A stretch of 64,000 bases of DNA, taken from an uncultured Tateyamaria sp. Lineage in GTDB: Bacteria; Pseudomonadota; Alphaproteobacteria; Rhodobacterales; Rhodobacteraceae. The notes beneath the pieces were generated by a model that had not been told where the DNA came from, searched no databases, and worked only from the letters and a program-made list of their open reading frames with translations. How positions within the stretch are numbered: position 1 is the stretch's first letter; every line of letters begins with the position of its first letter. The stretch covers positions 1,026,501 through 1,090,500 of the forward strand of contig NZ_CANNDS010000001.1 of NCBI RefSeq assembly GCF_947503415.1, written 5' to 3'. Shown one piece after another: positions 1-64,000 of the stretch. The translations under genes were made by a program, and so were the position numbers.

Positions 1-639
1 CAGAACAGTCATCAACAGAGCATAGGCCATGACCAGCCCCACCAGCAGGAACCGCGCCAGACGCGCCACTTCCAACCGGGTAAAGCCCAGCACAAACGCA
101 CCAAACACCACGATCCCGATGCCCATCAACAGCGACATCAGCTTGACGGCAAAGCTCGACCCGAGGGGCAGAACAGTCAGGATGAAGGCCATGACCGTGT
201 CGCCAAAGAGGCCCCCCAACCCAAAGCCATGCGTCGCCAACCACAGGTCACCCGGCTGCAACGTCGCGGCATAGATTGACCCGAACGCAATCGCGATGGG
301 TGCAAAGATCAAACGCCCCAGCGCCCGCTCAGTCCCGACATGCAGGGCGAAACGCACGCCCCATGCCATCAGCACAATGGCGATGCCAAAGACACCCCAG
401 CCGCCGATCATGAACAAAGGTGCAGCAATCGAGGCACCGGTCCGGCCCAACCAGTTCTGCACCGGCGCGTCCGTGGATGCCATCCAGTTCGGATCATCTG
501 GCGTATAGCTCAGCATCATCGCTGCCGCGATCAGGCCCGCGATCAGCAGGCCGATGCCCACCAACTCGCGGCCGCGTTTTTCCAACGCCACCTGCATCCC
601 TTGATCAAAAAGCGGATCCCGCCGTGTCTGATATGCCAT
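1..639 (-). CDS. ftsK: DNA translocase FtsK, N-terminal part (runs off window start)
   Basis: The reverse-strand frame opens at ATG 639 and stays open to base 1, so only the first 213 codons are present. After a short basic N-terminus (MAYQTRRDPL) it shows four to five hydrophobic stretches, the 4TM membrane domain that anchors FtsK at the division septum. The text around residues 40-65 (LSYTPDDPNWM, then VQNWLGRTGA) is the conserved start of alphaproteobacterial FtsK. The linker, RecA-like motor and gamma domain would lie outside the window. FtsK pumps chromosome ends through the septum and activates XerCD at dif. The dapC-type gene lies 18 bp upstream on the same strand, so the two may be co-transcribed. 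The family call is firm; full length and motor integrity cannot be seen. Confidence 0.9.
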   Translation of the reverse strand, partial: MAYQTRRDPLFDQGMQVALEKRGRELVGIGLLIAGLIAAAMMLSYTPDDPNWMASTDAPVQNWLGRTGASIAAPLFMIGGWGVFGIAIVLMAWGVRFALHVGTERALGRLIFAPIAIAFGSIYAATLQPGDLWLATHGFGLGGLFGDTVMAFILTVLPLGSSFAVKLMSLLMGIGIVVFGAFVLGFTRLEVARLARFLLVGLVMAYALLMTVL

Positions 640-657
640 GCCTCGCCTCGTCTTTTC

Positions 658-1836
658 TTATGTGGCGTAGATGACGTCGCGGATTGCCGTCAGGCCCCGC
701 TCGGTCTCTGCCTTTGGGGCCACAAGTGCGACCCTGATAAACTCATGTCCGGGGTTGAATCCGTCGATCTCGCGCGCCAGGTACGCGCCCGGCAGCACAC
801 GTACACCGGTCTCTTTCCACAATTTCAAAGCCGCTGCTTCGCCATCCGGCACGGGCAGCCAGAGAAAGAACCCGGCTTCCGGAGCCACATACCCCGGCAC
901 ATCGCCCAGAATGCGATCTGCCAGGTCGTATTTCTCATGATACTGCGCGCGGTTTTGAATCACATGCTCCTCATCCGCCCAAACGGCGGCCGCCGCATGT
1001 TGCAGCGGCGTTGGCAGCGGCGTACCCGCATAGGTGCGCAGTTGCTTGGCTTCACGAATGGTTGCAGGCCCGCCGACAATGAAACCCGACCGCAGGCCCG
1101 GCAGGTTCGACCGCTTCGACAGCGAATGAAACGCAACGACGCGTTCCGGGTCCGCGTTGCCAATGCACTGCAACACACCGACGGGTGGCACGTCGCGGTA
1201 AATCTCGGAATAACATTCGTCGGCAAAGACCTGGAAATCGTACTTCTCAGCCAACGCAATCAAATCGCGCCAATAATCCGTACCAGCTACGGCCCCCTGC
1301 GGGTTTGCAGGCGAACACATGTAGCAAGCAACAGTGCGGTTCAATATCTCTGGATCAACCGATCCGTAATCCGGCAGATGCCCTGTCTCTGCCGTGGCTG
1401 GCACCAGCACCGGTTCGGCCCCTGCCGAAATGGCAGCCAGCATATAAACCTGATAAAATGGGTTGGGCATCAACACGACAGGCTGCTGCCCGTTCTTCAC
1501 CTCGGGACACAAGGCCATGCCCGCATTATAGAGCCCCTCACGCGTGCCATTCAGCGGCATCACATTGGCATCGGCATCCATCGACACGCCATAGCGACGA
1601 CCCAACCAATCACAAAACGCCTGCCTTAACTCCGGCAGCCCTTCATTCGGAGGGTAGTTGTTGAAGCCCGCGGCATGCTCGGCAATCACATCGGTGACCC
1701 AAGCGGGAAAGGCATGCTTCGGCTCCCCAATGGTCATATGCACCACGTCACCACCCGGCTCGATATGATCAAGCAAAGCGCGCAAACGCGGGAACGCATA
1801 AGCCGGAAGGTTCGAAAACCGCTCGGGAAACTTCAT
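658..1836 (-). CDS. dapC: Class I/II PLP aminotransferase, DapC-type (succinyldiaminopimelate transaminase-like)
   Basis: A 392-residue fold-type I aminotransferase. The PLP lysine is K241 in the motif HSLSKRSNLPGLRSG, a phrase characteristic of the DapC branch. Other landmarks are NGTREGLY near residue 97, PNPFYQVY near 125 and SPANPQG near 175. DapC transfers an amino group from glutamate to N-succinyl-2-amino-6-ketopimelate in the lysine/meso-DAP pathway; the other DAP-pathway gene in the window is asd at 57.9 kb. ATG 1836 directly precedes the conserved PERFSNLPAY start. It is read with ftsK, the two genes being 18 bp apart. A broader-specificity alanine/aspartate-type aminotransferase is possible, so the substrate is inferred from the lysine motif context. 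Confidence 0.8.
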   Translation of the reverse strand: MKFPERFSNLPAYAFPRLRALLDHIEPGGDVVHMTIGEPKHAFPAWVTDVIAEHAAGFNNYPPNEGLPELRQAFCDWLGRRYGVSMDADANVMPLNGTREGLYNAGMALCPEVKNGQQPVVLMPNPFYQVYMLAAISAGAEPVLVPATAETGHLPDYGSVDPEILNRTVACYMCSPANPQGAVAGTDYWRDLIALAEKYDFQVFADECYSEIYRDVPPVGVLQCIGNADPERVVAFHSLSKRSNLPGLRSGFIVGGPATIREAKQLRTYAGTPLPTPLQHAAAAVWADEEHVIQNRAQYHEKYDLADRILGDVPGYVAPEAGFFLWLPVPDGEAAALKLWKETGVRVLPGAYLAREIDGFNPGHEFIRVALVAPKAETERGLTAIRDVIYAT

Positions 1837-1960
1837 AAAACTGCCTCAGGTTCGGGATCATTCACGCCCCGTTTCCCCGAATGTACCCCAAGCAAGACTC
1901 CGGCGTCCAGAAAAACCACGTCAAAACGTCACCTTGTGGCAAATCCGCCAATCCCGGCTT

Positions 1961-2006
1961 CTTCTGGCCACAAATATCCCGGGGGCTTGGGGGCAGAGCC
2001 CCCATA
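1961..2006. repeat. G/C-rich palindromic intergenic element
   Basis: Between the dapC and amidase genes lies a phrase of the form ATATCCCGGGGGCTTGG followed by a perfect hairpin GGGGGC-AGA-GCCCCC (1989-2003). I recall near-identical phrases in many Rhodobacteraceae intergenic regions. A related GGGGGG-CTGG-CCCCCC hairpin is at 33729-33744 in this window. It may act as a weak terminator for the amidase transcript. Confidence 0.5.
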
Positions 2007-2043
2007 AAATGACAAATCGTATCGCCGTCAGGCGCCCTTCGGA

Positions 2044-3372
2044 TCAGCCCAACGCCGCCTCTGCTGCCACACCCATCCGCAACAGCGCTTCTTCGCAATT
2101 CTGCGGCCCCATCAACATGATCCCGCAACTGGGCACACCTGTCGGCAGTGTCAGCGCACAAATGCCCATCAAATTTCCAACCCGCGTATTACGCAGAGCC
2201 AGCAGGTTCTCGGTCTTGTAATACTCACTATCGGAGTTCAACCGCTCCAGGTTCGGCGGCAGGATCGGCGCGGATGGTGCCAACACTGCATCAAACGGTG
2301 CCACAGCCACGTCCCAGGCCTGCCGCACCGATTCCAACTTGGCCCAGGCTGCGTTGTAATCCGGCGCACTGAAATTCTTACCCAGCCTGAAGCGCTGCAA
2401 CACCTCCGAGTACATGGCCTCCGGATCGGCCTCGATCACATCGCGCCATAGCCCGTAAACCTCACCGGGCATCAACGGCCCGGCCTGCGCCATCGCCTCT
2501 TCCAACTCCGGAACTTCCAACGGCTCCACCACGGCTCCCGCCGCCTCCAAGCGCGCCACGGCATCATCATAGGCGGTCCTGGGCGCATCCCGAATGTCGT
2601 CCAGAACCACGGTCTGCAACGCCGCAAAGCGCCTTCCCTCCAACGATGCACCGCGTAAATCACCGGGTACCTCCCCTTCCAGGATAGCCATCAAAAGCGC
2701 CGCATCTTCAACGGTCTTCGTCAACGGCCCCACGGTGTCGAACTTCAAAGACAAGGGCACACACCCTTCCAGAGACAACCGCCCATGGGTTGTCTTCAAG
2801 CCAACCAGATCGTTCCACGCCGACGGAATGCGCACCGACCCGCCCGTATCCGACCCGATAGCTGCCGGGGCCAAACCAAAGGCAACAGACGCGGCCGCAC
2901 CTGACGATGACCCCCCCGGCACGGCATCCGCATCATTCACACAAGGCGGCGTGGCGGTGGATGGATTGTACCCCAAACCCGAAAACGCCAACTCGCTCAT
3001 ATGGGTCTTGCCCAGACATACCAGCCCTGCGGCGGTCGCATTCTGCACCACAACCGCGTCTCGATCCGGCACACGCCCGGCCAACAATTTCGATCCCGCC
3101 TCGGTCCCGTCACCCGCCGTATCAAACAAGTCCTTCCAGCTGACCGGCACTCCATCCAGAACCGACAACCGTCGCCCCGATTTGGCGCGTGCAGACGCCG
3201 CCTGCGCTTCGGCCAAGGCGCGCTCCTCGGTCAACCGGGCATAGACGCGATCCGCCAAGTCATGCCCCTTGATGCGCTCAAAAAATGCCTGAACCAGATC
3301 AACCGGATCGACCTCCCCCGCTCCAATGGCTCGGCCCAAATCCGCAGCACTCTTGTCGATCCACTCTTGCAT
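2044..3372 (-). CDS. Amidase signature (AS) family amidase
   Basis: A 442-residue AS-family hydrolase. The Ser-cisSer-Lys triad is visible: K80 (VSWKDLFD), a serine in GGSSSGAAAS (about 155-156), and the nucleophile S179 in GSDTGGSVRIP. The reading frame stays open upstream, but ATG 3372 begins the MQEWIDKSAADLG text expected at the start of this family, so I use it. The gene is divergent from the ubiH-type gene, with only about 85 bp between the two starts. No GatB/GatC neighbours are present and the protein is shorter than GatA, so it is probably a stand-alone amidase. The substrate cannot be told from the sequence. Confidence 0.85.
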   Translation of the reverse strand: MQEWIDKSAADLGRAIGAGEVDPVDLVQAFFERIKGHDLADRVYARLTEERALAEAQAASARAKSGRRLSVLDGVPVSWKDLFDTAGDGTEAGSKLLAGRVPDRDAVVVQNATAAGLVCLGKTHMSELAFSGLGYNPSTATPPCVNDADAVPGGSSSGAAASVAFGLAPAAIGSDTGGSVRIPSAWNDLVGLKTTHGRLSLEGCVPLSLKFDTVGPLTKTVEDAALLMAILEGEVPGDLRGASLEGRRFAALQTVVLDDIRDAPRTAYDDAVARLEAAGAVVEPLEVPELEEAMAQAGPLMPGEVYGLWRDVIEADPEAMYSEVLQRFRLGKNFSAPDYNAAWAKLESVRQAWDVAVAPFDAVLAPSAPILPPNLERLNSDSEYYKTENLLALRNTRVGNLMGICALTLPTGVPSCGIMLMGPQNCEEALLRMGVAAEAALG

Positions 3373-3456
3373 GCTTTGCCCTCCAGTCGCGCTTCGCAAA
3401 CGGTAGCGACGGTCGGGCGCATGGACAATCCCAAGCGCCCCGCCATATTGCCCCGC

Positions 3457-4683
3457 ATGACCCATGACAGCGATATCCTGATCGTCGGAGGCGGACTGTC
3501 CGGCCCCATCCTCGCACTGGCACTGGCCCAGAGTGGACACAGCGTGACGGTGATCGACGCACTAACGGAAAAAGTGCGCAAGAACGCCGCATTTGACGGG
3601 CGCAGCTATGCCGTGGCGCTCACGTCGCAGCGACTTCTGAACAGTATCGGTGTCTGGGACGCCATCGCCGACAACAGCCAGCCGATCCTTGAGATTAAGG
3701 TCAGCGACGGGCGCGCAGGTGAAGGGCCATCACCCTTCTTCATGCATTTCGACCATGCCGAGATCGAGGAAGGTCCGATGGGCCACATGGTGCAAGACAG
3801 GCACATCCGGCGCGTGTTGCTTGATGCGATGGCCCAGTCGGATGGCATCACCCACCTGTCGGGTGAAACGGTCACGGCGCAGCAAGTCACTCCCGGCAGC
3901 GTGACGGTAACACTTGTTTCTGGCAAAACATTGTCAGGCAGCGTTCTGATCGGCGCAGATGGGCGTGGCAGCAGTACGGCCGAACGGGCAGGCATCAAGC
4001 GCACTGGCTGGGGTTACGGGCAGACGGCGCTTGTCTGCGCCATCGCGCATGAACAGCCACACCATGGCATCGCGCACCAGTTCTTCATGCCCGCAGGGCC
4101 TCTTGCCATCCTGCCCTTGCCCGGCAATGTCAGTTCCATCGTCTGGAGCGAAACAGCGGAAACCGCTACTGCCTTCAACGCACTGCCAGACGATGAGTAT
4201 CTGGCCATGCTCCGCCCCCGCTTCGGCGACTTCCTTGGCAATATAAGCCTCGCAGGCCAGCGCTATACCTACCCTTTGTCCCTGTCGCTCGCACAAAACC
4301 TCGTAGATGACCGTCTCGCGCTCATCGGAGACGCTGCGCACGGAGTGCACCCTATTGCAGGCCAAGGCCTCAACGCAGGCATGCGCGACATCGCAGCACT
4401 CGCCGAAGTGATCACAGACGCCACAAGACGCGGCGAAGATCCTGGCAGCATCGCCGTCCTGCACCGCTACGAAGAATGGCGGCGCTTCGACAACACGGCG
4501 CTTGCGATGGCGACGGATGGATTCAACCGTTTGTTCTCAAACGATAATGCAATGGTCCGGGGCATCCGCGATATCGGCATGGGTGTGGTCAACGCGCTGC
4601 CTGGTCTGCGTCGCAGTTTCATCCGCGAAGCAGCGGGCCTAACCGGCGACTTGCCGCGACTGATGCAAGGCCAACCCCTCTGA
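3457..4683 (+). CDS. ubiH: UbiH/UbiF/VisC-family FAD-dependent hydroxylase (ubiquinone biosynthesis)
   Basis: A 408-residue flavoprotein monooxygenase. The N-terminal dinucleotide-binding motif is ILIVGGGLSGPILALALAQ, and the second FAD motif is LALIGDAAHGVHPIAGQGLN at about residue 285-305. The GDAAH..HP..GQGLN form is typical of the ubiquinone-ring hydroxylases UbiH/UbiF/UbiI. ATG 3457 gives MTHDSDILIVGGG; an in-frame ATG at 3421 would add 12 residues. It probably hydroxylates the polyprenyl-phenol ring of ubiquinone at the inner membrane. Which ring position it acts on cannot be read. It is divergent from the amidase and is followed by a cluster of REP-like hairpins. Confidence 0.85.
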   Translation: MTHDSDILIVGGGLSGPILALALAQSGHSVTVIDALTEKVRKNAAFDGRSYAVALTSQRLLNSIGVWDAIADNSQPILEIKVSDGRAGEGPSPFFMHFDHAEIEEGPMGHMVQDRHIRRVLLDAMAQSDGITHLSGETVTAQQVTPGSVTVTLVSGKTLSGSVLIGADGRGSSTAERAGIKRTGWGYGQTALVCAIAHEQPHHGIAHQFFMPAGPLAILPLPGNVSSIVWSETAETATAFNALPDDEYLAMLRPRFGDFLGNISLAGQRYTYPLSLSLAQNLVDDRLALIGDAAHGVHPIAGQGLNAGMRDIAALAEVITDATRRGEDPGSIAVLHRYEEWRRFDNTALAMATDGFNRLFSNDNAMVRGIRDIGMGVVNALPGLRRSFIREAAGLTGDLPRLMQGQPL

Positions 4684-4686
4684 TGG

Positions 4687-4798
4687 GGCGCACGACACGT
4701 GCGCCTTACAGTTGCTGCATCGTTCCCATGTGACCGCTGGTGCTGTCGCAGCAAGCTGCGCCTTACAGAACACCCGTAAGGCGGACGTGTCGTCCGCC
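4687..4798. repeat. Cluster of three REP-like hairpins (BIME-like)
   Basis: Three short palindromes lie in the convergent gap between ubiH and the Trm112 gene. Unit 1 (4687-4709) is a 7-bp stem GGCGCAC / loop GACAC / GTGCGCC followed by TTAC. Unit 2 (4747-4766) is CGCAGC-AA-GCTGCG followed by CCTTAC. Unit 3 (4776-4798) is the same design inverted: GTAA, then GGCGGAC / loop GTGTC / GTCCGCC. Units 1 and 3 are near-exact inverted copies that differ by compensatory changes in the stem. This matches REP/BIME architecture and may also terminate both convergent transcripts. Confidence 0.65.
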
Positions 4799-4805
4799 CC
4801 GCCCG

Positions 4806-4982
4806 TCAATCCAGCTTGCGCGCCTCGTCTTCCAGCATGACCGGAATACCGTTGCGAATAGGATAGGCCAAATGCGCCGCGTCCGAGATCAATTCTTGCG
4901 CGTCTGCATCATAGCGCAGGGTCGCATGTGTCAGCGGGCAAATCAGCGCCTCAAGAACCCGGCGGTCAATGTCAGTGGTCAT
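4806..4982 (-). CDS. Trm112 family protein (YcaR-like, 58 aa)
   Basis: A 58-residue reading frame beginning [19 protein letters not shown] and ending with the family signature [17 protein letters not shown]. Trm112/YcaR proteins are small beta-rich zinc-ribbon-like proteins; eukaryotic Trm112 activates methyltransferases. In proteobacteria the gene often sits by LPS or tRNA-modification genes. Only one Cys remains here (ICPLTH), so a full zinc ribbon is unlikely. ATG 4982 overlaps the stop of the LON-domain gene (ATGA, 4979-4982), which indicates translational coupling. The molecular role in bacteria is not established. Confidence 0.88.
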
Positions 4983-5620
4983 TGCATCATTTCCCCTTCG
5001 CCGCCCCGTAGCGCAAACTCGATCAATGTGACCAAGGTCTCGCGACGGGTACTCAGCGACGGGGCCTCAAGCAAGGCCTGTTTGTCCTCGGGATCGAAGT
5101 CCAGCATCATCGACAGCGAATTGATCAGCAGCTCGTCATCCGCGTCCTTCAACGTCTCCCAATCCGCAGACAAGGATTGCGCCGCAAAGTATCGGCCCAG
5201 AATGTCCAGAAACACGGGCCGATCAAAGCTCAGATCTTCTTCGGTTCGCCCCTGATCACGGTCAAAGCCGCTCCAAGACACCTCGCACCGGCGATAGGGG
5301 GTGAACCCGTCGACCTCCTCTTGCACGCGAAACCGCGAGATCCCGGTCAGGGTGATCAGATAGCGATTGTCTTCTGTTTCGGAAAACTGAGTCACACGGC
5401 CTGCGCAGCCGATTGTTTGCAGGCCATTGCCCTTGCGACCTTCAACCTCGTTTGGCTGCACCATGCCAATCAATCGACCGGGCGTTTTCAACGCGTCGTC
5501 GAACATCTGCAGATACCGCGGTTCGAAAATATGCAACGGCAAACGCGCGCGCGGCAAAAGAAGAGCACCCGGCAATGGAAAGATCGGGATCACTCCGGGA
5601 AGGTCAGCCACTTTTATCAT
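4979..5620 (-). CDS. LON peptidase substrate-binding domain protein
   Basis: A 213-residue protein consisting only of the N-terminal substrate-binding domain of Lon. The hallmark [20 protein letters not shown] lies at about residues 14-33, followed by [12 protein letters not shown]. There is no AAA+ or serine-lysine protease domain, so it is not a protease itself. Stand-alone LON-domain proteins are common in alphaproteobacteria and are presumed to bind protein substrates, but their role is unproved. It sits between ybbN (27 bp upstream) and the Trm112 gene (4-bp overlap), in what looks like one transcript. Confidence 0.9.
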
Positions 5621-5647
5621 GAAGTGTCAGCTAGCTCGCAAAGCGGC

Positions 5648-6562
5648 TCAGGCAAATATCATTGAACTCAGGCGGCGACGGCCATTCAGAACAATCGGAT
5701 CAGTGGGCTTGAGCGCGTCGAAAATCGTGAAAAGCTGCTCCTTGGCCGCGCCGTCGTTCCACTCGCGATCCTTGCCGAAAATGGTCAGCAACTCGTCCAC
5801 GGCAGCTTCGGCATCTCCGTTGGCATAAAGCGCCTGAGCAAGATCGAGGCGGGCCTGATGATTGTCCGGCTCTGCCTCGACCGCCGCGCGCAACTCCGCC
5901 ACGGGTCCCGCATCGGCGGCCTGGCGGGCAAGCTGGAGCTGGGCATGGGCCGCTTCCAACTCTGTGCTGTCGGAGATTTCTGCTGGCGCTCCGTTCAGGA
6001 TGGCCTCAGCCTGATCGAGATCATCCATCGCGATGTGGGCGCGCACCAGCCCGCCATAGGCGCCTGCATGGTTTGCATCCTCCCCGAGAATCGCAGCGAA
6101 GGTTTGTGCCGCATCTACGGCCGCGCCTTCGGCAAGCATTTCTTCGGCTGCCTCAACGGCGCTATTAAGGTTGTCTGCGGGGGCTTCGCCACCTGCGGCC
6201 TTGATGACCCGGTCGATGAACTCGTTGATTTCCGACTGTGGCACCGCCCCTTGGAACCCGTCCACGGGCTGACCCTGCCAGAACGCGTACACGGTCGGGA
6301 TGGATTGGATGCGGAGTTGGCCTGCGATGGCCTGGGCCTCGTCCACGTTGATCTTGACCATCTTTACCGCGCCCTTGGCGGCGGTGACGGCGGCCTCCAA
6401 TTGGGGACCGAGGGTCTTGCAGGGGCCGCACCAGGGGGCCCAGAAATCCACGACGATGGGGACGGTCTGGGACGCCTCGACCACGTCCTGCATGAAGGTG
6501 GCCTCGGAGCCGTCCTTGATCAGATCAGCCTCGGCCGGGCCGGCAGACAATCCCAAATCCAT
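5648..6562 (-). CDS. ybbN: Thioredoxin-fold co-chaperone with TPR-like tail (YbbN/CnoX type)
   Basis: A 304-residue protein with a thioredoxin domain at about residues 15-125 and active site WCGPC (W44-C48), then an alanine-rich helical region of tetratricopeptide type to the C-terminus. This is the YbbN/CnoX architecture, which holds chlorine-damaged proteins and hands them to GroEL or DnaK. E. coli YbbN has SXXC; this one keeps both cysteines and so may be redox active. The start at ATG 6562 has an AAAGGA-like site upstream. A 17-bp palindrome at 6634-6650 lies in its upstream region. It leads the LON and Trm112 genes. Confidence 0.9.
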   Translation of the reverse strand: MDLGLSAGPAEADLIKDGSEATFMQDVVEASQTVPIVVDFWAPWCGPCKTLGPQLEAAVTAAKGAVKMVKINVDEAQAIAGQLRIQSIPTVYAFWQGQPVDGFQGAVPQSEINEFIDRVIKAAGGEAPADNLNSAVEAAEEMLAEGAAVDAAQTFAAILGEDANHAGAYGGLVRAHIAMDDLDQAEAILNGAPAEISDSTELEAAHAQLQLARQAADAGPVAELRAAVEAEPDNHQARLDLAQALYANGDAEAAVDELLTIFGKDREWNDGAAKEQLFTIFDALKPTDPIVLNGRRRLSSMIFA

Positions 6563-7142
6563 GATCTCGATCCTTTTTCAGATATTGGGGGTTATATGGA
6601 TTTAATTGGCGGGCCTGCCAAGGGGGAGTTGGGTGTCCCACGCTGGGACAGGAGGTGGGCCCCGGAGAATCAAGGGGTTACAGAGGTGGATTAGGGAGTT
6701 GTTAAGGAACTTGGGTCTCAAGCAGCGGTCTTGGTCGGACGCCATTTCGTGCTTTCACCCTCGGGCTTTCCGAAAGGTCGAGGGTTGGCACATGCTCTGA
6801 GACCTGGTGCAACGCCCCGGGATTTGATGCTGTCCGGGCCATTTTCGTGGCCCGGCATACATTCGAATGAGCCAGTCCTGTTGCGATGCTGACCAAAGGT
6901 GACTGCACACCTATCGGCCTCGACTGGTCTGGAGAGATCGGCGATGCGAAATTCGATCTTCGCCCCGGTCGTGACCTTGTTGAACACCGCGCAGCTTTGA
7001 CTGAATGGCTTTTGCTGTTCCGAAGGAGAAATGCAGCCTTTGGAGGGGGATGCAGCGACCGGCTTGAAGGAGCCCATCTTGCAAGAATGTTGTGATGCAG
7101 CCAATGTCGGCTTCAGGAATTGATTGAAGTGGTGCGGCTATA
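6563..7142. other. 580-bp intergenic region upstream of ybbN; no convincing gene
   Basis: The first part holds the ybbN control region, including the perfect palindrome TGTCCCA-CGC-TGGGACA (6634-6650). From about 6700 to 7140 several overlapping minus-strand frames of 70-128 codons exist, none with a recognisable domain or ribosome-binding site. They look like decayed or non-coding accessory sequence. A 10-bp word CAATGTCGGC (7102-7111) recurs inverted at 7937-7946, flanking the next gene. Confidence 0.5.
6634..6650. promoter_or_regulatory. 17-bp perfect palindrome upstream of ybbN
   Basis: TGTCCCA-CGC-TGGGACA, about 72 bp upstream of the ybbN start codon. Seven-bp arms with a 3-bp centre and no T-tract suggest a dimeric repressor or activator site rather than a terminator. 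The regulator is unknown. Confidence 0.4.
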
Positions 7143-7919
7143 GTGACCGAGCGGAGGGCATGGACTATCTCCAACGTTCAAAGATATGCAGCGCTCTTTG
7201 GTGCGGCGATCATCGGATTTGGCTTTGTTCCCGTTCCCTTGACCGACCCGTCACTTCCAAAGGCGACTTGGTTGGAATGGTCCGTTGCTGTTTTGCCTCT
7301 CATGCCATTCGCTATCTTGGCGCTTTCAATTGTTAGTCGTCGGAGGATACCGGTCGTTTTAGCGTTAGTCCTTGCCTTGATTTTTTTTAGCGCCGGAGCG
7401 TTCACCACATTCGTTTTGATGGCTTTGTCGGGCGGCGGAACAGAAATGGTCATACTGCACGGAACGGCTCTGACATTAGCGTGTGCCACTTCCATTCTGC
7501 TCGTCTCAGCCGCTAGGCAAAAAGCTAGGTCGGTCGCATTTGGCGTTTTCGTCCTTCCTATTTTGGTTGGGGTTTGGTCGCTAGCTACGGTTCCCCTAGC
7601 TTACGCAAGCGCCGTCGAAGCGTCCGCAAACCGTGCATACTGCATTGGCGAACACTCACCGATTGAGAGAGAACTAAGCTCCATGTTTGGGCTTCGCGGC
7701 TTATCCTTCTATACGACCAGATCAGGTTACAAAGTCGGTGACACTTGGTACTTCCACGGACTGCTTATTGTAGAAGGTGATAGCGGCTTGAACGTGTACA
7801 ACTGGTCGCCAAGAGGCATGCGCTTTAAAGTTGTGGAGAGGCCTGAAACTTTGATTGCGGACCCATTTGTCGCTTGCCAGCCTAGGAATGGATTTTTTGA
7901 GGAACTCAATTTGATCTAG
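7143..7919 (+). CDS. Hypothetical multi-pass membrane protein
   Basis: A 258-residue protein starting at GTG 7143. It has five likely transmembrane stretches: about residues 14-32, 43-63, 70-95, 104-123 and 132-155. A soluble C-terminal part of about 100 residues contains two cysteines (AYCIGEH and FVACQP). I do not recognise a family. The gene is visibly less GC-rich than its neighbours and splits the usual xth-ybbN pairing, with low-information DNA on both sides, so horizontal acquisition is plausible. No strong ribosome-binding site precedes the GTG, so the start is uncertain. It is convergent with xth. Confidence 0.6.
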   Translation: MTERRAWTISNVQRYAALFGAAIIGFGFVPVPLTDPSLPKATWLEWSVAVLPLMPFAILALSIVSRRRIPVVLALVLALIFFSAGAFTTFVLMALSGGGTEMVILHGTALTLACATSILLVSAARQKARSVAFGVFVLPILVGVWSLATVPLAYASAVEASANRAYCIGEHSPIERELSSMFGLRGLSFYTTRSGYKVGDTWYFHGLLIVEGDSGLNVYNWSPRGMRFKVVERPETLIADPFVACQPRNGFFEELNLI

Positions 7920-8352
7920 GCAGATCGGAAGCGATAGCCGACATTGAGCCTCAACTGGCAAACGGCAGCAAAGTCCCGCATAGCCGTCCTTTAGCCTGTC
8001 CCGCACAAGCCCGTGGGGTGGTGTTTCATCGTCTGTTTGACAGCGCTTTATGGCAGCCAGACAGAGTCCACAGAATTTCCGTTCGGCACGGCAGCCAAAA
8101 CACCAGCCCGCCGGAACGGGCTTGTGTTGGACCGGCGCCTTCGGCTTGATTCCGGTCCGGTCAGTGAGTTGAAGGCGGGTCAGCTTTGTCTGCAAGGCGT
8201 ACCTGTCCCCTGGCCAGCGTCTGGCTTGGATCAAGAAAGCCCTGCAATTGCACGCGTTTGGTGACGGTGATGTCTGAGGTGCTATCGCGTGCGCGCCGAT
8301 CCGTTTGGCTGTGAGCGCTGCTGCGCACCTATCCCTTGGCCACCCGCTTTAC
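7920..8352. other. 433-bp intergenic region, no gene recognised
   Basis: This lies between the hypothetical membrane protein and the 3' end of xth. Short open frames on both strands show no domain, codon character or start signal that I trust. It carries GCCGACATTG (7937-7946), the inverted mate of the word at 7102-7111. It appears to be the distal part of the same accessory patch. Confidence 0.5.
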
Positions 8353-9141
8353 TTACACATCAAACGTCGCAAACACCGGGGCGTGGTCGCTTGGCTTTTC
8401 CCACCCCCGCGCGTCGCGCAGGATGCGGCTTGAATGTGCCGCGTTCGAGATGTCGCCCGTGGCCCAGACATGGTCGAGGCGGCGGCCCTTGTCGGCGGCG
8501 TCCCAGTCCTTGGCCCGGTAGGACCACCACGAATAAAGCTGGCCGTCGGGGATGTCGGCGCGGGTGACGTCGACCCAGCCGCCTGCGTCCTGGGTCTCGG
8601 CAAGGTGTTCGACCTCGACCGGCGTGTGGCTGACAACCTTCAGAAGCTGCTTGTGAGACCAGACGTCATCCTCGCGCGGGGCGATGTTGAGGTCACCCAC
8701 AAGGATGGATTTTTGCGGTTTGTCGCCGTGGAACCAGTCGCGCATGTCCGTGAGGTAGTCGAGTTTCTGGCCGAATTTGTCGTTCTTCTCTCGATCCGGC
8801 ACGTCGCCGCCTGCGGGAACGTAGAAGTTGTGGATTGTGACGCCGTTTTCGAGCTGCCCCGCGATGTGGCGGGCGTGGCCGAGGCGCGCAAAATCCTGTG
8901 CGCTGGATTCGACCATGGGGATTTTGGACAGGATGGCCACGCCGTTGTAGCCCTTGTCGCCACGCGCGACCATGTGGGTGTAGCCCAGTGCTTCGAACCC
9001 GTCGCGGGGGATCTTGTCGACGGGGCTTTTGCACTCTTGCAGGCAGAGGACGTCGGGCCCTTCCTCCTCCAGCAGCTTGAGCACGATGGGTTCGCGGAGG
9101 CGGACGGAATTGATGTTCCAGGTGGCAAGCGTGAAGGGCAT
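8353..9141 (-). CDS. xth: Exodeoxyribonuclease III
   Basis: A 262-residue endonuclease/exonuclease/phosphatase-fold enzyme. Visible motifs are TLATWNINSVRLR at the N-terminus (metal-site Asn), LCLQECKSP (catalytic Glu, about residue 34), a central GDLNIAP near residue 150, and the C-terminal SDHAPVFATF (catalytic Asp-His). It acts as the AP endonuclease and 3'-5' exonuclease of base-excision repair. The frame is open 20 codons upstream of ATG 9141, but MPFTLATWNINS is where the family begins. It is divergent from the acyl-CoA ligase and convergent with the unknown membrane gene. Related roseobacters usually have ybbN next door. Confidence 0.95.
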   Translation of the reverse strand: MPFTLATWNINSVRLREPIVLKLLEEEGPDVLCLQECKSPVDKIPRDGFEALGYTHMVARGDKGYNGVAILSKIPMVESSAQDFARLGHARHIAGQLENGVTIHNFYVPAGGDVPDREKNDKFGQKLDYLTDMRDWFHGDKPQKSILVGDLNIAPREDDVWSHKQLLKVVSHTPVEVEHLAETQDAGGWVDVTRADIPDGQLYSWWSYRAKDWDAADKGRRLDHVWATGDISNAAHSSRILRDARGWEKPSDHAPVFATFDV

Positions 9142-9402
9142 GGGGTGGGCTCCGGCGTTGGGTTTGGCGGCAGAGTAGACGCGTGTGGGCGGGGCCTCCA
9201 CCCGGAAAATGAGGGATCGTTGCAGCGCGGTGATGTGCGATGGCTGTGGTCTTTGGATGGGCGCATTCTAGGTTCTGGTGGGTGCCGGTGTTGCGCGGCG
9301 TCACCCGTTGGGCGTTTGCAGATACGTCACGGGTGTCCGTGTGGCTTTTGCACTTCGCGCGGGGGACCGGTAGGGTGGCGTGACTGTCCTGGGGGAGGGA
9401 TT

Positions 9403-11124
9403 ATGAGCCAAGCAGATCATCCGTGGTCGGCCTTTTACGGGCCGTCCATGCGCACTGACATCGACACCGCCCACTACCGGACCATCGGCGACATGGTGAG
9501 CGCGGTGTCGCATCTGTACAAAAAGCAGACTGCGTTCACGGCGTGCCTGCCCAACGGGATGAACGGATCGCTGAGCTTTGCGCAGGTCGATGAGATGTCT
9601 GACGGGCTTGCGATTTATCTGCGCGAAACTGCCGGTCTGAAACAGGGGGATCGCGTTGCGTTGCAGGTGCCCAATGGTCTGTCCTTTCCCGTGGCTGCCT
9701 TTGCCATCCTGAAAGCGGGATGTGTCGTGGTGAACGTCAATCCGCTGTATACGGCCGAGGAGATGGCCCATCAGTTCGCTGATGCTGACCCTCAGGCGCT
9801 GATTGTCGTCGATATCTTTGCCGACAAGCTGACCCAGGCCCTGAAGGGTCATCCCATTCCAAATATCATCGTCACGCAGGTGGCCGAGTTTTTCCCTGCG
9901 ATGCCGCGCGGGATTGTGCGGCTTGTGCAAAAGCACTGGGATCGGACGCTTGCTCCGATCACGTTGCCGCATATCCGGCTGCCCGAAGCGATTGAGGCCG
10001 GACAGCAGGAGAGTGTGCGCAACAGCATCGCCGTGGAGGAATATCGTGCGGCCCTGTCGCCCGACGATCTTGCGTGCTTGCAGTACACGGGCGGCACCAC
10101 GGGTGTGTCGAAAGGTGCGATGCTGAGCCACGGCAATCTGATGATGAACATGGAACAGACCATGGAAATGATCAGCGGTGTGGAGAAGGGCAAGGAGGTC
10201 GCCCTGACGGCCCTGCCGCTGTATCACATCTTTGCGTTTACGGTGAACCTGCTGGGCTTCTATTCCCTTGGTGCGCGCAACATCCTGATCCCGAACCCAC
10301 GCCCTTTGACGAACCTGAAGCGGGCGTTCGAGAACTATCCGATCAGCTGGATGAGTGGTGTGAATACGCTGTTCAACGGGCTGACCAACGAAATCTGGTT
10401 TCAGGACAGCCCACCGAAGCACCTCAAATTTGCATCCGCGGGCGGGATGGCGCTGCAAGGGTCTGTCGCGCAGCGGTGGCAGGAGGTGACGGGCAAGCCG
10501 GTGCTGGAGGGGTACGGGCTGACGGAATCGTCGCCTGTCATCACGTTCAATCCGCCGGGCAAGATGCGCCCCAATTCTATCGGGATACCGGTGCCGTCCA
10601 CCGACCTGCGCTGTCTGGACGAAGACGGCAACGAGGTGCCGCAGGGCGAGGCCGGAGAGCTGGCGGCCCGTGGTCCGCAGATCATGAAGGGATACTGGAA
10701 CAGGCCCGAGGAAACCGCCAAGACCATGCGCGGCGACTGGCTGTTGACGGGCGACATCGGGATCATGGATGCGGATGGCTATTTCTCGATCGTGGACCGC
10801 AAGAAGGACATGATCCTTGTCTCTGGCTTTAACGTCTATCCCAACGAGATCGAAGACTGCCTTGCGCGCCATCCGGGCGTGCTGGAGGCGGCTGTCATCG
10901 GGGTTCCGGGCGGCGCATCGGGAGAGGCCGTCAAAGCCTTTGTCGTTCTGCGGGACAAGACGCTGACCCCAGAGGCGATCCGCGCCTACTGCAAGGAACA
11001 TCTGACGGGGTACAAGGTGCCGGCATCGGTTGAAGTCCGCGATGACCTGCCAAAATCGAACGTCGGAAAAATCCTGCGCAAGGATTTGCGGAACGAAGAC
11101 ACCGCGTTGCGCAACGCGTCCTGA
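9403..11124 (+). CDS. fadD: AMP-dependent acyl-CoA synthetase (long-chain fatty-acid CoA ligase type)
   Basis: A 573-residue ANL-superfamily ligase. The P-loop is YTGGTTGVSKGAMLSHGN (about 227-244), A5 is EGYGLTESSP (about 370), A7 is LTGDIGIMD (about 448), and the C-terminal lysine lies in SNVGKILRKDLR. A strong site GGGGGAGG precedes ATG 9403. It activates a carboxylate to acyl-AMP and then acyl-CoA. The length and motifs fit FadD-like medium- or long-chain ligases, though specificity is not readable. It precedes a BASS transporter (27-bp gap) and lies near an acyl-CoA dehydrogenase-family gene, so it could feed that pathway; this is inference. Confidence 0.88.
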   Translation: MSQADHPWSAFYGPSMRTDIDTAHYRTIGDMVSAVSHLYKKQTAFTACLPNGMNGSLSFAQVDEMSDGLAIYLRETAGLKQGDRVALQVPNGLSFPVAAFAILKAGCVVVNVNPLYTAEEMAHQFADADPQALIVVDIFADKLTQALKGHPIPNIIVTQVAEFFPAMPRGIVRLVQKHWDRTLAPITLPHIRLPEAIEAGQQESVRNSIAVEEYRAALSPDDLACLQYTGGTTGVSKGAMLSHGNLMMNMEQTMEMISGVEKGKEVALTALPLYHIFAFTVNLLGFYSLGARNILIPNPRPLTNLKRAFENYPISWMSGVNTLFNGLTNEIWFQDSPPKHLKFASAGGMALQGSVAQRWQEVTGKPVLEGYGLTESSPVITFNPPGKMRPNSIGIPVPSTDLRCLDEDGNEVPQGEAGELAARGPQIMKGYWNRPEETAKTMRGDWLLTGDIGIMDADGYFSIVDRKKDMILVSGFNVYPNEIEDCLARHPGVLEAAVIGVPGGASGEAVKAFVVLRDKTLTPEAIRAYCKEHLTGYKVPASVEVRDDLPKSNVGKILRKDLRNEDTALRNAS

Positions 11125-11151
11125 AGATACGGATTACAGGTAGTACCCAAA

Positions 11152-12033
11152 ATGGTCGGACAATTCGAACAGGCGATCCTCGCGCTCATGATCTTTGTGA
11201 TCATGCTTGGCATGGGGGCATCCCTGACACCGCGCGACTTCATACTGGCGCTGAAGCGCCCCTATGGATTGATGATTGGCGTGATATCACAATACGGCTT
11301 CATGCCGTTCATTGGGTTCATACTGGCGCTTGTCCTGCCGGTATCGGACCCGATCAAGATCGGCATCCTGATCATGTCGTGCATGCCCGGCGGGACGACA
11401 TCGAACATCTTTACCTACTTCTCAAAGGGCAATCTGGCGCTGTCCGTGCTGATGACCGTCACGTCGACCGTGTTTGGCGTGATCCTGATCCCGATTGTGC
11501 TGGTGATCTATGCGGGCGCACTGGACGTGGATATCCCGCGCGAGAACATCATCATCACGCTTGTCTTGCTGTTGGTGCCTGTCGCCATCGGGATGGTGAT
11601 GCGCAAACTTAACGCCAATGTCGGCGCGGTGACGGAATTCATGGGCTCGATGCTGGCGATCTTCTTTATCGCGTTCCTGATCGTGTCGTGGATCCCCCGC
11701 AATTTCGCATTCCTGATGGAGACGGGTTGGGCGACCTATGCGGCGTCGATTGCGCTGGGGCTGATCGGTATCACCGTGGGCTACCTCTTTGCCAAGGCGC
11801 TCAAGCTGCATCCGCGCAACGCGCGCACCGTTGGGCTTGAGACGGGTATCCAGAACGGCCCGCTTGCCATTGCCATCATCGCGTTCACGTTTTCCGGGGT
11901 CGAGCAGCAGTCGGTCAACGCCGTGCCTGTGCTGTATTCCCTGTTCATCGTGATTGTGTCGACGCTGATCACGCTTTATTTCCGCCGTGCCAACACGGCG
12001 GCAGAGCAGAAGATGCCCGACGGGTTGTTGTAA
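11152..12033 (+). CDS. Bile acid:sodium symporter (BASS) family transporter
   Basis: A 293-residue integral membrane protein with about ten hydrophobic segments. BASS landmarks are the early GMGASLTPRDF, the central MSCMPGGTTSNIFTYFSKGN and the late GLETGIQNGPLAIAI, which form the discontinuous-helix sodium/substrate site. BASS proteins import organic anions (bile acids, pyruvate, 2-keto acids, sulfated compounds) with Na+. It starts 27 bp after the acyl-CoA ligase and probably shares its transcript, so it may bring in that enzyme's acid substrate. The actual ligand is unknown. Confidence 0.88.
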   Translation: MVGQFEQAILALMIFVIMLGMGASLTPRDFILALKRPYGLMIGVISQYGFMPFIGFILALVLPVSDPIKIGILIMSCMPGGTTSNIFTYFSKGNLALSVLMTVTSTVFGVILIPIVLVIYAGALDVDIPRENIIITLVLLLVPVAIGMVMRKLNANVGAVTEFMGSMLAIFFIAFLIVSWIPRNFAFLMETGWATYAASIALGLIGITVGYLFAKALKLHPRNARTVGLETGIQNGPLAIAIIAFTFSGVEQQSVNAVPVLYSLFIVIVSTLITLYFRRANTAAEQKMPDGLL

Positions 12034-12069
12034 GCGCGGATGTGCCTGCGCAGCGTCTTCGGTTGGGAT

Positions 12070-13287
12070 CTATTCAGCGGCGTGCAGATGGTGAACGGGC
12101 GTCGTTGCAAAGCCGTCCCTTGTCTGTGGCGTGCGGATACCAAGGGCTGATCCCGCAATTTGCGTGCGCAGGACCTGTGCCGTGCCGCCGCCGATGGTGA
12201 ACATGCGCACGTCGCGGTACATGCGTTCCAGCGGTTCCTTGTCGCCATAGCCCCGCGCGCCAAACATCTGCAACGCATCGTTCACGACCTTGATCGCCAT
12301 TTCCGAGGCAAAGAGCTTGGCCCGCGCCGCCGATGTCATGTCGGGGAACTGGCTGCCGTTTGGCCCGCGCGACCGTGCCGCATCATGCAGCATCAGACGC
12401 GCGGCATGTATCTGCGTTTCCATGTCGGCCACCATCCATTGCAGGCCCTGAAACTCTGCCAGTGGCCGCCCGAATTGCTGGCGTTCCAGCAGGTAATCCT
12501 TGGCCCGGTCACAGGCCCCTGCTGCCACACCCATCGCGATTGTACCCGCACCCACCCGTTGCGAATTATAGGCGTTCATCAAATCGGCAAAACCGTGCCG
12601 GAACCCGGATGGCGGAAGAACGGCCCAGTCTTCGGCAATGACAAGGTTTTCCATTGTCAGTTCGGCCTCGGGCATGCCGCACAGCCCCATCGTCTTTTCG
12701 CGACCCGTGATCCTGAAGCCTTCGGGTGCAATACCTGCGTCCGGGTCCACGTGAACGATGAAACCGCCGATGCCCAACGGGCGACCGGCCTCGTCCAGCA
12801 CTCGGGCGAACACCAGATGCAGCTTTGAGACGCCGCCGCCGGTGATCCAGTGCTTGGTCCCGTTGATCACGTAGGTCTTGCCGCGCTTTTGCGCCGTTGT
12901 GCGCATGTCGGTTGCCGCACTGCCCGCTTCGGGCTCGGTGATGCAGATCGCAGGTTTGTCACCGGCCAGAACGATGGGGGCGCAAAACGCTTTCTGCGCC
13001 TCGGTGCCATATGCCATGATGGCGCTGATGCCGCCCATGTTCGCCTCGACAACAACGCGGGCTGTCAGCGTGCAGGCTTTGGCGATCTCTTCCACCACCT
13101 GAACGACATCCAGGCAACTGGCACCCGATCCGCCAAATTCCTTTGGGAGGCTCATCCCCATGATGTTTGCATCCACCAGATCGGCGATGTTGTCCCAGCA
13201 ATAGGTCCGCTCGGTGTCCCACGTGGCTGCGCGGCTTGCAAAGAGGGGTGCGAGGTCTTTGGCTTTGGCGACGGCTGGATGTGACAT
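12070..13287 (-). CDS. Acyl-CoA dehydrogenase superfamily protein, probable 3-sulfinopropanoyl-CoA desulfinase (AcdA-like)
   Basis: A 405-residue protein with the complete acyl-CoA dehydrogenase fold, including CITEPEAGSAATDM (about 115-128), HWITGGG (146-152) and RQQFGRPLAEFQGLQWMVAD. Both known positions of the catalytic Glu are altered. The IYEGT motif reads IGGGT (G367 at the Glu position), and the helix-G ERL-type motif reads YNSQRVGAG (Q243). An Arg at residue 77 (TLTARVVVEAN) sits before the conserved EAN. From memory, this Gln/Arg combination and the QTRDGF ending match AcdA desulfinases, which hydrolyse 3-sulfinopropionyl-CoA to propionyl-CoA and sulfite without dehydrogenation. A divergent LysR gene lies next to it. 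An ordinary acyl-CoA dehydrogenase is the alternative. Confidence 0.8.
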   Translation of the reverse strand: MSHPAVAKAKDLAPLFASRAATWDTERTYCWDNIADLVDANIMGMSLPKEFGGSGASCLDVVQVVEEIAKACTLTARVVVEANMGGISAIMAYGTEAQKAFCAPIVLAGDKPAICITEPEAGSAATDMRTTAQKRGKTYVINGTKHWITGGGVSKLHLVFARVLDEAGRPLGIGGFIVHVDPDAGIAPEGFRITGREKTMGLCGMPEAELTMENLVIAEDWAVLPPSGFRHGFADLMNAYNSQRVGAGTIAMGVAAGACDRAKDYLLERQQFGRPLAEFQGLQWMVADMETQIHAARLMLHDAARSRGPNGSQFPDMTSAARAKLFASEMAIKVVNDALQMFGARGYGDKEPLERMYRDVRMFTIGGGTAQVLRTQIAGSALGIRTPQTRDGFATTPVHHLHAAE

Positions 13288-13327
13288 TGCGGAGCCTCCG
13301 GGTTGTTCACGAATAGTTTATCGCTGG

Positions 13328-13379
13328 ATTTCTTCAACTCAACGAAATAAGAATGAATATCAAATTCAGGAAACCTGAA
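13328..13379. promoter_or_regulatory. Candidate LysR operator and start-proximal palindrome
   Basis: In the divergent gap between the AcdA-like gene and LysR there is ATTTC-N11-GAAAT (13328-13348), the classical spacing of a LysR site. A second perfect palindrome, TTCAGG-AAA-CCTGAA (13365-13379), ends just before ATG 13383 and contains the AGGA ribosome-binding bases, so it could serve autoregulation at the DNA or RNA level. Confidence 0.45.
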
Positions 13380-13382
13380 CTT

Positions 13383-14255
13383 ATGCAAACACGTGCCCTG
13401 AGAAACCTTGTCAAAACCGCAAATGTCGGGTCGTTTCTGCGCGCGGCGGAGCAGCTGAACATGACGTTGTCGGCGCTGTCCATGCAGATGAAAGGGCTGG
13501 AAACCGAGCTTGGCGTTCAGCTGTTTGACCGGTCTGTGAGGCCGCCGCGCCTGACGCCCATTGGACGGGCCATTGTCGACAAGGCCGAAGATGTTCTGGC
13601 GCGCGAAGATGCGTTGCTGGACCTGTGTGTGCCCGACGATGATCTGGTTGGCACGTTCCGCATCGGGTTTGTCACGTCTGCGGCGGCGCGGCTGTTGCCG
13701 CTGTTCCTCAAAAACACGCAGCGGGGCATGAAACGCGCCACTTTCGCGTTTGAAACGGGGTTGTCCAGGGCCTTGCAGGAGAGCGTCCTGACCGGGCGCC
13801 TTGATGCGGCAGTGGTCACGGGGACCGAGGGGAACTTGCGTGGCCTGACCCAAGTGGAGCTGCGCCGGGAGCCGTTTGTCTTTGCCGCTCATTCGGGGAT
13901 TGCGGGCGATGGCCTTGGTGCTTTGATCGCCCGCCATACGTTCTTTCACTTCATGCCGCAGACCGGGATCGGGCAACTGATCGCGGATGCGATGAAGCCA
14001 ATTGATCGCCCCGCCGACGCGCCCATTGTGGTGCTCGACAATCTGGAAGCGATCATGGGGTGCGTCAAAGCGGGGTTGGGGTTTACGCTGCTTCCCGGCC
14101 CGGATGTGAACCGGTACGCCGATGAGGATCTGGTGAAGTTCCCCGCGCCGGCAGAAAGCCGACGGTCGTTGGTGCTGGTGACCCGGTCCGGAGATTTCAT
14201 CGGTCGGCGGCTGGATCTGCTGACGGCGCAATTTGATCCGCGACCTCTGGTTTGA
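13383..14255 (+). CDS. LysR-family transcriptional regulator
   Basis: A 290-residue LTTR. The helix-turn-helix covers about residues 15-45 (TANVGSFLRAAEQLNMTLSA, then LSMQMKGLETELG), followed by a periplasmic-binding-protein-like effector domain. An upstream in-frame ATG (13353) would overlap the candidate operator, and MQTRALRNLVKTA matches the family's usual first residues, so ATG 13383 is preferred. It is divergent from the AcdA-like gene with about 95 bp between starts, the arrangement expected for an LTTR controlling its neighbour. The TAXI-TRAP genes downstream on the same strand may also be targets. Confidence 0.88.
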   Translation: MQTRALRNLVKTANVGSFLRAAEQLNMTLSALSMQMKGLETELGVQLFDRSVRPPRLTPIGRAIVDKAEDVLAREDALLDLCVPDDDLVGTFRIGFVTSAAARLLPLFLKNTQRGMKRATFAFETGLSRALQESVLTGRLDAAVVTGTEGNLRGLTQVELRREPFVFAAHSGIAGDGLGALIARHTFFHFMPQTGIGQLIADAMKPIDRPADAPIVVLDNLEAIMGCVKAGLGFTLLPGPDVNRYADEDLVKFPAPAESRRSLVLVTRSGDFIGRRLDLLTAQFDPRPLV

Positions 14256-14484
14256 GTTTGCAGGCTGCCGGGGCCGTGCGTCTTCGCACGTTCAGGCCCG
14301 TCCGCGTGCTGTTGTTCGCCCTTTTTTTGAAGGGTGAAACCGAAAAGCCTACGAAAATCGTGGGGCATTTGTTGAGAAACCCCCACCTGCGACCTACCTC
14401 TCCTCGGATGGGTCCGACGTTCGGGCCCCCATCGACACAAGCTGATCCTTCGGGGGTCGGACAAAAACAGTGGAGGACTCACAC
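14256..14484. other. Intergenic hairpin region between LysR and TAXI gene
   Basis: No gene is seen. It holds a compact hairpin CGTGCG-TCTT-CGCACG (14275-14290) just after the LysR stop, probably a weak terminator. A second inverted repeat, TTCGCCCTT / AAGGGTGAA (14315-14323 and 14330-14338), surrounds a T-rich loop and could be a terminator or an operator for the TRAP genes. GGAGG precedes the TAXI start. Confidence 0.4.
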
Positions 14485-15471
14485 ATGAAAGCCATAGCAA
14501 CACTTGCTGCAACGGTGCTTGCCACGACAACCGCGTTTGCGGAAGGCGATCAGGATCGGACCGGCTGGCCCGAAAGCTTTACCGTCGCGACGGCCTCGCA
14601 AGGGGGCACGTATTTCGCCTACGGGTCGGGCTGGGCGAACCTTGTTGCCGAGGAGCTGGGCCTGACCGGCGGTGGCGAAGTGACGGGTGGACCCGGACAG
14701 AACATGGCGCTGGTCCATACCGGCGACGCGCAGTTCGGCATGACCACGATGGGTCCCGCAGCCGAGGCGATTGCGGGCCTCAGCCCGATTGCGCCCGGCC
14801 TTGAGATGACCAACGCCTGCGCGATGTTCCCGATGTACCAAACGCCGTTCTCGGTGACGGCGCTGTCGTCGTCGGGTATCACGACAATCGCGGATATCCC
14901 CGCAGGCTCCCGGATCGGCTTTGGCCCGGCGGGTTCAACATCCGACACGTATTTCCCGCGCATGATGGAAACTCTGGGCGTGGAGTTTGACCGCCGCAAC
15001 GGGTCGTGGAGCGACCTTGGCGGACAGCTGCAGGACGGGTTGATCGACGTGATCGCCTTTGCCGCCGGTGTGCCCGTGCCTGCGGTCAGCCAGCTTGAGG
15101 TGCAGACGGATGTGAACATCATCGAATTCACCGAGGCCGAGCAAACCACGATCATGGAAGCCTTCCCCGTGGCCCCCTTCGACATTGCGGCCAGCACGTA
15201 TTCGACGCTGGACGCGGATGCGCGGTCGGTGTCGATGTGGAACTTTGCCATCGCCAACTGCGACCTGCCCGACAGCATGGTCAATGCGGTGGTCGACATC
15301 ATCATGTCCGACAATGAGCGGATGATGAACATTCACAAGGCTGCCCGCTCTACCCTTCCGGAGAACTGGGACAAGAACGGCGGCGTCATTGCATGGCACC
15401 CCGGTGCGGCCCAGTGGTTTGTCGAAAACGCGGGCGCTGATATCCCTGCGGACCAGATCCACAGCAAATAA
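14485..15471 (+). CDS. TAXI-family TRAP transporter solute-binding protein
   Basis: A 328-residue periplasmic protein. The signal peptide is MKAIATLAATVLATTTAFA, cleaved before EGDQD. The mature start contains FTVATASQGGTYFAYGSGWA, the TAXI (TRAP-associated extracytoplasmic immunogenic) signature, and later GPAGSTSDTYFPRM. The protein captures a small organic acid or amino acid for the downstream TRAP permease. GGAGG lies about 10 bp before ATG 14485. A hairpin at 15481-15507 separates it from the permease gene, probably lowering permease expression relative to the binder. The ligand is unknown. Confidence 0.92.
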   Translation: MKAIATLAATVLATTTAFAEGDQDRTGWPESFTVATASQGGTYFAYGSGWANLVAEELGLTGGGEVTGGPGQNMALVHTGDAQFGMTTMGPAAEAIAGLSPIAPGLEMTNACAMFPMYQTPFSVTALSSSGITTIADIPAGSRIGFGPAGSTSDTYFPRMMETLGVEFDRRNGSWSDLGGQLQDGLIDVIAFAAGVPVPAVSQLEVQTDVNIIEFTEAEQTTIMEAFPVAPFDIAASTYSTLDADARSVSMWNFAIANCDLPDSMVNAVVDIIMSDNERMMNIHKAARSTLPENWDKNGGVIAWHPGAAQWFVENAGADIPADQIHSK

Positions 15472-15480
15472 GCCCTTTGT

Positions 15481-15513
15481 GATGGCCGCGCCGCTGGTGC
15501 GGCCATCGCTTTT
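15481..15513 (+). terminator. Attenuating terminator between TAXI binder and TRAP permease
   Basis: The stem GATGGCCGC / GCGGCCATC (15481-15489 and 15499-15507) with a 9-nt loop is followed by GCTTTTCC. The T-run is short, so partial read-through into the permease gene is likely. Confidence 0.6.
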
Positions 15514-15582
15514 CCATATCATGAGACATTTCAAAGCGACGGAATGATGCGGCCACAAGGGCGCACGGCAAGGGGGTATAGA

Positions 15583-17805
15583 ATGACCATCAACGCTCAG
15601 CGAGACGATGTGCCCGACGGGCCGATCAATGTCGATGGTGTTGATGACGAACCCGTAGAACACAATCGCCGCGCCTTCGAAGGTCGGGCCTATCTGGCCA
15701 TTGCCACGATTTCCGGTCTCTACGCCATTTTCCACATGGCCGTCCTGAACGGGTGGTCGATCAATTCGTGGACGGGGATCGATATTCCGGGCCTTCCCGT
15801 CTTTCCGATGGAGACGTGGAACTTTCGGATTGTTCACATTGCCGGGGCTTTGATCCTTGGATTCCTGCTGTATTCGGCACGCGAATTTCCGGAGCGGGAC
15901 AGGGGCGGCAGGCACCCGCTTGATATGGTCGCCTACCTGGCTTTGCTGCCTGCCTTCTATGCCTGCTACACAGCGATTACCTTTGCCACGCAGATCGCGG
16001 GCGGCACGATGTGGAACGGCATTGATGCGGCCATTCGAACGGCTGAGATTTGGCACTACGGCGTGCCGCTGATCGCGGCCACGGCGATTGGCATCGTGGT
16101 TGGCTGGCTGCGGCCGCGGGTGCGCGGCAGTATCGCGTCGGCGGATCTGGTGCTTGTTGTCTGTTCCGTTGCTGTCGCGATCTATCTGATCACCGTCTTT
16201 GGCACGTTGATGCGCAACGCCACCGGCACGCCCTTTGCCCCCATCGGAATGAGCCTTGCCGCCGTGGCAGGTACCGCATTGATCATGGAGATGACGCGGC
16301 GGGTGGCCGGTCTGGCCCTGATCGTGATTGCGGGCATCTTTCTGGTCTACGTGTTTGTCGGTGACCTGCTGCCCGGCTTCCTGAACGCACCCGACATCGC
16401 GTGGCAGCGTTTCTTCAGCCAAGTCTATACCGATGCGGGCATCTTGGGGCCGACAACGGCGGTGTCCTCGACCTACATCATTCTCTTCATCATCTTTGCC
16501 GCCTTCTTGCAGGCGTCGAAAGTTGGCGAGTATTTCGTCAACTTCGCCTTTGCCGCCGCAGGCCGCGCGCGCGGTGGTCCGGCCAAGGTTTCCATCTTTG
16601 CCAGTGGCTTGATGGGGATGATCAACGGGACATCGGCGGGCAACGTGGTGGCCACCGGGTCCCTGACGATCCCCCTGATGAAAAAGGTCGGCTACAGGCA
16701 GACAACCGCAGGCGCGGTTGAGGCGGCAGCCTCTACCGGCGGGCAGATCATGCCGCCCATCATGGGCGCCGGTGCGTTCATCATGGCCGAGATCACCGGC
16801 ATTCCCTATACCGACATTGCCATCGCCGCGATCATTCCTGCGGTCCTGTATTTCGTATCGATCTATTTCATGGTCGATTTCGAGGCCGCGAAGCTTGGCA
16901 TGCGCGGGATGCGCGAGGATGAGTTGCCAAAGTTCCGCGACATGGCGCGGCGGGTGTTCCTGTTCCTGCCGATTGTCATTCTGATCGCGGCCCTGTTCAT
17001 GGGCTATTCGGTGATCCGCGCCGGGACATTGGCGACGGCTGCCGCCGCCGTGGTCAGTTGGTTTACCCCCTACCGCATGGGCCTGCGATCCATCGCGAAG
17101 GCGTTCGAGCTGGCGGGCATCATGTCGATCCAGATCATTGCCGTCTGCGCCTGCGCGGGCATTATCGTCGGCGTCATTTCCCTGACCGGTGTGGGCGCGC
17201 GGTTCTCATCCGTGTTGCTGAGCATTGCAGATGCGAACCAGTTGCTGGCGCTGTTCTTTGCCATGTGCATTTCGATCCTGTTGGGCATGGGGATGCCCAC
17301 GACAGCCGCCTATGCGGTTGCCGCAAGCGTCGTGGCGCCGGGCTTGGTTCAGCTGGGCATTCCCGCCCTTACCGCGCATTTCTTCGTGTTCTATTTCGCC
17401 GTCGTCTCTGCCATCACGCCGCCTGTGGCGCTGGCCAGCTATGCTGCTGCTGGTATTTCCGGGGCCAATCCGATGGAAACCTCTGTCGCGTCCTTCAAGA
17501 TCGGAATCTCTGCCTTCATCGTGCCGTTCATGTTCTTCTATAACTCAGCACTGTTGATGGACGGCACGTGGTTCGAGGTTTTGCGTGCCGGTGCGACTGC
17601 CATCTTTGGCGTCTTCCTGTTGTCATCGGGCGTGCAGGGCTGGTGGACCGCACGGCGGGCGAGCTGGCCGATCCGGGCTGGGTTGATTGTTGTCGCGCTC
17701 TTTATGATCGAGGGCGGTATTGTGTCGGACCTGATTGGAGTGGGCGGGGCAGTCGCGCTGTTCGTTCTGTCCCGTGCGGCGAACCCGAAACCGGCGGCAT
17801 CGTAA
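15583..17805 (+). CDS. TRAP transporter permease, 4TM/12TM fusion (DctQ-DctM)
   Basis: A 740-residue membrane protein with about 16-18 hydrophobic segments. The N-terminal third is DctQ-like; the remainder is the DctM module, with landmarks INGTSAGNVVATGSLTIPLM (about 347-366) and GGQIMPPIMGAGAFIMAE (about 387-404). Fused DctQM permeases are the norm for TAXI systems and use an ion gradient for uptake. AGGGGG precedes ATG 15583; an in-frame ATG at 15544 has no such site. It works with the TAXI protein upstream. The last segments beyond residue 690 look like extra C-terminal helices. Confidence 0.92.
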   Translation: MTINAQRDDVPDGPINVDGVDDEPVEHNRRAFEGRAYLAIATISGLYAIFHMAVLNGWSINSWTGIDIPGLPVFPMETWNFRIVHIAGALILGFLLYSAREFPERDRGGRHPLDMVAYLALLPAFYACYTAITFATQIAGGTMWNGIDAAIRTAEIWHYGVPLIAATAIGIVVGWLRPRVRGSIASADLVLVVCSVAVAIYLITVFGTLMRNATGTPFAPIGMSLAAVAGTALIMEMTRRVAGLALIVIAGIFLVYVFVGDLLPGFLNAPDIAWQRFFSQVYTDAGILGPTTAVSSTYIILFIIFAAFLQASKVGEYFVNFAFAAAGRARGGPAKVSIFASGLMGMINGTSAGNVVATGSLTIPLMKKVGYRQTTAGAVEAAASTGGQIMPPIMGAGAFIMAEITGIPYTDIAIAAIIPAVLYFVSIYFMVDFEAAKLGMRGMREDELPKFRDMARRVFLFLPIVILIAALFMGYSVIRAGTLATAAAAVVSWFTPYRMGLRSIAKAFELAGIMSIQIIAVCACAGIIVGVISLTGVGARFSSVLLSIADANQLLALFFAMCISILLGMGMPTTAAYAVAASVVAPGLVQLGIPALTAHFFVFYFAVVSAITPPVALASYAAAGISGANPMETSVASFKIGISAFIVPFMFFYNSALLMDGTWFEVLRAGATAIFGVFLLSSGVQGWWTARRASWPIRAGLIVVALFMIEGGIVSDLIGVGGAVALFVLSRAANPKPAAS

Positions 17806-17879
17806 GCTTCGCCGGTGATCTGCGCGTGCGCGAGTATGATCGCGCCTTGCCCTTCTAGGCGAGGCGCGGCGTTTGCCTG

Positions 17880-18770
17880 TCACGCGCCCTTTGACCAAAG
17901 CTCCATCAAGGCTTGTGCCATTTCGACGTTCCTGTTGGCATAGACCGCCGCCTGCAACGCTTCCTGACCATAGCGGTTCGCAAGCGAGATCAGTTCACCG
18001 CTTTCGATCTCACGATGCGCCATGCTGAAGGGGAGCCAGCCAATGCCAAGCCCATGAAGCACCAGCTCCCGTGTGCCGCTGGAAAAGGCTGACACGCTGA
18101 ATGCGTTGGCACCGGAGCCCGCAATGCCGAACGGCCTGTCGTTCTTCTGCAGCACCTCACCGAAGTAGCTGCCCACCGGATAGACGATCGCGGGCGTGTC
18201 GGCCGGAACCTCGCCCGCGTCCGTCACGATATAGCGCAGCGCGCCGCCGACCACCGGGACCAGATAGTCGTTTCCCCAGATGCCGCGCCGGATCTCCGGG
18301 CCGAACTGAAGCGGGCCGATGCTTTCGGCCTCGTAACACAGCAGCATGCTGGTATCGCCCCGCAGAAACATGGACACACAGTCATTCAGATTGCCGGCGC
18401 GCACGCGGAATTGCAGGCCCGGAAAGCTGCGCCTGGCCCGCAGTGCCATATCGGGGAAGGTTGCACAGACAGGAGCGTGCTGGGCGGCCAGCTCAACCGT
18501 CTGACGCGCCTTGTCGAATTGCGCAATTTTTGTGCGCAGCTCTCGCAGGCGGGCCATCAGCGCGCGGATTTCGGCCTCGTTGGACAGAAGGGCGTCGCTG
18601 ATCTCCACCCTGTTGGTCTGCCGGTCCAGAACGGTCACGCCAAGCCAGTCCTCGAACCCGCGAATACGCCTTGAGAATGCAGGCTGAGTGATGTTTCGGC
18701 GGGCGGCGGCGCGGGACATGTTCCCTTCTTCCAGCAAGACAAGAACGTCGTCCAACCATTGCAATTGCAT
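17880..18770 (-). CDS. LysR-family transcriptional regulator (CuyR-like position)
   Basis: A 296-residue LTTR. The HTH is at about residues 15-45 ([20 protein letters not shown], then [11 protein letters not shown]), followed by an effector domain. The frame is open 16 codons upstream, but ATG 18770 gives the standard [15 protein letters not shown] opening. It is divergent from the CuyA-like gene, with about 190 bp between starts and an 11-bp inverted repeat in between. That placement suggests it senses the sulfonate or amino acid substrate and controls the downstream enzyme-transporter operon. The effector is not identifiable from sequence. Confidence 0.88.
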
Positions 18771-18806
18771 CGCGTCCCCCAGGTCCAGCCAAAGGAAATG
18801 TATGGG

Positions 18807-18861
18807 CAGCCCAAGCAAAAAGCACTGTTTTTCTATCTGGCCCTAGATGATGCTTGGGCTG
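18807..18861. promoter_or_regulatory. Perfect 11-bp inverted repeat, candidate LysR operator
   Basis: CAGCCCAAGCA (18807-18817) and TGCTTGGGCTG (18851-18861) are exact inverted copies separated by 33 bp, midway between the divergent LysR and CuyA-like genes. The spacing would suit two dimers of an LTTR tetramer, or DNA looping over the promoter. Confidence 0.55.
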
Positions 18862-18962
18862 ATCGAGGCATGGGGGACATCGTGACTGCTACTGAACACA
18901 TGACGGCGCAAGATTTGACCAGTGACACCGATGTGCTGGCGAGCCGCTGCAAGGAGCTTGCC

Positions 18963-19976
18963 GTGCGGCTGGCGCAGTTTCCGCGGGTCGCGCTGGGACA
19001 CTTTCCGACCCCGCTGGAACCGATGGACCGCCTGAGCGAGATGCTGGGTGGTCCGCGACTGTGGGTGAAACGGGACGATTGTACCGGTCTGTCGTCGGGC
19101 GGCAACAAGACCCGCAAGCTTGAGTATCTGATGGCTGACGCCCAGCAAAAGGGTGCAGACACCATCATCACCCAAGGCGCCACCCAGTCAAATCATGCCC
19201 GCCAGACCGCTGCGGCGGCGGCCAAACTTGGCATGGGCTGTCATATTCTGCTTGAGGACCGCACCGGGTCAAATGATGAAAACTACATCATGAACGGCAA
19301 CGTGCTGCTGGATCGCCTGCATGGGGCGACCGTGTCAAAGCGCAGCGGCGGCACCGACATGAATGCGGAAATGGAGCGGTTGGCCGACAGTTTGCAGCAG
19401 GACGGAAAGACGCCCTACATCATCCCCGGCGGCGGCTCCAACCCGATTGGCGCGCTGGGGTATGTCAATTGCGCCCGCGAACTGGTCGAGCAGGCCAGCG
19501 GCATGGGCCTGAAGATCGACGCGCTTGTGCATGCCACCGGATCGTCCGGTACGCAGGCCGGGCTGGTCGCAGGATTGGCCGCCATCGAAAGCGACATTCA
19601 CCTGCTGGGCATCGGCGTGCGGGCACCGCAAGAAAAGCAGGAAGGCATGGTCTTTGACCTTGCACAGAAAACAGCGGCCTTTCTGGGCATGCCCGACGAC
19701 ATCGCCCGCAGCAGCGTCCGTGCCAATTGCGACTATGTCGGTCCGGGCTATGGTCTTCCGACGGACGGGATGATCGCCGCGCTGAAACTGCTGGCGCAGA
19801 CCGAAGGGCTTTTGTTCGACCCGGTCTATTCCGGCAAGGGCCTTGATGGGCTGATCGACCTGACCCGCAAGGGCTATTTCGACGGTATGAGCAACGTCGT
19901 TTTCACCCATACTGGCGGCAGTGCCGCCCTGTTCGGCTATCCCGAGACCTTCGATTTGCCGGGCTACAGCTCATAA
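18963..19976 (+). CDS. cuyA: PLP-dependent L-cysteate sulfo-lyase / D-cysteine desulfhydrase family (CuyA-like)
   Basis: A 337-residue fold-type II PLP enzyme of the ACC deaminase/D-cysteine desulfhydrase family. The PLP lysine is K52 in [13 protein letters not shown], followed by [20 protein letters not shown] and [12 protein letters not shown], and the C-terminal [12 protein letters not shown]. These phrases closely match the roseobacter L-cysteate sulfo-lyase CuyA as I remember it. The reaction would be L-cysteate to pyruvate, sulfite and ammonia. The frame is open far upstream, but GTG 18963 has a perfect AAGGAG six bases away and yields [19 protein letters not shown], the family's normal N-terminus. 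It heads an ABC transporter operon. D-cysteine desulfhydrase is the alternative. Confidence 0.82.
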
Positions 19977-20012
19977 AAACAAAAAAGACTGACCAACAAG
20001 GAGAAACCTGAA

Positions 20013-20972
20013 ATGACATTGAAGATGAAATTGATGACGGCGGCGATGACAAGCGTCCTCGCCGTGCCGGCCTTTGCAGAAGAAGTGAAAATCGGTGTCC
20101 CGACCTGGACCGGCGCACAGGCCATCGCCTATGTCCTGGGCGAGATTGTGACCACGCGCATTGGCGGAACCGTTGACTATGTTCCGGGCAACAATGCCAC
20201 CATTTTCCAAGCCATGGATCAGGGCGAAGGCGACATTGATGTCCACCCCGATGTCTGGCTGCCGAACCAGGAAAGTTTCACCAAGCAATATGTCGATGAG
20301 GCGGGCACGGTGACGTTGTCGTCCAACCCGTATCAAGGCAATCAGGGTTTTTGCGTCTCCAAGGACTTTGCTGCCGCCAACGACATCACTGACATTGCGG
20401 ACCTGGGGCGTCCTGACGTGGCCGCCCTGATGGACAGCGACGGCAACGGCCTGGGAGAGATGTGGATTGGTGCACCCGGCTGGGCCTCTGCCAATGTGAA
20501 CGAGGTGAAGGTCCGCGATTACGGCCTGCTCGACTTTATTGAACCCATCCGCGCCGAAGAAGCCGTGAAAACGGCGCGCATCAAGGACAGCATCGCCAAA
20601 GGCGAAGGTTATGCGTTCTACTGCTATGAGCCGCACGCGGTCTGGTACATGTTCGACGTGACCATGTTGACGGAGCCAACCTTCGATCCAGCAAAATACA
20701 ACATGATCCAGCCCTCCGACGATGCGGACTGGTATGAAAAGTCGATGGTCGCCACCAAGGATGACCTCAAGCAGGTGCAGATCGCATGGTCCAACTCGCT
20801 GGGCGACCGATCACCGGCCATTGCCGAGTTCTTTGCCAATTTCGCGCTGTCCGCCGATGATGTCAGCAACCTTGCCTTCGAGATCAGCGCCCAAGGTCGT
20901 GAGCCGGCTGACGTTGCAAAAGACTGGGTCGAAGCGAACTCGGATCGCGTGGACGCGATGTTGGGTCTTTGA
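20013..20972 (+). CDS. Glycine betaine/proline-type ABC transporter substrate-binding protein
   Basis: A 319-residue periplasmic binding protein (OpuAC/ProX fold). A signal peptide covers about residues 1-22 (ending VLAVPAFA), and the mature protein starts EEVKIGVPTWTGAQAIAYVL. AMDQGEGDIDVHPDVW is the usual OpuAC hinge phrase. Aromatic residues that could box a quaternary amine are present (W near 31, W near 82, and several Trp/Tyr near 195-235). AAGGAG lies nine bases before ATG 20013. It is 36 bp after the CuyA-like gene and precedes its ATPase and permease. The ligand may be a betaine or, given the context, a sulfur-containing zwitterion; that is inference. Confidence 0.9.
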   Translation: MTLKMKLMTAAMTSVLAVPAFAEEVKIGVPTWTGAQAIAYVLGEIVTTRIGGTVDYVPGNNATIFQAMDQGEGDIDVHPDVWLPNQESFTKQYVDEAGTVTLSSNPYQGNQGFCVSKDFAAANDITDIADLGRPDVAALMDSDGNGLGEMWIGAPGWASANVNEVKVRDYGLLDFIEPIRAEEAVKTARIKDSIAKGEGYAFYCYEPHAVWYMFDVTMLTEPTFDPAKYNMIQPSDDADWYEKSMVATKDDLKQVQIAWSNSLGDRSPAIAEFFANFALSADDVSNLAFEISAQGREPADVAKDWVEANSDRVDAMLGL

Positions 20973-21043
20973 TCCGCGCAAGACCATGATCCCTGTCGGC
21001 ACGGTCCCCCGTGCCGACGCCCCTGAATGTGGGTGACGCGACA

Positions 21044-22102
21044 ATGCAGACCAATGAACGGGTCATCGAAATCTCCAACGTCTGGAAGATTTTTGGCGCC
21101 AAGCCGGAGCAGGCACTGCAAGCCATTCGCGACCGTGGGCTGAGCAAGGCCGAGGTGCTGGCGGAACACAATGCCGTCGTGGGCGTCGCCGATGTCAGCT
21201 TGTCCGTCAATCGCGGAGAGATCTTCTGCATCATGGGTCTGTCCGGCAGCGGCAAGTCCACCCTTGTGCGCCATTTCAATCGCCTGCTGGAACCGACAGC
21301 GGGCAAGATCGAGATTGAGGGCACCGATGTCATGGCCCTTGGGCCGAAAGAGTTGCAGACCTTCCGCAATCGCAAGATCGGCATGGTGTTTCAGAACTTT
21401 GCCCTGATGCCGCATCGGTCTGTTCTGGACAATGTCGCGATGCCGCTGGAAATTCGGCAAGTCGCCAAGAATGAACGTATGCGGCAGGCGGCCGCCATCC
21501 TTGATATTGTCGAGTTGGGGGCCTGGGGCTCCAAATTTGCGCATGAGTTGTCGGGCGGCATGCAGCAACGCGTCGGCCTTGCACGCGCCTTGGCCGCGAA
21601 CCCGGATGTCCTGTTGATGGACGAGCCGTTCTCTGCGCTTGATCCGCTTATTCGGCGGCAGTTGCAGGACGAGTTCATCCGCCTGTCCAAAATCCTGAAA
21701 AAGACCACGATCTTTATCACGCATGACTTGGATGAAGCCGTGCGCATTGGCGACCGCATTGCCATCATGCGCGATGGCAAGGTGGTTCAGGTCGGCACGG
21801 CCGAGGATATCGTGATGCAGCCCGCGGATGATTATGTGGCGGATTTCGTTGCCGGTATCTCGCGCCTGAAAGTGGTGCATGCCCATGCCGTCATGCAGCC
21901 GATGGACGCCTATGTCGCCAGCAATGGCCCGATCCCGGCCAGCGCCCCGCGTGTCGACGGGCAGGAGACCCTGAGCAATCTGATCAACCTCGCCATTGAC
22001 GACGCCAACCCGATCCTTGTGCAGGACGGTGGGCAGGATGCAGGCATCATCACCCGCGCGGATCTGCTGCGCACCGTGATCGAAGGAACGGAGGTTTCAT
22101 GA
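21044..22102 (+). CDS. ABC transporter ATP-binding protein, ProV/OpuAA type
   Basis: A 352-residue ATPase. Walker A is GLSGSGKST (about 66-74), the signature is LSGGMQQRVGLARAL (about 169-183), Walker B is DVLLMDEPFSALDPL (about 188-202) and the H-loop is ITHDLDEA. The insert VWKIFGAKPEQAL near the N-terminus is typical of betaine-type ProV proteins. A tail after residue 270 resembles a shortened CBS-type regulatory region. ATG 21044 gives MQTNERVIEI; the frame extends 11 codons upstream. Its stop overlaps the permease start, indicating translational coupling. It energises uptake by the neighbouring binding protein and permease. Confidence 0.92.
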   Translation: MQTNERVIEISNVWKIFGAKPEQALQAIRDRGLSKAEVLAEHNAVVGVADVSLSVNRGEIFCIMGLSGSGKSTLVRHFNRLLEPTAGKIEIEGTDVMALGPKELQTFRNRKIGMVFQNFALMPHRSVLDNVAMPLEIRQVAKNERMRQAAAILDIVELGAWGSKFAHELSGGMQQRVGLARALAANPDVLLMDEPFSALDPLIRRQLQDEFIRLSKILKKTTIFITHDLDEAVRIGDRIAIMRDGKVVQVGTAEDIVMQPADDYVADFVAGISRLKVVHAHAVMQPMDAYVASNGPIPASAPRVDGQETLSNLINLAIDDANPILVQDGGQDAGIITRADLLRTVIEGTEVS

Positions 22103-23640
22103 TGGACGCCACAGTGAACCCACTCGACGATCCGCACAGCGATGCCGCGATCGCCTATGCAGAAGAGCGGCGTGACAATATCCGCACCTTCGTGCGGACC
22201 AGTCCGGATTACTACATCAGGAATTTCAACAAGATTGGCGCGTCGGCCCGGTTCACCCCGACCCTCAACCTGATGGCCGGGCTGTTTGGTCCCATCTGGT
22301 TCGGGGCACGTGGGCTGTGGTCCTGGGCCCTGCCATTTCTGATCATCGAAGCGCTGGCGCTGGTGCAAATTGCGCGCGGCCTTTTCGGTGATCTGGGCGC
22401 GGATGCGATGGCGCGCATCGCCTCAATCGAGGGCACGCTGGAGCTGCGGCGCCAGCAACTGGCCGCCGCCATCGAAAGCGGGTCCGACAGGGTCGATGCC
22501 TTCCAAAGGGCCGTAGAGGGTCTTGAGGCCAACATTGGCGGCATGCGCGACGAGGCGGCCGCCATGGCCGCGCAGGGGCCACAGATCGTGCTGATCGGCT
22601 TGGTCATCTTGCTGCTGGCCAAGGCGGCACAGGCGATGGTGGCCAACTGGGCGCTTGAGGCGCGCTTTTCCGACTGGTTGTCCGACCGCTCGGTCCGGTC
22701 CGGCATGCCCGTATCCCAGATCGTCTTTAGCGCGATATTCATGGCCCTGATCGTGCTGGCCGCGATGCTGCACTACAGCTTTCCGGGGCGCTTCGATCTG
22801 CTGGGCAATTTCCCGACCAACCCGGACATCCGCCTGACCAGCATCGAATGGGTCGAGACCTTTTTCAACTGGGCGGTTCTGAATGGCGAGGCGCTGTTCG
22901 ACGGGATCACCTTCGTGATCCGCCTGCTGCTGGACGCGCTGGAGATCGTGTTTGTCAGTACGCCGTGGATCGTGATTGCCGCGTTGATCATCCTGCTGAC
23001 TTGGTTGACGGCTGGTGTCCGCATGGCGATCTATTCGGGCGCGTTCCTGTCCTACATGGGCTTGCTGGGGTTCTGGGAAAAAGCGATGACAACGCTGGCC
23101 CTGCTGGGCACTGCCGCGTGCCTGTCGATCCTGATTGGTATTCCCCTGGGTATGTTCGCGGCACGCCGTCCGCGGTTCTATTCGGCCATTCAGCCGATCA
23201 TGGATTTCATGCAGACCATGCCTGCTTTTGTCTTCATGATCCCTGTCATCGCCTTTTTCGGGACCGGCAAGCCTGCGGCCGTGGTGACCACGATGATCTT
23301 TGGTGGCACGCCTGTGGTGCGCCTGACTGTACTTGGCCTGCGCGGTGTGCCGGAAAGCGTGCGCGAGGCTGCGATCTCTTTCGGGGCGAACAAGTGGTAT
23401 TTGTTGACGCGGGTTGATTTGCCCCTTGCCAGCCCCTCGATCCGGGCGGGCATCAACCAGACGATCATGCTGTCGCTGGCGATGGTTGTTGTCGCCTCTC
23501 TGATCGGGGCCAAGGGGCTGGGCGAGGACGTGCTGGAAGCGCTGCAATACGCGAATGTCGGCCAGGGGATCCTTGCCGGCTTTGCAATCCTGTTTTGCGC
23601 GATGATCCTTGACCGGATTGTTCAGGGGCAGCGCAAGTGA
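22099..23640 (+). CDS. ABC transporter permease, ProW type with long N-terminal extension
   Basis: A 513-residue membrane protein, nearly twice the size of a minimal ProW permease. The last 210 residues form the BPD_transp_1 domain with the EAA-type loop (VPESVREAAISFGANKWYLL, about 416-435). The first 250 residues are additional. A cytoplasmic start contains YYIRNFNKIGASARFTPTLN, then comes a hydrophobic pair around FGPIWFGARGLWSWALPFLI, a likely coiled coil (about 110-160, alternating Arg/Glu/Ala) and another membrane segment. Similar extensions occur in some marine betaine/TMAO-type permeases. ATG 22099 overlaps the ATPase stop; ATG 22102 is an equal alternative. The next gene overlaps by GTGA. 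Confidence 0.88.
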   Translation: MMDATVNPLDDPHSDAAIAYAEERRDNIRTFVRTSPDYYIRNFNKIGASARFTPTLNLMAGLFGPIWFGARGLWSWALPFLIIEALALVQIARGLFGDLGADAMARIASIEGTLELRRQQLAAAIESGSDRVDAFQRAVEGLEANIGGMRDEAAAMAAQGPQIVLIGLVILLLAKAAQAMVANWALEARFSDWLSDRSVRSGMPVSQIVFSAIFMALIVLAAMLHYSFPGRFDLLGNFPTNPDIRLTSIEWVETFFNWAVLNGEALFDGITFVIRLLLDALEIVFVSTPWIVIAALIILLTWLTAGVRMAIYSGAFLSYMGLLGFWEKAMTTLALLGTAACLSILIGIPLGMFAARRPRFYSAIQPIMDFMQTMPAFVFMIPVIAFFGTGKPAAVVTTMIFGGTPVVRLTVLGLRGVPESVREAAISFGANKWYLLTRVDLPLASPSIRAGINQTIMLSLAMVVVASLIGAKGLGEDVLEALQYANVGQGILAGFAILFCAMILDRIVQGQRK

Positions 23641-24362
23641 CACCGCTTGTCATGGTCCATGGGTTCATGGGTGGTGGCGCGCAATGGGATGGCGAGGTGG
23701 CGGCGCTGTCGGACAGTCACGAGGTGATTGCCCTCGACCTGCCGGGGTTCGGACGGAACGCCGATTTGGAGCCGATCAACACCATTGGCGGATTCGCGGA
23801 CTGGGTGACTGAGCAGTTGGAGAAACGGGGGGTGCGTCAGTTCCACCTGCTTGGCCACTCCATGGGCGGTATGATCGTTCAGGACATTGCTCGGAAGGTG
23901 CCGGACAGGATCGCGTCCCTTATCCTCTATGCGACGGGGGCCAAGGGCGTCTTGCCCGGACGGTTCGAGACAATCGCGCAAAGCAAGGCGCGGGCACAGA
24001 CAGATGGGGCACGCACTACCGCCCGGCGGATCGCAGCGACCTGGTTCCTGCGGGGCGACGCCGCCCCCGGTTATGCAAGCTGCGCCGCAATCGCAGAACG
24101 GGCGACTTTGCCCGCCATCATGGCGGGACTGGATGCGATGGAAGGCTGGTCAGGCGAAGCCGCACTTGCCGCTCTTCGGCCAAAGACGCTGATCATCTGG
24201 GGAGACTGCGACCGGACCTATGCATGGGCGCAGACGGAACAGTTGTGGAAGACAATCCCGAACACGCGCCTTGCCGTTGTTCCGGCTTGCGCCCATGCCG
24301 TGCATCTTGAGAAACCGGACCTGTTTGCAGCCCTGTTGCAAGATCATCTGAGCCACGTTTGA
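23637..24362 (+). CDS. Alpha/beta hydrolase
   Basis: A 241-residue alpha/beta-fold hydrolase. The oxyanion motif is HGFMGGG (8-14), the nucleophile elbow is GHSMGG (S75), the acid is probably the Asp in IWGDCDRTYAW, and the histidine lies in ACAHAVHLEKPD near the C-terminus. Its GTG start overlaps the permease stop (GTGA, 23637-23640), so it is translated with the transporter. This suggests that it processes the imported compound or a product, perhaps an ester or thioester. The substrate is not predictable. A role as haloperoxidase-like esterase is possible. Confidence 0.85.
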   Translation: MTPLVMVHGFMGGGAQWDGEVAALSDSHEVIALDLPGFGRNADLEPINTIGGFADWVTEQLEKRGVRQFHLLGHSMGGMIVQDIARKVPDRIASLILYATGAKGVLPGRFETIAQSKARAQTDGARTTARRIAATWFLRGDAAPGYASCAAIAERATLPAIMAGLDAMEGWSGEAALAALRPKTLIIWGDCDRTYAWAQTEQLWKTIPNTRLAVVPACAHAVHLEKPDLFAALLQDHLSHV

Positions 24363-24456
24363 CGGCAGTCTGCGCCTTGGCCCAAGGAGCGTCTTGCGCC
24401 ACCGCATTGCTGCGGATTCACCCGCTTCCAACGCCACTGTCACCTTGACCACTGCA

Positions 24457-24485
24457 CAAAAAAAACCCGGGCACGCAGGCCCGGG
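24457..24485 (-). terminator. Rho-independent terminator for the response-regulator gene
   Basis: On the minus strand a perfect stem CCCGGGC / GCCCGGG (24466-24472 and 24479-24485) with a 6-nt loop is followed by nine T residues. It lies about 110 bp past the stop of the OmpR-type regulator. Confidence 0.85.
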
Positions 24486-24596
24486 CAAGTCCAACAGGGA
24501 GGTACATGTTTTGCCGCGAGGCGGCCCCGACATGTGCGGGCTTCTAGCCTGTAACCTGAGCCAAGGCGAAAGGTTCCGCCTTGACCCAAATCAAAC

Positions 24597-25283
24597 TCAG
24601 GCCATCAGACGATATCCACCAGATTCGGTCACAAGAAGGCGCGCATTTGACGGATCTGGTTCGATTTTCTGGCGCAGACGGTAGATGTGCGTTTCCAGCG
24701 TGTGGGTTGTGACACCCGCATTGTAACCCCACACCTCGTGCAGCAGCACGTCGCGGGCCACCACACCTTCGGTCGAACGGTAGAGGAATTTGAGGATGTT
24801 GGTTTCCTTCTCCGTCAGGCGGATTTTCCGGTCATCTTCGGTGATCAGCATCTTGACGGATGGCTTGAACGTGTACGGCCCAAGCGTGAAAACGGCATCT
24901 TCGGATTGTTCATGCTGACGCAGCTGGGCACGGATACGGGCCAGAAGGACAGGGAACTTGAAAGGCTTGCTGACATAGTCATTCGCACCCGCATCAAGGC
25001 CGAGGATCGTGTCTGCGTCGGTGTCGTGACCCGTCAGCATCAGGATGGGTGATTTGACCCCCTGCTTGCGCATCACGCGGCAAAGTTCGCGGCCGTCCGT
25101 GTCGGGCAGGCCCACATCGAGAATCACGAGGTCGTAGATCGCCTCCTTGGCCTTGACCAGCGCGTCCTGACCATTGCCCGCCTCGAACACGTCGAAGTCT
25201 TCGGTCATGACCAGCTGTTCGCTGAGCGCCTCGCGCAGGTCTTCGTCATCGTCGACCAGCAGAATCTTTTTCAGTTGTGCCAT
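24597..25283 (-). CDS. OmpR-family response regulator, orphan
   Basis: A 228-residue two-domain regulator. The receiver domain (about 1-120) has acidic pocket DDDED (11-15), phospho-acceptor D56 in LVILDVGLP, and K in YVSKPFKFP. The C-terminal winged helix (about 135-228) contains RLTEKETNILKFLY, THTLETHIYRLRQKIEPD and the final GGYRLMA. ATG 25283 is followed by MAQLKKILLVDDDED; the frame is open well upstream, but homology starts here. No histidine kinase is adjacent, so its partner must be elsewhere. It is divergent from ribA and ends at its own terminator. Its target genes cannot be inferred from the sequence. Confidence 0.92.
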   Translation of the reverse strand: MAQLKKILLVDDDEDLREALSEQLVMTEDFDVFEAGNGQDALVKAKEAIYDLVILDVGLPDTDGRELCRVMRKQGVKSPILMLTGHDTDADTILGLDAGANDYVSKPFKFPVLLARIRAQLRQHEQSEDAVFTLGPYTFKPSVKMLITEDDRKIRLTEKETNILKFLYRSTEGVVARDVLLHEVWGYNAGVTTHTLETHIYRLRQKIEPDPSNARLLVTESGGYRLMA

Positions 25284-25445
25284 GGCTCTTCTCCCTGTCC
25301 GTGTTGAGGGATAGATGCGCTTTGGGGGTGATTTCAGCAAGTTATGGAGGTTTTGTTTCACGCCCATGTGTGACGGAGTGTGCAAATGTTTCAATTCTCG
25401 TGGGATTTGCTTATGTCGAGCGGTGCGTAGGAAAGGATTTGTTAC

Positions 25446-26534
25446 ATGGGACTGGGCCCGGATATCACCGAAACGCTGGCGCGGGCACGCGCGGACCTGC
25501 GGATGGGCGTGCCAATTGTGGTGATGGGTGAGGCCCATATTCTGGCTGTCGCGGTGGAGGCGCTGTCGCCTGACCGTCTGGCCGGGTTGCGCGCCCTTGG
25601 TGGATCCCTGGAGCTGGCGTTGACCGGATGGCGGGCGGAAACGCTGAAGGCCCGTGTCTATGATGGTGACGTGGCCCGGATTGCCGTACCTGACGCCGCC
25701 GCGCTGGGATGGTTGCAGTCATTGGCTGATCCTGCCGACGATTTGGCGACACCGATGAAGGGGCCGTTGCGGTCCGTGCGCGACGGCGACGCCGCCCCCC
25801 ATCGTGCGGCGCTGCAATTGTGCAAGTCCGCCCGGTTGCTGCCCGCGGCCTTGTGCGTTGAAGTGCCGGACGGGTTTGCCTTGGCTGCGGCCCAAGGGCT
25901 CACCGCTGTGCCTTTGGCGTTGGCGGAGCCGCTCTTGCAGGACCGCAGCCCATTGCATCCGATTGTGCAGGCCCGTTTGCCAATGGAAGTGTCCGAGGCC
26001 GGACGGCTGCATGTGTTTCGCCCCGAAGATGGCGGGGAAGAGCATTACGCCATCGAGATTGGCCGCCCGGATCGCAGTCAGCCGGTGTTGGCCCGATTGC
26101 ACTCGGCCTGTTTCACCGGCGATCTTATGGGCAGTCTGAAATGTGATTGTGGTCCGCAGTTGCGTGGTGCCTTGGCCCAGATGGGGGCCGAGGGGACCGG
26201 CGTTCTGCTGTATATGAACCAGGAGGGGCGCGGCATCGGATTGGCGAACAAGATGCGCGCATATGCTCTGCAGGATCAGGGTTTTGACACGGTAGATGCG
26301 AACCACCGCCTGGGCTTCGAGGATGACGAACGGGATTTCCGGTTGGGGTCAGATATTCTGAAGTCCATGGGTTTCAGCGCTGTCCGGTTGCTGACCAACA
26401 ACCCGGCCAAGGTTTCGATGATGGAAGCCAGCGGTGTGACCGTGACCGAACGTGTGCCGCTGAAGGTTGGCGAGAACCGGTTCAATCGAGATTATCTGGC
26501 CACCAAGGCGGCGAAATCAGGGCACCTGCTGTGA
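25446..26534 (+). CDS. ribA: GTP cyclohydrolase II with degenerate DHBP-synthase-like N-terminal half
   Basis: A 362-residue protein. The C-terminal half is a complete GTP cyclohydrolase II: zinc cysteines C222, C233 and C235 (HSACFTGDLMGSLKCDC), then MNQEGRGIGLANKMRAY and LLTNNPAK. This converts GTP to the first riboflavin intermediate. The N-terminal half (about 1-180) keeps the outline of 3,4-dihydroxy-2-butanone-4-phosphate synthase (RADLRMGVPIVVM) but lacks the acidic DDE..EGDL residues needed for catalysis, so it is probably inactive as RibB. AAAGGA precedes ATG 25446. The stop overlaps the next gene by GTGA. Confidence 0.92.
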   Translation: MGLGPDITETLARARADLRMGVPIVVMGEAHILAVAVEALSPDRLAGLRALGGSLELALTGWRAETLKARVYDGDVARIAVPDAAALGWLQSLADPADDLATPMKGPLRSVRDGDAAPHRAALQLCKSARLLPAALCVEVPDGFALAAAQGLTAVPLALAEPLLQDRSPLHPIVQARLPMEVSEAGRLHVFRPEDGGEEHYAIEIGRPDRSQPVLARLHSACFTGDLMGSLKCDCGPQLRGALAQMGAEGTGVLLYMNQEGRGIGLANKMRAYALQDQGFDTVDANHRLGFEDDERDFRLGSDILKSMGFSAVRLLTNNPAKVSMMEASGVTVTERVPLKVGENRFNRDYLATKAAKSGHLL

Positions 26535-27025
26535 CACCCTTGGATATGGTGGTGACGCCGCGCGGCATGCGATTTGCAGGGCGCTGCTTTCCCTGCACTG
26601 TCGGCAGAAGTGGCGTCACGGGAACCAAGCGCGAAGGCGATGGTGCCACTCCGCGTGGCGTTCACCGGATCGTTGGCATGCTGTACCGTCCAGATCGCAT
26701 GGCCCGCCCGTCAAACTGGGCTTTGCCCATTCGCCCCGGCGACGTGTGGTCCGATGATGTGGATGACGAGGACTACAACCTCATGGTGCGTGCGCCCTAT
26801 GCCCCCAGCCACGAACGGCTGCGCAGGGCGGATCCGCTGTATGATCTGGTGATCCTGACGGACTGGAATTGGCCATATGCCGTGCCCGGTCGAGGATCAG
26901 CCATCTTCATGCACCGGTGGCGCCGGCCGGGATATCCAACCGAAGGCTGCATCGGATTGCGCCCGGATCATCTGGCGTGGATTGCACCGCGCATTCGGTA
27001 TCAGACGCGGTTGATCGTCGTCTGA
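26531..27025 (+). CDS. L,D-transpeptidase (YkuD) family protein
   Basis: A 164-residue protein built almost entirely of the YkuD catalytic domain. The signature is IFMHRWRRPGYPTEGCIGL (about 128-146), with the His and the catalytic Cys of the HxxxxxxxxSxGCxxx-type motif; the usual Ser is Thr here. Early text TVGRSGVTGTKREGDGATP is also family-typical. No signal peptide or membrane segment is visible, unlike secreted cell-wall L,D-transpeptidases, so its location is unclear. GTG 26531 overlaps the ribA stop. It may modify peptidoglycan cross-links, but short cytoplasm-like members are poorly characterised. Confidence 0.85.
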   Translation: MTPLDMVVTPRGMRFAGRCFPCTVGRSGVTGTKREGDGATPRGVHRIVGMLYRPDRMARPSNWALPIRPGDVWSDDVDDEDYNLMVRAPYAPSHERLRRADPLYDLVILTDWNWPYAVPGRGSAIFMHRWRRPGYPTEGCIGLRPDHLAWIAPRIRYQTRLIVV

Positions 27026-27027
27026 CT

Positions 27028-27684
27028 TCAGGCCTGTGTTGTCCGCTCGCCAAAAATGGCTGAGCCGACGCGGACATGTGTGGCTCCGAGCGCTATGGCG
27101 CTTTCGAAGTCGCCGCTCATTCCCATGGAGAGCCCGTACAACCCATTGCGGTTTGCAAGCTTGGCCAGCAGTGCAAAATGAAGCGACGGCTCTTCATCGA
27201 CCGGCGGGATGCACATCAGCCCTTGGATCGGCAGGTCCAGCCCACGGCACTCAGCGACAAACGCATCGGTCTCAGCAGGCAAGACACCGGCCTTTTGCGG
27301 CTCTTCGCCCGTGTTGATTTGCAGGAAGATGTCAGGGCAATGCCCCATCTCTTGCGCCAGTCGTGCAATGGTCTTGGCCAGTTTGGGTCGATCAACAGAG
27401 TGAATGGCCTGGAAAAGCTCCATCGCCTGCCGCGTCTTGTTGCTTTGCAGCGGTCCGATCAGATGAACATCAATGTCGCCGTATTGATCCCGCAGGTCCG
27501 GCCATTTGCCAGCCGCTTCCTGCACGCGGTTCTCGCCAAACAGGCGATGTCCCTGATCCAATACCGCCGTCACCCGCTCAAGAGGTTGCACCTTGCTGAC
27601 CGCAATCAGTTGTGCAGCGTCAGGAGCCCGCCCTGCCTTGACGCAGGCTGCTTCAATTCTTGCCGCTATTTCAGAAAGTGACAT
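27028..27684 (-). CDS. yggS: YggS-family PLP homeostasis protein
   Basis: A 218-residue, single-domain alanine-racemase-fold protein. The PLP lysine is in LIAVSKVQP (about residue 27), with the family phrases GENRVQEAAGKW, HLIGPLQSNK, INTGEEPQKAG and a late GLSMGMSGDFESAIALG. YggS/PROSC proteins bind PLP and control vitamin B6 and amino-acid homeostasis, with no clear catalytic activity. ATG 27684 has AGGTG seven bases upstream, whereas a GTG three codons earlier lies inside that site, so ATG is chosen. It ends three bases from the convergent L,D-transpeptidase stop. Confidence 0.93.
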   Translation of the reverse strand: MSLSEIAARIEAACVKAGRAPDAAQLIAVSKVQPLERVTAVLDQGHRLFGENRVQEAAGKWPDLRDQYGDIDVHLIGPLQSNKTRQAMELFQAIHSVDRPKLAKTIARLAQEMGHCPDIFLQINTGEEPQKAGVLPAETDAFVAECRGLDLPIQGLMCIPPVDEEPSLHFALLAKLANRNGLYGLSMGMSGDFESAIALGATHVRVGSAIFGERTTQA

Positions 27685-27758
27685 CGGGTGCACCTATCGC
27701 CTCGGGGATGGGTGGCACAAAGCACGACGTGCGATCAAATGCAAAGGGGTCGAAACGA

Positions 27759-27785
27759 AAAGGGGCAGGCCAATGGCCCGCCCCA
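27759..27785 (-). terminator. Rho-independent terminator of the porin gene
   Basis: On the minus strand the stem GGGGCGGGCC / GGCCTGCCCC (one mismatch, 3-nt loop, 27763-27785) is followed by TTTTCGTTT. It begins about 20 bp after the porin stop codon. Confidence 0.85.
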
Positions 27786-27806
27786 AATCGTCTGTGTCGT
27801 CAACTA

Positions 27807-28805
27807 TTAGAAGTTGAAGACCACACCCAGGTCAGCAAAGGTGTCGCCGTCGGCGAGTTCACCAACACCACCTTGCAGCGATACACCGCCGCCCAGCGAG
27901 TGGCGGAAGCCGATGCCGTAGACTTCGTCGTCGCCGTCGATGCCGGTGTCAGCAAAAGCGAAACGGATTTCGGTTGCTGCGCCAACGTCATACTTGACCG
28001 AGAAGCCGTAGGATGTGTCGTCGTTGGCATCGTAGTCCGCGATCAGGATCGAGAACGCCAGAGCGCCGATTTCACCACCGAACGACACGGCCCAGAAGTC
28101 GTCATCCGTGGATGCGACTACAGCGTCGGAAGCGTCACGATCTTCAGTTTCTTCGTTACCGTACACGAAGCCAACCGAGTAGTTGCCGAAGTTGTAGCCA
28201 ACACCAATCTGGTATTCTTCAACTTCGGTTGCTGTACCAGCAGTTTCGTCCTGCGCGGACGTACCGTCTGTAACCGATGCCGACACAGTGAAGTCGCCTG
28301 CAGTGTAACGCAGCTTAACTGTTGGAGTAACCTGCTCGGTTACCAGGTCGTCTGGGTCACCCACGGTGCCGAAGCCGTTTGCAGGCAGGCCGAAACCGGT
28401 CGACTGTTCCAGCGACGATGTCAGACCAACGCCGAAGCCGTAGTAGTCAACAACGTCACCCGAGTCGAGAACGTCGGAAACCGAACCAACGTCGAGGCGG
28501 AAGCCGCCTGTCGACACAGCAAAACCAGCTGCCGACTGCTCGGCCAGGCTGCTGTTGCCATTGGCTTGGTCATCCGTTTGGAAGCGGATACGACCTTCGA
28601 ATTCCAGACCGTTGTCGGAAGTTGTGGTGCCGGTTACGGTCAGACGGAAACGCTGTTCGATACGGACATCGTCGTTGCCGACAGTATCATCGTTGTTTTC
28701 GTCATAAACGAGGCCGAAGCGGCCAAAGCCGCCAAAGCTAACTTCCGCAGCTGCCATGCCAGTCGTGGCAATCAGCGCGGTTGTAGCGAAGAGAACTTTT
28801 TTCAT
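27807..28805 (-). CDS. Outer-membrane porin (Rhodobacter-type, gram-negative porin family)
   Basis: A 332-residue precursor. The signal peptide is MKKVLFATTALIATTGMAAA, and the mature protein starts EVSFGGFGRFGLVYDENND, typical of Rhodobacter-type trimeric porins. The chain alternates hydrophobic and polar residues as in 16-stranded beta barrels, is rich in Asp/Gly/Thr, and ends in a C-terminal phenylalanine (VVFNF), the BamA recognition signal. The acidic composition suits a marine organism. GAGGGAAAA lies close upstream of ATG 28805, and a strong terminator follows, fitting a highly expressed single gene. It is divergent from the DUF3576 gene across about 260 bp. Confidence 0.92.
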   Translation of the reverse strand: MKKVLFATTALIATTGMAAAEVSFGGFGRFGLVYDENNDDTVGNDDVRIEQRFRLTVTGTTTSDNGLEFEGRIRFQTDDQANGNSSLAEQSAAGFAVSTGGFRLDVGSVSDVLDSGDVVDYYGFGVGLTSSLEQSTGFGLPANGFGTVGDPDDLVTEQVTPTVKLRYTAGDFTVSASVTDGTSAQDETAGTATEVEEYQIGVGYNFGNYSVGFVYGNEETEDRDASDAVVASTDDDFWAVSFGGEIGALAFSILIADYDANDDTSYGFSVKYDVGAATEIRFAFADTGIDGDDEVYGIGFRHSLGGGVSLQGGVGELADGDTFADLGVVFNF

Positions 28806-29068
28806 TGGTTTTCCCTCGGTTTCAAGTCACACGCCCTAACCGGGGAATCCGGCGAGGGGATGGATGCTGTCTCAACCATTTGCCGGAGCATCTCAAGCGA
28901 CGCATCATGTGTTGGCCGCAATTCCGGCATGGTTGGTGCAGCTTTGCCACAGTCCGGTCACACCGTCCCTTCTGCATTAACAGTGTGATACGCCACCTTG
29001 CCCGTGTCTTGCGAGCCGCTGGCAACTTGGCTATCACGGTCCCCAACGAACAGGGGTTGGGACTTCCA
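28806..29068. other. Divergent promoter region of porin and DUF3576 genes
   Basis: 263 bp without a convincing gene. It should hold the promoters of both divergent genes and the porin leader. I see no strong palindrome or long repeat, and no consensus promoter that I would place with confidence. Confidence 0.4.
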
Positions 29069-29563
29069 ATGCGTAAAACGCGTGCAATGGGCCGCTTGGC
29101 CATTCTTTCTTTGGCGCTTGTGCTGACGGCATGCGGCGGTCGCGTCGGTATTACCGACCCGGACTCGGAACGTATTGTCGGTGACGGTGACAGCGCACGA
29201 GAGCGTGACATTCGGTCGGGCACGACACTGGGCGAAGCACTGCGTGCACGCCGAAATCAGGAATCCATTGTTCGGGTCAACAAATACATCTGGTCCGCAA
29301 GCCTGCAAGTCCTCGATTTTCTTCCGATTCAATCGGTTGACCCGTTTACGGGCGTCATTGTGACCGGCTTTGGCACACCGCCGGGCGGTGGTCGTGCGTA
29401 CCGGGCCACTGTCCTGATTGGCGACCCGGCGCTGGACGCAAGATCCCTGAATGTGGCCTTGCAGACCCGTAACGGCCCAGCCAGCGCCGCAACCGTGCGC
29501 GCGATCGAGGATGCGATCCTGACCCGTGCGCGCCAACTGCGTGTGGCAGACAACCGCCTTTAA
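29069..29563 (+). CDS. DUF3576 domain lipoprotein
   Basis: A 164-residue predicted lipoprotein. The basic start [10 protein letters not shown] is followed by a hydrophobic stretch and lipobox LTACG, so the mature protein is acylated at Cys about 21. The rest is the DUF3576 domain, with [20 protein letters not shown] and a C-terminal [17 protein letters not shown]3576 proteins are alphaproteobacterial envelope proteins of unknown function found just upstream of leuS-lptE-holA, as here. The frame is open upstream, but ATG 29069 is the only start that gives a signal sequence. It probably sits in the outer-membrane inner leaflet. Confidence 0.88.
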
Positions 29564-29645
29564 GCCCTTCCAGAGCACAGCATTCCCCATTATCAGATGC
29601 GCCGGGCCCTTGTGCCCGGCGTTTGCACATTCAGGACCAGACCCC

Positions 29646-32198
29646 ATGGCAACCTACACCCCATCCGAGATCGAAGCCCGCTGGCAAGCCGCCTGGGACA
29701 AGGCCGATGTGTTCAAGGCTAAGCGCAGCGCCGACAAGCCAAAGTATTACGTGCTTGAGATGTTCCCCTACCCGTCGGGCCGCATCCACATGGGCCATGT
29801 GCGCAACTACACAATGGGCGACGTGATCGCGCGCTATAAAATGTCGACCGGCCACAACGTGCTGCACCCCATGGGCTGGGATGCGTTCGGGATGCCAGCC
29901 GAGAATGCGGCCATGGCCATCGGCGGTCACCCCAAGACATGGACCTACGACAATATCGCCGACATGCGCAGCCAGATGAAACCGCTGGGCCTGTCCATCG
30001 ACTGGTCCCGCGAGTTTGCGACCTGTGACCCTGAGTATTACGGGCAACAGCAGGCCCTCTTTCTTGATTTCCTTGAGGCCGGGCTTGTGTACCGCAAGAA
30101 CGCGCAGGTGAATTGGGATCCGGTCGACATGACCGTGCTCGCCAATGAACAGGTGATTGACGGCAAGGGCTGGCGCTCGGGTGCCGAGGTAGAGCGGCGC
30201 GAACTGACGCAGTGGTTCTTCAAGATTGCCGACATGGCGGGAGAGTTGAAAGACGCGCTTGCCGGGCTCGACAATTGGCCCGCCAAGGTCCGCCTGATGC
30301 AGGAAAACTGGATCGGTGAGAGCAGAGGCATCGACATCCCCTTTGTTCGGACAGATGGCGACGGCACCATCCTGTGCTACTCAACCCGCCCCGATACGAT
30401 GCGTGGCGCGTCGTTCATCGCCGTTTCGCCCGACCATCCGGTCGCAAAAGCGCTTGAGGCCCAGAACCCTGATCTGGCTGCGTTTATCGACGAATGCCGC
30501 AAGATGGACACAACCGAAGCGGCAATGGAGAAGGCCGAGAAGAAGGGGATCGACACCGGCGTGCGAGTCAAGCACCCCGTCTATGCGGACGTGGACCTGC
30601 CCGTCTGGATCGGCAACTTTGTTTTGATGGATTACGGCACCGGTGCCGTCTTTGGCTGTCCGGCGCATGATCAACGCGATCTCGACTTTGCGCGTAAATA
30701 CGGTTTGCCGGTGCAGAATGCGTTTTACATGCCCGGCGACGAAACCGAGGTCGCGGATGATGCTCTCGTGCCTACGAAGACCGAGAAAGTTGTTTACATC
30801 GACCACTTTGCAGGGATTGCGGAGGCGACAAGCCAACAAGGTATCGACGCCACTATCGATTATTTCGAAGCACATGGCCTTGGCAAAGGGCAAACGCAGT
30901 ATCGGTTGCGTGACTGGGGCCTCAGCCGCCAACGCTATTGGGGCTGTCCGATTCCGGTTGTTCACTGTGATGACTGCGGCGTGGTGCCGGAAAAGAAAGA
31001 TAACCTGCCGATCGAGCTGCCCGATGATGTCAGTTTTGATATCCCCGGCAATCCGCTGGACCGCCATCCAACATGGCGCGATGTGCCCTGTCCGTACTGT
31101 GGCAAGCCCGCAAAGCGCGAAACGGACACGATGGATACGTTTGTGGATTCGTCTTGGTACTTCGCCCGCTTCACTGCGCCGCATGCTGCGACACCCACTG
31201 ATCTGGAGGATGCCGCGTACTGGATGAATGTGGACCAGTATATCGGCGGCATCGAACACGCGATCCTGCACCTGCTTTACTCGCGCTTCTTTGCGCGCGC
31301 GATGCGTATCACCGGCCATCTTCCCCAAGGGTGTGAAGAGCCGTTCGATGCGCTGTTCACGCAAGGCATGGTGACGCACGAGATTTACGTGACACGTGAT
31401 GAGAAGGACCGGCCCGTCTATCATCTGCCCGAACACATTGAGTGGACGGAATCGGGTGCACGGCTTGGCGCAACTGGCGAGCCGGTGGATGTGATCCCGT
31501 CGGCCAAGATGTCCAAGTCCAAAAAGAACGTGGTCGACCCGCTTGGCATCATCGCCAGCTACGGCGCCGACACCGCGCGCTGGTTCGTGCTGAGCGACTC
31601 GCCCCCCGAACGGGATGTGGAATGGACAGCCTCGGGCGCGGAAGCGGCCTTCAAACACCTGACCCGCGTCTGGAATATCTGCGATCGGATCAGCCAGATG
31701 GACAAGGACGCGCCCGGCACCGGCGATGACGATCTGTTGCGGGCCATGCACAAGACCATCCATGACGTGACCATGGGTGTGGAATCCTTCGGCTTCAACG
31801 CGGCCATCGCCAAGCTTTATGGCTTTACGGCCACCCTGCAGAAGTCCAAGGCAGGCCATGCCGCCCAGCGCGAAGCCGTGATGACGCTTGCGCAGCTCAT
31901 GGCCCCCATGACGCCGCACCTTGCCGAAGATATCTGGGCGCATCAGGGCGGTGAGGGTCTTGTGATCCATGCAGCTTGGCCCACGGCGGACAAGGCAATG
32001 CTGGTGTCCGACACCGTGACCCTGCCCATCCAGATCAATGGCAAAAGGCGCGGCGAACTGACCGTTCCCGCCGATATGGACAAGGCCGAGGTTGAAAAAC
32101 AGGCGCTGGCAACCGAAGCTGTGCAAAAGGCACTGGACGGCGGGTCCCCCAAGAAGGTGATCGTCGTGCCCGGCCGTATCGTCAACGTGGTGGTCTGA
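29646..32198 (+). CDS. leuS: Leucyl-tRNA synthetase
   Basis: An 850-residue class I aminoacyl-tRNA synthetase, the normal bacterial LeuRS length. The HIGH-type motif is [11 protein letters not shown] (41-51) and the KMSKS loop is AKMSKSKKN (K621 onward). Between them lie the CP1 editing domain (about 220-420, with the ISVSPDHP-like text and a GIDTGV phrase) and zinc-domain-like cysteines (CDDCG and CPYCG). The C-terminal anticodon-binding and LeuRS-specific domains are complete. It charges tRNA-Leu and edits misacylated products. lptE starts seven bases after its stop. Confidence 0.97.
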
Positions 32199-32204
32199 CC
32201 CAAC

Positions 32205-32672
32205 ATGCGCATCCTTGCCGCCCTTGCCCTGATCCTGACCGTCGCCGCCTGCGGGTTCGAGCCGGTCTACGGCCCCGGCGGCGCAGGAACGCAGTTGCAG
32301 AACCGTGTGCTGGTCGACAAACCCATCGACCGCGAAGGGTTCCTGCTGGTCCGCCAATTGGAAGAACGTTTGGGCCGGAGCGGTGATCCCGCCTACGCAC
32401 TGGGTATCCAGCTGTCGGTGAAAGAAGAAGCGCGCGCGATTGACCCCGATGGCGACATTCGCCGGTTCCACGTCATTGGCGAGGCAACTTATTCGCTGTC
32501 GGACACGTCAACCGGCGCAGTGGTCCAATCAAATACTGTGGATAACTTCGTGGGTTATTCTGCCACCGGCACAACCGTGGCGACGTTGGCGGCCAAGCGG
32601 GACGCGACGGAACGGCTGATGACAATGCTTGCAGACGAAATCGTGTTGCAATTACAGGCCTCTGACCTGTGA
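32205..32672 (+). CDS. lptE: LPS assembly lipoprotein LptE
   Basis: A 155-residue lipoprotein. The signal sequence MRILAALALILTVAACG has its lipobox cysteine at residue 16, followed by the FEPVYG motif that marks alphaproteobacterial LptE. The remainder fits a small alpha/beta fold. LptE plugs the LptD beta barrel and helps insert LPS in the outer leaflet. Position supports the call: leuS-lptE-holA is a conserved order. Its end overlaps the holA start by four bases (GTGA). Sequence conservation in this family is low, so the call leans on the lipobox, FEPVYG and context. Confidence 0.88.
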   Translation: MRILAALALILTVAACGFEPVYGPGGAGTQLQNRVLVDKPIDREGFLLVRQLEERLGRSGDPAYALGIQLSVKEEARAIDPDGDIRRFHVIGEATYSLSDTSTGAVVQSNTVDNFVGYSATGTTVATLAAKRDATERLMTMLADEIVLQLQASDL

Positions 32673-33670
32673 AGCTGAATACGGGGCAAGCCAACGCCTA
32701 TTTCTCAAAACCGGATCCGGATGCGGCTGGCCTGTTGATATACGGCGCTGACGGGATGCGTATCGCGCTTAAGCGACAACAGGTGGTGGCGGCGCTGATT
32801 GGTCCGCAGGGCGAGGAAGAAATGCGCCTGACACGGATCGCGGCTGGTGATCTGCGCAAGGAACCCGCGTTGCTGCTGGACGCCGTCAAGGCCATTGGGT
32901 TTTTCCCCGGCCCACGTGTCGCGCTTGTCGAGGATGCAAATGAAACCGTAGGTCCGATCATCACGGATGCAATTTCGGACTGGGCCGCAGGCGACGCCCA
33001 AATCGTTGTCACCGCCGGAACGCTGAAACCCACGTCCAAACTGCGCAAGGCCTTCGAAGCGCATACGGCAGCCTATGCCGTAGGGATCTACGATAACCCT
33101 CCGACCCGAGACGAGATCGAGCGTGATCTCACTGCCGCAGGCATCACAAACCCGCCGCAAGAGGCGATGCACCTATTGATGGACCTCGCGCGGCAACTTG
33201 AGCCCGGCGATTTTCGTCAGACACTGGAGAAGGTGGGGCTTTACAAGCTGAACGATCCTGAACCGCTCAGCGCGGATGACATCACGGCTTGCGCGCCGGC
33301 ATCCGTTGAGGCGGATGTGGATGATGTGCTGTTGGTCGTGGGCGATGGGAACGCAGCTGCCATTGGCCCTGTCATGCAGCGATTGCAGGCCCAGGGCGTC
33401 AATGCGGTGGCACTGTGTATCGGCGCCATGCGGCACTTCCGGTCCTTGCACCGAGCCGCAAGCGACACCTCTGGCCGTCCACAGATCTGGGGGCCCAATC
33501 GTGACAAGATGCTGGCGCAAGCCCGCAATTGGGGGGCGCCGAAACTGGAACTTGCTCTGACGGAACTGACGGACACAGACCTGCAACTCCGCTCGGCCGG
33601 GCAAAATGCGCCGGCCCTTGCGCTTGTGGAACGCTGTTTCATCCGTCTTGCCATGCTCGCACGACGCTGA
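32669..33670 (+). CDS. holA: DNA polymerase III subunit delta
   Basis: A 333-residue AAA+-like clamp-loader subunit starting at GTG 32669. N-terminal text is FSKPDPDAAGLLIYGADGMR, where the degenerate nucleotide-binding fold begins. LLDAVKAIGFFPGPRVALVEDA corresponds to the clamp-opening region, and the C-terminal third is the helical collar domain ending with LALVERCFIRLAMLARR. Delta opens the beta clamp in the clamp-loader complex. Translation is coupled to lptE by the GTGA overlap. A G-rich hairpin (33729-33744) follows and may terminate the leuS-lptE-holA transcript. Confidence 0.92.
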   Translation: MKLNTGQANAYFSKPDPDAAGLLIYGADGMRIALKRQQVVAALIGPQGEEEMRLTRIAAGDLRKEPALLLDAVKAIGFFPGPRVALVEDANETVGPIITDAISDWAAGDAQIVVTAGTLKPTSKLRKAFEAHTAAYAVGIYDNPPTRDEIERDLTAAGITNPPQEAMHLLMDLARQLEPGDFRQTLEKVGLYKLNDPEPLSADDITACAPASVEADVDDVLLVVGDGNAAAIGPVMQRLQAQGVNAVALCIGAMRHFRSLHRAASDTSGRPQIWGPNRDKMLAQARNWGAPKLELALTELTDTDLQLRSAGQNAPALALVERCFIRLAMLARR

Positions 33671-33728
33671 TCAACGCGCAGGTCCATTCTTCTCTGTTCC
33701 AGGACTATCAATGGGGGGCGGCGAAGCC

Positions 33729-33744
33729 GGGGGGCTGGCCCCCC
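33729..33744 (+). repeat. G/C hairpin after holA
   Basis: GGGGGG-CTGG-CCCCCC then TTGG, within a GGGGGGCGGCGAAGCCGGGG context. It is related in style to the element at 1961-2006. It probably stops holA transcription, but lacks a T-tract. Confidence 0.45.
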
Positions 33745-33775
33745 TTGGAATGTCGTCGCGCAAGCGCCCTTTGGA

Positions 33776-34219
33776 TCACGGATGGTCTTCCGGTGGGGCT
33801 GCGAACATCGCCATCACTTCGGCCTCAGTCATCACATTCCGCCCCTCACCTGCAAATGCGTATCCGTCGGGTTTCAGGTCAATGAAAATCTCGCCAGTAA
33901 GCGGAATGCCCGATGCATCGTCGAATGTGCCCATGCCAACATGCATTTCGCCGTTCATCGGGCCCGGTGCGGTGACGCGGTAAAAGACTGAGGACCCGCA
34001 GGTTTTGCAGAACGCCCGCTCGGCCCACTCTGACGACGTGTAGACAGCGAGGTTCTCTTCCCCCTCGATCTGCATGCCGCCCTTGGGCACCTGAACGCCC
34101 AGAAACACGCCACCAGACCACTTGCGGCACATACTGCAATGGCATGCGCCGGTTTCGGTGACCGGAGCGGTGATGGTGAAAGAAACCGCACCGCAGATGC
34201 AGGATCCTGAATGAGACAT
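33776..34219 (-). CDS. GFA-family (CENP-V/glutathione-dependent formaldehyde-activating) protein
   Basis: A 147-residue zinc protein of the GFA fold. The metal cysteines are all visible: C7/C9 (SCICGAVSF), C28/C30/C33 (CHCSMCRKWSG) and a later pair in AFCKTCGSSVF. GFA proteins bind glutathione or S-hydroxymethylglutathione, although for most members the reaction is unknown. The frame is open far upstream, but ATG 34219 (MSHSGSCICG) has AGGAGG just upstream and matches the family start. It is divergent from a glutathione S-transferase gene, consistent with a glutathione link. Confidence 0.92.
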   Translation of the reverse strand: MSHSGSCICGAVSFTITAPVTETGACHCSMCRKWSGGVFLGVQVPKGGMQIEGEENLAVYTSSEWAERAFCKTCGSSVFYRVTAPGPMNGEMHVGMGTFDDASGIPLTGEIFIDLKPDGYAFAGEGRNVMTEAEVMAMFAAPPEDHP

Positions 34220-34336
34220 GACAACCTCCTCTTGGTTCTTTGCCCAAGCATAGCACTGGTCCGTGTCATTTTCTGACAGCAGCCTTGCGGCTGGTACCCA
34301 TGCCTGCGATCCTTCGGAAACAGAAAAGGGGCAGCC

Positions 34337-34927
34337 ATGTATCGCGTCATTGGAACCGTCAAAAGTCGCGCCTTCCGGGTGCTTTGGATGCTCGAAGAAC
34401 TGGGGCAGCCCTACGAGTTGGTGGAGGCGTTTCCGCGCTCTGACGAGGCGACAAAGTTCAACCCGTTGGGCAAGATCCCGGCCCTTGTGGACGGTGACGA
34501 GGTGCTGACCGACAGTGTCGCCATCATGACCTATCTGGCCGACAAGCACGGCGGACTGACGGCACCTGCGGGCACGCCAGAGCGTGCACGTCAGGATGCG
34601 GTGACCCTGTGGCTGATTGATGAGCTGGATGCACTGCTTTGGACAAACAGCAAGCACGCGTTTGTCCTGCCCGAAAACCTCCGTGTGCCGGACATCTCGG
34701 CGACGTTGCACAAGGAATTTGCCCGCAATGCCGAAACCTTCGCCGGGATGCTGGACCAATCGGGCGCATTTATTATGGGCGATCAGATAACGCTGCCTGA
34801 CCTATTGGCCGTACACTGTTTCGGCTGGGCCTTTGGTGCCGGGTTTCCCCCCTTGCCTGACGGCGTCAAAGCCTATTCCAAACGTCTGCGGGCCCGCCCC
34901 GCCTTTCGCGCCGCGGCGGACCATTAG
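34337..34927 (+). CDS. Glutathione S-transferase family protein
   Basis: A 196-residue GST. The N-terminal thioredoxin-like domain begins MYRVIGTVKSRAFRVLWML with the G-site phrase NPLGKIPALVDGDEVLTDSVAI (cis-Pro and Asp-Ser for glutathione contact), and an all-helical C-terminal domain follows from about residue 85. It conjugates or reduces using glutathione; the substrate is unknown. Its TAG stop overlaps the convergent flavoprotein's TAA by sharing bases 34924-34927. It is divergent from the GFA gene at a distance of about 115 bp. Confidence 0.9.
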   Translation: MYRVIGTVKSRAFRVLWMLEELGQPYELVEAFPRSDEATKFNPLGKIPALVDGDEVLTDSVAIMTYLADKHGGLTAPAGTPERARQDAVTLWLIDELDALLWTNSKHAFVLPENLRVPDISATLHKEFARNAETFAGMLDQSGAFIMGDQITLPDLLAVHCFGWAFGAGFPPLPDGVKAYSKRLRARPAFRAAADH

Positions 34928-36096
34928 GTCTGGAGGTACCGCACGACGCCCTGTCCAGCCCAACGGCCCGTCGCAAGGCACGCCGTCAAAAGATAGCCGC
35001 CTGTGGGCGCCTCCCAATCCAGCATCTCGCCCGCGCAAAATACGCCCGGCTTTGCGTGCAACATTAATGTCGTGTCCAAGGCCGAAGCAGGAACGCCGCC
35101 ACCGGTCGAGATTGCCTCATCCATTGGTCTCAATCCCGCCTGCGTGACGCGCAGTTTCTTCAGCCGCCGCGCGACCTTAACCGTGTCATCAGGCCACGGA
35201 CGTCCCCATTCCTGCGCCAGCGCGATCTTGAGCGGAGACAGTTTGAGTACTTTGCGCAGATGGTTGGCAAAACTTGTTTTGCCGCGTGGCCGTTCAAGTC
35301 GCGCGGCGACGTCGTCCACACTCAGATCCGGCAGCAGGTCAATGAACAGGTCACCCCCCTCGCGCACGCCGCGCGAAACCGAATAGATGCCACCACCCTC
35401 AAGACCGCGGCGCGATACAATGGCTTCCCCGCGCGACCGATACGGACCCGCCCGCCAACCGACACCCTTGATGGGTTGCCCCATGTGCTTGTGCATGTGC
35501 TCGGACCATATCACCGAAATCGCGGCATTCGACGCAACGAAAGGCTTGGTTTCGGCATCGATCCAATCTGCCCAAGCACCATCAGAGCCCAACCGCGCCC
35601 AGCTTGCCCCTCCGCAGGCCAGGACAATGGCGTCGGCTTCTATCTTTTCCGAAGTACCATCGGGTCCGGCGATCACCGGACGTGAACCGACCCAACCGAT
35701 CCATCGGTGACGCGGCCGTATTTCAACGCCCAGCCCGTCAAGCCGCAGCAACCATGCGCGCAGCAATGGCGACGCCTTCATTGCCTTCGGAAACACCCGC
35801 CCGGTTGAGCCTGTGAACACCGGCTGGTCCAATCCTTCCGCCCATCGCGCGATGGCGTCCGCGTCCCACGCCTTGAGTGCGGGCGAGAGCCATATGGACG
35901 CCTCGGCATAGCGCGGCAGCATCGTTTCGATGTCTTCGGCCTTGGTCAGGTTCAGGCCGGACTTGCCTGCCATCAGAAACTTGCGCGCAACGGTTGGCTT
36001 GGCCTCGTACACGGTGACCGACAACCCGGCTTCTGCCATCACCTCGGCCGCTGCAAGGCCCGCTGGTCCGCCACCGATGACCGCAACCTTGCTCAC
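34924..36096 (-). CDS. HI0933-like flavoprotein, TIGR03862 family
   Basis: A 390-residue FAD-binding oxidoreductase. The Rossmann motif MSKVAVIGGGPAGLAAAEVM opens the protein, followed by AGKSGLNLTKAED (the GxSGlNlTk phrase of the HI0933/BaiN group) and a C-terminal CAGEMLDWEAPTGGYLL that binds FAD. The family is annotated as TIGR03862 flavoprotein with unknown substrate. GTG 36096 overlaps the MscS stop (GTGA on the minus strand), so the two are translationally coupled. The stop overlaps the convergent GST stop. Confidence 0.9.
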   Translation of the reverse strand: MSKVAVIGGGPAGLAAAEVMAEAGLSVTVYEAKPTVARKFLMAGKSGLNLTKAEDIETMLPRYAEASIWLSPALKAWDADAIARWAEGLDQPVFTGSTGRVFPKAMKASPLLRAWLLRLDGLGVEIRPRHRWIGWVGSRPVIAGPDGTSEKIEADAIVLACGGASWARLGSDGAWADWIDAETKPFVASNAAISVIWSEHMHKHMGQPIKGVGWRAGPYRSRGEAIVSRRGLEGGGIYSVSRGVREGGDLFIDLLPDLSVDDVAARLERPRGKTSFANHLRKVLKLSPLKIALAQEWGRPWPDDTVKVARRLKKLRVTQAGLRPMDEAISTGGGVPASALDTTLMLHAKPGVFCAGEMLDWEAPTGGYLLTACLATGRWAGQGVVRYLQT

Positions 36097-37424
36097 TCCG
36101 ATATCGTCCGCAGTTCACCCTTCATCTCGACCACGCGATGCGGATAAGGAATGGTAATGTCGTTTTCCTTGAGGGCGTTCCAGATCAGGAACAGCACATC
36201 CGACGTGTATTTGTTCGGCCCGTCATCGATGCCGTTCACCCAGAACTCGACCGCGAAGTCTATGCCGCTGTCGCCAAAACCACGCAGTTCGCAATCCGGG
36301 GGATAGGGGGCATCCAACACCTCTGGGTGCTGCGCGACCGCAGCTTCGATAATGGCGGGCACTTCGTTTATGTCCGTGTCGTAACTGACGGAAAACGGCG
36401 CTTCGTACCGGTTGGCCGATCCGCTGTCGGAATAGTTCACCACGCGGGTGGTGATGAAATCCTCGTTCGGGACAACGATCCAGCGACCGTCATAGGTTTC
36501 AAGGATCGCGGCGCGCGCAGTCATCTTGACGATGGTGCCTGCCTCTCCGCCGTCCAGTTCCACATAGTCACCGACCGTCGCCTGCCCTTCGACCAACAGG
36601 ATCACACCCGAAATGAAATTCGACGCGATCTTTTGCAGACCAAAGCCAAGACCGACACCAATGGCACCCCCCAGCACCGCCAGGGCTGACAGGTTGATGC
36701 CCATGATGTTCATCAACAGCAAAAAGGCGGTGGCAAAGATCGCAAACTCGACCGTCTTGGCCAGCAGTTGGCGCAGGGAGGGCCGCATCTCTGCCTGCTT
36801 GGAGATGAAGGCCGTCGATTGATCGTTTGACCACCGGCCCAACCAGAACAGGAAGCCGCCCGCGATGACGCCACGGACCAGCGCCATGGCCGAAAACTGG
36901 ATGTTGCCGAAACTGACCTGCATGGCCGTCAGCCATTCGGTCGCGGCGTCCAGCAACCCAAGCGCATAGATCGCAGCAATGGGGATCAGAACGTAGCGTC
37001 CGAGCAGCTTGAGGAACGGGTCGGTGATGATGTCCCGCACCAAAGCGCGCACCGCCAAAAACAGGAAGATGCGCTTGCCGAAGGCGATGACGGCACCGCT
37101 GTCAAAGATCGATCGGACAACGCTTTCGCCGATTCCGGTCAACGCATAGGCCAAAAGGGGCAGCAAAAGAGGCAGGAATTGCGCGATGAAACGCCGGGAC
37201 GTGGCAATGAAATTGTCGCTGTCGCCGGGGTCCAGCACCCGCGCCAGCGCCGGACGCAAACGGCGCGTGATTACAATGGCGGCGAGGTAGGCGACAATCA
37301 GCAAAGCAAACTGCGACCACGCCACCGGGCTCAGCAACCATGTCAGTGCCAATTCCCACCCTTGCAGCGCATAACCCGCAATGGTCTGCACAATCTCTGG
37401 CTGGCTTTCGAGATCAAACTCCAC
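36093..37424 (-). CDS. MscS-family mechanosensitive ion channel
   Basis: A 443-residue membrane protein. Several N-terminal helices (about residues 15-220) precede the pore-lining helix and the MscS beta domain: LAVLGGAIGVGLGFGLQKIA (TM3), then FISGVILLVEGQATVGDYVE and WIVVPNEDFITTRVVNYS, and a C-terminal cytoplasmic cage. It releases osmolytes on hypo-osmotic shock. The frame extends 18 codons upstream, but GTG 37424 has AGAGGTG six bases before it and starts MEFDLESQPEIVQ, which I prefer. Extra N-terminal helices make it larger than E. coli MscS (286 residues). Confidence 0.88.
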   Translation of the reverse strand: MEFDLESQPEIVQTIAGYALQGWELALTWLLSPVAWSQFALLIVAYLAAIVITRRLRPALARVLDPGDSDNFIATSRRFIAQFLPLLLPLLAYALTGIGESVVRSIFDSGAVIAFGKRIFLFLAVRALVRDIITDPFLKLLGRYVLIPIAAIYALGLLDAATEWLTAMQVSFGNIQFSAMALVRGVIAGGFLFWLGRWSNDQSTAFISKQAEMRPSLRQLLAKTVEFAIFATAFLLLMNIMGINLSALAVLGGAIGVGLGFGLQKIASNFISGVILLVEGQATVGDYVELDGGEAGTIVKMTARAAILETYDGRWIVVPNEDFITTRVVNYSDSGSANRYEAPFSVSYDTDINEVPAIIEAAVAQHPEVLDAPYPPDCELRGFGDSGIDFAVEFWVNGIDDGPNKYTSDVLFLIWNALKENDITIPYPHRVVEMKGELRTISE

Positions 37425-37499
37425 GGCGCACCTCTTGCCTCGGTCTCGGGACGCGCCAATTGTCACGGGCAACACCAACTGTGCAAGGGAACATACCCG

Positions 37500-37817
37500 C
37501 TGTCCGATCCGATCTGCCCCCTATGTGGCCGTCCCATCCCACCTGATGTCCCGCAAAGCGCGCACCATCTGATCCCGAAACTGAAAGGGGGCAAGGGTGG
37601 GCCAACGGTATTGCTTCATCATATCTGTCACCGCGAGATTCACGCCACCCTGACAGAGGCCGAGCTGGCCCGTGCGTACAACACGCCCGAAGCGCTGCGT
37701 TCGCATCCGCGATTGGCAAAGTTCTTCAAGTGGGTGGGAAAGCGACCGCCGGGATTTGCGTCAAAGGTGCCGGGGGCCCGACGGAAACGTCAACGCCTTC
37801 CCGATTTCGGCGCTTGA
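37500..37817 (+). CDS. HNH-type nuclease domain protein
   Basis: A protein of about 105 residues. A CPLCGRPIP zinc knuckle is followed by HHLIPKLKGGKGGPTVLLHH, then ICHREIHATLT and a short basic tail; this is the HNH/His-Me zinc-finger core. The only reasonable start giving SDPICPLCGRP is the CTG at 37500, with AGGGA nine bases upstream; no ATG, GTG or TTG is close. Homologs I recall begin MSDPICPLCGR. The protein is cytoplasmic and the DNA target unknown. Such small HNH proteins are common in roseobacters. Its 3' end overlaps a small minus-strand gene by 28 bp. Confidence 0.7.
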   Translation: MSDPICPLCGRPIPPDVPQSAHHLIPKLKGGKGGPTVLLHHICHREIHATLTEAELARAYNTPEALRSHPRLAKFFKWVGKRPPGFASKVPGARRKRQRLPDFGA

Positions 37818-37963
37818 GTGCGTTTTTTATCCAGTCGGTCGGTGACGTCGCCCAGAACATTCGACACCAGAAGTTGAACACGTTCTGACGTGGTCAAATC
37901 CCGAGCTTGCTGCACGGGCTTGGGCACGCGTTTGGCGCGCTCTATCCGGTTGTCACGGGCCAT
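37790..37963 (-). CDS. Small basic hypothetical protein (57 aa)
   Basis: A 57-residue frame, ATG 37963, beginning MARDNRIERAKRVPKPVQQA and ending APKSGRR. It is rich in Arg/Lys with one amphipathic helix (TTSERVQLLVSNVLGDVTDR). No family is recognised. Support comes from a good promoter-like pair directly upstream: TTGTCA, 18 bp, TATCCT (minus strand, 37972-38001). The -10 box ends only eight bases before the ATG, which would make a leaderless or nearly leaderless mRNA. It overlaps the convergent HNH gene by 28 bp. It may be a DNA- or RNA-binding accessory protein, but this is a guess. Confidence 0.45.
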   Translation of the reverse strand: MARDNRIERAKRVPKPVQQARDLTTSERVQLLVSNVLGDVTDRLDKKRTQAPKSGRR

Positions 37964-37971
37964 TGTCTTAC

Positions 37972-38001
37972 AGGATACACCCTGTCACACAAAGTTGACA
38001 A
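37972..38001 (-). promoter_or_regulatory. Sigma70-like promoter of the 57-aa gene
   Basis: On the minus strand TTGTCA (38001-37996), an 18-bp spacer and TATCCT (37977-37972). Expected initiation is at or near ATG 37963, implying a leaderless transcript. Confidence 0.45.
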
Positions 38002-38011
38002 CTGTTGTGTT

Positions 38012-38635
38012 TCAGGACTTAAGCGGTTGATTGCAAATGGCTTTAATATCTCGCGCCTTCGAAGAATCAGCCGCCGAAGAATCAGCGCAAAGTTCGCGTG
38101 CCCGATCGGTGACGGCGCCGTCTTCGACAATTTCGTCTACCAACCCATACGTGTATGCGGTGTGCGCGGTGATCTTTTCCCCTGCCAGAAAAATCAATTT
38201 GGTCCGGGCGGGCCCAATCAGGGCCGCCATGCGCACAGGGTCGCTGGGTTGCGGCAGATATCCAAGTTTCATCACCGGGTAAAAGAACTTTGCCGTCGGC
38301 ACGGCGATGCGGATGTCGCAAGCCAGCACCATGCCCGTCGCTCCTCCTGCGACCGTGCCGTTCAGCGCCGCGATGGTCAGGCAGGGCAATTCTGCGATGG
38401 CGCCCGACAGTTCTTCCCATAGCGGGGAGGTGGCCAGCCCGGCACGTGCAGCGTCAAGGTCGGCTCCGGCACTGAACACCTTGCCCGTTCCGGTCAGGAT
38501 CAACGCCGCCGCATCCTTGGCTTCGAGGACGGCATCGCGCAGGTCGATCAACATCTGTTCGGTAAGCGCCCCCGCCTTGTCAGGACGGTTGATGGTCAGG
38601 GTGTGGATCGGGCCAGTGCGATCAATGTCGATCAT
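38012..38635 (-). CDS. Enoyl-CoA hydratase/isomerase (crotonase) family protein, short
   Basis: A 207-residue crotonase-fold protein. The oxyanion-hole motifs are KVFSAGADLDAA (about 52-63) and LNGTVAGGATGMVLACDIRI (about 93-112). Usual crotonases are 250-270 residues; here the C-terminal trimerisation helices are short. The common catalytic Glu pair is not evident (PVMKLGYLPQPSD occupies that area), so hydratase activity is uncertain. ATG 38635 overlaps the SDR stop (ATGA), so both are made together. It may act on an unusual acyl-CoA or as an isomerase. Confidence 0.85.
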   Translation of the reverse strand: MIDIDRTGPIHTLTINRPDKAGALTEQMLIDLRDAVLEAKDAAALILTGTGKVFSAGADLDAARAGLATSPLWEELSGAIAELPCLTIAALNGTVAGGATGMVLACDIRIAVPTAKFFYPVMKLGYLPQPSDPVRMAALIGPARTKLIFLAGEKITAHTAYTYGLVDEIVEDGAVTDRARELCADSSAADSSKARDIKAICNQPLKS

Positions 38636-39384
38636 GTCAAACCCACCCGTGCGCGAATGTCTGGATCGCGCAGCGAAATTTCTTGCCCGACCCAATCGTC
38701 CGCATCGGCGGAGCACATCCAGAGGAGCGCCTTTGCAGGCCAGTCCGCCGGGATGTGGTCGGACCAGTCAAGTTGGCTGACAGGGTTGATGCCACTCGCC
38801 TTGATCTCGCGCTGCATTTGCGTCGCGACAGTGCCGGGTGACAGGCCCATGGCGCGAATGCCTTTGCCGCCGTTTTCCTTGTCGAGGCAACGGGTCAGCA
38901 TCGCGGCCCCTGCCTTGGATGCGCAGTAGTGCGACCAAGCCTCGACCGGGCCATGGGCTGCGCCGGAACTGATGGTGAGGATGGTGCCGCCGCCAGCCTC
39001 CAACATACCCGGCAGCGCCGCGCGCATGCCAAAGAAGACCCCCTTGAGATTGATGTCGATGACATGACCCCACGCGTCGGGGTCAGCCGTCGCCAGATGC
39101 GAAATCGGCTCAATGACACCGGCGTTGCCGATCAGAACGTCCAACCCGCCAAACTTGTCCCGTGTAGCGGCAACCGCGTCAGAGACGTCCGCGTAGGTGC
39201 TCACGTCGCAAGGCAAGGCCAAGGCTTGCGGTCCAATCTCTTCCGCAAGCGACGTGATCGCATCGGCACCGCGTGCGACCAGTGCAACGTTGGCCCCGGC
39301 TTGTGCAAAAACGCGCGCCGTGTCTGCCCCGATTCCCCGGCTGGCCCCTGTGATCAGGACCGTTTTTCCGCTCATATCGTGCAT
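38632..39384 (-). CDS. Short-chain dehydrogenase/reductase
   Basis: A 250-residue classical SDR. The cofactor motif is TGASRGIG (about 12-19), NAG lies near residue 87, the catalytic Ser is in ILTISSGAA (about 138), and YCASK gives Tyr and Lys (about 154-158). Arg in the second beta region (VALVARGAD) suggests NADP preference. GGAGG lies five bases before ATG 39384; in-frame ATGs at 39387 and 39375 are alternatives. It is the first gene of a pair with the crotonase-family gene, hinting at acyl-CoA or hydroxy-acid metabolism; the substrate is unknown. Confidence 0.9.
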   Translation of the reverse strand: MHDMSGKTVLITGASRGIGADTARVFAQAGANVALVARGADAITSLAEEIGPQALALPCDVSTYADVSDAVAATRDKFGGLDVLIGNAGVIEPISHLATADPDAWGHVIDINLKGVFFGMRAALPGMLEAGGGTILTISSGAAHGPVEAWSHYCASKAGAAMLTRCLDKENGGKGIRAMGLSPGTVATQMQREIKASGINPVSQLDWSDHIPADWPAKALLWMCSADADDWVGQEISLRDPDIRARVGLT

Positions 39385-39509
39385 CATATCCTCCGATGTG
39401 CTGGCTTGGTCTTGTGGTAGGCAGAACAGCCGCATAGGTCCACCCTGTGGCCTTGACGCATTTCTTGCTGTCCCAGACGATACGGCCAACGCTAACCAAG
39501 GATTCTGTC

Positions 39510-41045
39510 ATGTCTCGTATTTCGAAGTTGTTTTCCGGTACTGCCATTCTGGTCTGTCTGCCTGCCACGGCAGCGCTTGCGGATCTGACCGCCGCAGAGG
39601 TCTGGTCCGACTGGCAAGCTTACATGGAAAGCTCGGGCTACACCGTGACATCCTCGGAAGTGACCGAAGCGGGATCCGTCTCCGTATCCGACATGACGTT
39701 GAAGATGGAGTTTGACGACGACACCGGTGGCGGTGCGTTCGACATGGTGCTTGAGACGATCAACTTCGTTGAGCAGGGCGACGGCAGCGTTGCAATCGAA
39801 TTGCCCGCCAGCACCATCATGAACATGGCGTTCCAACCCGAGACAGGTGAAAACGTGTCCCTGGCAATCAACTTCGAGCAAACCGCGCACAATATGGTGG
39901 CGACGGGTGAGCCGAACGATCTGACCTATACCTACGCAGCCGAAGCGGCGCGCATGGCGTTGCAGTCCGTCACCATCGACGGTGTTTCACTTGGGCCGGA
40001 TGTTGCCAAAGTGGACATCACCATGAATGACCTGTCCCAGGTCACGAGAATGACATTGGGCGAGTTGCGCAATGTGGCGCAGGATATGACCGTTGCCTCC
40101 GTCGACTATGACGTCGCATTCAGCGATCCGCAAAACGACGAAAGTTTCAAAGTCACGGGTAATATGCAGGACCTGAAACTGGACGGCACGGGCGACTTGC
40201 CGACAGAAACGGATGTTCAGGACTTCAACGCCATGCTGGACGACGGCTTCAAGGCAGCCGGGTCGTTCACCACGGCAGGCGGCGGCTATGACATGTCTTT
40301 CAGCAGCGGATCCGATGGCAGTGGCACGGCCAATGCCACATCAACGGGGGCTGCGTTTGACGTGTCCCTTGGCCCGGACGGGCTGCTGTATGACATCGCG
40401 CAGACCGGCGTCAGCATGAACATGTTGCTGACCGAGCTGCCCCTGCCCCTGTCCTTTTCAGCCGAGCAGATCGGAACACGCTTTCTGGTGCCCCTGCAAA
40501 AGTCGAATGAAGAGCAGGATTTCGGCCTTGCCGTGACGCTGAATGACTTTGCCATGTCCGATGTCATCTGGAGCCTGTTTGACCCTACAGGGCAATTGCC
40601 GCGTGATCCTGCGACATTGGTTGTGGATCTGAGCGGCAAAGCCAAGGTGCTGTTCGACTTCCTGGACCCGGACCAGGCCGCCGTATTGGAGCAAGCGGAT
40701 GCTGTGCCCGGTGAATTGAATGCGCTGACCATCAACAAGCTTGAGCTCGATGCCGTAGGTGCGCGCCTGACCGGATCGGGGGACTTCACTTTCGACAACA
40801 GTGATCTGACCTCTTTCGATGGTTTGCCACGGCCAGAGGGTGCGGTGGACCTGAACCTTGTCGGGGCCAACGGGCTGATCGAAAAACTTGTTGGGATGGG
40901 CCTGCTGCCCGAAGATCAGGCCATGGGTGCCCGCATGATGATGGGCCTCTTCGCCGTGCCGGGTGAGGGCGAAGATACACTGGATTCGAAAATCGAAGTG
41001 AATGAACAAGGCCACGTGTTGGCCAACGGTCAGCGCATCCGCTGA
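39510..41045 (+). CDS. DUF2125 domain periplasmic protein
   Basis: A 511-residue exported protein. The signal peptide is MSRISKLFSGTAILVCLPAT with cleavage after AALA; the mature protein starts DLTAAEVWSDWQAYME. The DUF2125 family covers most of the chain, an Asp/Gly/Thr-rich, beta-looking sequence, with phrases such as VFDFLDPDQAAVLEQADAVP-like text toward the C-terminus. The function is unknown; the fold resembles lipid- or envelope-associated beta proteins. The frame is open 21 codons upstream, but only ATG 39510 gives the signal peptide. It is a monocistronic-looking gene divergent from the SDR. Confidence 0.87.
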   Translation: MSRISKLFSGTAILVCLPATAALADLTAAEVWSDWQAYMESSGYTVTSSEVTEAGSVSVSDMTLKMEFDDDTGGGAFDMVLETINFVEQGDGSVAIELPASTIMNMAFQPETGENVSLAINFEQTAHNMVATGEPNDLTYTYAAEAARMALQSVTIDGVSLGPDVAKVDITMNDLSQVTRMTLGELRNVAQDMTVASVDYDVAFSDPQNDESFKVTGNMQDLKLDGTGDLPTETDVQDFNAMLDDGFKAAGSFTTAGGGYDMSFSSGSDGSGTANATSTGAAFDVSLGPDGLLYDIAQTGVSMNMLLTELPLPLSFSAEQIGTRFLVPLQKSNEEQDFGLAVTLNDFAMSDVIWSLFDPTGQLPRDPATLVVDLSGKAKVLFDFLDPDQAAVLEQADAVPGELNALTINKLELDAVGARLTGSGDFTFDNSDLTSFDGLPRPEGAVDLNLVGANGLIEKLVGMGLLPEDQAMGARMMMGLFAVPGEGEDTLDSKIEVNEQGHVLANGQRIR

Positions 41046-41135
41046 ACAGACACAGGCGAGGGTGGCGCAGACCGTCACCCTTGCACCTGCTCCCTTGCGC
41101 AGCTACCTGAATGCACACGCCTGCGGAGCACACAC

Positions 41136-42485
41136 ATGACCCCTTCCGACCTGTCGACCCTGACCCAACGCCTGCTTGAGGCGGCAAAATCTGCTGGGGC
41201 AGATGCTGCTGATGCCATGGCGGTACAGGGCACGTCCGTTTCCGTCGACGTGCGCGCCGGAGCGTTGGAACAGGCAGAACGGTCAGAGGCGATCGACATC
41301 GGGCTGCGCGTGTTCGTCGGGCAGAAACAGGCAAATGTTTCTGCATCCGACACCACGGACCGTACCATCGAAGAGATGGCAATGCGCGCCGTTGCCATGG
41401 CGGGCGAAGCGCCCGATGACCCTTATGCCGGTCTGGCCGATCCCGACCAATTGGCGACCTCGTGGAACATTGATGCGCTGGAGCTTAACGACCCGACGCC
41501 CGAACCTGCGGCTGACGTTCTTCAATCAGATGCATTGGAAGCAGAGGCCGCAGCCTTGGCCGTAGAAGGCGTGTCGCAGGTCCAACAAGCCTCTGCCGCA
41601 TATGGCGCACGTGACATATGGTTGGCTGGCAGCAACGGATTTTCAGGCGGGTATCGTAGGACCGACCGCGCACTGAGCTGCGTCGCCATTTCCGGCACTG
41701 GCACCGATATGGAGCGGGATTACAGCGGCGACAGTCGTATCTTTCAGGGCGATTTGCGCAGCGCGCGTGACATTGGAACCGAAGCGGGCATGCGGACTGT
41801 CGAACGCATTGGCGCGCGCAAGCCGCCCACCGGCACTTATCCGGTGCTGTTTGACGAACGCATTTCATCAACGCTGATTGGACATCTGCTGGTTGCCGCC
41901 AATGGCGCCAGTGTTGCGCGCGGGTCGTCCTGGCTGCGCAACAAGCTTGGACATGCCGTGTTGCCGGATGGCCTGAATCTGACCGAAGACCCGTTGCGGC
42001 CTCGCACCTCCGGCACCCGCCCTTTTGACGCAGAAGGTTTGCCTACGCAGGCGCGAACCATTGTCGAAAGCGGCGTTCTGACCGGGTGGACCCTGGATTT
42101 GTCCACAGCGCGCAAACTGAATATGGAACCCACCGGCAACGCCGCGCGCGGCACGTCTGCTCCGCCCAGCCCGTCGAACTGGAACGTCACCTTGGACAGC
42201 GGCGACGCATCCCGCACCGACTTGATCCGCGACATGGGCACGGGGCTTCTGGTGACTTCCATGATCGGTTCGACAATCAACCCGAACACCGGCGACTACT
42301 CGCGTGGGGCGTCGGGCCTGTGGATCGAGAACGGAGAGATCGCCTATCCGGTCAACGAATGCACCATCGCGGGCAACCTGATGGACATGCTGCGCCGTAT
42401 TGTGCCGGCCAACGATGCGCGCCCGCACCTGAGCCGCGTTGTCCCATCGCTGTTGATTGCAGGCATGACCCTTGCCGGCAGCTGA
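41136..42485 (+). CDS. pmbA: TldD/PmbA family metalloprotease
   Basis: A 449-residue PmbA/TldE-type protein. N-terminal alpha/beta domain text includes ARTGALEQAERSEAIDIGLR-like sequence near residue 30-50. The C-terminal beta-barrel domain contains PVLFDERISSTLIGHLLVAA (about 238-257) and GNLMDMLRRI near the end. In E. coli TldD and PmbA form a heterodimer that trims unfolded peptides and matures microcin B17; zinc is in TldD. This member lacks the HExxxH zinc motif of TldD, consistent with the PmbA partner. GGAG precedes ATG 41136. Its stop overlaps the start of the cysQ-type gene. Confidence 0.9.
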   Translation: MTPSDLSTLTQRLLEAAKSAGADAADAMAVQGTSVSVDVRAGALEQAERSEAIDIGLRVFVGQKQANVSASDTTDRTIEEMAMRAVAMAGEAPDDPYAGLADPDQLATSWNIDALELNDPTPEPAADVLQSDALEAEAAALAVEGVSQVQQASAAYGARDIWLAGSNGFSGGYRRTDRALSCVAISGTGTDMERDYSGDSRIFQGDLRSARDIGTEAGMRTVERIGARKPPTGTYPVLFDERISSTLIGHLLVAANGASVARGSSWLRNKLGHAVLPDGLNLTEDPLRPRTSGTRPFDAEGLPTQARTIVESGVLTGWTLDLSTARKLNMEPTGNAARGTSAPPSPSNWNVTLDSGDASRTDLIRDMGTGLLVTSMIGSTINPNTGDYSRGASGLWIENGEIAYPVNECTIAGNLMDMLRRIVPANDARPHLSRVVPSLLIAGMTLAGS

Positions 42486-43260
42486 TCTGCCCCTTCTGAT
42501 CGACGCCGCGCGGATCGCCGGACGCGTTGCCACAAGCTTTACGGGACCTGCCGCGGCACGGTGGGACAAACCCGGCGACGCGGGCCCAGTGACCGAGGCC
42601 GATCTGGCTGTGAACGACGTGCTTGCGTCCACCCTGCGGCTGGCGCGACCGGATTATGGCTGGCTGTCCGAAGAAACCGAGGATGACGCCAAGCGCCTGT
42701 CTGCGGACACGCTGTTTATCATTGATCCGATTGACGGCACCCGCAGCTTTGTCGAAGGGGCGCGAACCTGGGCCATCTCGATTGCCGTGGCGCATCAGGG
42801 CCAGATCACTGCGGCAGCAATTTACCTCCCCCGACGCGACAAGCTGTATGCGGCTGGCAAGGGATTGGGCGCAACACTGAACAACACACCCCTGACCGCG
42901 ACACACGCGGACATGGAACCCGGCAGCACGGTTCTGGCCGCACGGCCCAATTTCAACGACAAGCATTGGCGCAACGGTGCGCCACCTGTCGACCGCCATT
43001 ACCGCCCATCGCTGGCGTATCGTTTGTCCCTTGTGGGCGAGGGTCGGTTTGACGGAATGATCACTTTGCGCCCCAGCTGGGAATGGGACATCGCCGCGGG
43101 CGCCCTCATCGTTTCAGAGGCCGGAGGCATGATAACAGACCGGACCGGAGCCCCCTTGCGCTTCAACAATTCCCATCCTGCGCTGAATGGAGTCGTGGCT
43201 GCCGGACCGCGCCTGCACAGTGCACTGGTCAACGAACTGGGCCCCGAGCGCGCCGCCTGA
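42472..43260 (+). CDS. cysQ: 3'(2'),5'-bisphosphate nucleotidase CysQ / inositol monophosphatase family
   Basis: A 262-residue lithium-sensitive phosphatase-fold enzyme. Metal ligands are E68 (WLSEETE) and D85/D88 in FIIDPIDGTRSF, and the C-terminal WEWDIAAGALI carries the second Asp. CysQ removes the 3'-phosphate from PAP in sulfate assimilation; an inositol-1-phosphatase role is the alternative. The likely start is TTG 42472, which overlaps the pmbA stop by 14 bases and gives MPAADLPLLIDAAR. It is followed by DUF4170, the KDO-transferase-like gene and lpxK in the usual roseobacter order. Confidence 0.88.
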   Translation: MPAADLPLLIDAARIAGRVATSFTGPAAARWDKPGDAGPVTEADLAVNDVLASTLRLARPDYGWLSEETEDDAKRLSADTLFIIDPIDGTRSFVEGARTWAISIAVAHQGQITAAAIYLPRRDKLYAAGKGLGATLNNTPLTATHADMEPGSTVLAARPNFNDKHWRNGAPPVDRHYRPSLAYRLSLVGEGRFDGMITLRPSWEWDIAAGALIVSEAGGMITDRTGAPLRFNNSHPALNGVVAAGPRLHSALVNELGPERAA

Positions 43261-43331
43261 TCACCTTGACCCCTCGACCCATATGGTCAAACTGCGCCAC
43301 GCAGCCCGGCCCATGATCAAAGGAATACGCG

Positions 43332-43574
43332 ATGACACAGCGCCTGCACCTCGTCTTTGGTGGCGAACTGGTGGACCCGTCCAAGAACGTTTTCAAGGAC
43401 ATCGATGACCTGCACATTGTCGGCATCTTCCCGAATTACCAGGCCGCCTATGACGCTTGGAAATCCGAAGCGCAACGCACCGTCGACAACGCGCATATGC
43501 GCTACTACATCGCGCATCTGCACCGCCTGCGGGATGAGGAAAGCGAAACAGCCACTACAGAAGAGTTGGGCTGA
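43332..43574 (+). CDS. DUF4170 domain protein
   Basis: An 80-residue protein, MTQRLHLVFGGELVDPSKNV, containing the complete DUF4170 domain (FKDIDDLHIVGIFPNYQAAY and a C-terminal YYIAHLHRLRDE). It is cytoplasmic and of unknown function. It is consistently placed before the KDO transferase and lpxK in Rhodobacterales, which suggests a lipid A or inner-core connection. The next gene's start lies seven bases after its stop. Confidence 0.9.
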   Translation: MTQRLHLVFGGELVDPSKNVFKDIDDLHIVGIFPNYQAAYDAWKSEAQRTVDNAHMRYYIAHLHRLRDEESETATTEELG

Positions 43575-43581
43575 CCCCAAC

Positions 43582-44802
43582 GTGCGCGGATCGCTCGGGC
43601 TGTCGGCCTATCGCACATTGTCAGGACGGCGTACGCCGCCCGCCTTTGCTCCGTCTCGCGACCGGCCAGAGGGTGAATTGGTGTGGATCCACGCAGCCGA
43701 GCCGGGCAACAATCGCGCACTCAACGATCTGGCGCACAGGTTGGCGTTCATGCGACCCGGCTGCAACGTGATGCTGACGGCGGCCCATGATGCCTTTGGT
43801 GATCGCGGGTCACATGATGTCTGGCAGGAAGACATGCCGCCAGATCATCCAGTGGTGACTGACGCCTTTATCTCGCATTGGGCCCCCGACGTGCTCGTAT
43901 GGGCTTGGGGGGATCTGCGGCCCAATCTTGTTCTGTCAGCCGCCGAAAGCGGTGCACACATGATACTGGTGGACGCCGCGCGCGACGGTTTTGAAAAGCG
44001 TCGCGACCGCTGGCTGCCCGAAGTGCCCCGCGCCCTGCTCGCTCAATTCAACCACGTCACGGCCCGTGACGAAGACGCGCATCAACGTATGGCCCAGATG
44101 GGCCGCCCGGTGGGTGCGATGGAACTGGCAGACGCGCTTCATCCCTTCGGAAAGATGATGCCTGCTGCCGAAAGCGACCTGTCGGATTTGTCCACGGCCC
44201 TTGGCGGGCGACCGACTTGGCTGTCAGCCCGAACGGCGCCCGCAGAGTGTGCAACGATCCTGTCCGCACATAAACAGGCTCTCAAGGCCTCGCACCGGCT
44301 TCTGCTGATCCTTCACTTTTCCGATCTGGCACAGGCCAAGAACGCTCAGGCGCAGTCAACGGATCAAGGGCTGCGCGTGGCCAACTGGACAGAGGGCGAA
44401 TTTCCCGACGAGAACACCCAAGTCCTGATTGCGGACGATGATGATGAACTGGGGCTTTGGTTGCGGGTCGCTACCGTCACCTTCCTCGGAGGCTCCATGC
44501 GGTCGGGATCCGAAGTGTGTGACCCATTTTCTGCTGCAGCCCACGGAACGGCGATCATATATGGCCCGAACATAGGCCCGCATGTCGATGCCTTTACCCG
44601 ACTGATGAATGCAGGTGCGGCGCGGATCGTGAACGACACATCTTCACTGGGGCGTGCCGTCAGTCAGATGATTGCACCGGATCACGCCGCCCACATGGCA
44701 ATGGCGGGCTGGGATGTGGTCACCCGCGGGGCTGACAGCCTCGACCGCATCATCTCTTTGATCCAGGCGCGGTTGGATGCACGTCGCGGCGGGGTCGCTT
44801 GA
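43582..44802 (+). CDS. waaA: KDO-transferase (KdtA/WaaA)-like glycosyltransferase
   Basis: A 406-residue GT-B protein. The N-terminal domain has LVWIHAAEPGNNRAL (about 35-49), FISHWAPDVLVWAWGDLRPN and ILVDAARDGFEKRRDRW, all clear relatives of the KdtA domain. The C-terminal half has TFLGGSMRSGSEVCDPFSAA, the counterpart of the donor-binding GGS..GGHN..EPA. Two positions differ from canonical enzymes: the catalytic Glu of IHAxSxGE is Asn, and the EPA Glu is Asp. KdtA attaches KDO to lipid A at the inner membrane. GTG 43582 (MRGSLGLSAYRTL) fits homologs; an ATG at 43534 would overlap DUF4170. lpxK overlaps its stop. Confidence 0.82.
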   Translation: MRGSLGLSAYRTLSGRRTPPAFAPSRDRPEGELVWIHAAEPGNNRALNDLAHRLAFMRPGCNVMLTAAHDAFGDRGSHDVWQEDMPPDHPVVTDAFISHWAPDVLVWAWGDLRPNLVLSAAESGAHMILVDAARDGFEKRRDRWLPEVPRALLAQFNHVTARDEDAHQRMAQMGRPVGAMELADALHPFGKMMPAAESDLSDLSTALGGRPTWLSARTAPAECATILSAHKQALKASHRLLLILHFSDLAQAKNAQAQSTDQGLRVANWTEGEFPDENTQVLIADDDDELGLWLRVATVTFLGGSMRSGSEVCDPFSAAAHGTAIIYGPNIGPHVDAFTRLMNAGAARIVNDTSSLGRAVSQMIAPDHAAHMAMAGWDVVTRGADSLDRIISLIQARLDARRGGVA

Positions 44803-45809
44803 TGCGCGCGCCTGCTTTCTGGTCACAGCCACAACCTGATTGGCGTGGAAAACTCCTGTCGCCGCTGGGTCTGTTGTATGCCCGCGCCACTGCAAATCGG
44901 ATCGCCAAGGGACAGGCAGAGCAGTTGCCCGTACCTGTCATTTGTGTTGGCAACATCAACGCAGGTGGTACAGGCAAGACACCGACTGTCATGGCCATCG
45001 CGGAAAAGCTGCGTGATCAGTTCCATGACCCCCATATCGTCAGTCGCGGCTATGGCGGGACAGAGACCGGCCCCATCGAAGTCGACCCACTGCGTCACAA
45101 CGCCGAGATGGTCGGGGACGAACCTCTTCTTCTCAGCGCATTTGCCCGCACATGGGTCGCCCGTGATCGTGTTGCAGGCGCGCGCGCAGCGATCGCAGGC
45201 GGAGCGACCGCCATAATCCTGGACGACGGGTTTCAGGACCGTTCGCTTGCCCACGACCTTTCGATTGTTGTGGTGGATGCTGAAACCGGATTCGGAAATG
45301 GCTTGTGCGTGCCAGCTGGACCGTTGCGCGAACCGATTGACGTTGGCCTCTCGCGTGCGGACATTGTGCTGACCATTGGGTCGGATGCCGCGCAAGAGCG
45401 GTTTGACGATAGTACCTTACCCAGCGACCTTCCACATATCAGGGCCGCCTTGACACCGCTGCAGACCGGCATGGACTGGACCGGTATGCGTCTGATCGCA
45501 TTTGCGGGCATCGGACGGCCCGATAAATTCTTCGAGACATTGCGCGCGTTAGGCGCAAAACTTCTGCGTACCGAAGCGCTCGGGGATCATCAAAAACTCA
45601 GTGCGGCGTTTCTGACGCGGCTTGAGCGTGACGCACGGGCCGAGAATGCACAGCTTGTGACCACAGAAAAGGATGCTGCGCGCTTGCCAGCTGCGTTTCG
45701 ATCGAAGGTCATCACGCTTCCCGTGCGACTGTCTTTCGACAATCCCGAAGCACTGGACGCAGCTCTCAAGGCCCTGCCAGTACCATTATCATCAACGCAG
45801 AACGCTTAG
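44802..45809 (+). CDS. lpxK: Tetraacyldisaccharide 4'-kinase
   Basis: A 335-residue membrane-associated P-loop kinase. The N-terminal MRAPAFWSQPQPDWRGKLLS and hydrophobic patch SPLGLLYARATANR precede Walker A GNINAGGTGKTPTV (about 50-63). VSRGYGG and ILDDGFQDRSLAHDLSIVVV carry catalytic residues. A C-terminal LVTTEKDAARLP is also standard. It phosphorylates the 4'-position of lipid A disaccharide at the inner membrane. ATG 44802 overlaps the stop of the KDO-transferase-like gene (TGATG). It is the last gene of the lipid A cluster and is convergent with the dsbA-type gene. Confidence 0.95.
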   Translation: MRAPAFWSQPQPDWRGKLLSPLGLLYARATANRIAKGQAEQLPVPVICVGNINAGGTGKTPTVMAIAEKLRDQFHDPHIVSRGYGGTETGPIEVDPLRHNAEMVGDEPLLLSAFARTWVARDRVAGARAAIAGGATAIILDDGFQDRSLAHDLSIVVVDAETGFGNGLCVPAGPLREPIDVGLSRADIVLTIGSDAAQERFDDSTLPSDLPHIRAALTPLQTGMDWTGMRLIAFAGIGRPDKFFETLRALGAKLLRTEALGDHQKLSAAFLTRLERDARAENAQLVTTEKDAARLPAAFRSKVITLPVRLSFDNPEALDAALKALPVPLSSTQNA

Positions 45810-45845
45810 GCGCGCGGCAATACAATCACTCGCAACCCGCACATG

Positions 45846-45872
45846 AAAAACGCCCGGCCAAAGGGCCGAGCG
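45846..45872 (-). terminator. Rho-independent terminator of the DsbA/DciA genes
   Basis: On the minus strand the stem CGCTCGGCC / GGCCGGGCG (one wobble pair, 4-nt loop, 45851-45872) is followed by TTTTT. It lies about 26 bp after the dsbA-type stop. It may also help stop lpxK read-through. Confidence 0.85.
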
Positions 45873-45898
45873 TCATATCGGTGAAAGGCTGATACGGA

Positions 45899-46597
45899 TC
45901 AGCTGCCAGCGGCTTCTTCGATCAGGGTCGACATCTCGGAATAGGCCATGTTGTTATACGTGGTCCCGTTGATGACAAAGCTGGGGGTCGAGCTGACACC
46001 ATCGGCAGCGGCATTTTCCTGATACCACGCCACCAACGTGCGCAGGTTGTCCGCGTCTGTCAGACACGCCTCGACGCTGTCACCACCAAGGCCCGCCAGA
46101 CGACCGACCTTGCGCAGTTCATCCGCGATCTGTGCCGGATCACCACCACCGGCGCGCGCCCATTCGGACTGGGTCGAATACAGGATGTCAGTGATGCCAA
46201 AGAACGTCTCGGGCGTGCCAGCACAGCGCGCAATGGCGGATGCCCACAGACCGAAGCGGTCAAAATACACTTCGCGGTAAATGAAGTTGATCTTGCCCGT
46301 GTCGATATAGTCCGCCTTCAACTGCTTATATGCGCCTGTGTGGAAGCTGGCGCAGTGCGGACAGGTGTAGCTTGCGTATTCGATCACGGTCACAGGCGCA
46401 TCGGGATTGCCCAACTGCATTTCGACCACGCTTGAGGTGTCGACATCGCTCGACGCTTCCTGCGCATTGGCCGCACCCAACAGCCGTTCAGCCTGCGCCT
46501 GCTCTTGCGTGGACGGGCCACTGGACTGCATCGAGTTCCACAGGAAATACCCGCCGACGCCGACAACAACGGCGAGGATGGCAACGATACGGTTCAT
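45899..46597 (-). CDS. DsbA-family thiol:disulfide oxidoreductase, membrane-anchored
   Basis: A 232-residue periplasmic thioredoxin-fold protein. A single N-terminal hydrophobic helix (MNRIVAILAVVVGVGGYFLW) serves as anchor or uncleaved signal. The active site is CPHC in YASYTCPHCASFHTG (about 83-86), a helical insertion follows, and the cis-proline loop is SSTPSFVING (about 204-213). CPHC matches DsbA, an oxidant; BdbD- and Com1-like proteins look alike. It oxidises or isomerises disulfides in secreted proteins. Its ATG overlaps the stop of the upstream DUF721 gene (ATGA), and a terminator follows. Confidence 0.9.
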   Translation of the reverse strand: MNRIVAILAVVVGVGGYFLWNSMQSSGPSTQEQAQAERLLGAANAQEASSDVDTSSVVEMQLGNPDAPVTVIEYASYTCPHCASFHTGAYKQLKADYIDTGKINFIYREVYFDRFGLWASAIARCAGTPETFFGITDILYSTQSEWARAGGGDPAQIADELRKVGRLAGLGGDSVEACLTDADNLRTLVAWYQENAAADGVSSTPSFVINGTTYNNMAYSEMSTLIEEAAGS

Positions 46598-47115
46598 GTG
46601 CGTGTTCCTTGTTTTTCTTTTGTCAGGATATGTGCGCCCAGCCGTTCGAGGGCCATGCGCAGTGTTTCATCTTCGACAGGGGCCACAACCTTGCTGGCCG
46701 CCTGCGTCATCTCCGGCGCGGGTTGCTTGGGTCCGTCTTCCTTCGGGCGGTGGGCAAAGGCCACCTGCCCGTCTTCAAACCCGGTCGCGGCTGTTTGCGT
46801 GATCCGGATGCGCGCGATGGCGTTGTAGCCATAGACCGCATTCACCTTTTCGCGCAGTTGCTCTTTCTGCATTTCCAGCATCGGTGCTTGCGCCCCGGTG
46901 GTCAGCAGCGTCAGCGTTGCCCCCATTCCGCCACGGCCATAGCTCACTTCGACAGGCCGCGCGATCGAGGCAATATCGGCGCCAGCGACCTCTGACCAAT
47001 CCGTCAGCAATCGGCTTTGGGCAAAGCCACGGCTTTCACTGGCCTGCCGGATACGCCCGGTCAGCAACGAAGCTGTCCGTTTGAACCCTTTTGTACTGGC
47101 GCGCCGCGTGGCCAT
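46594..47115 (-). CDS. dciA: DUF721/DciA-family protein
   Basis: A 173-residue protein. The DUF721 core is at about residues 10-110 (GFAQSRLLTDWSEVAGADIA, then LTLLTTGAQAPMLEMQKEQL and REKVNAVYGYNAIARIRI). DciA proteins load or operate the replicative helicase DnaB where DnaC is absent. A less conserved acidic/basic C-terminal tail follows. ATG 47115 (MATRRASTKGF) is where homology begins although the frame is open upstream. It is divergent from mutY and overlaps the dsbA-type gene by four bases. The dciA-dsbA // mutY order is familiar in Rhodobacterales. Confidence 0.88.
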   Translation of the reverse strand: MATRRASTKGFKRTASLLTGRIRQASESRGFAQSRLLTDWSEVAGADIASIARPVEVSYGRGGMGATLTLLTTGAQAPMLEMQKEQLREKVNAVYGYNAIARIRITQTAATGFEDGQVAFAHRPKEDGPKQPAPEMTQAASKVVAPVEDETLRMALERLGAHILTKEKQGTRT

Positions 47116-47197
47116 GGCTATGTTCCCTGTCACTTGGACGTGATCATAGCGGATCAAGGCATGATCACCACCCATCTCAATAGGGAAAGCATAACTC

Positions 47198-48241
47198 TTG
47201 CGTGACCTCAGCCGCGACCTTTTGGACTGGTACGACGTTCATGCCCGGACCATGCCGTGGCGGGTAAGCCCGACAGGCAAGAAGGACGGCGTGCGACCCG
47301 ACCCCTATGCGGTCTGGATGTCGGAGATCATGCTGCAGCAAACGACCGTGGCGGCGGTCACTGAATACTTCAAACGGTTTATCACCCGTTGGCCTACGGT
47401 GGCTGATCTGGCAGCCGCACAAGACGCCGATGTCATGGGGGAATGGGCGGGTCTTGGGTACTATGCCCGCGCCCGCAACCTGCTGAAATGCGCCCGCGCC
47501 GTAGTGAATGATCATGGCGGCCAGTTCCCCGCCGATCATGCCGCCTTGTTGAAATTGCCGGGGATCGGTCCTTACACGGCGGCAGCCATCGCCTCCATCG
47601 CCTTTGACCTGCGCCACGTCGTGGTGGACGGCAATGTCGAGCGGGTCATGACGCGTATGTTTGATGAACATACGCCCCTGCCCGCAGCCAAACCGATCCT
47701 GACGGAACATGCCGACCGCCTGACGCCAACCGACAGACCCGGCGATCATGCGCAGGCGGTGATGGATCTGGGAGCCACGATCTGTACCCCCAAATCACCG
47801 GCTTGCGGCATCTGCCCGTGGCGCGACCCCTGTGCCGGACGCATCGCAGGCACAGCACCTGAACTGCCGAAGAAGACCCCGAAAAAGCCAAAGCCTGTCC
47901 GCCATGGCACTGTCTACCTCGCCCAGCGCGACGATGGCGCATGGCTGGTCGAAACCCGCCCGGACAAAGGGCTACTGGGTGGCATGATGGGGTGGCCAGG
48001 CTCAGATTGGGTAGACACGTCTCTGCCGCGCCCCACCGACCCGCCACTCGAAACTGCATGGCACAAGCTGCAAGGGGAAGTGCGGCACACGTTCACCCAT
48101 TTCCACCTGATTCTCGATGTGATGATCGCAAAAGTGGACGACATCACTCCTGATCGGGGGCGATTCCTTGCACGCACCGACTTCCGCCCGTCGGACCTGC
48201 CCACCGTGATGCGCAAAGCATTCGATCTGTCGCAGAAGTGA
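47198..48241 (+). CDS. mutY: A/G-specific adenine glycosylase MutY
   Basis: A 347-residue DNA glycosylase. The HhH motif is LPGIGPYTAAAIASIAF (about 117-133), with catalytic Asp in VVVDGNVERV; catalytic Glu is in WMSEIMLQQT. The [4Fe-4S] cysteines are all present (CTPKSPACGICPWRDPC). The C-terminal NUDIX-like domain (about 225-347) recognises 8-oxoG. It removes adenine opposite 8-oxoguanine. The start is TTG 47198 (MRDLSRDLLDWYD), preceded by GGGAAAG. It is divergent from dciA. Confidence 0.95.
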   Translation: MRDLSRDLLDWYDVHARTMPWRVSPTGKKDGVRPDPYAVWMSEIMLQQTTVAAVTEYFKRFITRWPTVADLAAAQDADVMGEWAGLGYYARARNLLKCARAVVNDHGGQFPADHAALLKLPGIGPYTAAAIASIAFDLRHVVVDGNVERVMTRMFDEHTPLPAAKPILTEHADRLTPTDRPGDHAQAVMDLGATICTPKSPACGICPWRDPCAGRIAGTAPELPKKTPKKPKPVRHGTVYLAQRDDGAWLVETRPDKGLLGGMMGWPGSDWVDTSLPRPTDPPLETAWHKLQGEVRHTFTHFHLILDVMIAKVDDITPDRGRFLARTDFRPSDLPTVMRKAFDLSQK

Positions 48242-48326
48242 AGGCACGCGGCGTAGCGTCACGCTTGGCAGACCATCGTAGGCGGGCCTATTGTTTTAGT
48301 ACGAACACCATAGGATTTTAACTCGT

Positions 48327-49463
48327 ATGACCCTGCCTCCCGAAACAGTCGCCAAGGTGCAGAACGCGCTGCCCTTTGCCTTGTCGTTCCTCCTGATCCC
48401 TCTGGCCATCGTCAGCGCAGTCTATGGCGGCTGGACGGTGATCCTATTGCCGGTAGTCACTTGGTACATGTTCTCGATCCTTGATTTGGCGGTCGGTCTG
48501 AACACGGACAATGCTGATCTTGAGGCGACGGATGACGACCTGTTCTGGTATCGCATGATCACGGTCGCATGGGTGCCTGCACAATTCCTGATGCTCTTTG
48601 GCTTGATCGGCTATGTCGCCCCGGCCGAACACCTGAATACGCTGGAAAAGATCGCGATTTTCTTTGGCATCGGCGTCATCACCGGCTCGGTCGGGATCAA
48701 CTACAGCCACGAACTGATGCACCAGAAGAACAAGTTGGAACGCTGGCTGGGTGACGCGTTGTTGGCGATGGTCCTCTATTCCCACTTTCGGTCAGAACAC
48801 CTGCTGGTGCACCACCGCTATGTCGCCACGCCGCGCGACCCCGTCACTGCCCGCATGAACGAGACGTTCTACCGCTACTACCCTCGCGTTCTGAAACAGT
48901 GCTTTTTGTCCGCGTTGAACGCCGAAAAGGCGATGCTGGCCCGCAAGGACCTGCCTGCAACCGACAGTTCAAACCCGTTCTGGAAATACGCCTACCTGCA
49001 ATTGATCTGCTTCATGCTGGCCTTCATCCTGGGCGGCTGGGCTGGCGTTGGCCTTTTCGTCCTGCAAGCCGGGGTCGCGATCTGGCAGCTGGAACTGGTC
49101 AACTACATTGAACACTACGGCCTGACCCGCAAACATCTGGGCGATGGCAAATACGAGCATGTCCAACCACGGCATTCGTGGAATGCCGCACACAAGGCAT
49201 CGAACTGGCTGCTGATCAACCTTCAGCGGCATTCCGACCACCACTATAAACCCGACCGCCGCTTCCCGGTCCTGCAAAACTACACCGAAGCGGACGCCCC
49301 CCAACTGCCCTATGGCTATCCGGTGATGACGATTGCCGCGATGATGCCAAGCGTCTGGAAACGGGTAATGAACCCGCGGGTGCAGAAATGGCGGGACATG
49401 TACTACCCCGAAATCACGGATTGGAGCGCATATAACAAGGCTTCCAACCCGCTCCCGCGTTAA
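48327..49463 (+). CDS. alkB: Alkane 1-monooxygenase (AlkB-type)
   Basis: A 378-residue non-haem diiron membrane hydroxylase with about six membrane helices. Histidine boxes are HELMHQK (about 131-137), EHLLVHHRY (about 155-163) and LQRHSDHH (about 297-304), with the extra NYIEHYGL near residue 258. The second box has Val where EHxxGHH normally has Gly. It hydroxylates medium-chain alkanes or related hydrophobic substrates with rubredoxin electrons; no rubredoxin or rubredoxin reductase gene is adjacent. The stop overlaps the convergent cyclase gene's stop (49460-49463). Confidence 0.92.
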   Translation: MTLPPETVAKVQNALPFALSFLLIPLAIVSAVYGGWTVILLPVVTWYMFSILDLAVGLNTDNADLEATDDDLFWYRMITVAWVPAQFLMLFGLIGYVAPAEHLNTLEKIAIFFGIGVITGSVGINYSHELMHQKNKLERWLGDALLAMVLYSHFRSEHLLVHHRYVATPRDPVTARMNETFYRYYPRVLKQCFLSALNAEKAMLARKDLPATDSSNPFWKYAYLQLICFMLAFILGGWAGVGLFVLQAGVAIWQLELVNYIEHYGLTRKHLGDGKYEHVQPRHSWNAAHKASNWLLINLQRHSDHHYKPDRRFPVLQNYTEADAPQLPYGYPVMTIAAMMPSVWKRVMNPRVQKWRDMYYPEITDWSAYNKASNPLPR

Positions 49464-50812
49464 TCCAGAACCCAGACCGGCAAAGGCTTAGCTACACCGC
49501 GCACCGTTTGATCTGGTGCGCGGTGGAAGCCATCGGTGCCACCTGCCGCAACCATAATCGCATCGCTGACAATAGCGCGCACATCCAGACCACGGGTCAT
49601 CGCCTCAAGCCTGCTGGCGACATTCACGGTGTCCCCCAGCACGGCAAACTCCAGGCGGTTCGCGCCGATGTCACCCAGAACAACGGGCCCGAAATGGAGG
49701 CCGAACCGGGCGTCGATCTCTGGCAGTCCGTCGGTCCCCCGGTCGGCGTTCAACGCATCCATCCGGTCCACCATCGCCCGCACACAGGCCACCGCACGCG
49801 CGGCATCATCCTCAAGCGGTAATGGCGTGCCAAACGTCGCCATCAACCCGTCCCCCAGATACTTGTCGAGCGTTCCGCCATGGGCGAACACCTCGCTTTC
49901 CATGCGGGCGTGAAAGGCGCGCAACGTCTCAATCACTTCCTCAGCGGGACGGCCATTGGCATAGGTCGTGAAGCCGACGATATCGACAAACAGCACAGCA
50001 GCATCATGGCTGCGGATTTGCCCGAGCGGCTCGTCCTTGGTCGACAATTCTTCGACCATCGTAGGCGAAAAATATCTGGCCAGATTGGTCCGTTCGCGCG
50101 CCATCTCGGCACTGTCCAGCACAAGGTTCTGATAGCGGCGCACCGCCACAGCAAGGATCGCCGCCACAACGACAAACACGACGACCTGTTGAAAGCGCAG
50201 GTCCCAGTTCACATTGTTCGGATCAAAGGCGCGGGCCAGATCGGGATTGTCGGGAAACATCTGCACGGCAGCATCGGACAACTCCGGAAATGTCCTGCCA
50301 AACCACCAGACGCAAAGCGTGCCCAGCAACCAAAGGGCCGTGGTCCAGTTGCCAATCGCGATGATGGTCCGCCACGAATAGGTCAGCACCCCTGCGGCCA
50401 GAATGATGAAGAAATACTGGAAAACCTCGAAGTTATAGATCAGCGCCGTTGGGACCGGTTCATTCTGCAATGGGTTGGGCACCAGCAAGGCCAGCGTCAT
50501 CAACAGCAGGTCCAAAAACAGCAATCCCAGCTCAGCTCGTGATTGGCCCACGCGACCCACACGGCGCTGCGCCAGTCCTACAAGCACAAGACAGAACAGC
50601 AGGAACAGGTACCAGATCACATCCCAGTTCGGGTTCAGGAACACCAGCATGATCGCCGTGACAGACAACGCACCGATGCGTGCCTTGACGGCCAGGTCCA
50701 TCCCCTCGCGCTTGTTGCGGGCCAATGCCTCTTGCGCGTGGCGGTGCGCGGGCACCTCATCATCACGGTCATTGCGACCGGCTGTCGCCAGTGTGCTGCT
50801 GATATCGACCAT
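49460..50812 (-). CDS. Membrane-bound class III adenylate/guanylate cyclase
   Basis: A 450-residue protein. An N-terminal cytoplasmic stretch is followed by about six transmembrane helices (about residues 45-215), then a class III cyclase domain (about 260-450). Catalytic features are VLFVDIVGFT with metal Asp, LDKYLGDGLMATFG with the second Asp and a Lys favouring ATP, and VLGDTVNVASRLEAM with the transition-state Asn/Arg. It would make cAMP in response to a membrane signal. The frame is open upstream but ATG 50812 gives MVDISSTLATAG. It is convergent with alkB, the stop codons overlapping. Confidence 0.9.
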   Translation of the reverse strand: MVDISSTLATAGRNDRDDEVPAHRHAQEALARNKREGMDLAVKARIGALSVTAIMLVFLNPNWDVIWYLFLLFCLVLVGLAQRRVGRVGQSRAELGLLFLDLLLMTLALLVPNPLQNEPVPTALIYNFEVFQYFFIILAAGVLTYSWRTIIAIGNWTTALWLLGTLCVWWFGRTFPELSDAAVQMFPDNPDLARAFDPNNVNWDLRFQQVVVFVVVAAILAVAVRRYQNLVLDSAEMARERTNLARYFSPTMVEELSTKDEPLGQIRSHDAAVLFVDIVGFTTYANGRPAEEVIETLRAFHARMESEVFAHGGTLDKYLGDGLMATFGTPLPLEDDAARAVACVRAMVDRMDALNADRGTDGLPEIDARFGLHFGPVVLGDIGANRLEFAVLGDTVNVASRLEAMTRGLDVRAIVSDAIMVAAGGTDGFHRAPDQTVRGVAKPLPVWVLD

Positions 50813-50859
50813 TCTGTCTGCCCTCGTGTGTCCGCACGGCAAATGTAAACCGGAGTAAC

Positions 50860-50886
50860 AAAAAAGCCCCGCCAAAAAGGCGGGGC
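50860..50886 (-). terminator. Rho-independent terminator of ccrM
   Basis: On the minus strand the perfect stem GCCCCGCC / GGCGGGGC with loop TTTTT (50866-50886) is followed by TTTTTTG. It is about 60 bp beyond the ccrM stop and just upstream of the cyclase start. Confidence 0.88.
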
Positions 50887-50948
50887 AAGGTGCAGTGCCA
50901 TTGACTGGCCTTGGTTAAGGCCGCAGGCACCTGGCGGTGTCTCGAGAA

Positions 50949-52137
<1,189 letters not shown>

Positions 52138-52139
<2 letters not shown>

Positions 52140-52752
52140 AGTCACTTATGATTTTTTCTTGATACAACATATTGTGGACGGGTTTGAAGGTTCGTCTATG
52201 GTGTGGGGTCACCCCAAGATTTTCCAACGCCAACCTGTGGCTTTTTGACGGATATCCCATGTTCGTCTCCCAGCCGTAGCCGGGGTGCTGTTGCGCCAAA
52301 TCCACCATGATCCGATCGCGACATATTTTGGCCACAATTGAAGCCGCTGCGATGCTGAGCGACCGGGCGTCCCCGCGCACCACCGGTGTCGCGCGAACAG
52401 CCAACCCGCGCGGCAGCATTGTCCCATCAATCAACACATGATCCGGACGTATCCGCAGCCCGGCCACCGCACGCTCCATCGCCAGATGCGACGCACGCAA
52501 GATGTTCAACTCCTCGATCTCCCGAACCGACGCATGAGCAACCGACACATCCGCAGATCCAAGAATGGCATCCAAAACCGCTTCTCGCTTGCGGGCAGTC
52601 AACTTCTTTGAATCGTCCAGCCCATCGGGAATCGCATGAGGGTCCAAAACGACTGCCGCCGCCGTCACGGGTCCGGCCAATGGCCCACGTCCGACCTCAT
52701 CCACACCAGCCACGCGCCCACAAATCCGCGCTTCCATCTCAAAATCCGGCAC
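52138..52752 (-). CDS. rnhB: Ribonuclease HII
   Basis: A 204-residue RNase H-fold enzyme. VAGVDEVGRGPLAGPV contains the first Asp-Glu metal pair, VLIDGTMLP the third acid, and SIVAKICRDRIM the C-terminal catalytic segment; HPGYGWETNMGYPSKSH is also typical. It cuts RNA in RNA:DNA hybrids and removes misincorporated ribonucleotides. GTG 52752 (MPDFEMEARICGRVAGVDE) fits homologs that begin with PDF; ATG 52737 is a shorter alternative. It is upstream of ccrM on the same strand, with the GANTC cluster between. Confidence 0.93.
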
Positions 52753-52855
52753 AGCGTCATCCGTTTCTTCTGACCAAAAATACCACCGCCGGAGGCAAAA
52801 CGCATTTTCCGGAGGAAAGTGCAAACATCACGTGTCGCCGCAAGGCGACGCAATG

Positions 52856-52886
52856 AAAAAAGGGCGGTGCCCGAACACCGCCCTTT
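52856..52886 (-). terminator. Rho-independent terminator of the secreted basic protein gene
   Basis: On the minus strand the perfect stem GGGCGGTG / CACCGCCC (52862-52869 and 52876-52883) with a 6-nt loop is followed by TTTTTTC. It starts about 40 bp after the stop at 52926. Confidence 0.88.
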
Positions 52887-52925
52887 GCAAGGTGGACCAT
52901 GCAGGCATGGCCCATCTGCCCGCTC

Positions 52926-53375
52926 TTAGCGACGGGCCAATTGGTAACCATGCCGGTTCAGACACCGCGCCGAAAACCCTCGGCGCCAACCGCGGTTGGT
53001 ATACACATCACGGTGGCATGCATGCGGCAGGCTGTTCACATGACGGTAGTGATTATTCAGACACCGCTGTCCAAATATCTGGCGATATCCACGGTCCGTC
53101 GGAACACTTCGCAGACATTGCTGCGGCAACAGCTTGCGGTTCACCCGTTTCGGAATTGGCTTGGGATGTACCGGTCTATGAACACTGTGGCGCTTCTTCT
53201 TGTCTTTCTTCTTGTCGTGAATGACGGCGCCCACGATGGCCAGTCCCAAGAGGGCGGCAATGGCCGCTCCAACTTCATCGTCTCCCGCACGGGCGGGGGC
53301 TGCGGTGAACCCAGTGATGGCAATTGCAATTGCTGCAACAAGGCCAATGAACTGACGGTGTACACGATGGGTCAT
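52926..53375 (-). CDS. Secreted basic cysteine-containing hypothetical protein
   Basis: A 149-residue precursor. After MTHRVHRQFIGLVAAIAIAI comes a signal-peptide end at APARA, an Ala/Gly-rich hydrophobic segment (GAAIAALLGLAIVGAVI), then a strongly basic linker HDKKKDKKKRHSVHRPVHPK. The C-terminal 80 residues carry four cysteines in two similar blocks (QQCLRSVPTDRGYRQIFGQR, then HACHRDVYTNRGWRRGFSAR), suggesting an internal duplication with two disulfides. No family is recognised; roseobacters often carry such small periplasmic proteins. ATG 53375 has AAGGA upstream. It ends at its own terminator. Confidence 0.75.
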   Translation of the reverse strand: MTHRVHRQFIGLVAAIAIAITGFTAAPARAGDDEVGAAIAALLGLAIVGAVIHDKKKDKKKRHSVHRPVHPKPIPKRVNRKLLPQQCLRSVPTDRGYRQIFGQRCLNNHYRHVNSLPHACHRDVYTNRGWRRGFSARCLNRHGYQLARR

Positions 53376-53549
53376 AAGGTGTCCTTTCCAGGAATTGCGT
53401 AACAAGGCGAACGAAGCAGCATTGGTGCTGAACCGAACTTGGGCCACGCCCGGAAAGACAGGCAATAGCGGGCCTGTGTTATCCAATATCGCGGCGCTCA
53501 GACCGTTGTGGTTATTGAATATCTTGGGGTTTCAGCGCAGGTTGACCCC

Positions 53550-53831
53550 ATGAAACAGATCGCCATATCCCTCGCCTTGTCACTGGCGCTGGCCGGGGCC
53601 GCTCAGGCCCAGTGCTTTGCCGACTACAAGGCCAAACAGGACAACCCGCTGCGTCTGCATTATGGTGTGGCGCAGGTGTCAGGCGCATGCAGCGCCGGTA
53701 ACGCCACAGGGCAGCTTCGGTCGCGGCTCGCCGCACAAGGATGGACCTTGCTGCAAGTCCAGTCCGTCTTCGGCCCAGAGGGTCTCGATCAAAGGAAAGC
53801 CAGTGCAGGACAATACTACCTCCGCTTCTGA
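53550..53831 (+). CDS. Small secreted hypothetical protein, coupled to downstream membrane regulator
   Basis: A 93-residue protein with a clear signal peptide (MKQIAISLALSLALAGAAQA, cleaved before QCFADY). The mature 73 residues contain two cysteines and phrases NPLRLHYGVAQVSGACSAGN and LAAQGWTLLQVQSVFGPEGL. No family is recognised, but conserved-looking periplasmic proteins of this size occur in roseobacters. The next gene starts inside its last 29 bases, so the two are translationally coupled. A periplasmic partner or ligand sensor for that membrane protein is a reasonable guess. Confidence 0.75.
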   Translation: MKQIAISLALSLALAGAAQAQCFADYKAKQDNPLRLHYGVAQVSGACSAGNATGQLRSRLAAQGWTLLQVQSVFGPEGLDQRKASAGQYYLRF

Positions 53832-54507
53832 GATGCGGCGCACCGGCGGGCGGCTCGTGATCTTCGGGATCGCGGGCATCGTGCTGCTGTTGATCCTCGC
53901 CGCCGCGCTGCTGTTCTTCACACTCCCCGACGCCGGTGCCTTCGACGCCCGGGTCGAGCGTATGTTTATTGAGAACGCAGACCTCACCAGCCAAGCCGAA
54001 ATCAAGCTCCTGGAAATCCTGGCCCAATCCGGCACCGCCTTTGCGGACACGCTTGCCAGCTACCGGCTGGTGATCTTCGTCCTGTTGGTCTTCGCCACAG
54101 GTATGATGATCGCCGCCCTCGTATTCCTTCTCTTGCTCGTCGGCTTCAACCGCCGCATGGCCCAGATCGAACGCGCGGGCATCCAGGTGAACTCCCTCCT
54201 GATCAGCCGCGAAGAAAACACCGTCTACCTCAACAACCTCGGCTTCAAACTCACAGACGCGGCCATGGAAACCATGTCGGTTCTGGCCGAGGCACGCATG
54301 GACGACGATGTGCTCTCCGGCTCCGAGATCGAGGGCGTGATCTCGGGCCGCTCCGCTGCGGATTGCGAAGAGGCGGCAGGCGCCACCCGCATCAAACGCC
54401 TGCGCGACACGCTGGGCAACCAGATCGTCAGCGAACTTCTGGTCAAGAACATCGCCCGACGCGGCTACATGTTGTCTGTGGAAAAAGACGTCATCAAAGT
54501 CCTCTGA
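53803..54507 (+). CDS. Membrane protein with cytoplasmic winged-helix domain (putative membrane-tethered regulator)
   Basis: A 234-residue protein. Two transmembrane helices (about 18-42 and 82-110) enclose a periplasmic segment of about 40 residues. The C-terminal half has the outline of an OmpR-type winged helix: FKLTDAAMETMSVLAEARMD (helix 1), LSGSEIEGVISGR (helix 2), ATRIKRLRDTLGNQIVSELL (recognition helix and turn) and RRGYMLSVEKDVIKVL (wing). The order, membrane first and DNA-binding last, is the reverse of ToxR/CadC. GTG 53803 has AAAGGAAA seven bases before and overlaps the upstream secreted-protein gene. The HTH match is structural, by eye only. Confidence 0.75.
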   Translation: MQDNTTSASEMRRTGGRLVIFGIAGIVLLLILAAALLFFTLPDAGAFDARVERMFIENADLTSQAEIKLLEILAQSGTAFADTLASYRLVIFVLLVFATGMMIAALVFLLLLVGFNRRMAQIERAGIQVNSLLISREENTVYLNNLGFKLTDAAMETMSVLAEARMDDDVLSGSEIEGVISGRSAADCEEAAGATRIKRLRDTLGNQIVSELLVKNIARRGYMLSVEKDVIKVL

Positions 54508-54660
54508 ACTTCATTTCGCCGAATAAACCGCCGCCGGAGGCGAAACCCATCTGCCGGATGGCAGATGTATCAAATCGCGTGGCGCGCACGCGCCGCAATT
54601 CACCAGTAGCCACGGGTGCGACCACGGGTCTAGGGTGCCCCAAATCAAAGGAGACTGCCC
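54508..54660. repeat. Hairpin-rich gap between the regulator and hpaI
   Basis: Three inverted repeats are present: TTTCGCC / GGCGAAA (54514-54520 and 54539-54545), ATCTGCC-GGAT-GGCAGAT (54549-54566) and GGCGC-GCAC-GCGCC (54581-54594). The GCCGCCGGAGGCGAAA phrase resembles common Rhodobacteraceae intergenic text; a related phrase lies at about 52785-52800. No T-tract and no gene are seen. Confidence 0.45.
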
Positions 54661-55437
54661 ATGCCCGCCCCGATCAACCCATTCAAAGCTGCCATCAAAA
54701 GCGGCGAAACCGTCATCGGCTGCTGGCTCTCTCTGGGCGACCCCCTCGCCACCGAAATTGCGGGCACGGCGGGATTTGACTGGCTTCTTATCGACGGCGA
54801 ACACACACCCTACGACATCTCCAAAATGCGCATGCAACTCATGGCGCTCGAAGCGTCAGACAGCCACGCCGCTGTCCGCGTACCTGTGGGCGAGACATGG
54901 ATCATCAAACAGGTCCTCGATGCAGGTGCGCAAACCGTTCTGGTCCCCATGGTCGAAACGGCCGAGCAGGCAAAACAACTGGTACACGACGTGCGCTACC
55001 CCCCCACGGGCGGGCGCGGCGTCGGCTACTCCGGCGCACGGTGCAGCCGGTTTGGTGCCATCACCGACTACGGCCCCACCGCAGACGACCAGATCTGCCT
55101 GCTGATCCAAGTCGAAAACCGCGCAGGCATCGCCAATCTCGACGACATTCTCGCGGTCGATGGCATCGACGGCGTCTTCATCGGCCCCGCAGACCTCTCG
55201 GCAGACATGGGCCACATGGGCCAACTCACCCACCCGGACGTGCAGGCCACGATCAAAGGCGCAATCGCCCGGATCGAGGCGGCAGGCAAAGCGCCCGGTA
55301 TCCTGACAACGACGCCCGAATTCACGCAAGACGCGCTCGACTGGGGCGCGCGCTTTGTCGCCACCGGGCTCGACCTCTTGATCCTCGCCAAAGCACTCCG
55401 CGACCTGGCCGCAACCTGGAAAGCCAAGGCGGGCTGA
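54661..55437 (+). CDS. hpaI: HpcH/HpaI aldolase (4-hydroxy-2-oxoheptanedioate aldolase type)
   Basis: A 258-residue class II aldolase of the HpcH/HpaI family. The metal site is in LLIDGEHTPYDI (Glu about 42-50); VLVPMVETAEQAKQLV and the phosphate/arginine region PPTGGRGVGYSGARCSRFG follow, with FIGPADLSADMG late (Asp). It cleaves 4-hydroxy-2-oxo acids to pyruvate or glyoxylate plus an aldehyde; specificity is broad. GGAGACTGCCC precedes ATG 54661. The stop codon lies in the loop of a perfect 7-bp hairpin (55428-55445). It is convergent with the DUF3095 gene 15 bp away. Confidence 0.93.
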   Translation: MPAPINPFKAAIKSGETVIGCWLSLGDPLATEIAGTAGFDWLLIDGEHTPYDISKMRMQLMALEASDSHAAVRVPVGETWIIKQVLDAGAQTVLVPMVETAEQAKQLVHDVRYPPTGGRGVGYSGARCSRFGAITDYGPTADDQICLLIQVENRAGIANLDDILAVDGIDGVFIGPADLSADMGHMGQLTHPDVQATIKGAIARIEAAGKAPGILTTTPEFTQDALDWGARFVATGLDLLILAKALRDLAATWKAKAG

Positions 55438-55445
55438 AGCCCGCC
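55428..55445 (+). terminator. Hairpin enclosing the hpaI stop codon
   Basis: GGCGGGC-TGAA-GCCCGCC, a perfect 7-bp stem with the TGA stop codon (55435-55437) in its tetraloop. No T-tract is present, so termination may be Rho-assisted, or the hairpin may only protect the 3' end. Confidence 0.4.
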
Positions 55446-55452
55446 CTGCCGC

Positions 55453-56580
55453 CTAGCCTGCCTTCAACCCAACGGACGCCTGCGTATACCCACCCGCAGC
55501 GCCATCAATGAAGTGCACATGCGTGTCGTCCATGATGGACGGCACGATGCAGGTCATCATCGCCTCGTCCTGCGTGTGTAGCCCATAGCGCGCCACACCA
55601 TCCGCCCGCGCCTCGTCCAGCACCGCGCGCAAGCGCGACACCGTCGCCGCATCGCAATCGACAGTCATTTTCAACCCGTCATCGAATTTACGGAAATCCG
55701 CATTGTCACCCACGGTCTTTCGATAGTGCGTGGGATCAAACCCACCCAGCTTGATCCCCGTCTTGATCAGCACCCAGGCAATCAACGTCTCGAACAGCAC
55801 CTGCCGCTTGCGCGCCCTCACGCCTTTGCTCCCATGGCTGGCATGCGCCTCCAGCGTCGCCCCCGCAGGCGGCCAATCGGTGCCAGGGCCCTCGGGCGGC
55901 GACGGGTGCCCGCCGCGATCCAGATGCGCGACCTCGGCCAGCACCGCCTCGACCACCGTGCCGAACCGGGCCTGATCCACACCCTCAACAGGGGACAACA
56001 GCAGCGACAGGATCGTCCCGTTGCGCGCCTTCATATGGCTCCACCGACAACTCAGCCCCGTCAAATCGGGCTGTGTCCCCGCGGGGACAGGGGGCACAGT
56101 CTCTTCCCCGGCCTTCATCTGACCCTCGGCCCAACTCACACCGCCACCTGCAAACATGGCGTAATCCACACCCTCCGACACCGCATAGCGCGCCACGGCC
56201 ACCTCCGGCCCCGCCGCCCGAATATCGGCAACAGAATACAGACCCACGCGCAGACCCATGCCAAACTCTGCCTCCGCCCAGACCCGCACGGCGGCCAAAG
56301 CACGCCCCGCCTCGTCCGCAAACTCCGGCGGATGGGCAAACGCGGCCCCATCGCCGCCAAACACATACGGAAAGGCCCGGCCCCCCGCCGCATTGATCTG
56401 GGCCGAGATCACCGCCGCCCCGATCATGTTGACGGTCTTGTACTTACCCGCCGCCACCGCATCGGTGGAGCCGACGATATCGGACACGCCAACAACCCAA
56501 TCATCCGGAAGCGGCGTATAGCGCCCAAGATCAGCCACATCGTCAAAGGCCGTCAGCCGCGGCAGGTCATCATAGAACAT
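55453..56580 (-). CDS. DUF3095 protein with class III nucleotide-cyclase-like features
   Basis: A 375-residue soluble protein of the DUF3095 family. By eye, the N-terminal 180 residues follow the layout of a class III nucleotidyl cyclase. VVGVSDIVGSTDAV (about 29-42) resembles the first metal-Asp strand, and FPYVFGGDGAAFAHP (about 69-83) the second. A cysteine-poor C-terminal region ends with a second alpha/beta section containing TQDEAMMTCIVPSIMDDTHV-like text. The reference role is unknown. ATG 56580 is followed by MFYDDLPRLTAFDDV. It is divergent from the MFS gene. It may be a catalytically active or inactive cyclase; this is untested. Confidence 0.88.
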   Translation of the reverse strand: MFYDDLPRLTAFDDVADLGRYTPLPDDWVVGVSDIVGSTDAVAAGKYKTVNMIGAAVISAQINAAGGRAFPYVFGGDGAAFAHPPEFADEAGRALAAVRVWAEAEFGMGLRVGLYSVADIRAAGPEVAVARYAVSEGVDYAMFAGGGVSWAEGQMKAGEETVPPVPAGTQPDLTGLSCRWSHMKARNGTILSLLLSPVEGVDQARFGTVVEAVLAEVAHLDRGGHPSPPEGPGTDWPPAGATLEAHASHGSKGVRARKRQVLFETLIAWVLIKTGIKLGGFDPTHYRKTVGDNADFRKFDDGLKMTVDCDAATVSRLRAVLDEARADGVARYGLHTQDEAMMTCIVPSIMDDTHVHFIDGAAGGYTQASVGLKAG

Positions 56581-56687
56581 CTCTGAACCCCTTCCCGCCA
56601 GACCCTAACACGGGTCCGCCCCCACACAATGTCCCTTGCGCGCACCCCAACCCCATGCGACCCAATGCACAGGGAACGGAGACCTCC

Positions 56688-57860
56688 ATGCAAACCGGAC
56701 TGATCCTGCTGGCGCTGGCCTATGTGCTCAGCCAGTTCTTTCGCGCCTTCCTGGCCGTACTCACAGGGCCGCTCGAAACGGAGTTGGGCATCACACCCGA
56801 TGTGCTGGCCACAGCCTCCGGATATTGGTTCCTCGCCTTTGCACTCATGCAACTGCCCGTGGGCAAAGCGCTAGATACACTTGGCCCCCGCCGCACAGGA
56901 GGCTGGCTGTTCCTCATCGGCGGGGCTGGCGGTGCTGCCCTCTTCGCACTGGCCCAAGGCCCTCTTTACATCCATGCCGCCATGGCCCTCATCGGCATCG
57001 GCTGCTCACCCGTCCTGATGGCCAGCTTCTACATCTTCGCGCGCGAGTTCGATCCGGCCCGCTTTGCCACGCTCGCCGCGCTGATGATCGGCATCGGCAC
57101 CATCGGCAACCTGATCTCAAGCTACCCCATGGCCTTCGCGGTCGACACGATGGGCTGGCGCAACGCCATGTGGGTCCTGTCGGCAACCACGGCGCTGATC
57201 GCCATCGGCGTCCTTCTGTCCGTCCGCGACCCGGCCAGGGCCGACGCCGCGGGCCAAGGATCACTTCTGGACCTGCTGCGCATGCCCGCCCTGTGGTTCA
57301 TCTTCCCCATCATGTTCGTCAACTACGCCCCCGTCGCCGCCGTGCGCGGCCTCTGGATCGGCCCCTACATGCGCGACGTGTTCGACCAGACGACAGCCCA
57401 GATCGGGATCGCCACGCTGGTGATGAGCCTCGCCATGATCCTCGGCACCATCGCCTATGGCCCGCTCGACCGCATCTTCGGCACCCGCAAATGGATTGTC
57501 TTCGCGGGCAATGCCCTGACCGTCGCCATGCTGGCGCTGGTGATCCTGTGGATCGACACAGGTCCGTGGATGTCCATCGCCCTCTTTGCCGCCATCGGCG
57601 CCCTCGGCGCGTCCTTCCCCGTCATCATCGCCCACGCCCGCAGCTTTTTCCCACCGCACCTGACCGGGCGTGGGGTCACACTGATGAACCTCTTTGGCAT
57701 CGGCGGCGTCGGGGTCATGCAAACCATCTCGGGCCGCATCCACACGGCCACGGCAGGCGGCGACCCCACAGCCCCCTACATCGCCATCTTCGGCTTTTTC
57801 GCCATCGCCCTCGCGATAGGTGTGGCCATCTATGCACTCAGCCGTGACTCGACTGACTGA
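56688..57860 (+). CDS. MFS transporter
   Basis: A 390-residue, 12-helix major facilitator. The first helix begins MQTGLILLALAYVLSQFFRA, the loop 2-3 region reads LPVGKALDTLGPRRTGGWLF (the MFS A-motif D-x-x-G-x-R), and a long hydrophilic loop lies near residue 190 (RDPARADAAGQGSL). The substrate is unknown; the sequence lacks drug-efflux motif C. GGAGACC precedes ATG 56688. It stands between DUF3095 (divergent) and asd (same strand, 63 bp) without an obvious functional link. Confidence 0.9.
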   Translation: MQTGLILLALAYVLSQFFRAFLAVLTGPLETELGITPDVLATASGYWFLAFALMQLPVGKALDTLGPRRTGGWLFLIGGAGGAALFALAQGPLYIHAAMALIGIGCSPVLMASFYIFAREFDPARFATLAALMIGIGTIGNLISSYPMAFAVDTMGWRNAMWVLSATTALIAIGVLLSVRDPARADAAGQGSLLDLLRMPALWFIFPIMFVNYAPVAAVRGLWIGPYMRDVFDQTTAQIGIATLVMSLAMILGTIAYGPLDRIFGTRKWIVFAGNALTVAMLALVILWIDTGPWMSIALFAAIGALGASFPVIIAHARSFFPPHLTGRGVTLMNLFGIGGVGVMQTISGRIHTATAGGDPTAPYIAIFGFFAIALAIGVAIYALSRDSTD

Positions 57861-57923
57861 CGCCCTTTCCCCCGGCAGGCATTGGGTGTAAGGCCCACGC
57901 ACCTACCCGAAAAGGAGTCGAAA

Positions 57924-58946
57924 ATGGGGTATCGTGTCGTCGTCGCGGGCGCCACCGGTAACGTGGGCCGCGAAATGCTGAACATCCTGGCCGAGCGCCA
58001 GTTTCCCGTGGACGAGCTGGCCGTTCTGGCAAGCCGCCGCAGCCTGGGGACAGAGGTGTCCTTTGGTGAGCAGACATTGACGACAAAGGACCTTGATACC
58101 TTCGACTTCACGGGTTGGGACATCGCGCTCTTCGCTATCGGCTCGGACGCGACCAAGAAATACGCACCAGCCGCGGCCAAGGCAGGCTGCGTGGTCATCG
58201 ATAACTCGTCGCTTTACCGCTACGACCCCGATGTCCCGCTGATCGTGCCCGAAGTGAACGCCGACGCGATCGAAGGCTATGCCAAGAAGAACATCATCGC
58301 CAACCCCAACTGCTCGACCGCGCAAATGGTCGTGGCGCTGAAGCCGCTGCACGACCGGGCCAAGATCAAGCGCGTTGTGGTCAGCACCTACCAATCCGTG
58401 TCGGGTGCCGGTGCTGCTGGCATGGACGAGCTGTGGGACCAGACCAAGGCCGTCTACAATCCCACCACGGACGTGGAGCCCGCCAAGTTCACCAAGCAGA
58501 TCGCCTTCAACGTGATCCCGCATATCGACAGCTTCATGGACGATGGCTCGACCAAGGAAGAGTGGAAGATGGTCGCGGAAACGAAGAAGATCATCGACCC
58601 GTCGATCAAGGTCACGGCGACATGCGTGCGGGTGCCCGTGTTTGTCGGCCACTCGGAGTCGGTGAATATCGAAACCGAGGACTTCCTCGACGAGGACGAA
58701 GCACGCGACATCCTGCGCGAAGCGCCCGGCATCATGGTGATCGACAAGCGCGAAGACGGCGGCTACGTCACGCCGATCGAATGTGTGGGCGACTTTGCCA
58801 CGTTCATCAGCCGTCTGCGGCAGGACAGCACCATCGACAACGGCCTGAACTTCTGGTGCGTGTCGGACAACTTGCGCAAGGGCGCTGCCCTGAACGCGGT
58901 GCAGATCGCAGAGGTGCTGGGCACGCGGTGCCTAAAAAAGGGCTAG
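57924..58946 (+). CDS. asd: Aspartate-semialdehyde dehydrogenase
   Basis: A 340-residue NADP enzyme. The nucleotide motif is VVVAGATGNVGREM (4-17), SRRSLGTEV follows, and the catalytic cysteine is in IIANPNCSTAQM (about 128-139); VSTYQSVSGAG, CVRVPVFVGHSES and VGDFATFISRLRQD are also typical. It reduces aspartyl phosphate to aspartate semialdehyde, the branch point for lysine/DAP, methionine and threonine. AAAAGGAG lies before ATG 57924. A good terminator (58972-58997) follows, so it is likely a single-gene transcript. Confidence 0.96.
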   Translation: MGYRVVVAGATGNVGREMLNILAERQFPVDELAVLASRRSLGTEVSFGEQTLTTKDLDTFDFTGWDIALFAIGSDATKKYAPAAAKAGCVVIDNSSLYRYDPDVPLIVPEVNADAIEGYAKKNIIANPNCSTAQMVVALKPLHDRAKIKRVVVSTYQSVSGAGAAGMDELWDQTKAVYNPTTDVEPAKFTKQIAFNVIPHIDSFMDDGSTKEEWKMVAETKKIIDPSIKVTATCVRVPVFVGHSESVNIETEDFLDEDEARDILREAPGIMVIDKREDGGYVTPIECVGDFATFISRLRQDSTIDNGLNFWCVSDNLRKGAALNAVQIAEVLGTRCLKKG

Positions 58947-58971
58947 GTCTCAAACGCAGCTTGCGGGGAAC

Positions 58972-58997
58972 AAGGGGCCAATCGGCCCCTTTTCTTT
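58972..58997 (+). terminator. Rho-independent terminator of asd
   Basis: The stem AAGGGGCC / GGCCCCTT (58972-58979 and 58984-58991) with a 4-nt loop is followed by TCTTTT, 26 bp after the asd stop. Confidence 0.88.
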
Positions 58998-59043
58998 TGG
59001 CCCGCACGGTGCAGACTGTCGGTACCCAACCTAAGGTGCCCCC

Positions 59044-60657
59044 ATGCGTTTCGCCCTGATCCTTGCCCTGCTGCCCCTGCCTGTTCTGGCTGACACCTTC
59101 GTCGTACAAGCCCCGCTAGTGGCCGCCACGGTCTATGCGCAAGGGGCGCTCGTCTCTCGCAACGCAACGGTCGACCTGCCCGCAGGCCAACACACGGTTG
59201 AGCTGCGCGATATGGACCCGAGCCTGTCGCTGGACGCGATGGACATCCGTTTGACCGGGGCCACGATCATCGCCCGCAGTTGGACGCAGCGGCCAAACGC
59301 CCCTTACCGCGCACCGCGTACACCCGACTGGGTGGCTGCAAAGGACGCCCTCGACACCGCCACCGAAGCACTGGCGGCATTGGATGATCGGATCGCATTG
59401 GCCCTTGCGTCAGCCCAAGCAGCCCAGGATCAGATCGAATTCCTGAACGGGCTGACAGTTCCCGAAGACGCGGCCACAAATGTGGACGACCTGCGCGCCA
59501 TCGGTCAATTGATCGCCAGCGACGGCACTGCCGCTCGCGCCGCCATGCGCGCAGCCGAGGCCGAAGCGCGGCAACTCCGCCGCGATCGCCCCGATCTGGA
59601 GTTCGCCATGGCACAAGCCCAAGCCGCGCTGGATGCTGTCACGCCGACAAACACGGCCCCTGCGACCTTGTCGCTCAACGTCAGCGTCCCGCAACCGGTC
59701 GCGGTTGCGCTGGACCTGACCTACCTCACAGGTGGCGTATCTTGGGCTCCGGTCTATGACATCAACTTGACGGACGACACGGCTCTTTCAATCGCGCGCA
59801 GCGCCGTCATCTCGCAATTCACGAACGAGGATTGGACCGATATCCAACTGACCCTCTCCACCCTCGAACCCTTTGCCCAATCCGAACCCAGTCAACTCTG
59901 GCCCCAAAGGCGCCGGATCGAAGACCCGGTGCAGCAAAAACGCGAACTGTCCCGGCTGCAAGCCGACAGCGTCATGGGTGCCGCTGAACCCATCATGGAA
60001 GCCCCCGTGATCGTAGAAGAAGCCGCCGCCGCCAACTTCGACGGCATCGGTGTTACCTACACCCTGCCCACCCTCGTCACGATCAAGGCACGCAGCGAAG
60101 ACCTGCAGGTCGCTCTCGATACGCTGGATATGGATGCCACGCTCAGCGCACAAGCGATCCCGCTTTTTGACGAAACCGCATTCCGGCTGGCAAAAATCAC
60201 CAACACCAGCCCGGAAATCCTGCTGCCCGGACGCGCGCTGCTTTATGTGGATGGGCAGTTGGTCGGCAGAACACAGGTTGCTGCACTGCCACCGAATGCA
60301 AAGGCCGACCTTTTCTTTGGCCGCATCGACGGCCTGCGCCTGACCCGCACGGTGCTGGACCGCAACGAAGGCGACCGCGGCATCATCACCCGGTCAAACG
60401 AGGAAACCGAAGCCGTACGGATCGAGGTCGAGAACCTGACAGACCGCGCGTGGGACGTGGCCGTGCGTGACGCGGTCCCGTTTTCCGAACAGGAAGATCT
60501 TGAGATCGACTGGTCTGCTTCACCGGCCCCAGACCACGAAGCCGTTGATGATCAGCGCGGCATTCTGGAATGGCAACTGTCGCTGGACGCAGGTGAAACC
60601 GAAACCATTTCCATAGATACCACGCTCACATGGCCCGAAGGTAAGGTGCTGCGCTAG
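59044..60657 (+). CDS. DUF4139 (MuiA-family mucoidy-inhibitor-like) exported protein
   Basis: A 537-residue exported protein with signal peptide MRFALILALLPLPVLA. The N-terminal DUF4140 region (VVAATVYAQGALVSRNATVD-like, about 25-60) is followed by a coiled coil (about 98-190, Ala/Asp/Glu rich) and then the DUF4139 beta domain: LTYLTGGVSWAPVYDINLTD, then FTNEDWTDIQLTLST and a C-terminal VRIEVENLTDRAWDVAV. Family members are linked to mucoidy inhibition in name only; the biochemical role is unknown. It is probably periplasmic or at the outer membrane. No operon partner is evident. Confidence 0.88.
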   Translation: MRFALILALLPLPVLADTFVVQAPLVAATVYAQGALVSRNATVDLPAGQHTVELRDMDPSLSLDAMDIRLTGATIIARSWTQRPNAPYRAPRTPDWVAAKDALDTATEALAALDDRIALALASAQAAQDQIEFLNGLTVPEDAATNVDDLRAIGQLIASDGTAARAAMRAAEAEARQLRRDRPDLEFAMAQAQAALDAVTPTNTAPATLSLNVSVPQPVAVALDLTYLTGGVSWAPVYDINLTDDTALSIARSAVISQFTNEDWTDIQLTLSTLEPFAQSEPSQLWPQRRRIEDPVQQKRELSRLQADSVMGAAEPIMEAPVIVEEAAAANFDGIGVTYTLPTLVTIKARSEDLQVALDTLDMDATLSAQAIPLFDETAFRLAKITNTSPEILLPGRALLYVDGQLVGRTQVAALPPNAKADLFFGRIDGLRLTRTVLDRNEGDRGIITRSNEETEAVRIEVENLTDRAWDVAVRDAVPFSEQEDLEIDWSASPAPDHEAVDDQRGILEWQLSLDAGETETISIDTTLTWPEGKVLR

Positions 60658-61112
60658 TCAAAAGGCCGCTTTAAACGTGCGCTATGCGGCACTTTTGCGA
60701 GTTCGGTCAATTTGTACGCAAGTGACATTACTTGCTACCACGTTGTTTCAAATGGATAAATCTCCGGATCATTGCACTCGTTAAGACGGCTCGGTGTCCG
60801 GGAAAGCAATTGGTAATACCGCTCTGTCATACCTGCCTCATCGGCCGGCTACATGGTCGGCCTTGGGACGAAAAAGGCGGGTAACGCCTTGATCCATGTC
60901 CCCGACGCAAACGCAATTGATTGCGTCAAAAACGGCAGAATGCCGCATTCCATCGCAGGATCAAACCAGTGGCCGGGGTCGTGGGTGACCCGACGCCAGA
61001 GGACAGATGCCTATGCGCGGTGGACAGCGGTTGATGCACGAAACATCCGCGCGGTGAAGGAACCAGTGAATGGGGTGAGTGGCGCGCGGGTTTGTGGGGT
61101 AACGAGTGGTCT
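60658..61112 (+). ncRNA. Hairpin-rich intergenic region, candidate structured RNA
   Basis: About 450 bp without a convincing gene. Plus-strand hairpins are AAGGCG-GGTAA-CGCCTT (60874-60890), GACGCAA / TTGCGTC (60904-60927), CGGCA-GAA-TGCCG (60933-60945) and GGGTC / GACCC (60976-60991). A strong intrinsic terminator follows at 61113. An imperfect stem at about 60659-60696 may terminate the DUF4139 gene, leaving the rest as a separate transcript. A 91-codon frame (60853-61128) runs into the terminator and has no domain. I could not match it to RNase P, tmRNA, SRP or 6S RNA. The boundaries and even transcription are inferred. Confidence 0.35.
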
Positions 61113-61148
61113 GGGCGGCGCATTCTGAGGGACGTGCCGCCCTTTTTT
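61113..61148 (+). terminator. Strong plus-strand terminator with no assigned gene
   Basis: GGGCGGC (61113-61119) pairs with GCCGCCC (61136-61142), extended by a G-T and a C-G pair, and six T residues follow (61143-61148). The T-tract orientation excludes use by the minus-strand P-II gene just beyond. Confidence 0.75.
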
Positions 61149-61151
61149 CGT

Positions 61152-61463
61152 TCAGAACCGTTCGGCGCGCAGCACTTCGCAATCGCTGACCGTGACCACG
61201 CCGATATGCCGTTCCACAACGGCAAAGGCGGCATCCAGCATCTCATCGAGGCGCTCGGGCTTGATGATACAGACGACCTGCACCATGCCTGTTCCCCGAC
61301 TGACCTGCCCCTCGCGGCTCCATGCGCCCGACCGACCCGATCCGCCCAACACGGGCAAAACCGTCCACCCGGTCACGCCTCCGTCGGACAATGCATCGGT
61401 CAGACGGCTTTGCATCACCTGTTCGATGATGATGGCAACACGTTTGGCCTTGTGCGTCTGCAT
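61152..61463 (-). CDS. P-II-like nitrogen-regulator family protein (SbtB-like)
   Basis: A 103-residue ferredoxin-like-fold protein. The N-terminal RVAIIIEQVMQSRLTDALSD and C-terminal VQVVCIIKPERLDEMLDAAF are the two beta-alpha-beta halves of P-II. The T-loop segment (GGSGRSGAWSREGQVSRG) lacks the uridylylated Tyr of GlnB. SbtB binds adenine nucleotides, including cAMP, and controls the bicarbonate transporter SbtA. It starts four bases downstream of the SbtA-family gene on the same strand, which is the main support for the SbtB reading. Confidence 0.82.
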   Translation of the reverse strand: MQTHKAKRVAIIIEQVMQSRLTDALSDGGVTGWTVLPVLGGSGRSGAWSREGQVSRGTGMVQVVCIIKPERLDEMLDAAFAVVERHIGVVTVSDCEVLRAERF

Positions 61464-61467
61464 GGGC

Positions 61468-62445
61468 TTATCCTCCGGTCAGCGCGCTGGCGATGGCGAC
61501 ATAGATCGGGATGCCAAGCGTCAGATTGAATGGGAATGTAACCCCTAGCGACAGGGTCAGGTAGATGGACGGGTTCGCCTCGGGCAGAGCCACGCGCATG
61601 GCCGCGGGCACGGCGATATAGCTGGCCGAGGCGGACAGAACCATGAACAGCGCCACGCCGCCCGTGCTGACACCCAACAAAAGGCCCGCGATACAGCCAA
61701 AGGTGGCCCCCACCAGCGGCATCACCATGCCAAAGACCAGCACACCGGGCTTCAACACACCTGACCCACCGCGCAGGCCCCGGCCCGCGACAAGCCCCAT
61801 ATCCAGCAGGAACAAGCACAAAACACCCTGAAACGGCGATACGATGAACGCGCTGATCTTGGCCAACCCGTCCACACCCGTGATCCAGCCGATAACGAAA
61901 CTGCCAACCAGCAGGACGATGGACCCGTTCAGCATGATCTCCCGCAACAGCTCAGGGTCCATGCGCCGACTGTCCCCACCGCGAGAGATCAACCACAGAG
62001 CCGACAGGATCGCAGGCGCTTCCATCGCCGCGGCCACGGCAACCATGTACCCTTCGGACGCGATCCCGCTGCTGTCCAAGACGGAGGTCGCTGCCACAAA
62101 GGTGACAATGGAAATCGACCCGTAATGCGCAGCAACGGCTGCGGCATCCAACCGGCTCAGATTGCCCATGACCTGCAACAGACCAAAAGCGACAACGGGC
62201 AAGGCCGCGGACAACACGATGCCCGCCAGCAGGGACGCCGCCAAAGTGCCGTCAATCCCATGATCGGCCACGCTCACGCCACCTTTGAAGCCGATGGCAA
62301 ACAGCAGGTAAATCGACATGCCCTTGGCCACGGCTTCGGGAATGTTCAAATCCGACCGGGCCAAGGACGCCGCCACGCCCAGCGCAAAACTCAGGATGAT
62401 GGGCGACAACAGGTTTGTCGCCGCAAGGCTCAGGATTTGGTCCAA
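61468..62445 (-). CDS. SbtA-family sodium-dependent bicarbonate transporter
   Basis: A 325-residue membrane protein with about ten helices, built as two inverted halves. Landmarks are NLLSPIILSFALGVAASLAR (start), YLLFAIGFKGGVSV, AHYGSISIVTFVAATSVLD and VLSASASYIAVPAAMRVALP (Na+/substrate helices). SbtA imports bicarbonate with Na+ at high affinity, first known from cyanobacteria. The start is TTG 62445 (MDQILSLAATN) with GAGGGG about seven bases upstream. It is flanked by beta-carbonic anhydrase (24 bp upstream) and the SbtB-like P-II gene. Bicarbonate is the likely substrate by family and context. Confidence 0.88.
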   Translation of the reverse strand: MDQILSLAATNLLSPIILSFALGVAASLARSDLNIPEAVAKGMSIYLLFAIGFKGGVSVADHGIDGTLAASLLAGIVLSAALPVVAFGLLQVMGNLSRLDAAAVAAHYGSISIVTFVAATSVLDSSGIASEGYMVAVAAAMEAPAILSALWLISRGGDSRRMDPELLREIMLNGSIVLLVGSFVIGWITGVDGLAKISAFIVSPFQGVLCLFLLDMGLVAGRGLRGGSGVLKPGVLVFGMVMPLVGATFGCIAGLLLGVSTGGVALFMVLSASASYIAVPAAMRVALPEANPSIYLTLSLGVTFPFNLTLGIPIYVAIASALTGG

Positions 62446-62469
62446 AACTGTCCCCTCGGGTGGCCCGGA

Positions 62470-63120
62470 TCAAACGGGTTGAAAATCAAGCGTCTTGCCC
62501 ATGAACTGCTTCAGCCCACCTTCGGCAATATCAGTCCAAAGCCCATGCACGCTGAGGGAGCCGTTGTTCACCCGCTCTTCCACGAACGGGAAGGTCATCA
62601 GGTTCTCCATCGACGTGACAACGGCCAGTTGCTCAAGGCGCTGCGCCTTGTCCTCGGGTGCGGCCAAATCGGCCACTTCGGGGAACTTGGGGCGCAGGAT
62701 GTCCATCCACCGACCCACAAAGCTTTCCTTTTCCTCCAGCTCGGGCGCGCGGCCCTCGCACATGTCGATACAGCCCTGCACGCCGCCACAACGGGAATGG
62801 CCCAGCACGACCAGATGCGCGACCTGCAATACGTTCACGGCATACTCGACGGCAGCGGAGGTGCCATGGTGGTCGCCATCCGGCTCATAGGGGGGCACAA
62901 GGTTTGCAATGTTGCGGTGGATAAAGAATTCACCCTGATCGGCGCCAAAGATCGACGTCACATTCACCCGACTGTCACAGCAGGAAATGACCATGGCGCG
63001 CGGACGCTGACCTTCGGTGGCCAGGCGCTTGTACCAAGCGCTGTTCTCTTCATAGGTCGTGGCCTTCCAGCCCTGATACCGCTGCAAAAGAAACGTCGGA
63101 AGCGGCTTCATCCTGTGCAT
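62470..63120 (-). CDS. Beta-class carbonic anhydrase
   Basis: A 216-residue beta-carbonic anhydrase. Zinc ligands are C47 and D49 in ISCCDSRVNV, then H108 and C111 in VLGHSRCGGVQGC; the dyad Asp-Arg (D49/R51) is intact. RNIANLVPPYEPD is also standard. It interconverts CO2 and bicarbonate in the cytoplasm. ATG 63120 follows GGGGACGCAC; an ATG three codons later is possible. It heads the operon with SbtA and the P-II-like gene, suggesting bicarbonate supply for anaplerotic carboxylases rather than fixation, since no RuBisCO is in view. Confidence 0.93.
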   Translation of the reverse strand: MHRMKPLPTFLLQRYQGWKATTYEENSAWYKRLATEGQRPRAMVISCCDSRVNVTSIFGADQGEFFIHRNIANLVPPYEPDGDHHGTSAAVEYAVNVLQVAHLVVLGHSRCGGVQGCIDMCEGRAPELEEKESFVGRWMDILRPKFPEVADLAAPEDKAQRLEQLAVVTSMENLMTFPFVEERVNNGSLSVHGLWTDIAEGGLKQFMGKTLDFQPV

Positions 63121-63293
63121 GTGCGTCCCCGGTCAGTCTGTCATGTCGCCCTTGGAGGCGGTGATTAGCCCCATTTCGCAACAAATTCGAGCGAAAAGAC
63201 AGTGCGCGCATAACGATTTGGGAAGGGTCTGTGACCTATACCCAAGACCAGCCGTGGGGGCAGTAAGACTTTTGGGTGAGTAGAGGTGACGTT

Positions 63294-63674
63294 TTGTCAA
63301 CAGTAACACAAATTCAGCTGCACGAGTCCGTGCAGGTCAATCACGACCGCCTGAACGCGCTTTACGGGGAAATGGACCCCGCAAACGCGGAGGATGTCGT
63401 ATGTCGCGCGATGGAAGAACTGGCCCTGCGCATGGGTCATTGTGATCGGTTGTACCGCAAGGGTCAGCTCAATGATCTGCGCCGATCAGCGAAGTCACTG
63501 ATCGCGATTGCCGATCAAATTGGCATGGATGCGCTTGCAAAGGTCGCGGGTGACGTCGTCCGCTGCGCCGAAGCACGGGATCAGGTCGCCATCGCAGCAA
63601 CCCTGGGCCGACTGCTGCGCACGGGCGAGGGATCGTTGACCGCGATCTGGGATTTGCAGGACGTCACAATTTGA
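63294..63674 (+). CDS. Hypothetical helical protein (126 aa)
   Basis: A 126-residue, mostly alpha-helical protein without signal peptide or membrane segment. Text such as NAEDVVCRAMEELALRMGHC and LRRSAKSLIAIADQIGMDAL suggests a four-helix bundle, reminiscent of an HPt-like fold but without a clear phospho-His motif (the only suitable His is in RMGHCDRLYRK). The start at TTG 63294 has AGAGG seven bases upstream; GTG 63276 has no site. No family is recognised. It stands upstream of the aminopeptidase gene (76 bp) and may share its transcript. Confidence 0.7.
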   Translation: MSTVTQIQLHESVQVNHDRLNALYGEMDPANAEDVVCRAMEELALRMGHCDRLYRKGQLNDLRRSAKSLIAIADQIGMDALAKVAGDVVRCAEARDQVAIAATLGRLLRTGEGSLTAIWDLQDVTI

Positions 63675-63750
63675 CGGTGCCTGCGCCCACTTGCGGCGAT
63701 ATGCAAACTGGTTAGGCTCTGCGCAACACAACCGCAGGATCTTTTCCATC

Positions 63751-64000
63751 ATGACGCTTAGCTTTGCCGCTCGGACTGACACGACCCGGCCCGTTCGCCT
63801 ATTGGATGACACGGCCGCCCCAAGCTGGCTTGCGGATCAGCCCGAGCCGGTTCGGAATTGGGCCGAAACGCACGGTTTTACCGGGGCGATCGGTCAGGCT
63901 CTGCTTCTTCCGGGTGATGCAGGTGCCATTGTTGGATATGGCAACACAAAATCACGCGCCCGCGGTCGGTTCCATCTGGCCGCGGGCGCTGCCAAGCTGC
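63751..64000 (+). CDS. Leucyl aminopeptidase family protein (M17), N-terminal part, runs off window end
   Basis: The frame opens at ATG 63751 and remains open to base 64000 (83 codons). The sequence starts MTLSFAARTDTTRPVRLLDD; WLADQPEPVRNWAETHGFTG follows, then GQALLLPGDAGAIVGYGNTK and GRFHLAAGAAKL. This is the N-terminal non-catalytic domain of the roseobacter branch of M17 (leucyl/cytosol aminopeptidase) as I remember it. The two-metal catalytic domain would lie beyond the window, so activity cannot be judged. An ATG preceded by GGATC fits the start. Confidence 0.8.
   Translation, partial: MTLSFAARTDTTRPVRLLDDTAAPSWLADQPEPVRNWAETHGFTGAIGQALLLPGDAGAIVGYGNTKSRARGRFHLAAGAAKL

Follow-up and report, generated by a model that had tools for sequence, protein, structure and literature searches.

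In Advenella and Variovorax, a dioxygenase turns 3-mercaptopropionate into 3-sulfinopropanoate and SucCD or Act activates the product, according to the portions of the two papers available to us (PMC5373536, PMC6370202). The same portions describe how the genes lie. Those for LysR, a class III CoA-transferase, Acd and the dioxygenase Mdo are neighbours in Advenella, with TctC proteins close by, and growth on dithiodipropionate suffers when lysR and xre are both deleted (PMC5373536). For Variovorax paradoxus TBEA6, where the desulfinase reaction proposed is the same as the one we propose here, mdo, act (a succinyl-CoA-dependent CoA-transferase) and acdA form one cluster, and the dioxygenase is described as cysteine dioxygenase-like (PMC6370202). 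The desulfinase belongs to the acyl-CoA dehydrogenase superfamily. In the excerpt seen of PMC8360864 it is a non-redox enzyme that eliminates sulfite and lacks the glutamate of the YEG motif, reading AGG in Advenella AcdA; the YEG glutamate is also absent from the isovaleryl-CoA dehydrogenase type (PMC8360864).

We analysed a stretch of 64,000 nucleotides from an uncultured Tateyamaria sp. (the window; its own genome carries the label G000), in which acdA occupies positions 12070-13287 on the minus strand and encodes a product of 405 aa from an ATG start, with the reading frame intact. The gene very probably encodes an AcdA-type 3-sulfinopropanoyl-CoA desulfinase. This reading is based on sequence, clade, residues, predicted fold and gene neighbourhood; the reaction, the roles of the residues, regulation, import and CoA activation are what we infer. 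Of the parts of the Advenella and Variovorax pathway, the window has acdA and the LysR gene, and a LysR gene is likewise near acdA in Advenella (PMC5373536, in the part available). Unlike in Advenella, acdA stands here without an adjacent CoA-transferase or mdo, and the neighbouring importer is a TAXI-type TRAP system; unlike in Variovorax, a PF05995 search gave no mdo candidate in the genome. At the YEG position the window protein has the non-acidic motif GGG, as against AGG in Advenella AcdA (PMC8360864, as excerpted).

Diagnostic residues and family identity

The first-pass annotation, which named no strand, had drawn attention to R77, Q243 and G367, and all three were found at these positions in the 405-aa product, within CTLTARVVVEA, NAYNSQRVGAG and MFTIGGGTAQV, respectively. 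It had also claimed that the catalytic base was lost, and here the alignment with other acyl-CoA dehydrogenases agrees with it: column 367 is that of the YEG glutamate and column 243 that of the alternative glutamate, which we take to be the base position of the isovaleryl-CoA dehydrogenase type, and Q243 and G367 replace both. The isovaleryl-CoA dehydrogenase type retains Glu where the window protein has Gln243; a paralogue in the same genome (L003_1) has this type's pattern, ERVVLA together with GAG. R77 and Q243 of the window protein share alignment columns with AcdA R84 and Q246, and we take this Arg and Gln to be the residues that define the desulfinase family, assuming for both the roles in AcdA that are outlined below.

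The alignment held 107 proteins, 96 of them family rows. These were the window protein, AcdA and 94 proteins at least 50% identical to the window protein, drawn from 74 of the best 80 loci and from 20 loci of other searches after removal of exact duplicates; the best 80 loci (68-84% identity) came from a search of genome contigs that gave 301 relatives, and were also used for the neighbourhood counts below. The 11 other rows comprised three PDB dehydrogenases, five paralogues from the window's own genome and three proteins from related loci. That genome has 15 PF00441 matches, eight of which became loci (one being acdA itself), and five of the other seven passed a cut of 300 aligned residues. 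R77, Q243 and G367 are fixed in 96/96 family rows (95 of them distinct, since L124_2 is the window gene again) and this fixation argues that the Q243/G367 pattern is not due to chance. The three residues are also invariant in all 40 rows of alignment A1. R77 and Q243 are each absent from all 11 other acyl-CoA dehydrogenases, and every one of these has E or D at one base position or the other.

Searches with the whole protein point the same way. The best PDB relative is AcdA of Advenella mimigardefordensis DPN7T (5af7 and 5ahs; phmmer, 439 bits, 1.4e-130; next chain 201 bits), which shares with it 211 of 379 aligned residues (56%) and has the same R and Q. Among NCBIfam models, the equivalog for 3-sulfinopropanoyl-CoA desulfinase (NF042439, SulpropCoADesulf) scores 643.4 bits against a cut-off of 600, and the next model, acryloyl-CoA reductase AcrC (NF042972), 265.7 bits, under its cut-off of 640. 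In a tree of 57 rows that included ordinary acyl-CoA dehydrogenases, 46 family rows, with AcdA and the window protein among them, formed a group separate from the other 11 (SH-aLRT 99); this is a quick method with SH-aLRT support only, run on a subset of the aligned rows, and the program flagged the long outgroup branches as unsure. AcdA lies within the family clade beside a Rhodobacteraceae protein (L096, from G224) at SH-aLRT 96, an inside placement relative to the alphaproteobacterial rows that depends on forks at SH-aLRT 93-94. An AlphaFold2 model built from 40 aligned sequences (pLDDT 90.4) gave 5ahs and 5af7 as its first matches (TM 0.92, rmsd 1.7), with TM 0.80-0.85 for 47 others of the 50 matches listed, so the predicted fold resembles that of Advenella AcdA. 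The equivalog cut-off, the AcdA clade, the identity at R84 and Q246 and the structure comparison together favour the AcdA-type identity that the first-pass annotation had proposed. That the protein adds a new member to an enzyme family already described is well supported by sequence and model, and a current annotation profile detects it.

In mechanistic terms, the protein would have an acyl-CoA dehydrogenase fold without either of the possible catalytic glutamates, and ordinary acyl-CoAs should therefore not be dehydrogenated. R77 (AcdA R84) would bind the sulfino group of 3-sulfinopropanoyl-CoA, Q243 (AcdA Q246) would occupy the place of the base, and cleavage of the C-S bond, without net redox change, would yield sulfite and propionyl-CoA. 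Because AcdA is only 56% identical, a shift of substrate within its clade is possible, and the enzymes of this alphaproteobacterial subclade might act on another sulfino-acyl-CoA, for example a longer or substituted one. We consider this quite improbable. It would fit the position of the window gene in a subclade that holds 34 of the tree's 57 rows (SH-aLRT 100), apart from Advenella AcdA, as well as the lack of a PF05995 dioxygenase match and the presence of a gene for a ThDP enzyme, in two loci with an aminotransferase, next to some members. However, all three diagnostic residues are retained and the score lies above the equivalog cut-off, and the gene context is no marker of the subclade, since in L112-L116, members that stand further off, ThDP or CaiB genes are neighbours too. 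Less likely still is an acyl-CoA dehydrogenase of the ordinary kind whose base has been displaced or is an alternative one: superfamily fold and ancestry would allow it, and the base does move in known relatives (PMC8360864, in the part seen), but both known base positions hold a non-acidic residue (Q243, G367), Q243 and R77 are fixed in 96/96 family rows, and the protein groups with AcdA in the tree. A degenerate, non-catalytic homologue, which loss of the base by itself would fit, is scarcely credible given the intact reading frame, identical residues fixed over many genera and the divergent regulator that 66 of the best 80 of 301 related loci retain.

Spread of acdA, its regulator and neighbouring transporters

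The desulfinase gene is scattered: among 248 genomes of the taxonomic family, 25, with the window's own among them, had an NF042439 match above the cut-off, as did 7 of 398 genomes of the phylum, all seven in the window's class. A cultured relative, Tateyamaria omphalii (L015), has acdA. One genome (G224, contig C13) has two desulfinase-family matches, one with an internal stop codon; the protein nearest to Advenella AcdA in the tree comes from the same genome.

Divergent from acdA lies a gene for a LysR-type regulator (13353-14255, plus strand). The open reading frame as listed from 13353 probably starts ten codons early; an internal ATG at 13383 (MQTRALRNLV) is the start in several relatives, and from the sequence the gene probably begins there. 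Its best NCBIfam matches are LysR regulators, with none above its own cut-off among the 25 matches listed. A LysR match was present in 67 of the best 80 of 301 related loci, in 66 cases next to acdA and on the opposite strand, and a stricter count of called genes within 6 kb gave 61/80. All such neighbourhood counts are lower bounds, as the sequence stops close to acdA in some loci, six of the 80 having less than 3.5 kb upstream of it. Genes were called with a home-made codon-usage caller that missed acdA itself in one of the 80 and gives approximate starts. In an alignment of upstream regions, a TTATT core (on the acdA strand) lined up in 13/13 regions, those of 12 selected loci and the window's own, and the stretch at 13340-13355, between acdA and lysR, is a candidate LysR-type binding site. 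The divergent LysR gene probably controls acdA.

The conserved unit is acdA with the divergent LysR gene, and the importer comes after it. The latter comprises a TAXI-family TRAP solute-binding protein (14470-15471, plus strand; TIGR02122, 146 bits, cut-off 84.35) and the fused TRAP permease that goes with it (15544-17805, plus strand; TIGR02123, 615.7 bits, cut-off 320.65). This system may import the substrate of the pathway, a candidate role that we regard as a lead only. A TAXI-TRAP system occurs within 6 kb of acdA in 7 of the best 80 of 301 related loci, and repeated pairing is argued by G183, where an acdA only 58% identical adjoins the same TRAP system (85% identical). The solute-binding protein (at least 63% identity) is nevertheless found in 5/25 acdA-positive and 37/223 acdA-negative genomes, with no enrichment, and its link to 3-sulfinopropanoate is weak because it is about equally common without acdA; the idea of an acdA-specific importer is weakened accordingly.

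Of 10 TRAP regions compared, six (L142, L143, L144, L147, L148 and L149) have the importer after genes for a sensor kinase and response regulator, which are 46-51% and 60-69% identical, respectively, to those of L144; the L143 regulator was called in two pieces. In the window, the LysR/acdA pair stands where the kinase and regulator stand in these loci. We dropped an identification of the kinase/regulator pairs as DctB/DctD, as the best NCBIfam matches in the two of six pairs scanned were PgtB/AtoS and NtrC/AtoC, none above its own cut-off. Within 6 kb of acdA in the same 80 of 301 loci, a DASS transporter was found in 5/80 and a TctC-like protein in 4/80; FadD and a BASS transporter, each a neighbour of acdA in 1/80, were rejected as members of the unit.

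The window also encodes a predicted second sulfite-releasing enzyme, the putative D-cysteate sulfo-lyase CuyA (18759-19976, start uncertain, plus strand; NF052482, 535.3 bits, cut-off 450), with a divergent LysR gene of its own (17880-18818) and, behind it, a ProX-like binding protein whose score is below its own cut-off. CuyA-like genes lie near acdA in L041, L049, L052 and L074 as well, that of L041 scoring 345.9, below the NF052482 cut-off.

Supply of the sulfinate

The point of interest is where marine Alphaproteobacteria obtain the substrate of the desulfinase. The first-pass annotation had suggested C3 sulfur acids from DMSP or mercaptopropionate, and searches with thiol dioxygenase profiles gave this source no support. 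A PF05995 thiol dioxygenase was not found in the window's genome at an E value of 0.001, with a profile that did match in one control genome, and the known supply route therefore appears to be missing here; PF07847 also had no match in the genome, which shows little, since none of the control genomes matched it either. With both profiles unmatched, we set mercaptopropionate aside as the source in this genome. PF05995 was likewise found in 0/25 acdA-positive genomes of the family, where 4 of 248 genomes carry it, and in 0/7 acdA-positive genomes of the phylum sample, where 38 of 398 had a match, 34 of them over the cut-off. Elsewhere, several genomes have matches close to the cut-off, so that a divergent dioxygenase could escape the search, and an overlap of 0/25 is about the chance expectation given 4/248; we claim no avoidance. 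The absence of a match from all 25 acdA-bearing genomes of the family suggests that 3-sulfinopropanoate, or a precursor, is supplied in some way other than that described in the parts seen of PMC5373536 and PMC6370202. A class III CoA-transferase was not among the acdA neighbours scanned in the window, and CoA activation might fall to an enzyme encoded elsewhere, either SucCD or a class III CoA-transferase whose gene (L109:11026-12243) lies about 0.75 Mb from acdA.

Related loci offer a different suggestion. Within 6 kb of acdA, a gene for a ThDP enzyme was found in 10, a CaiB-type transferase in 9, both in 7 and an aminotransferase in 2 of the best 80 of 301 loci; the CaiB-type transferase can be set beside the class III CoA-transferase gene that neighbours acd in Advenella and the act gene clustered with acdA in Variovorax, by description (PMC5373536 and PMC6370202, in the parts available). 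The two loci with an aminotransferase, L017 and L040, have the order acdA, ThDP enzyme, AspB-like aminotransferase, CaiB. Four CaiB proteins were scanned and matched succinate-glutarate CoA-transferase best (458-490 bits, below the cut-off of 750), and four ThDP enzymes matched acetolactate synthases, again below the cut-off. As some relatives have acdA grouped with genes for a CoA-transferase and a ThDP enzyme, and two loci with that for an aminotransferase as well, we suggest, speculatively, an amino-acid-type source of the sulfinate. The AspB-like aminotransferase would convert L-homocysteinesulfinate, a C4 analogue of glutamate, to 4-sulfino-2-oxobutanoate, which the acetolactate-synthase-like ThDP enzyme would decarboxylate; a dehydrogenase would convert the resulting aldehyde to 3-sulfinopropanoate, and a succinate/glutarate-type CoA-transferase would activate this for AcdA, which would then free sulfite. 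That AcdA in marine Alphaproteobacteria chiefly ends such a route, and not the mercaptopropionate pathway, is a tentative proposal and on present evidence an unlikely one.

The ThDP gene directly adjoins acdA in 6 of the 25 acdA-positive genomes (G003, G089, G101, G126, G194 and G206). A ThDP gene matching the L040 protein at an E value of 1e-100 is present in 18/25 acdA-positive vs 49/223 acdA-negative genomes (Fisher p 9e-7, a guide only, the genomes being related), and 7/25 acdA-positive genomes are without one. The window's genome has an unlinked ThDP/CaiB pair about 753 kb from acdA, its products 65% and 64% identical to those of L040. Such a pair occurs without acdA in G240, of the window's genus, and in G188, and must for this reason have another role too. 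An aldehyde dehydrogenase gene was not seen in the acdA/ThDP/CaiB clusters. Among the papers listed in literature searches on 3-sulfinopropionate, roseobacter desulfinases, homocysteinesulfinate, and DMSP with 3-mercaptopropionate and dioxygenase, neither AcdA in roseobacters nor the amino-acid route was reported, judging by titles and abstract openings.

The unlinked region on contig C1 of the window's genome (L109:9393-13762, about 284-289 kb) has genes for a ThDP enzyme, a CaiB-type CoA-transferase and a 448-aa protein in a row. The last has no NCBIfam match at 1e-20. The same three-gene order is repeated in G240, G231 and G188, where the third protein is 84, 56 and 65% identical, respectively.

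The set of genes that neighbours acdA in these relatives thus yields one concrete, testable proposal for how the substrate may be supplied. By whichever route 3-sulfinopropanoate is obtained, the AcdA-type desulfinase would connect organic sulfur directly with sulfite and propionyl-CoA in marine bacteria.
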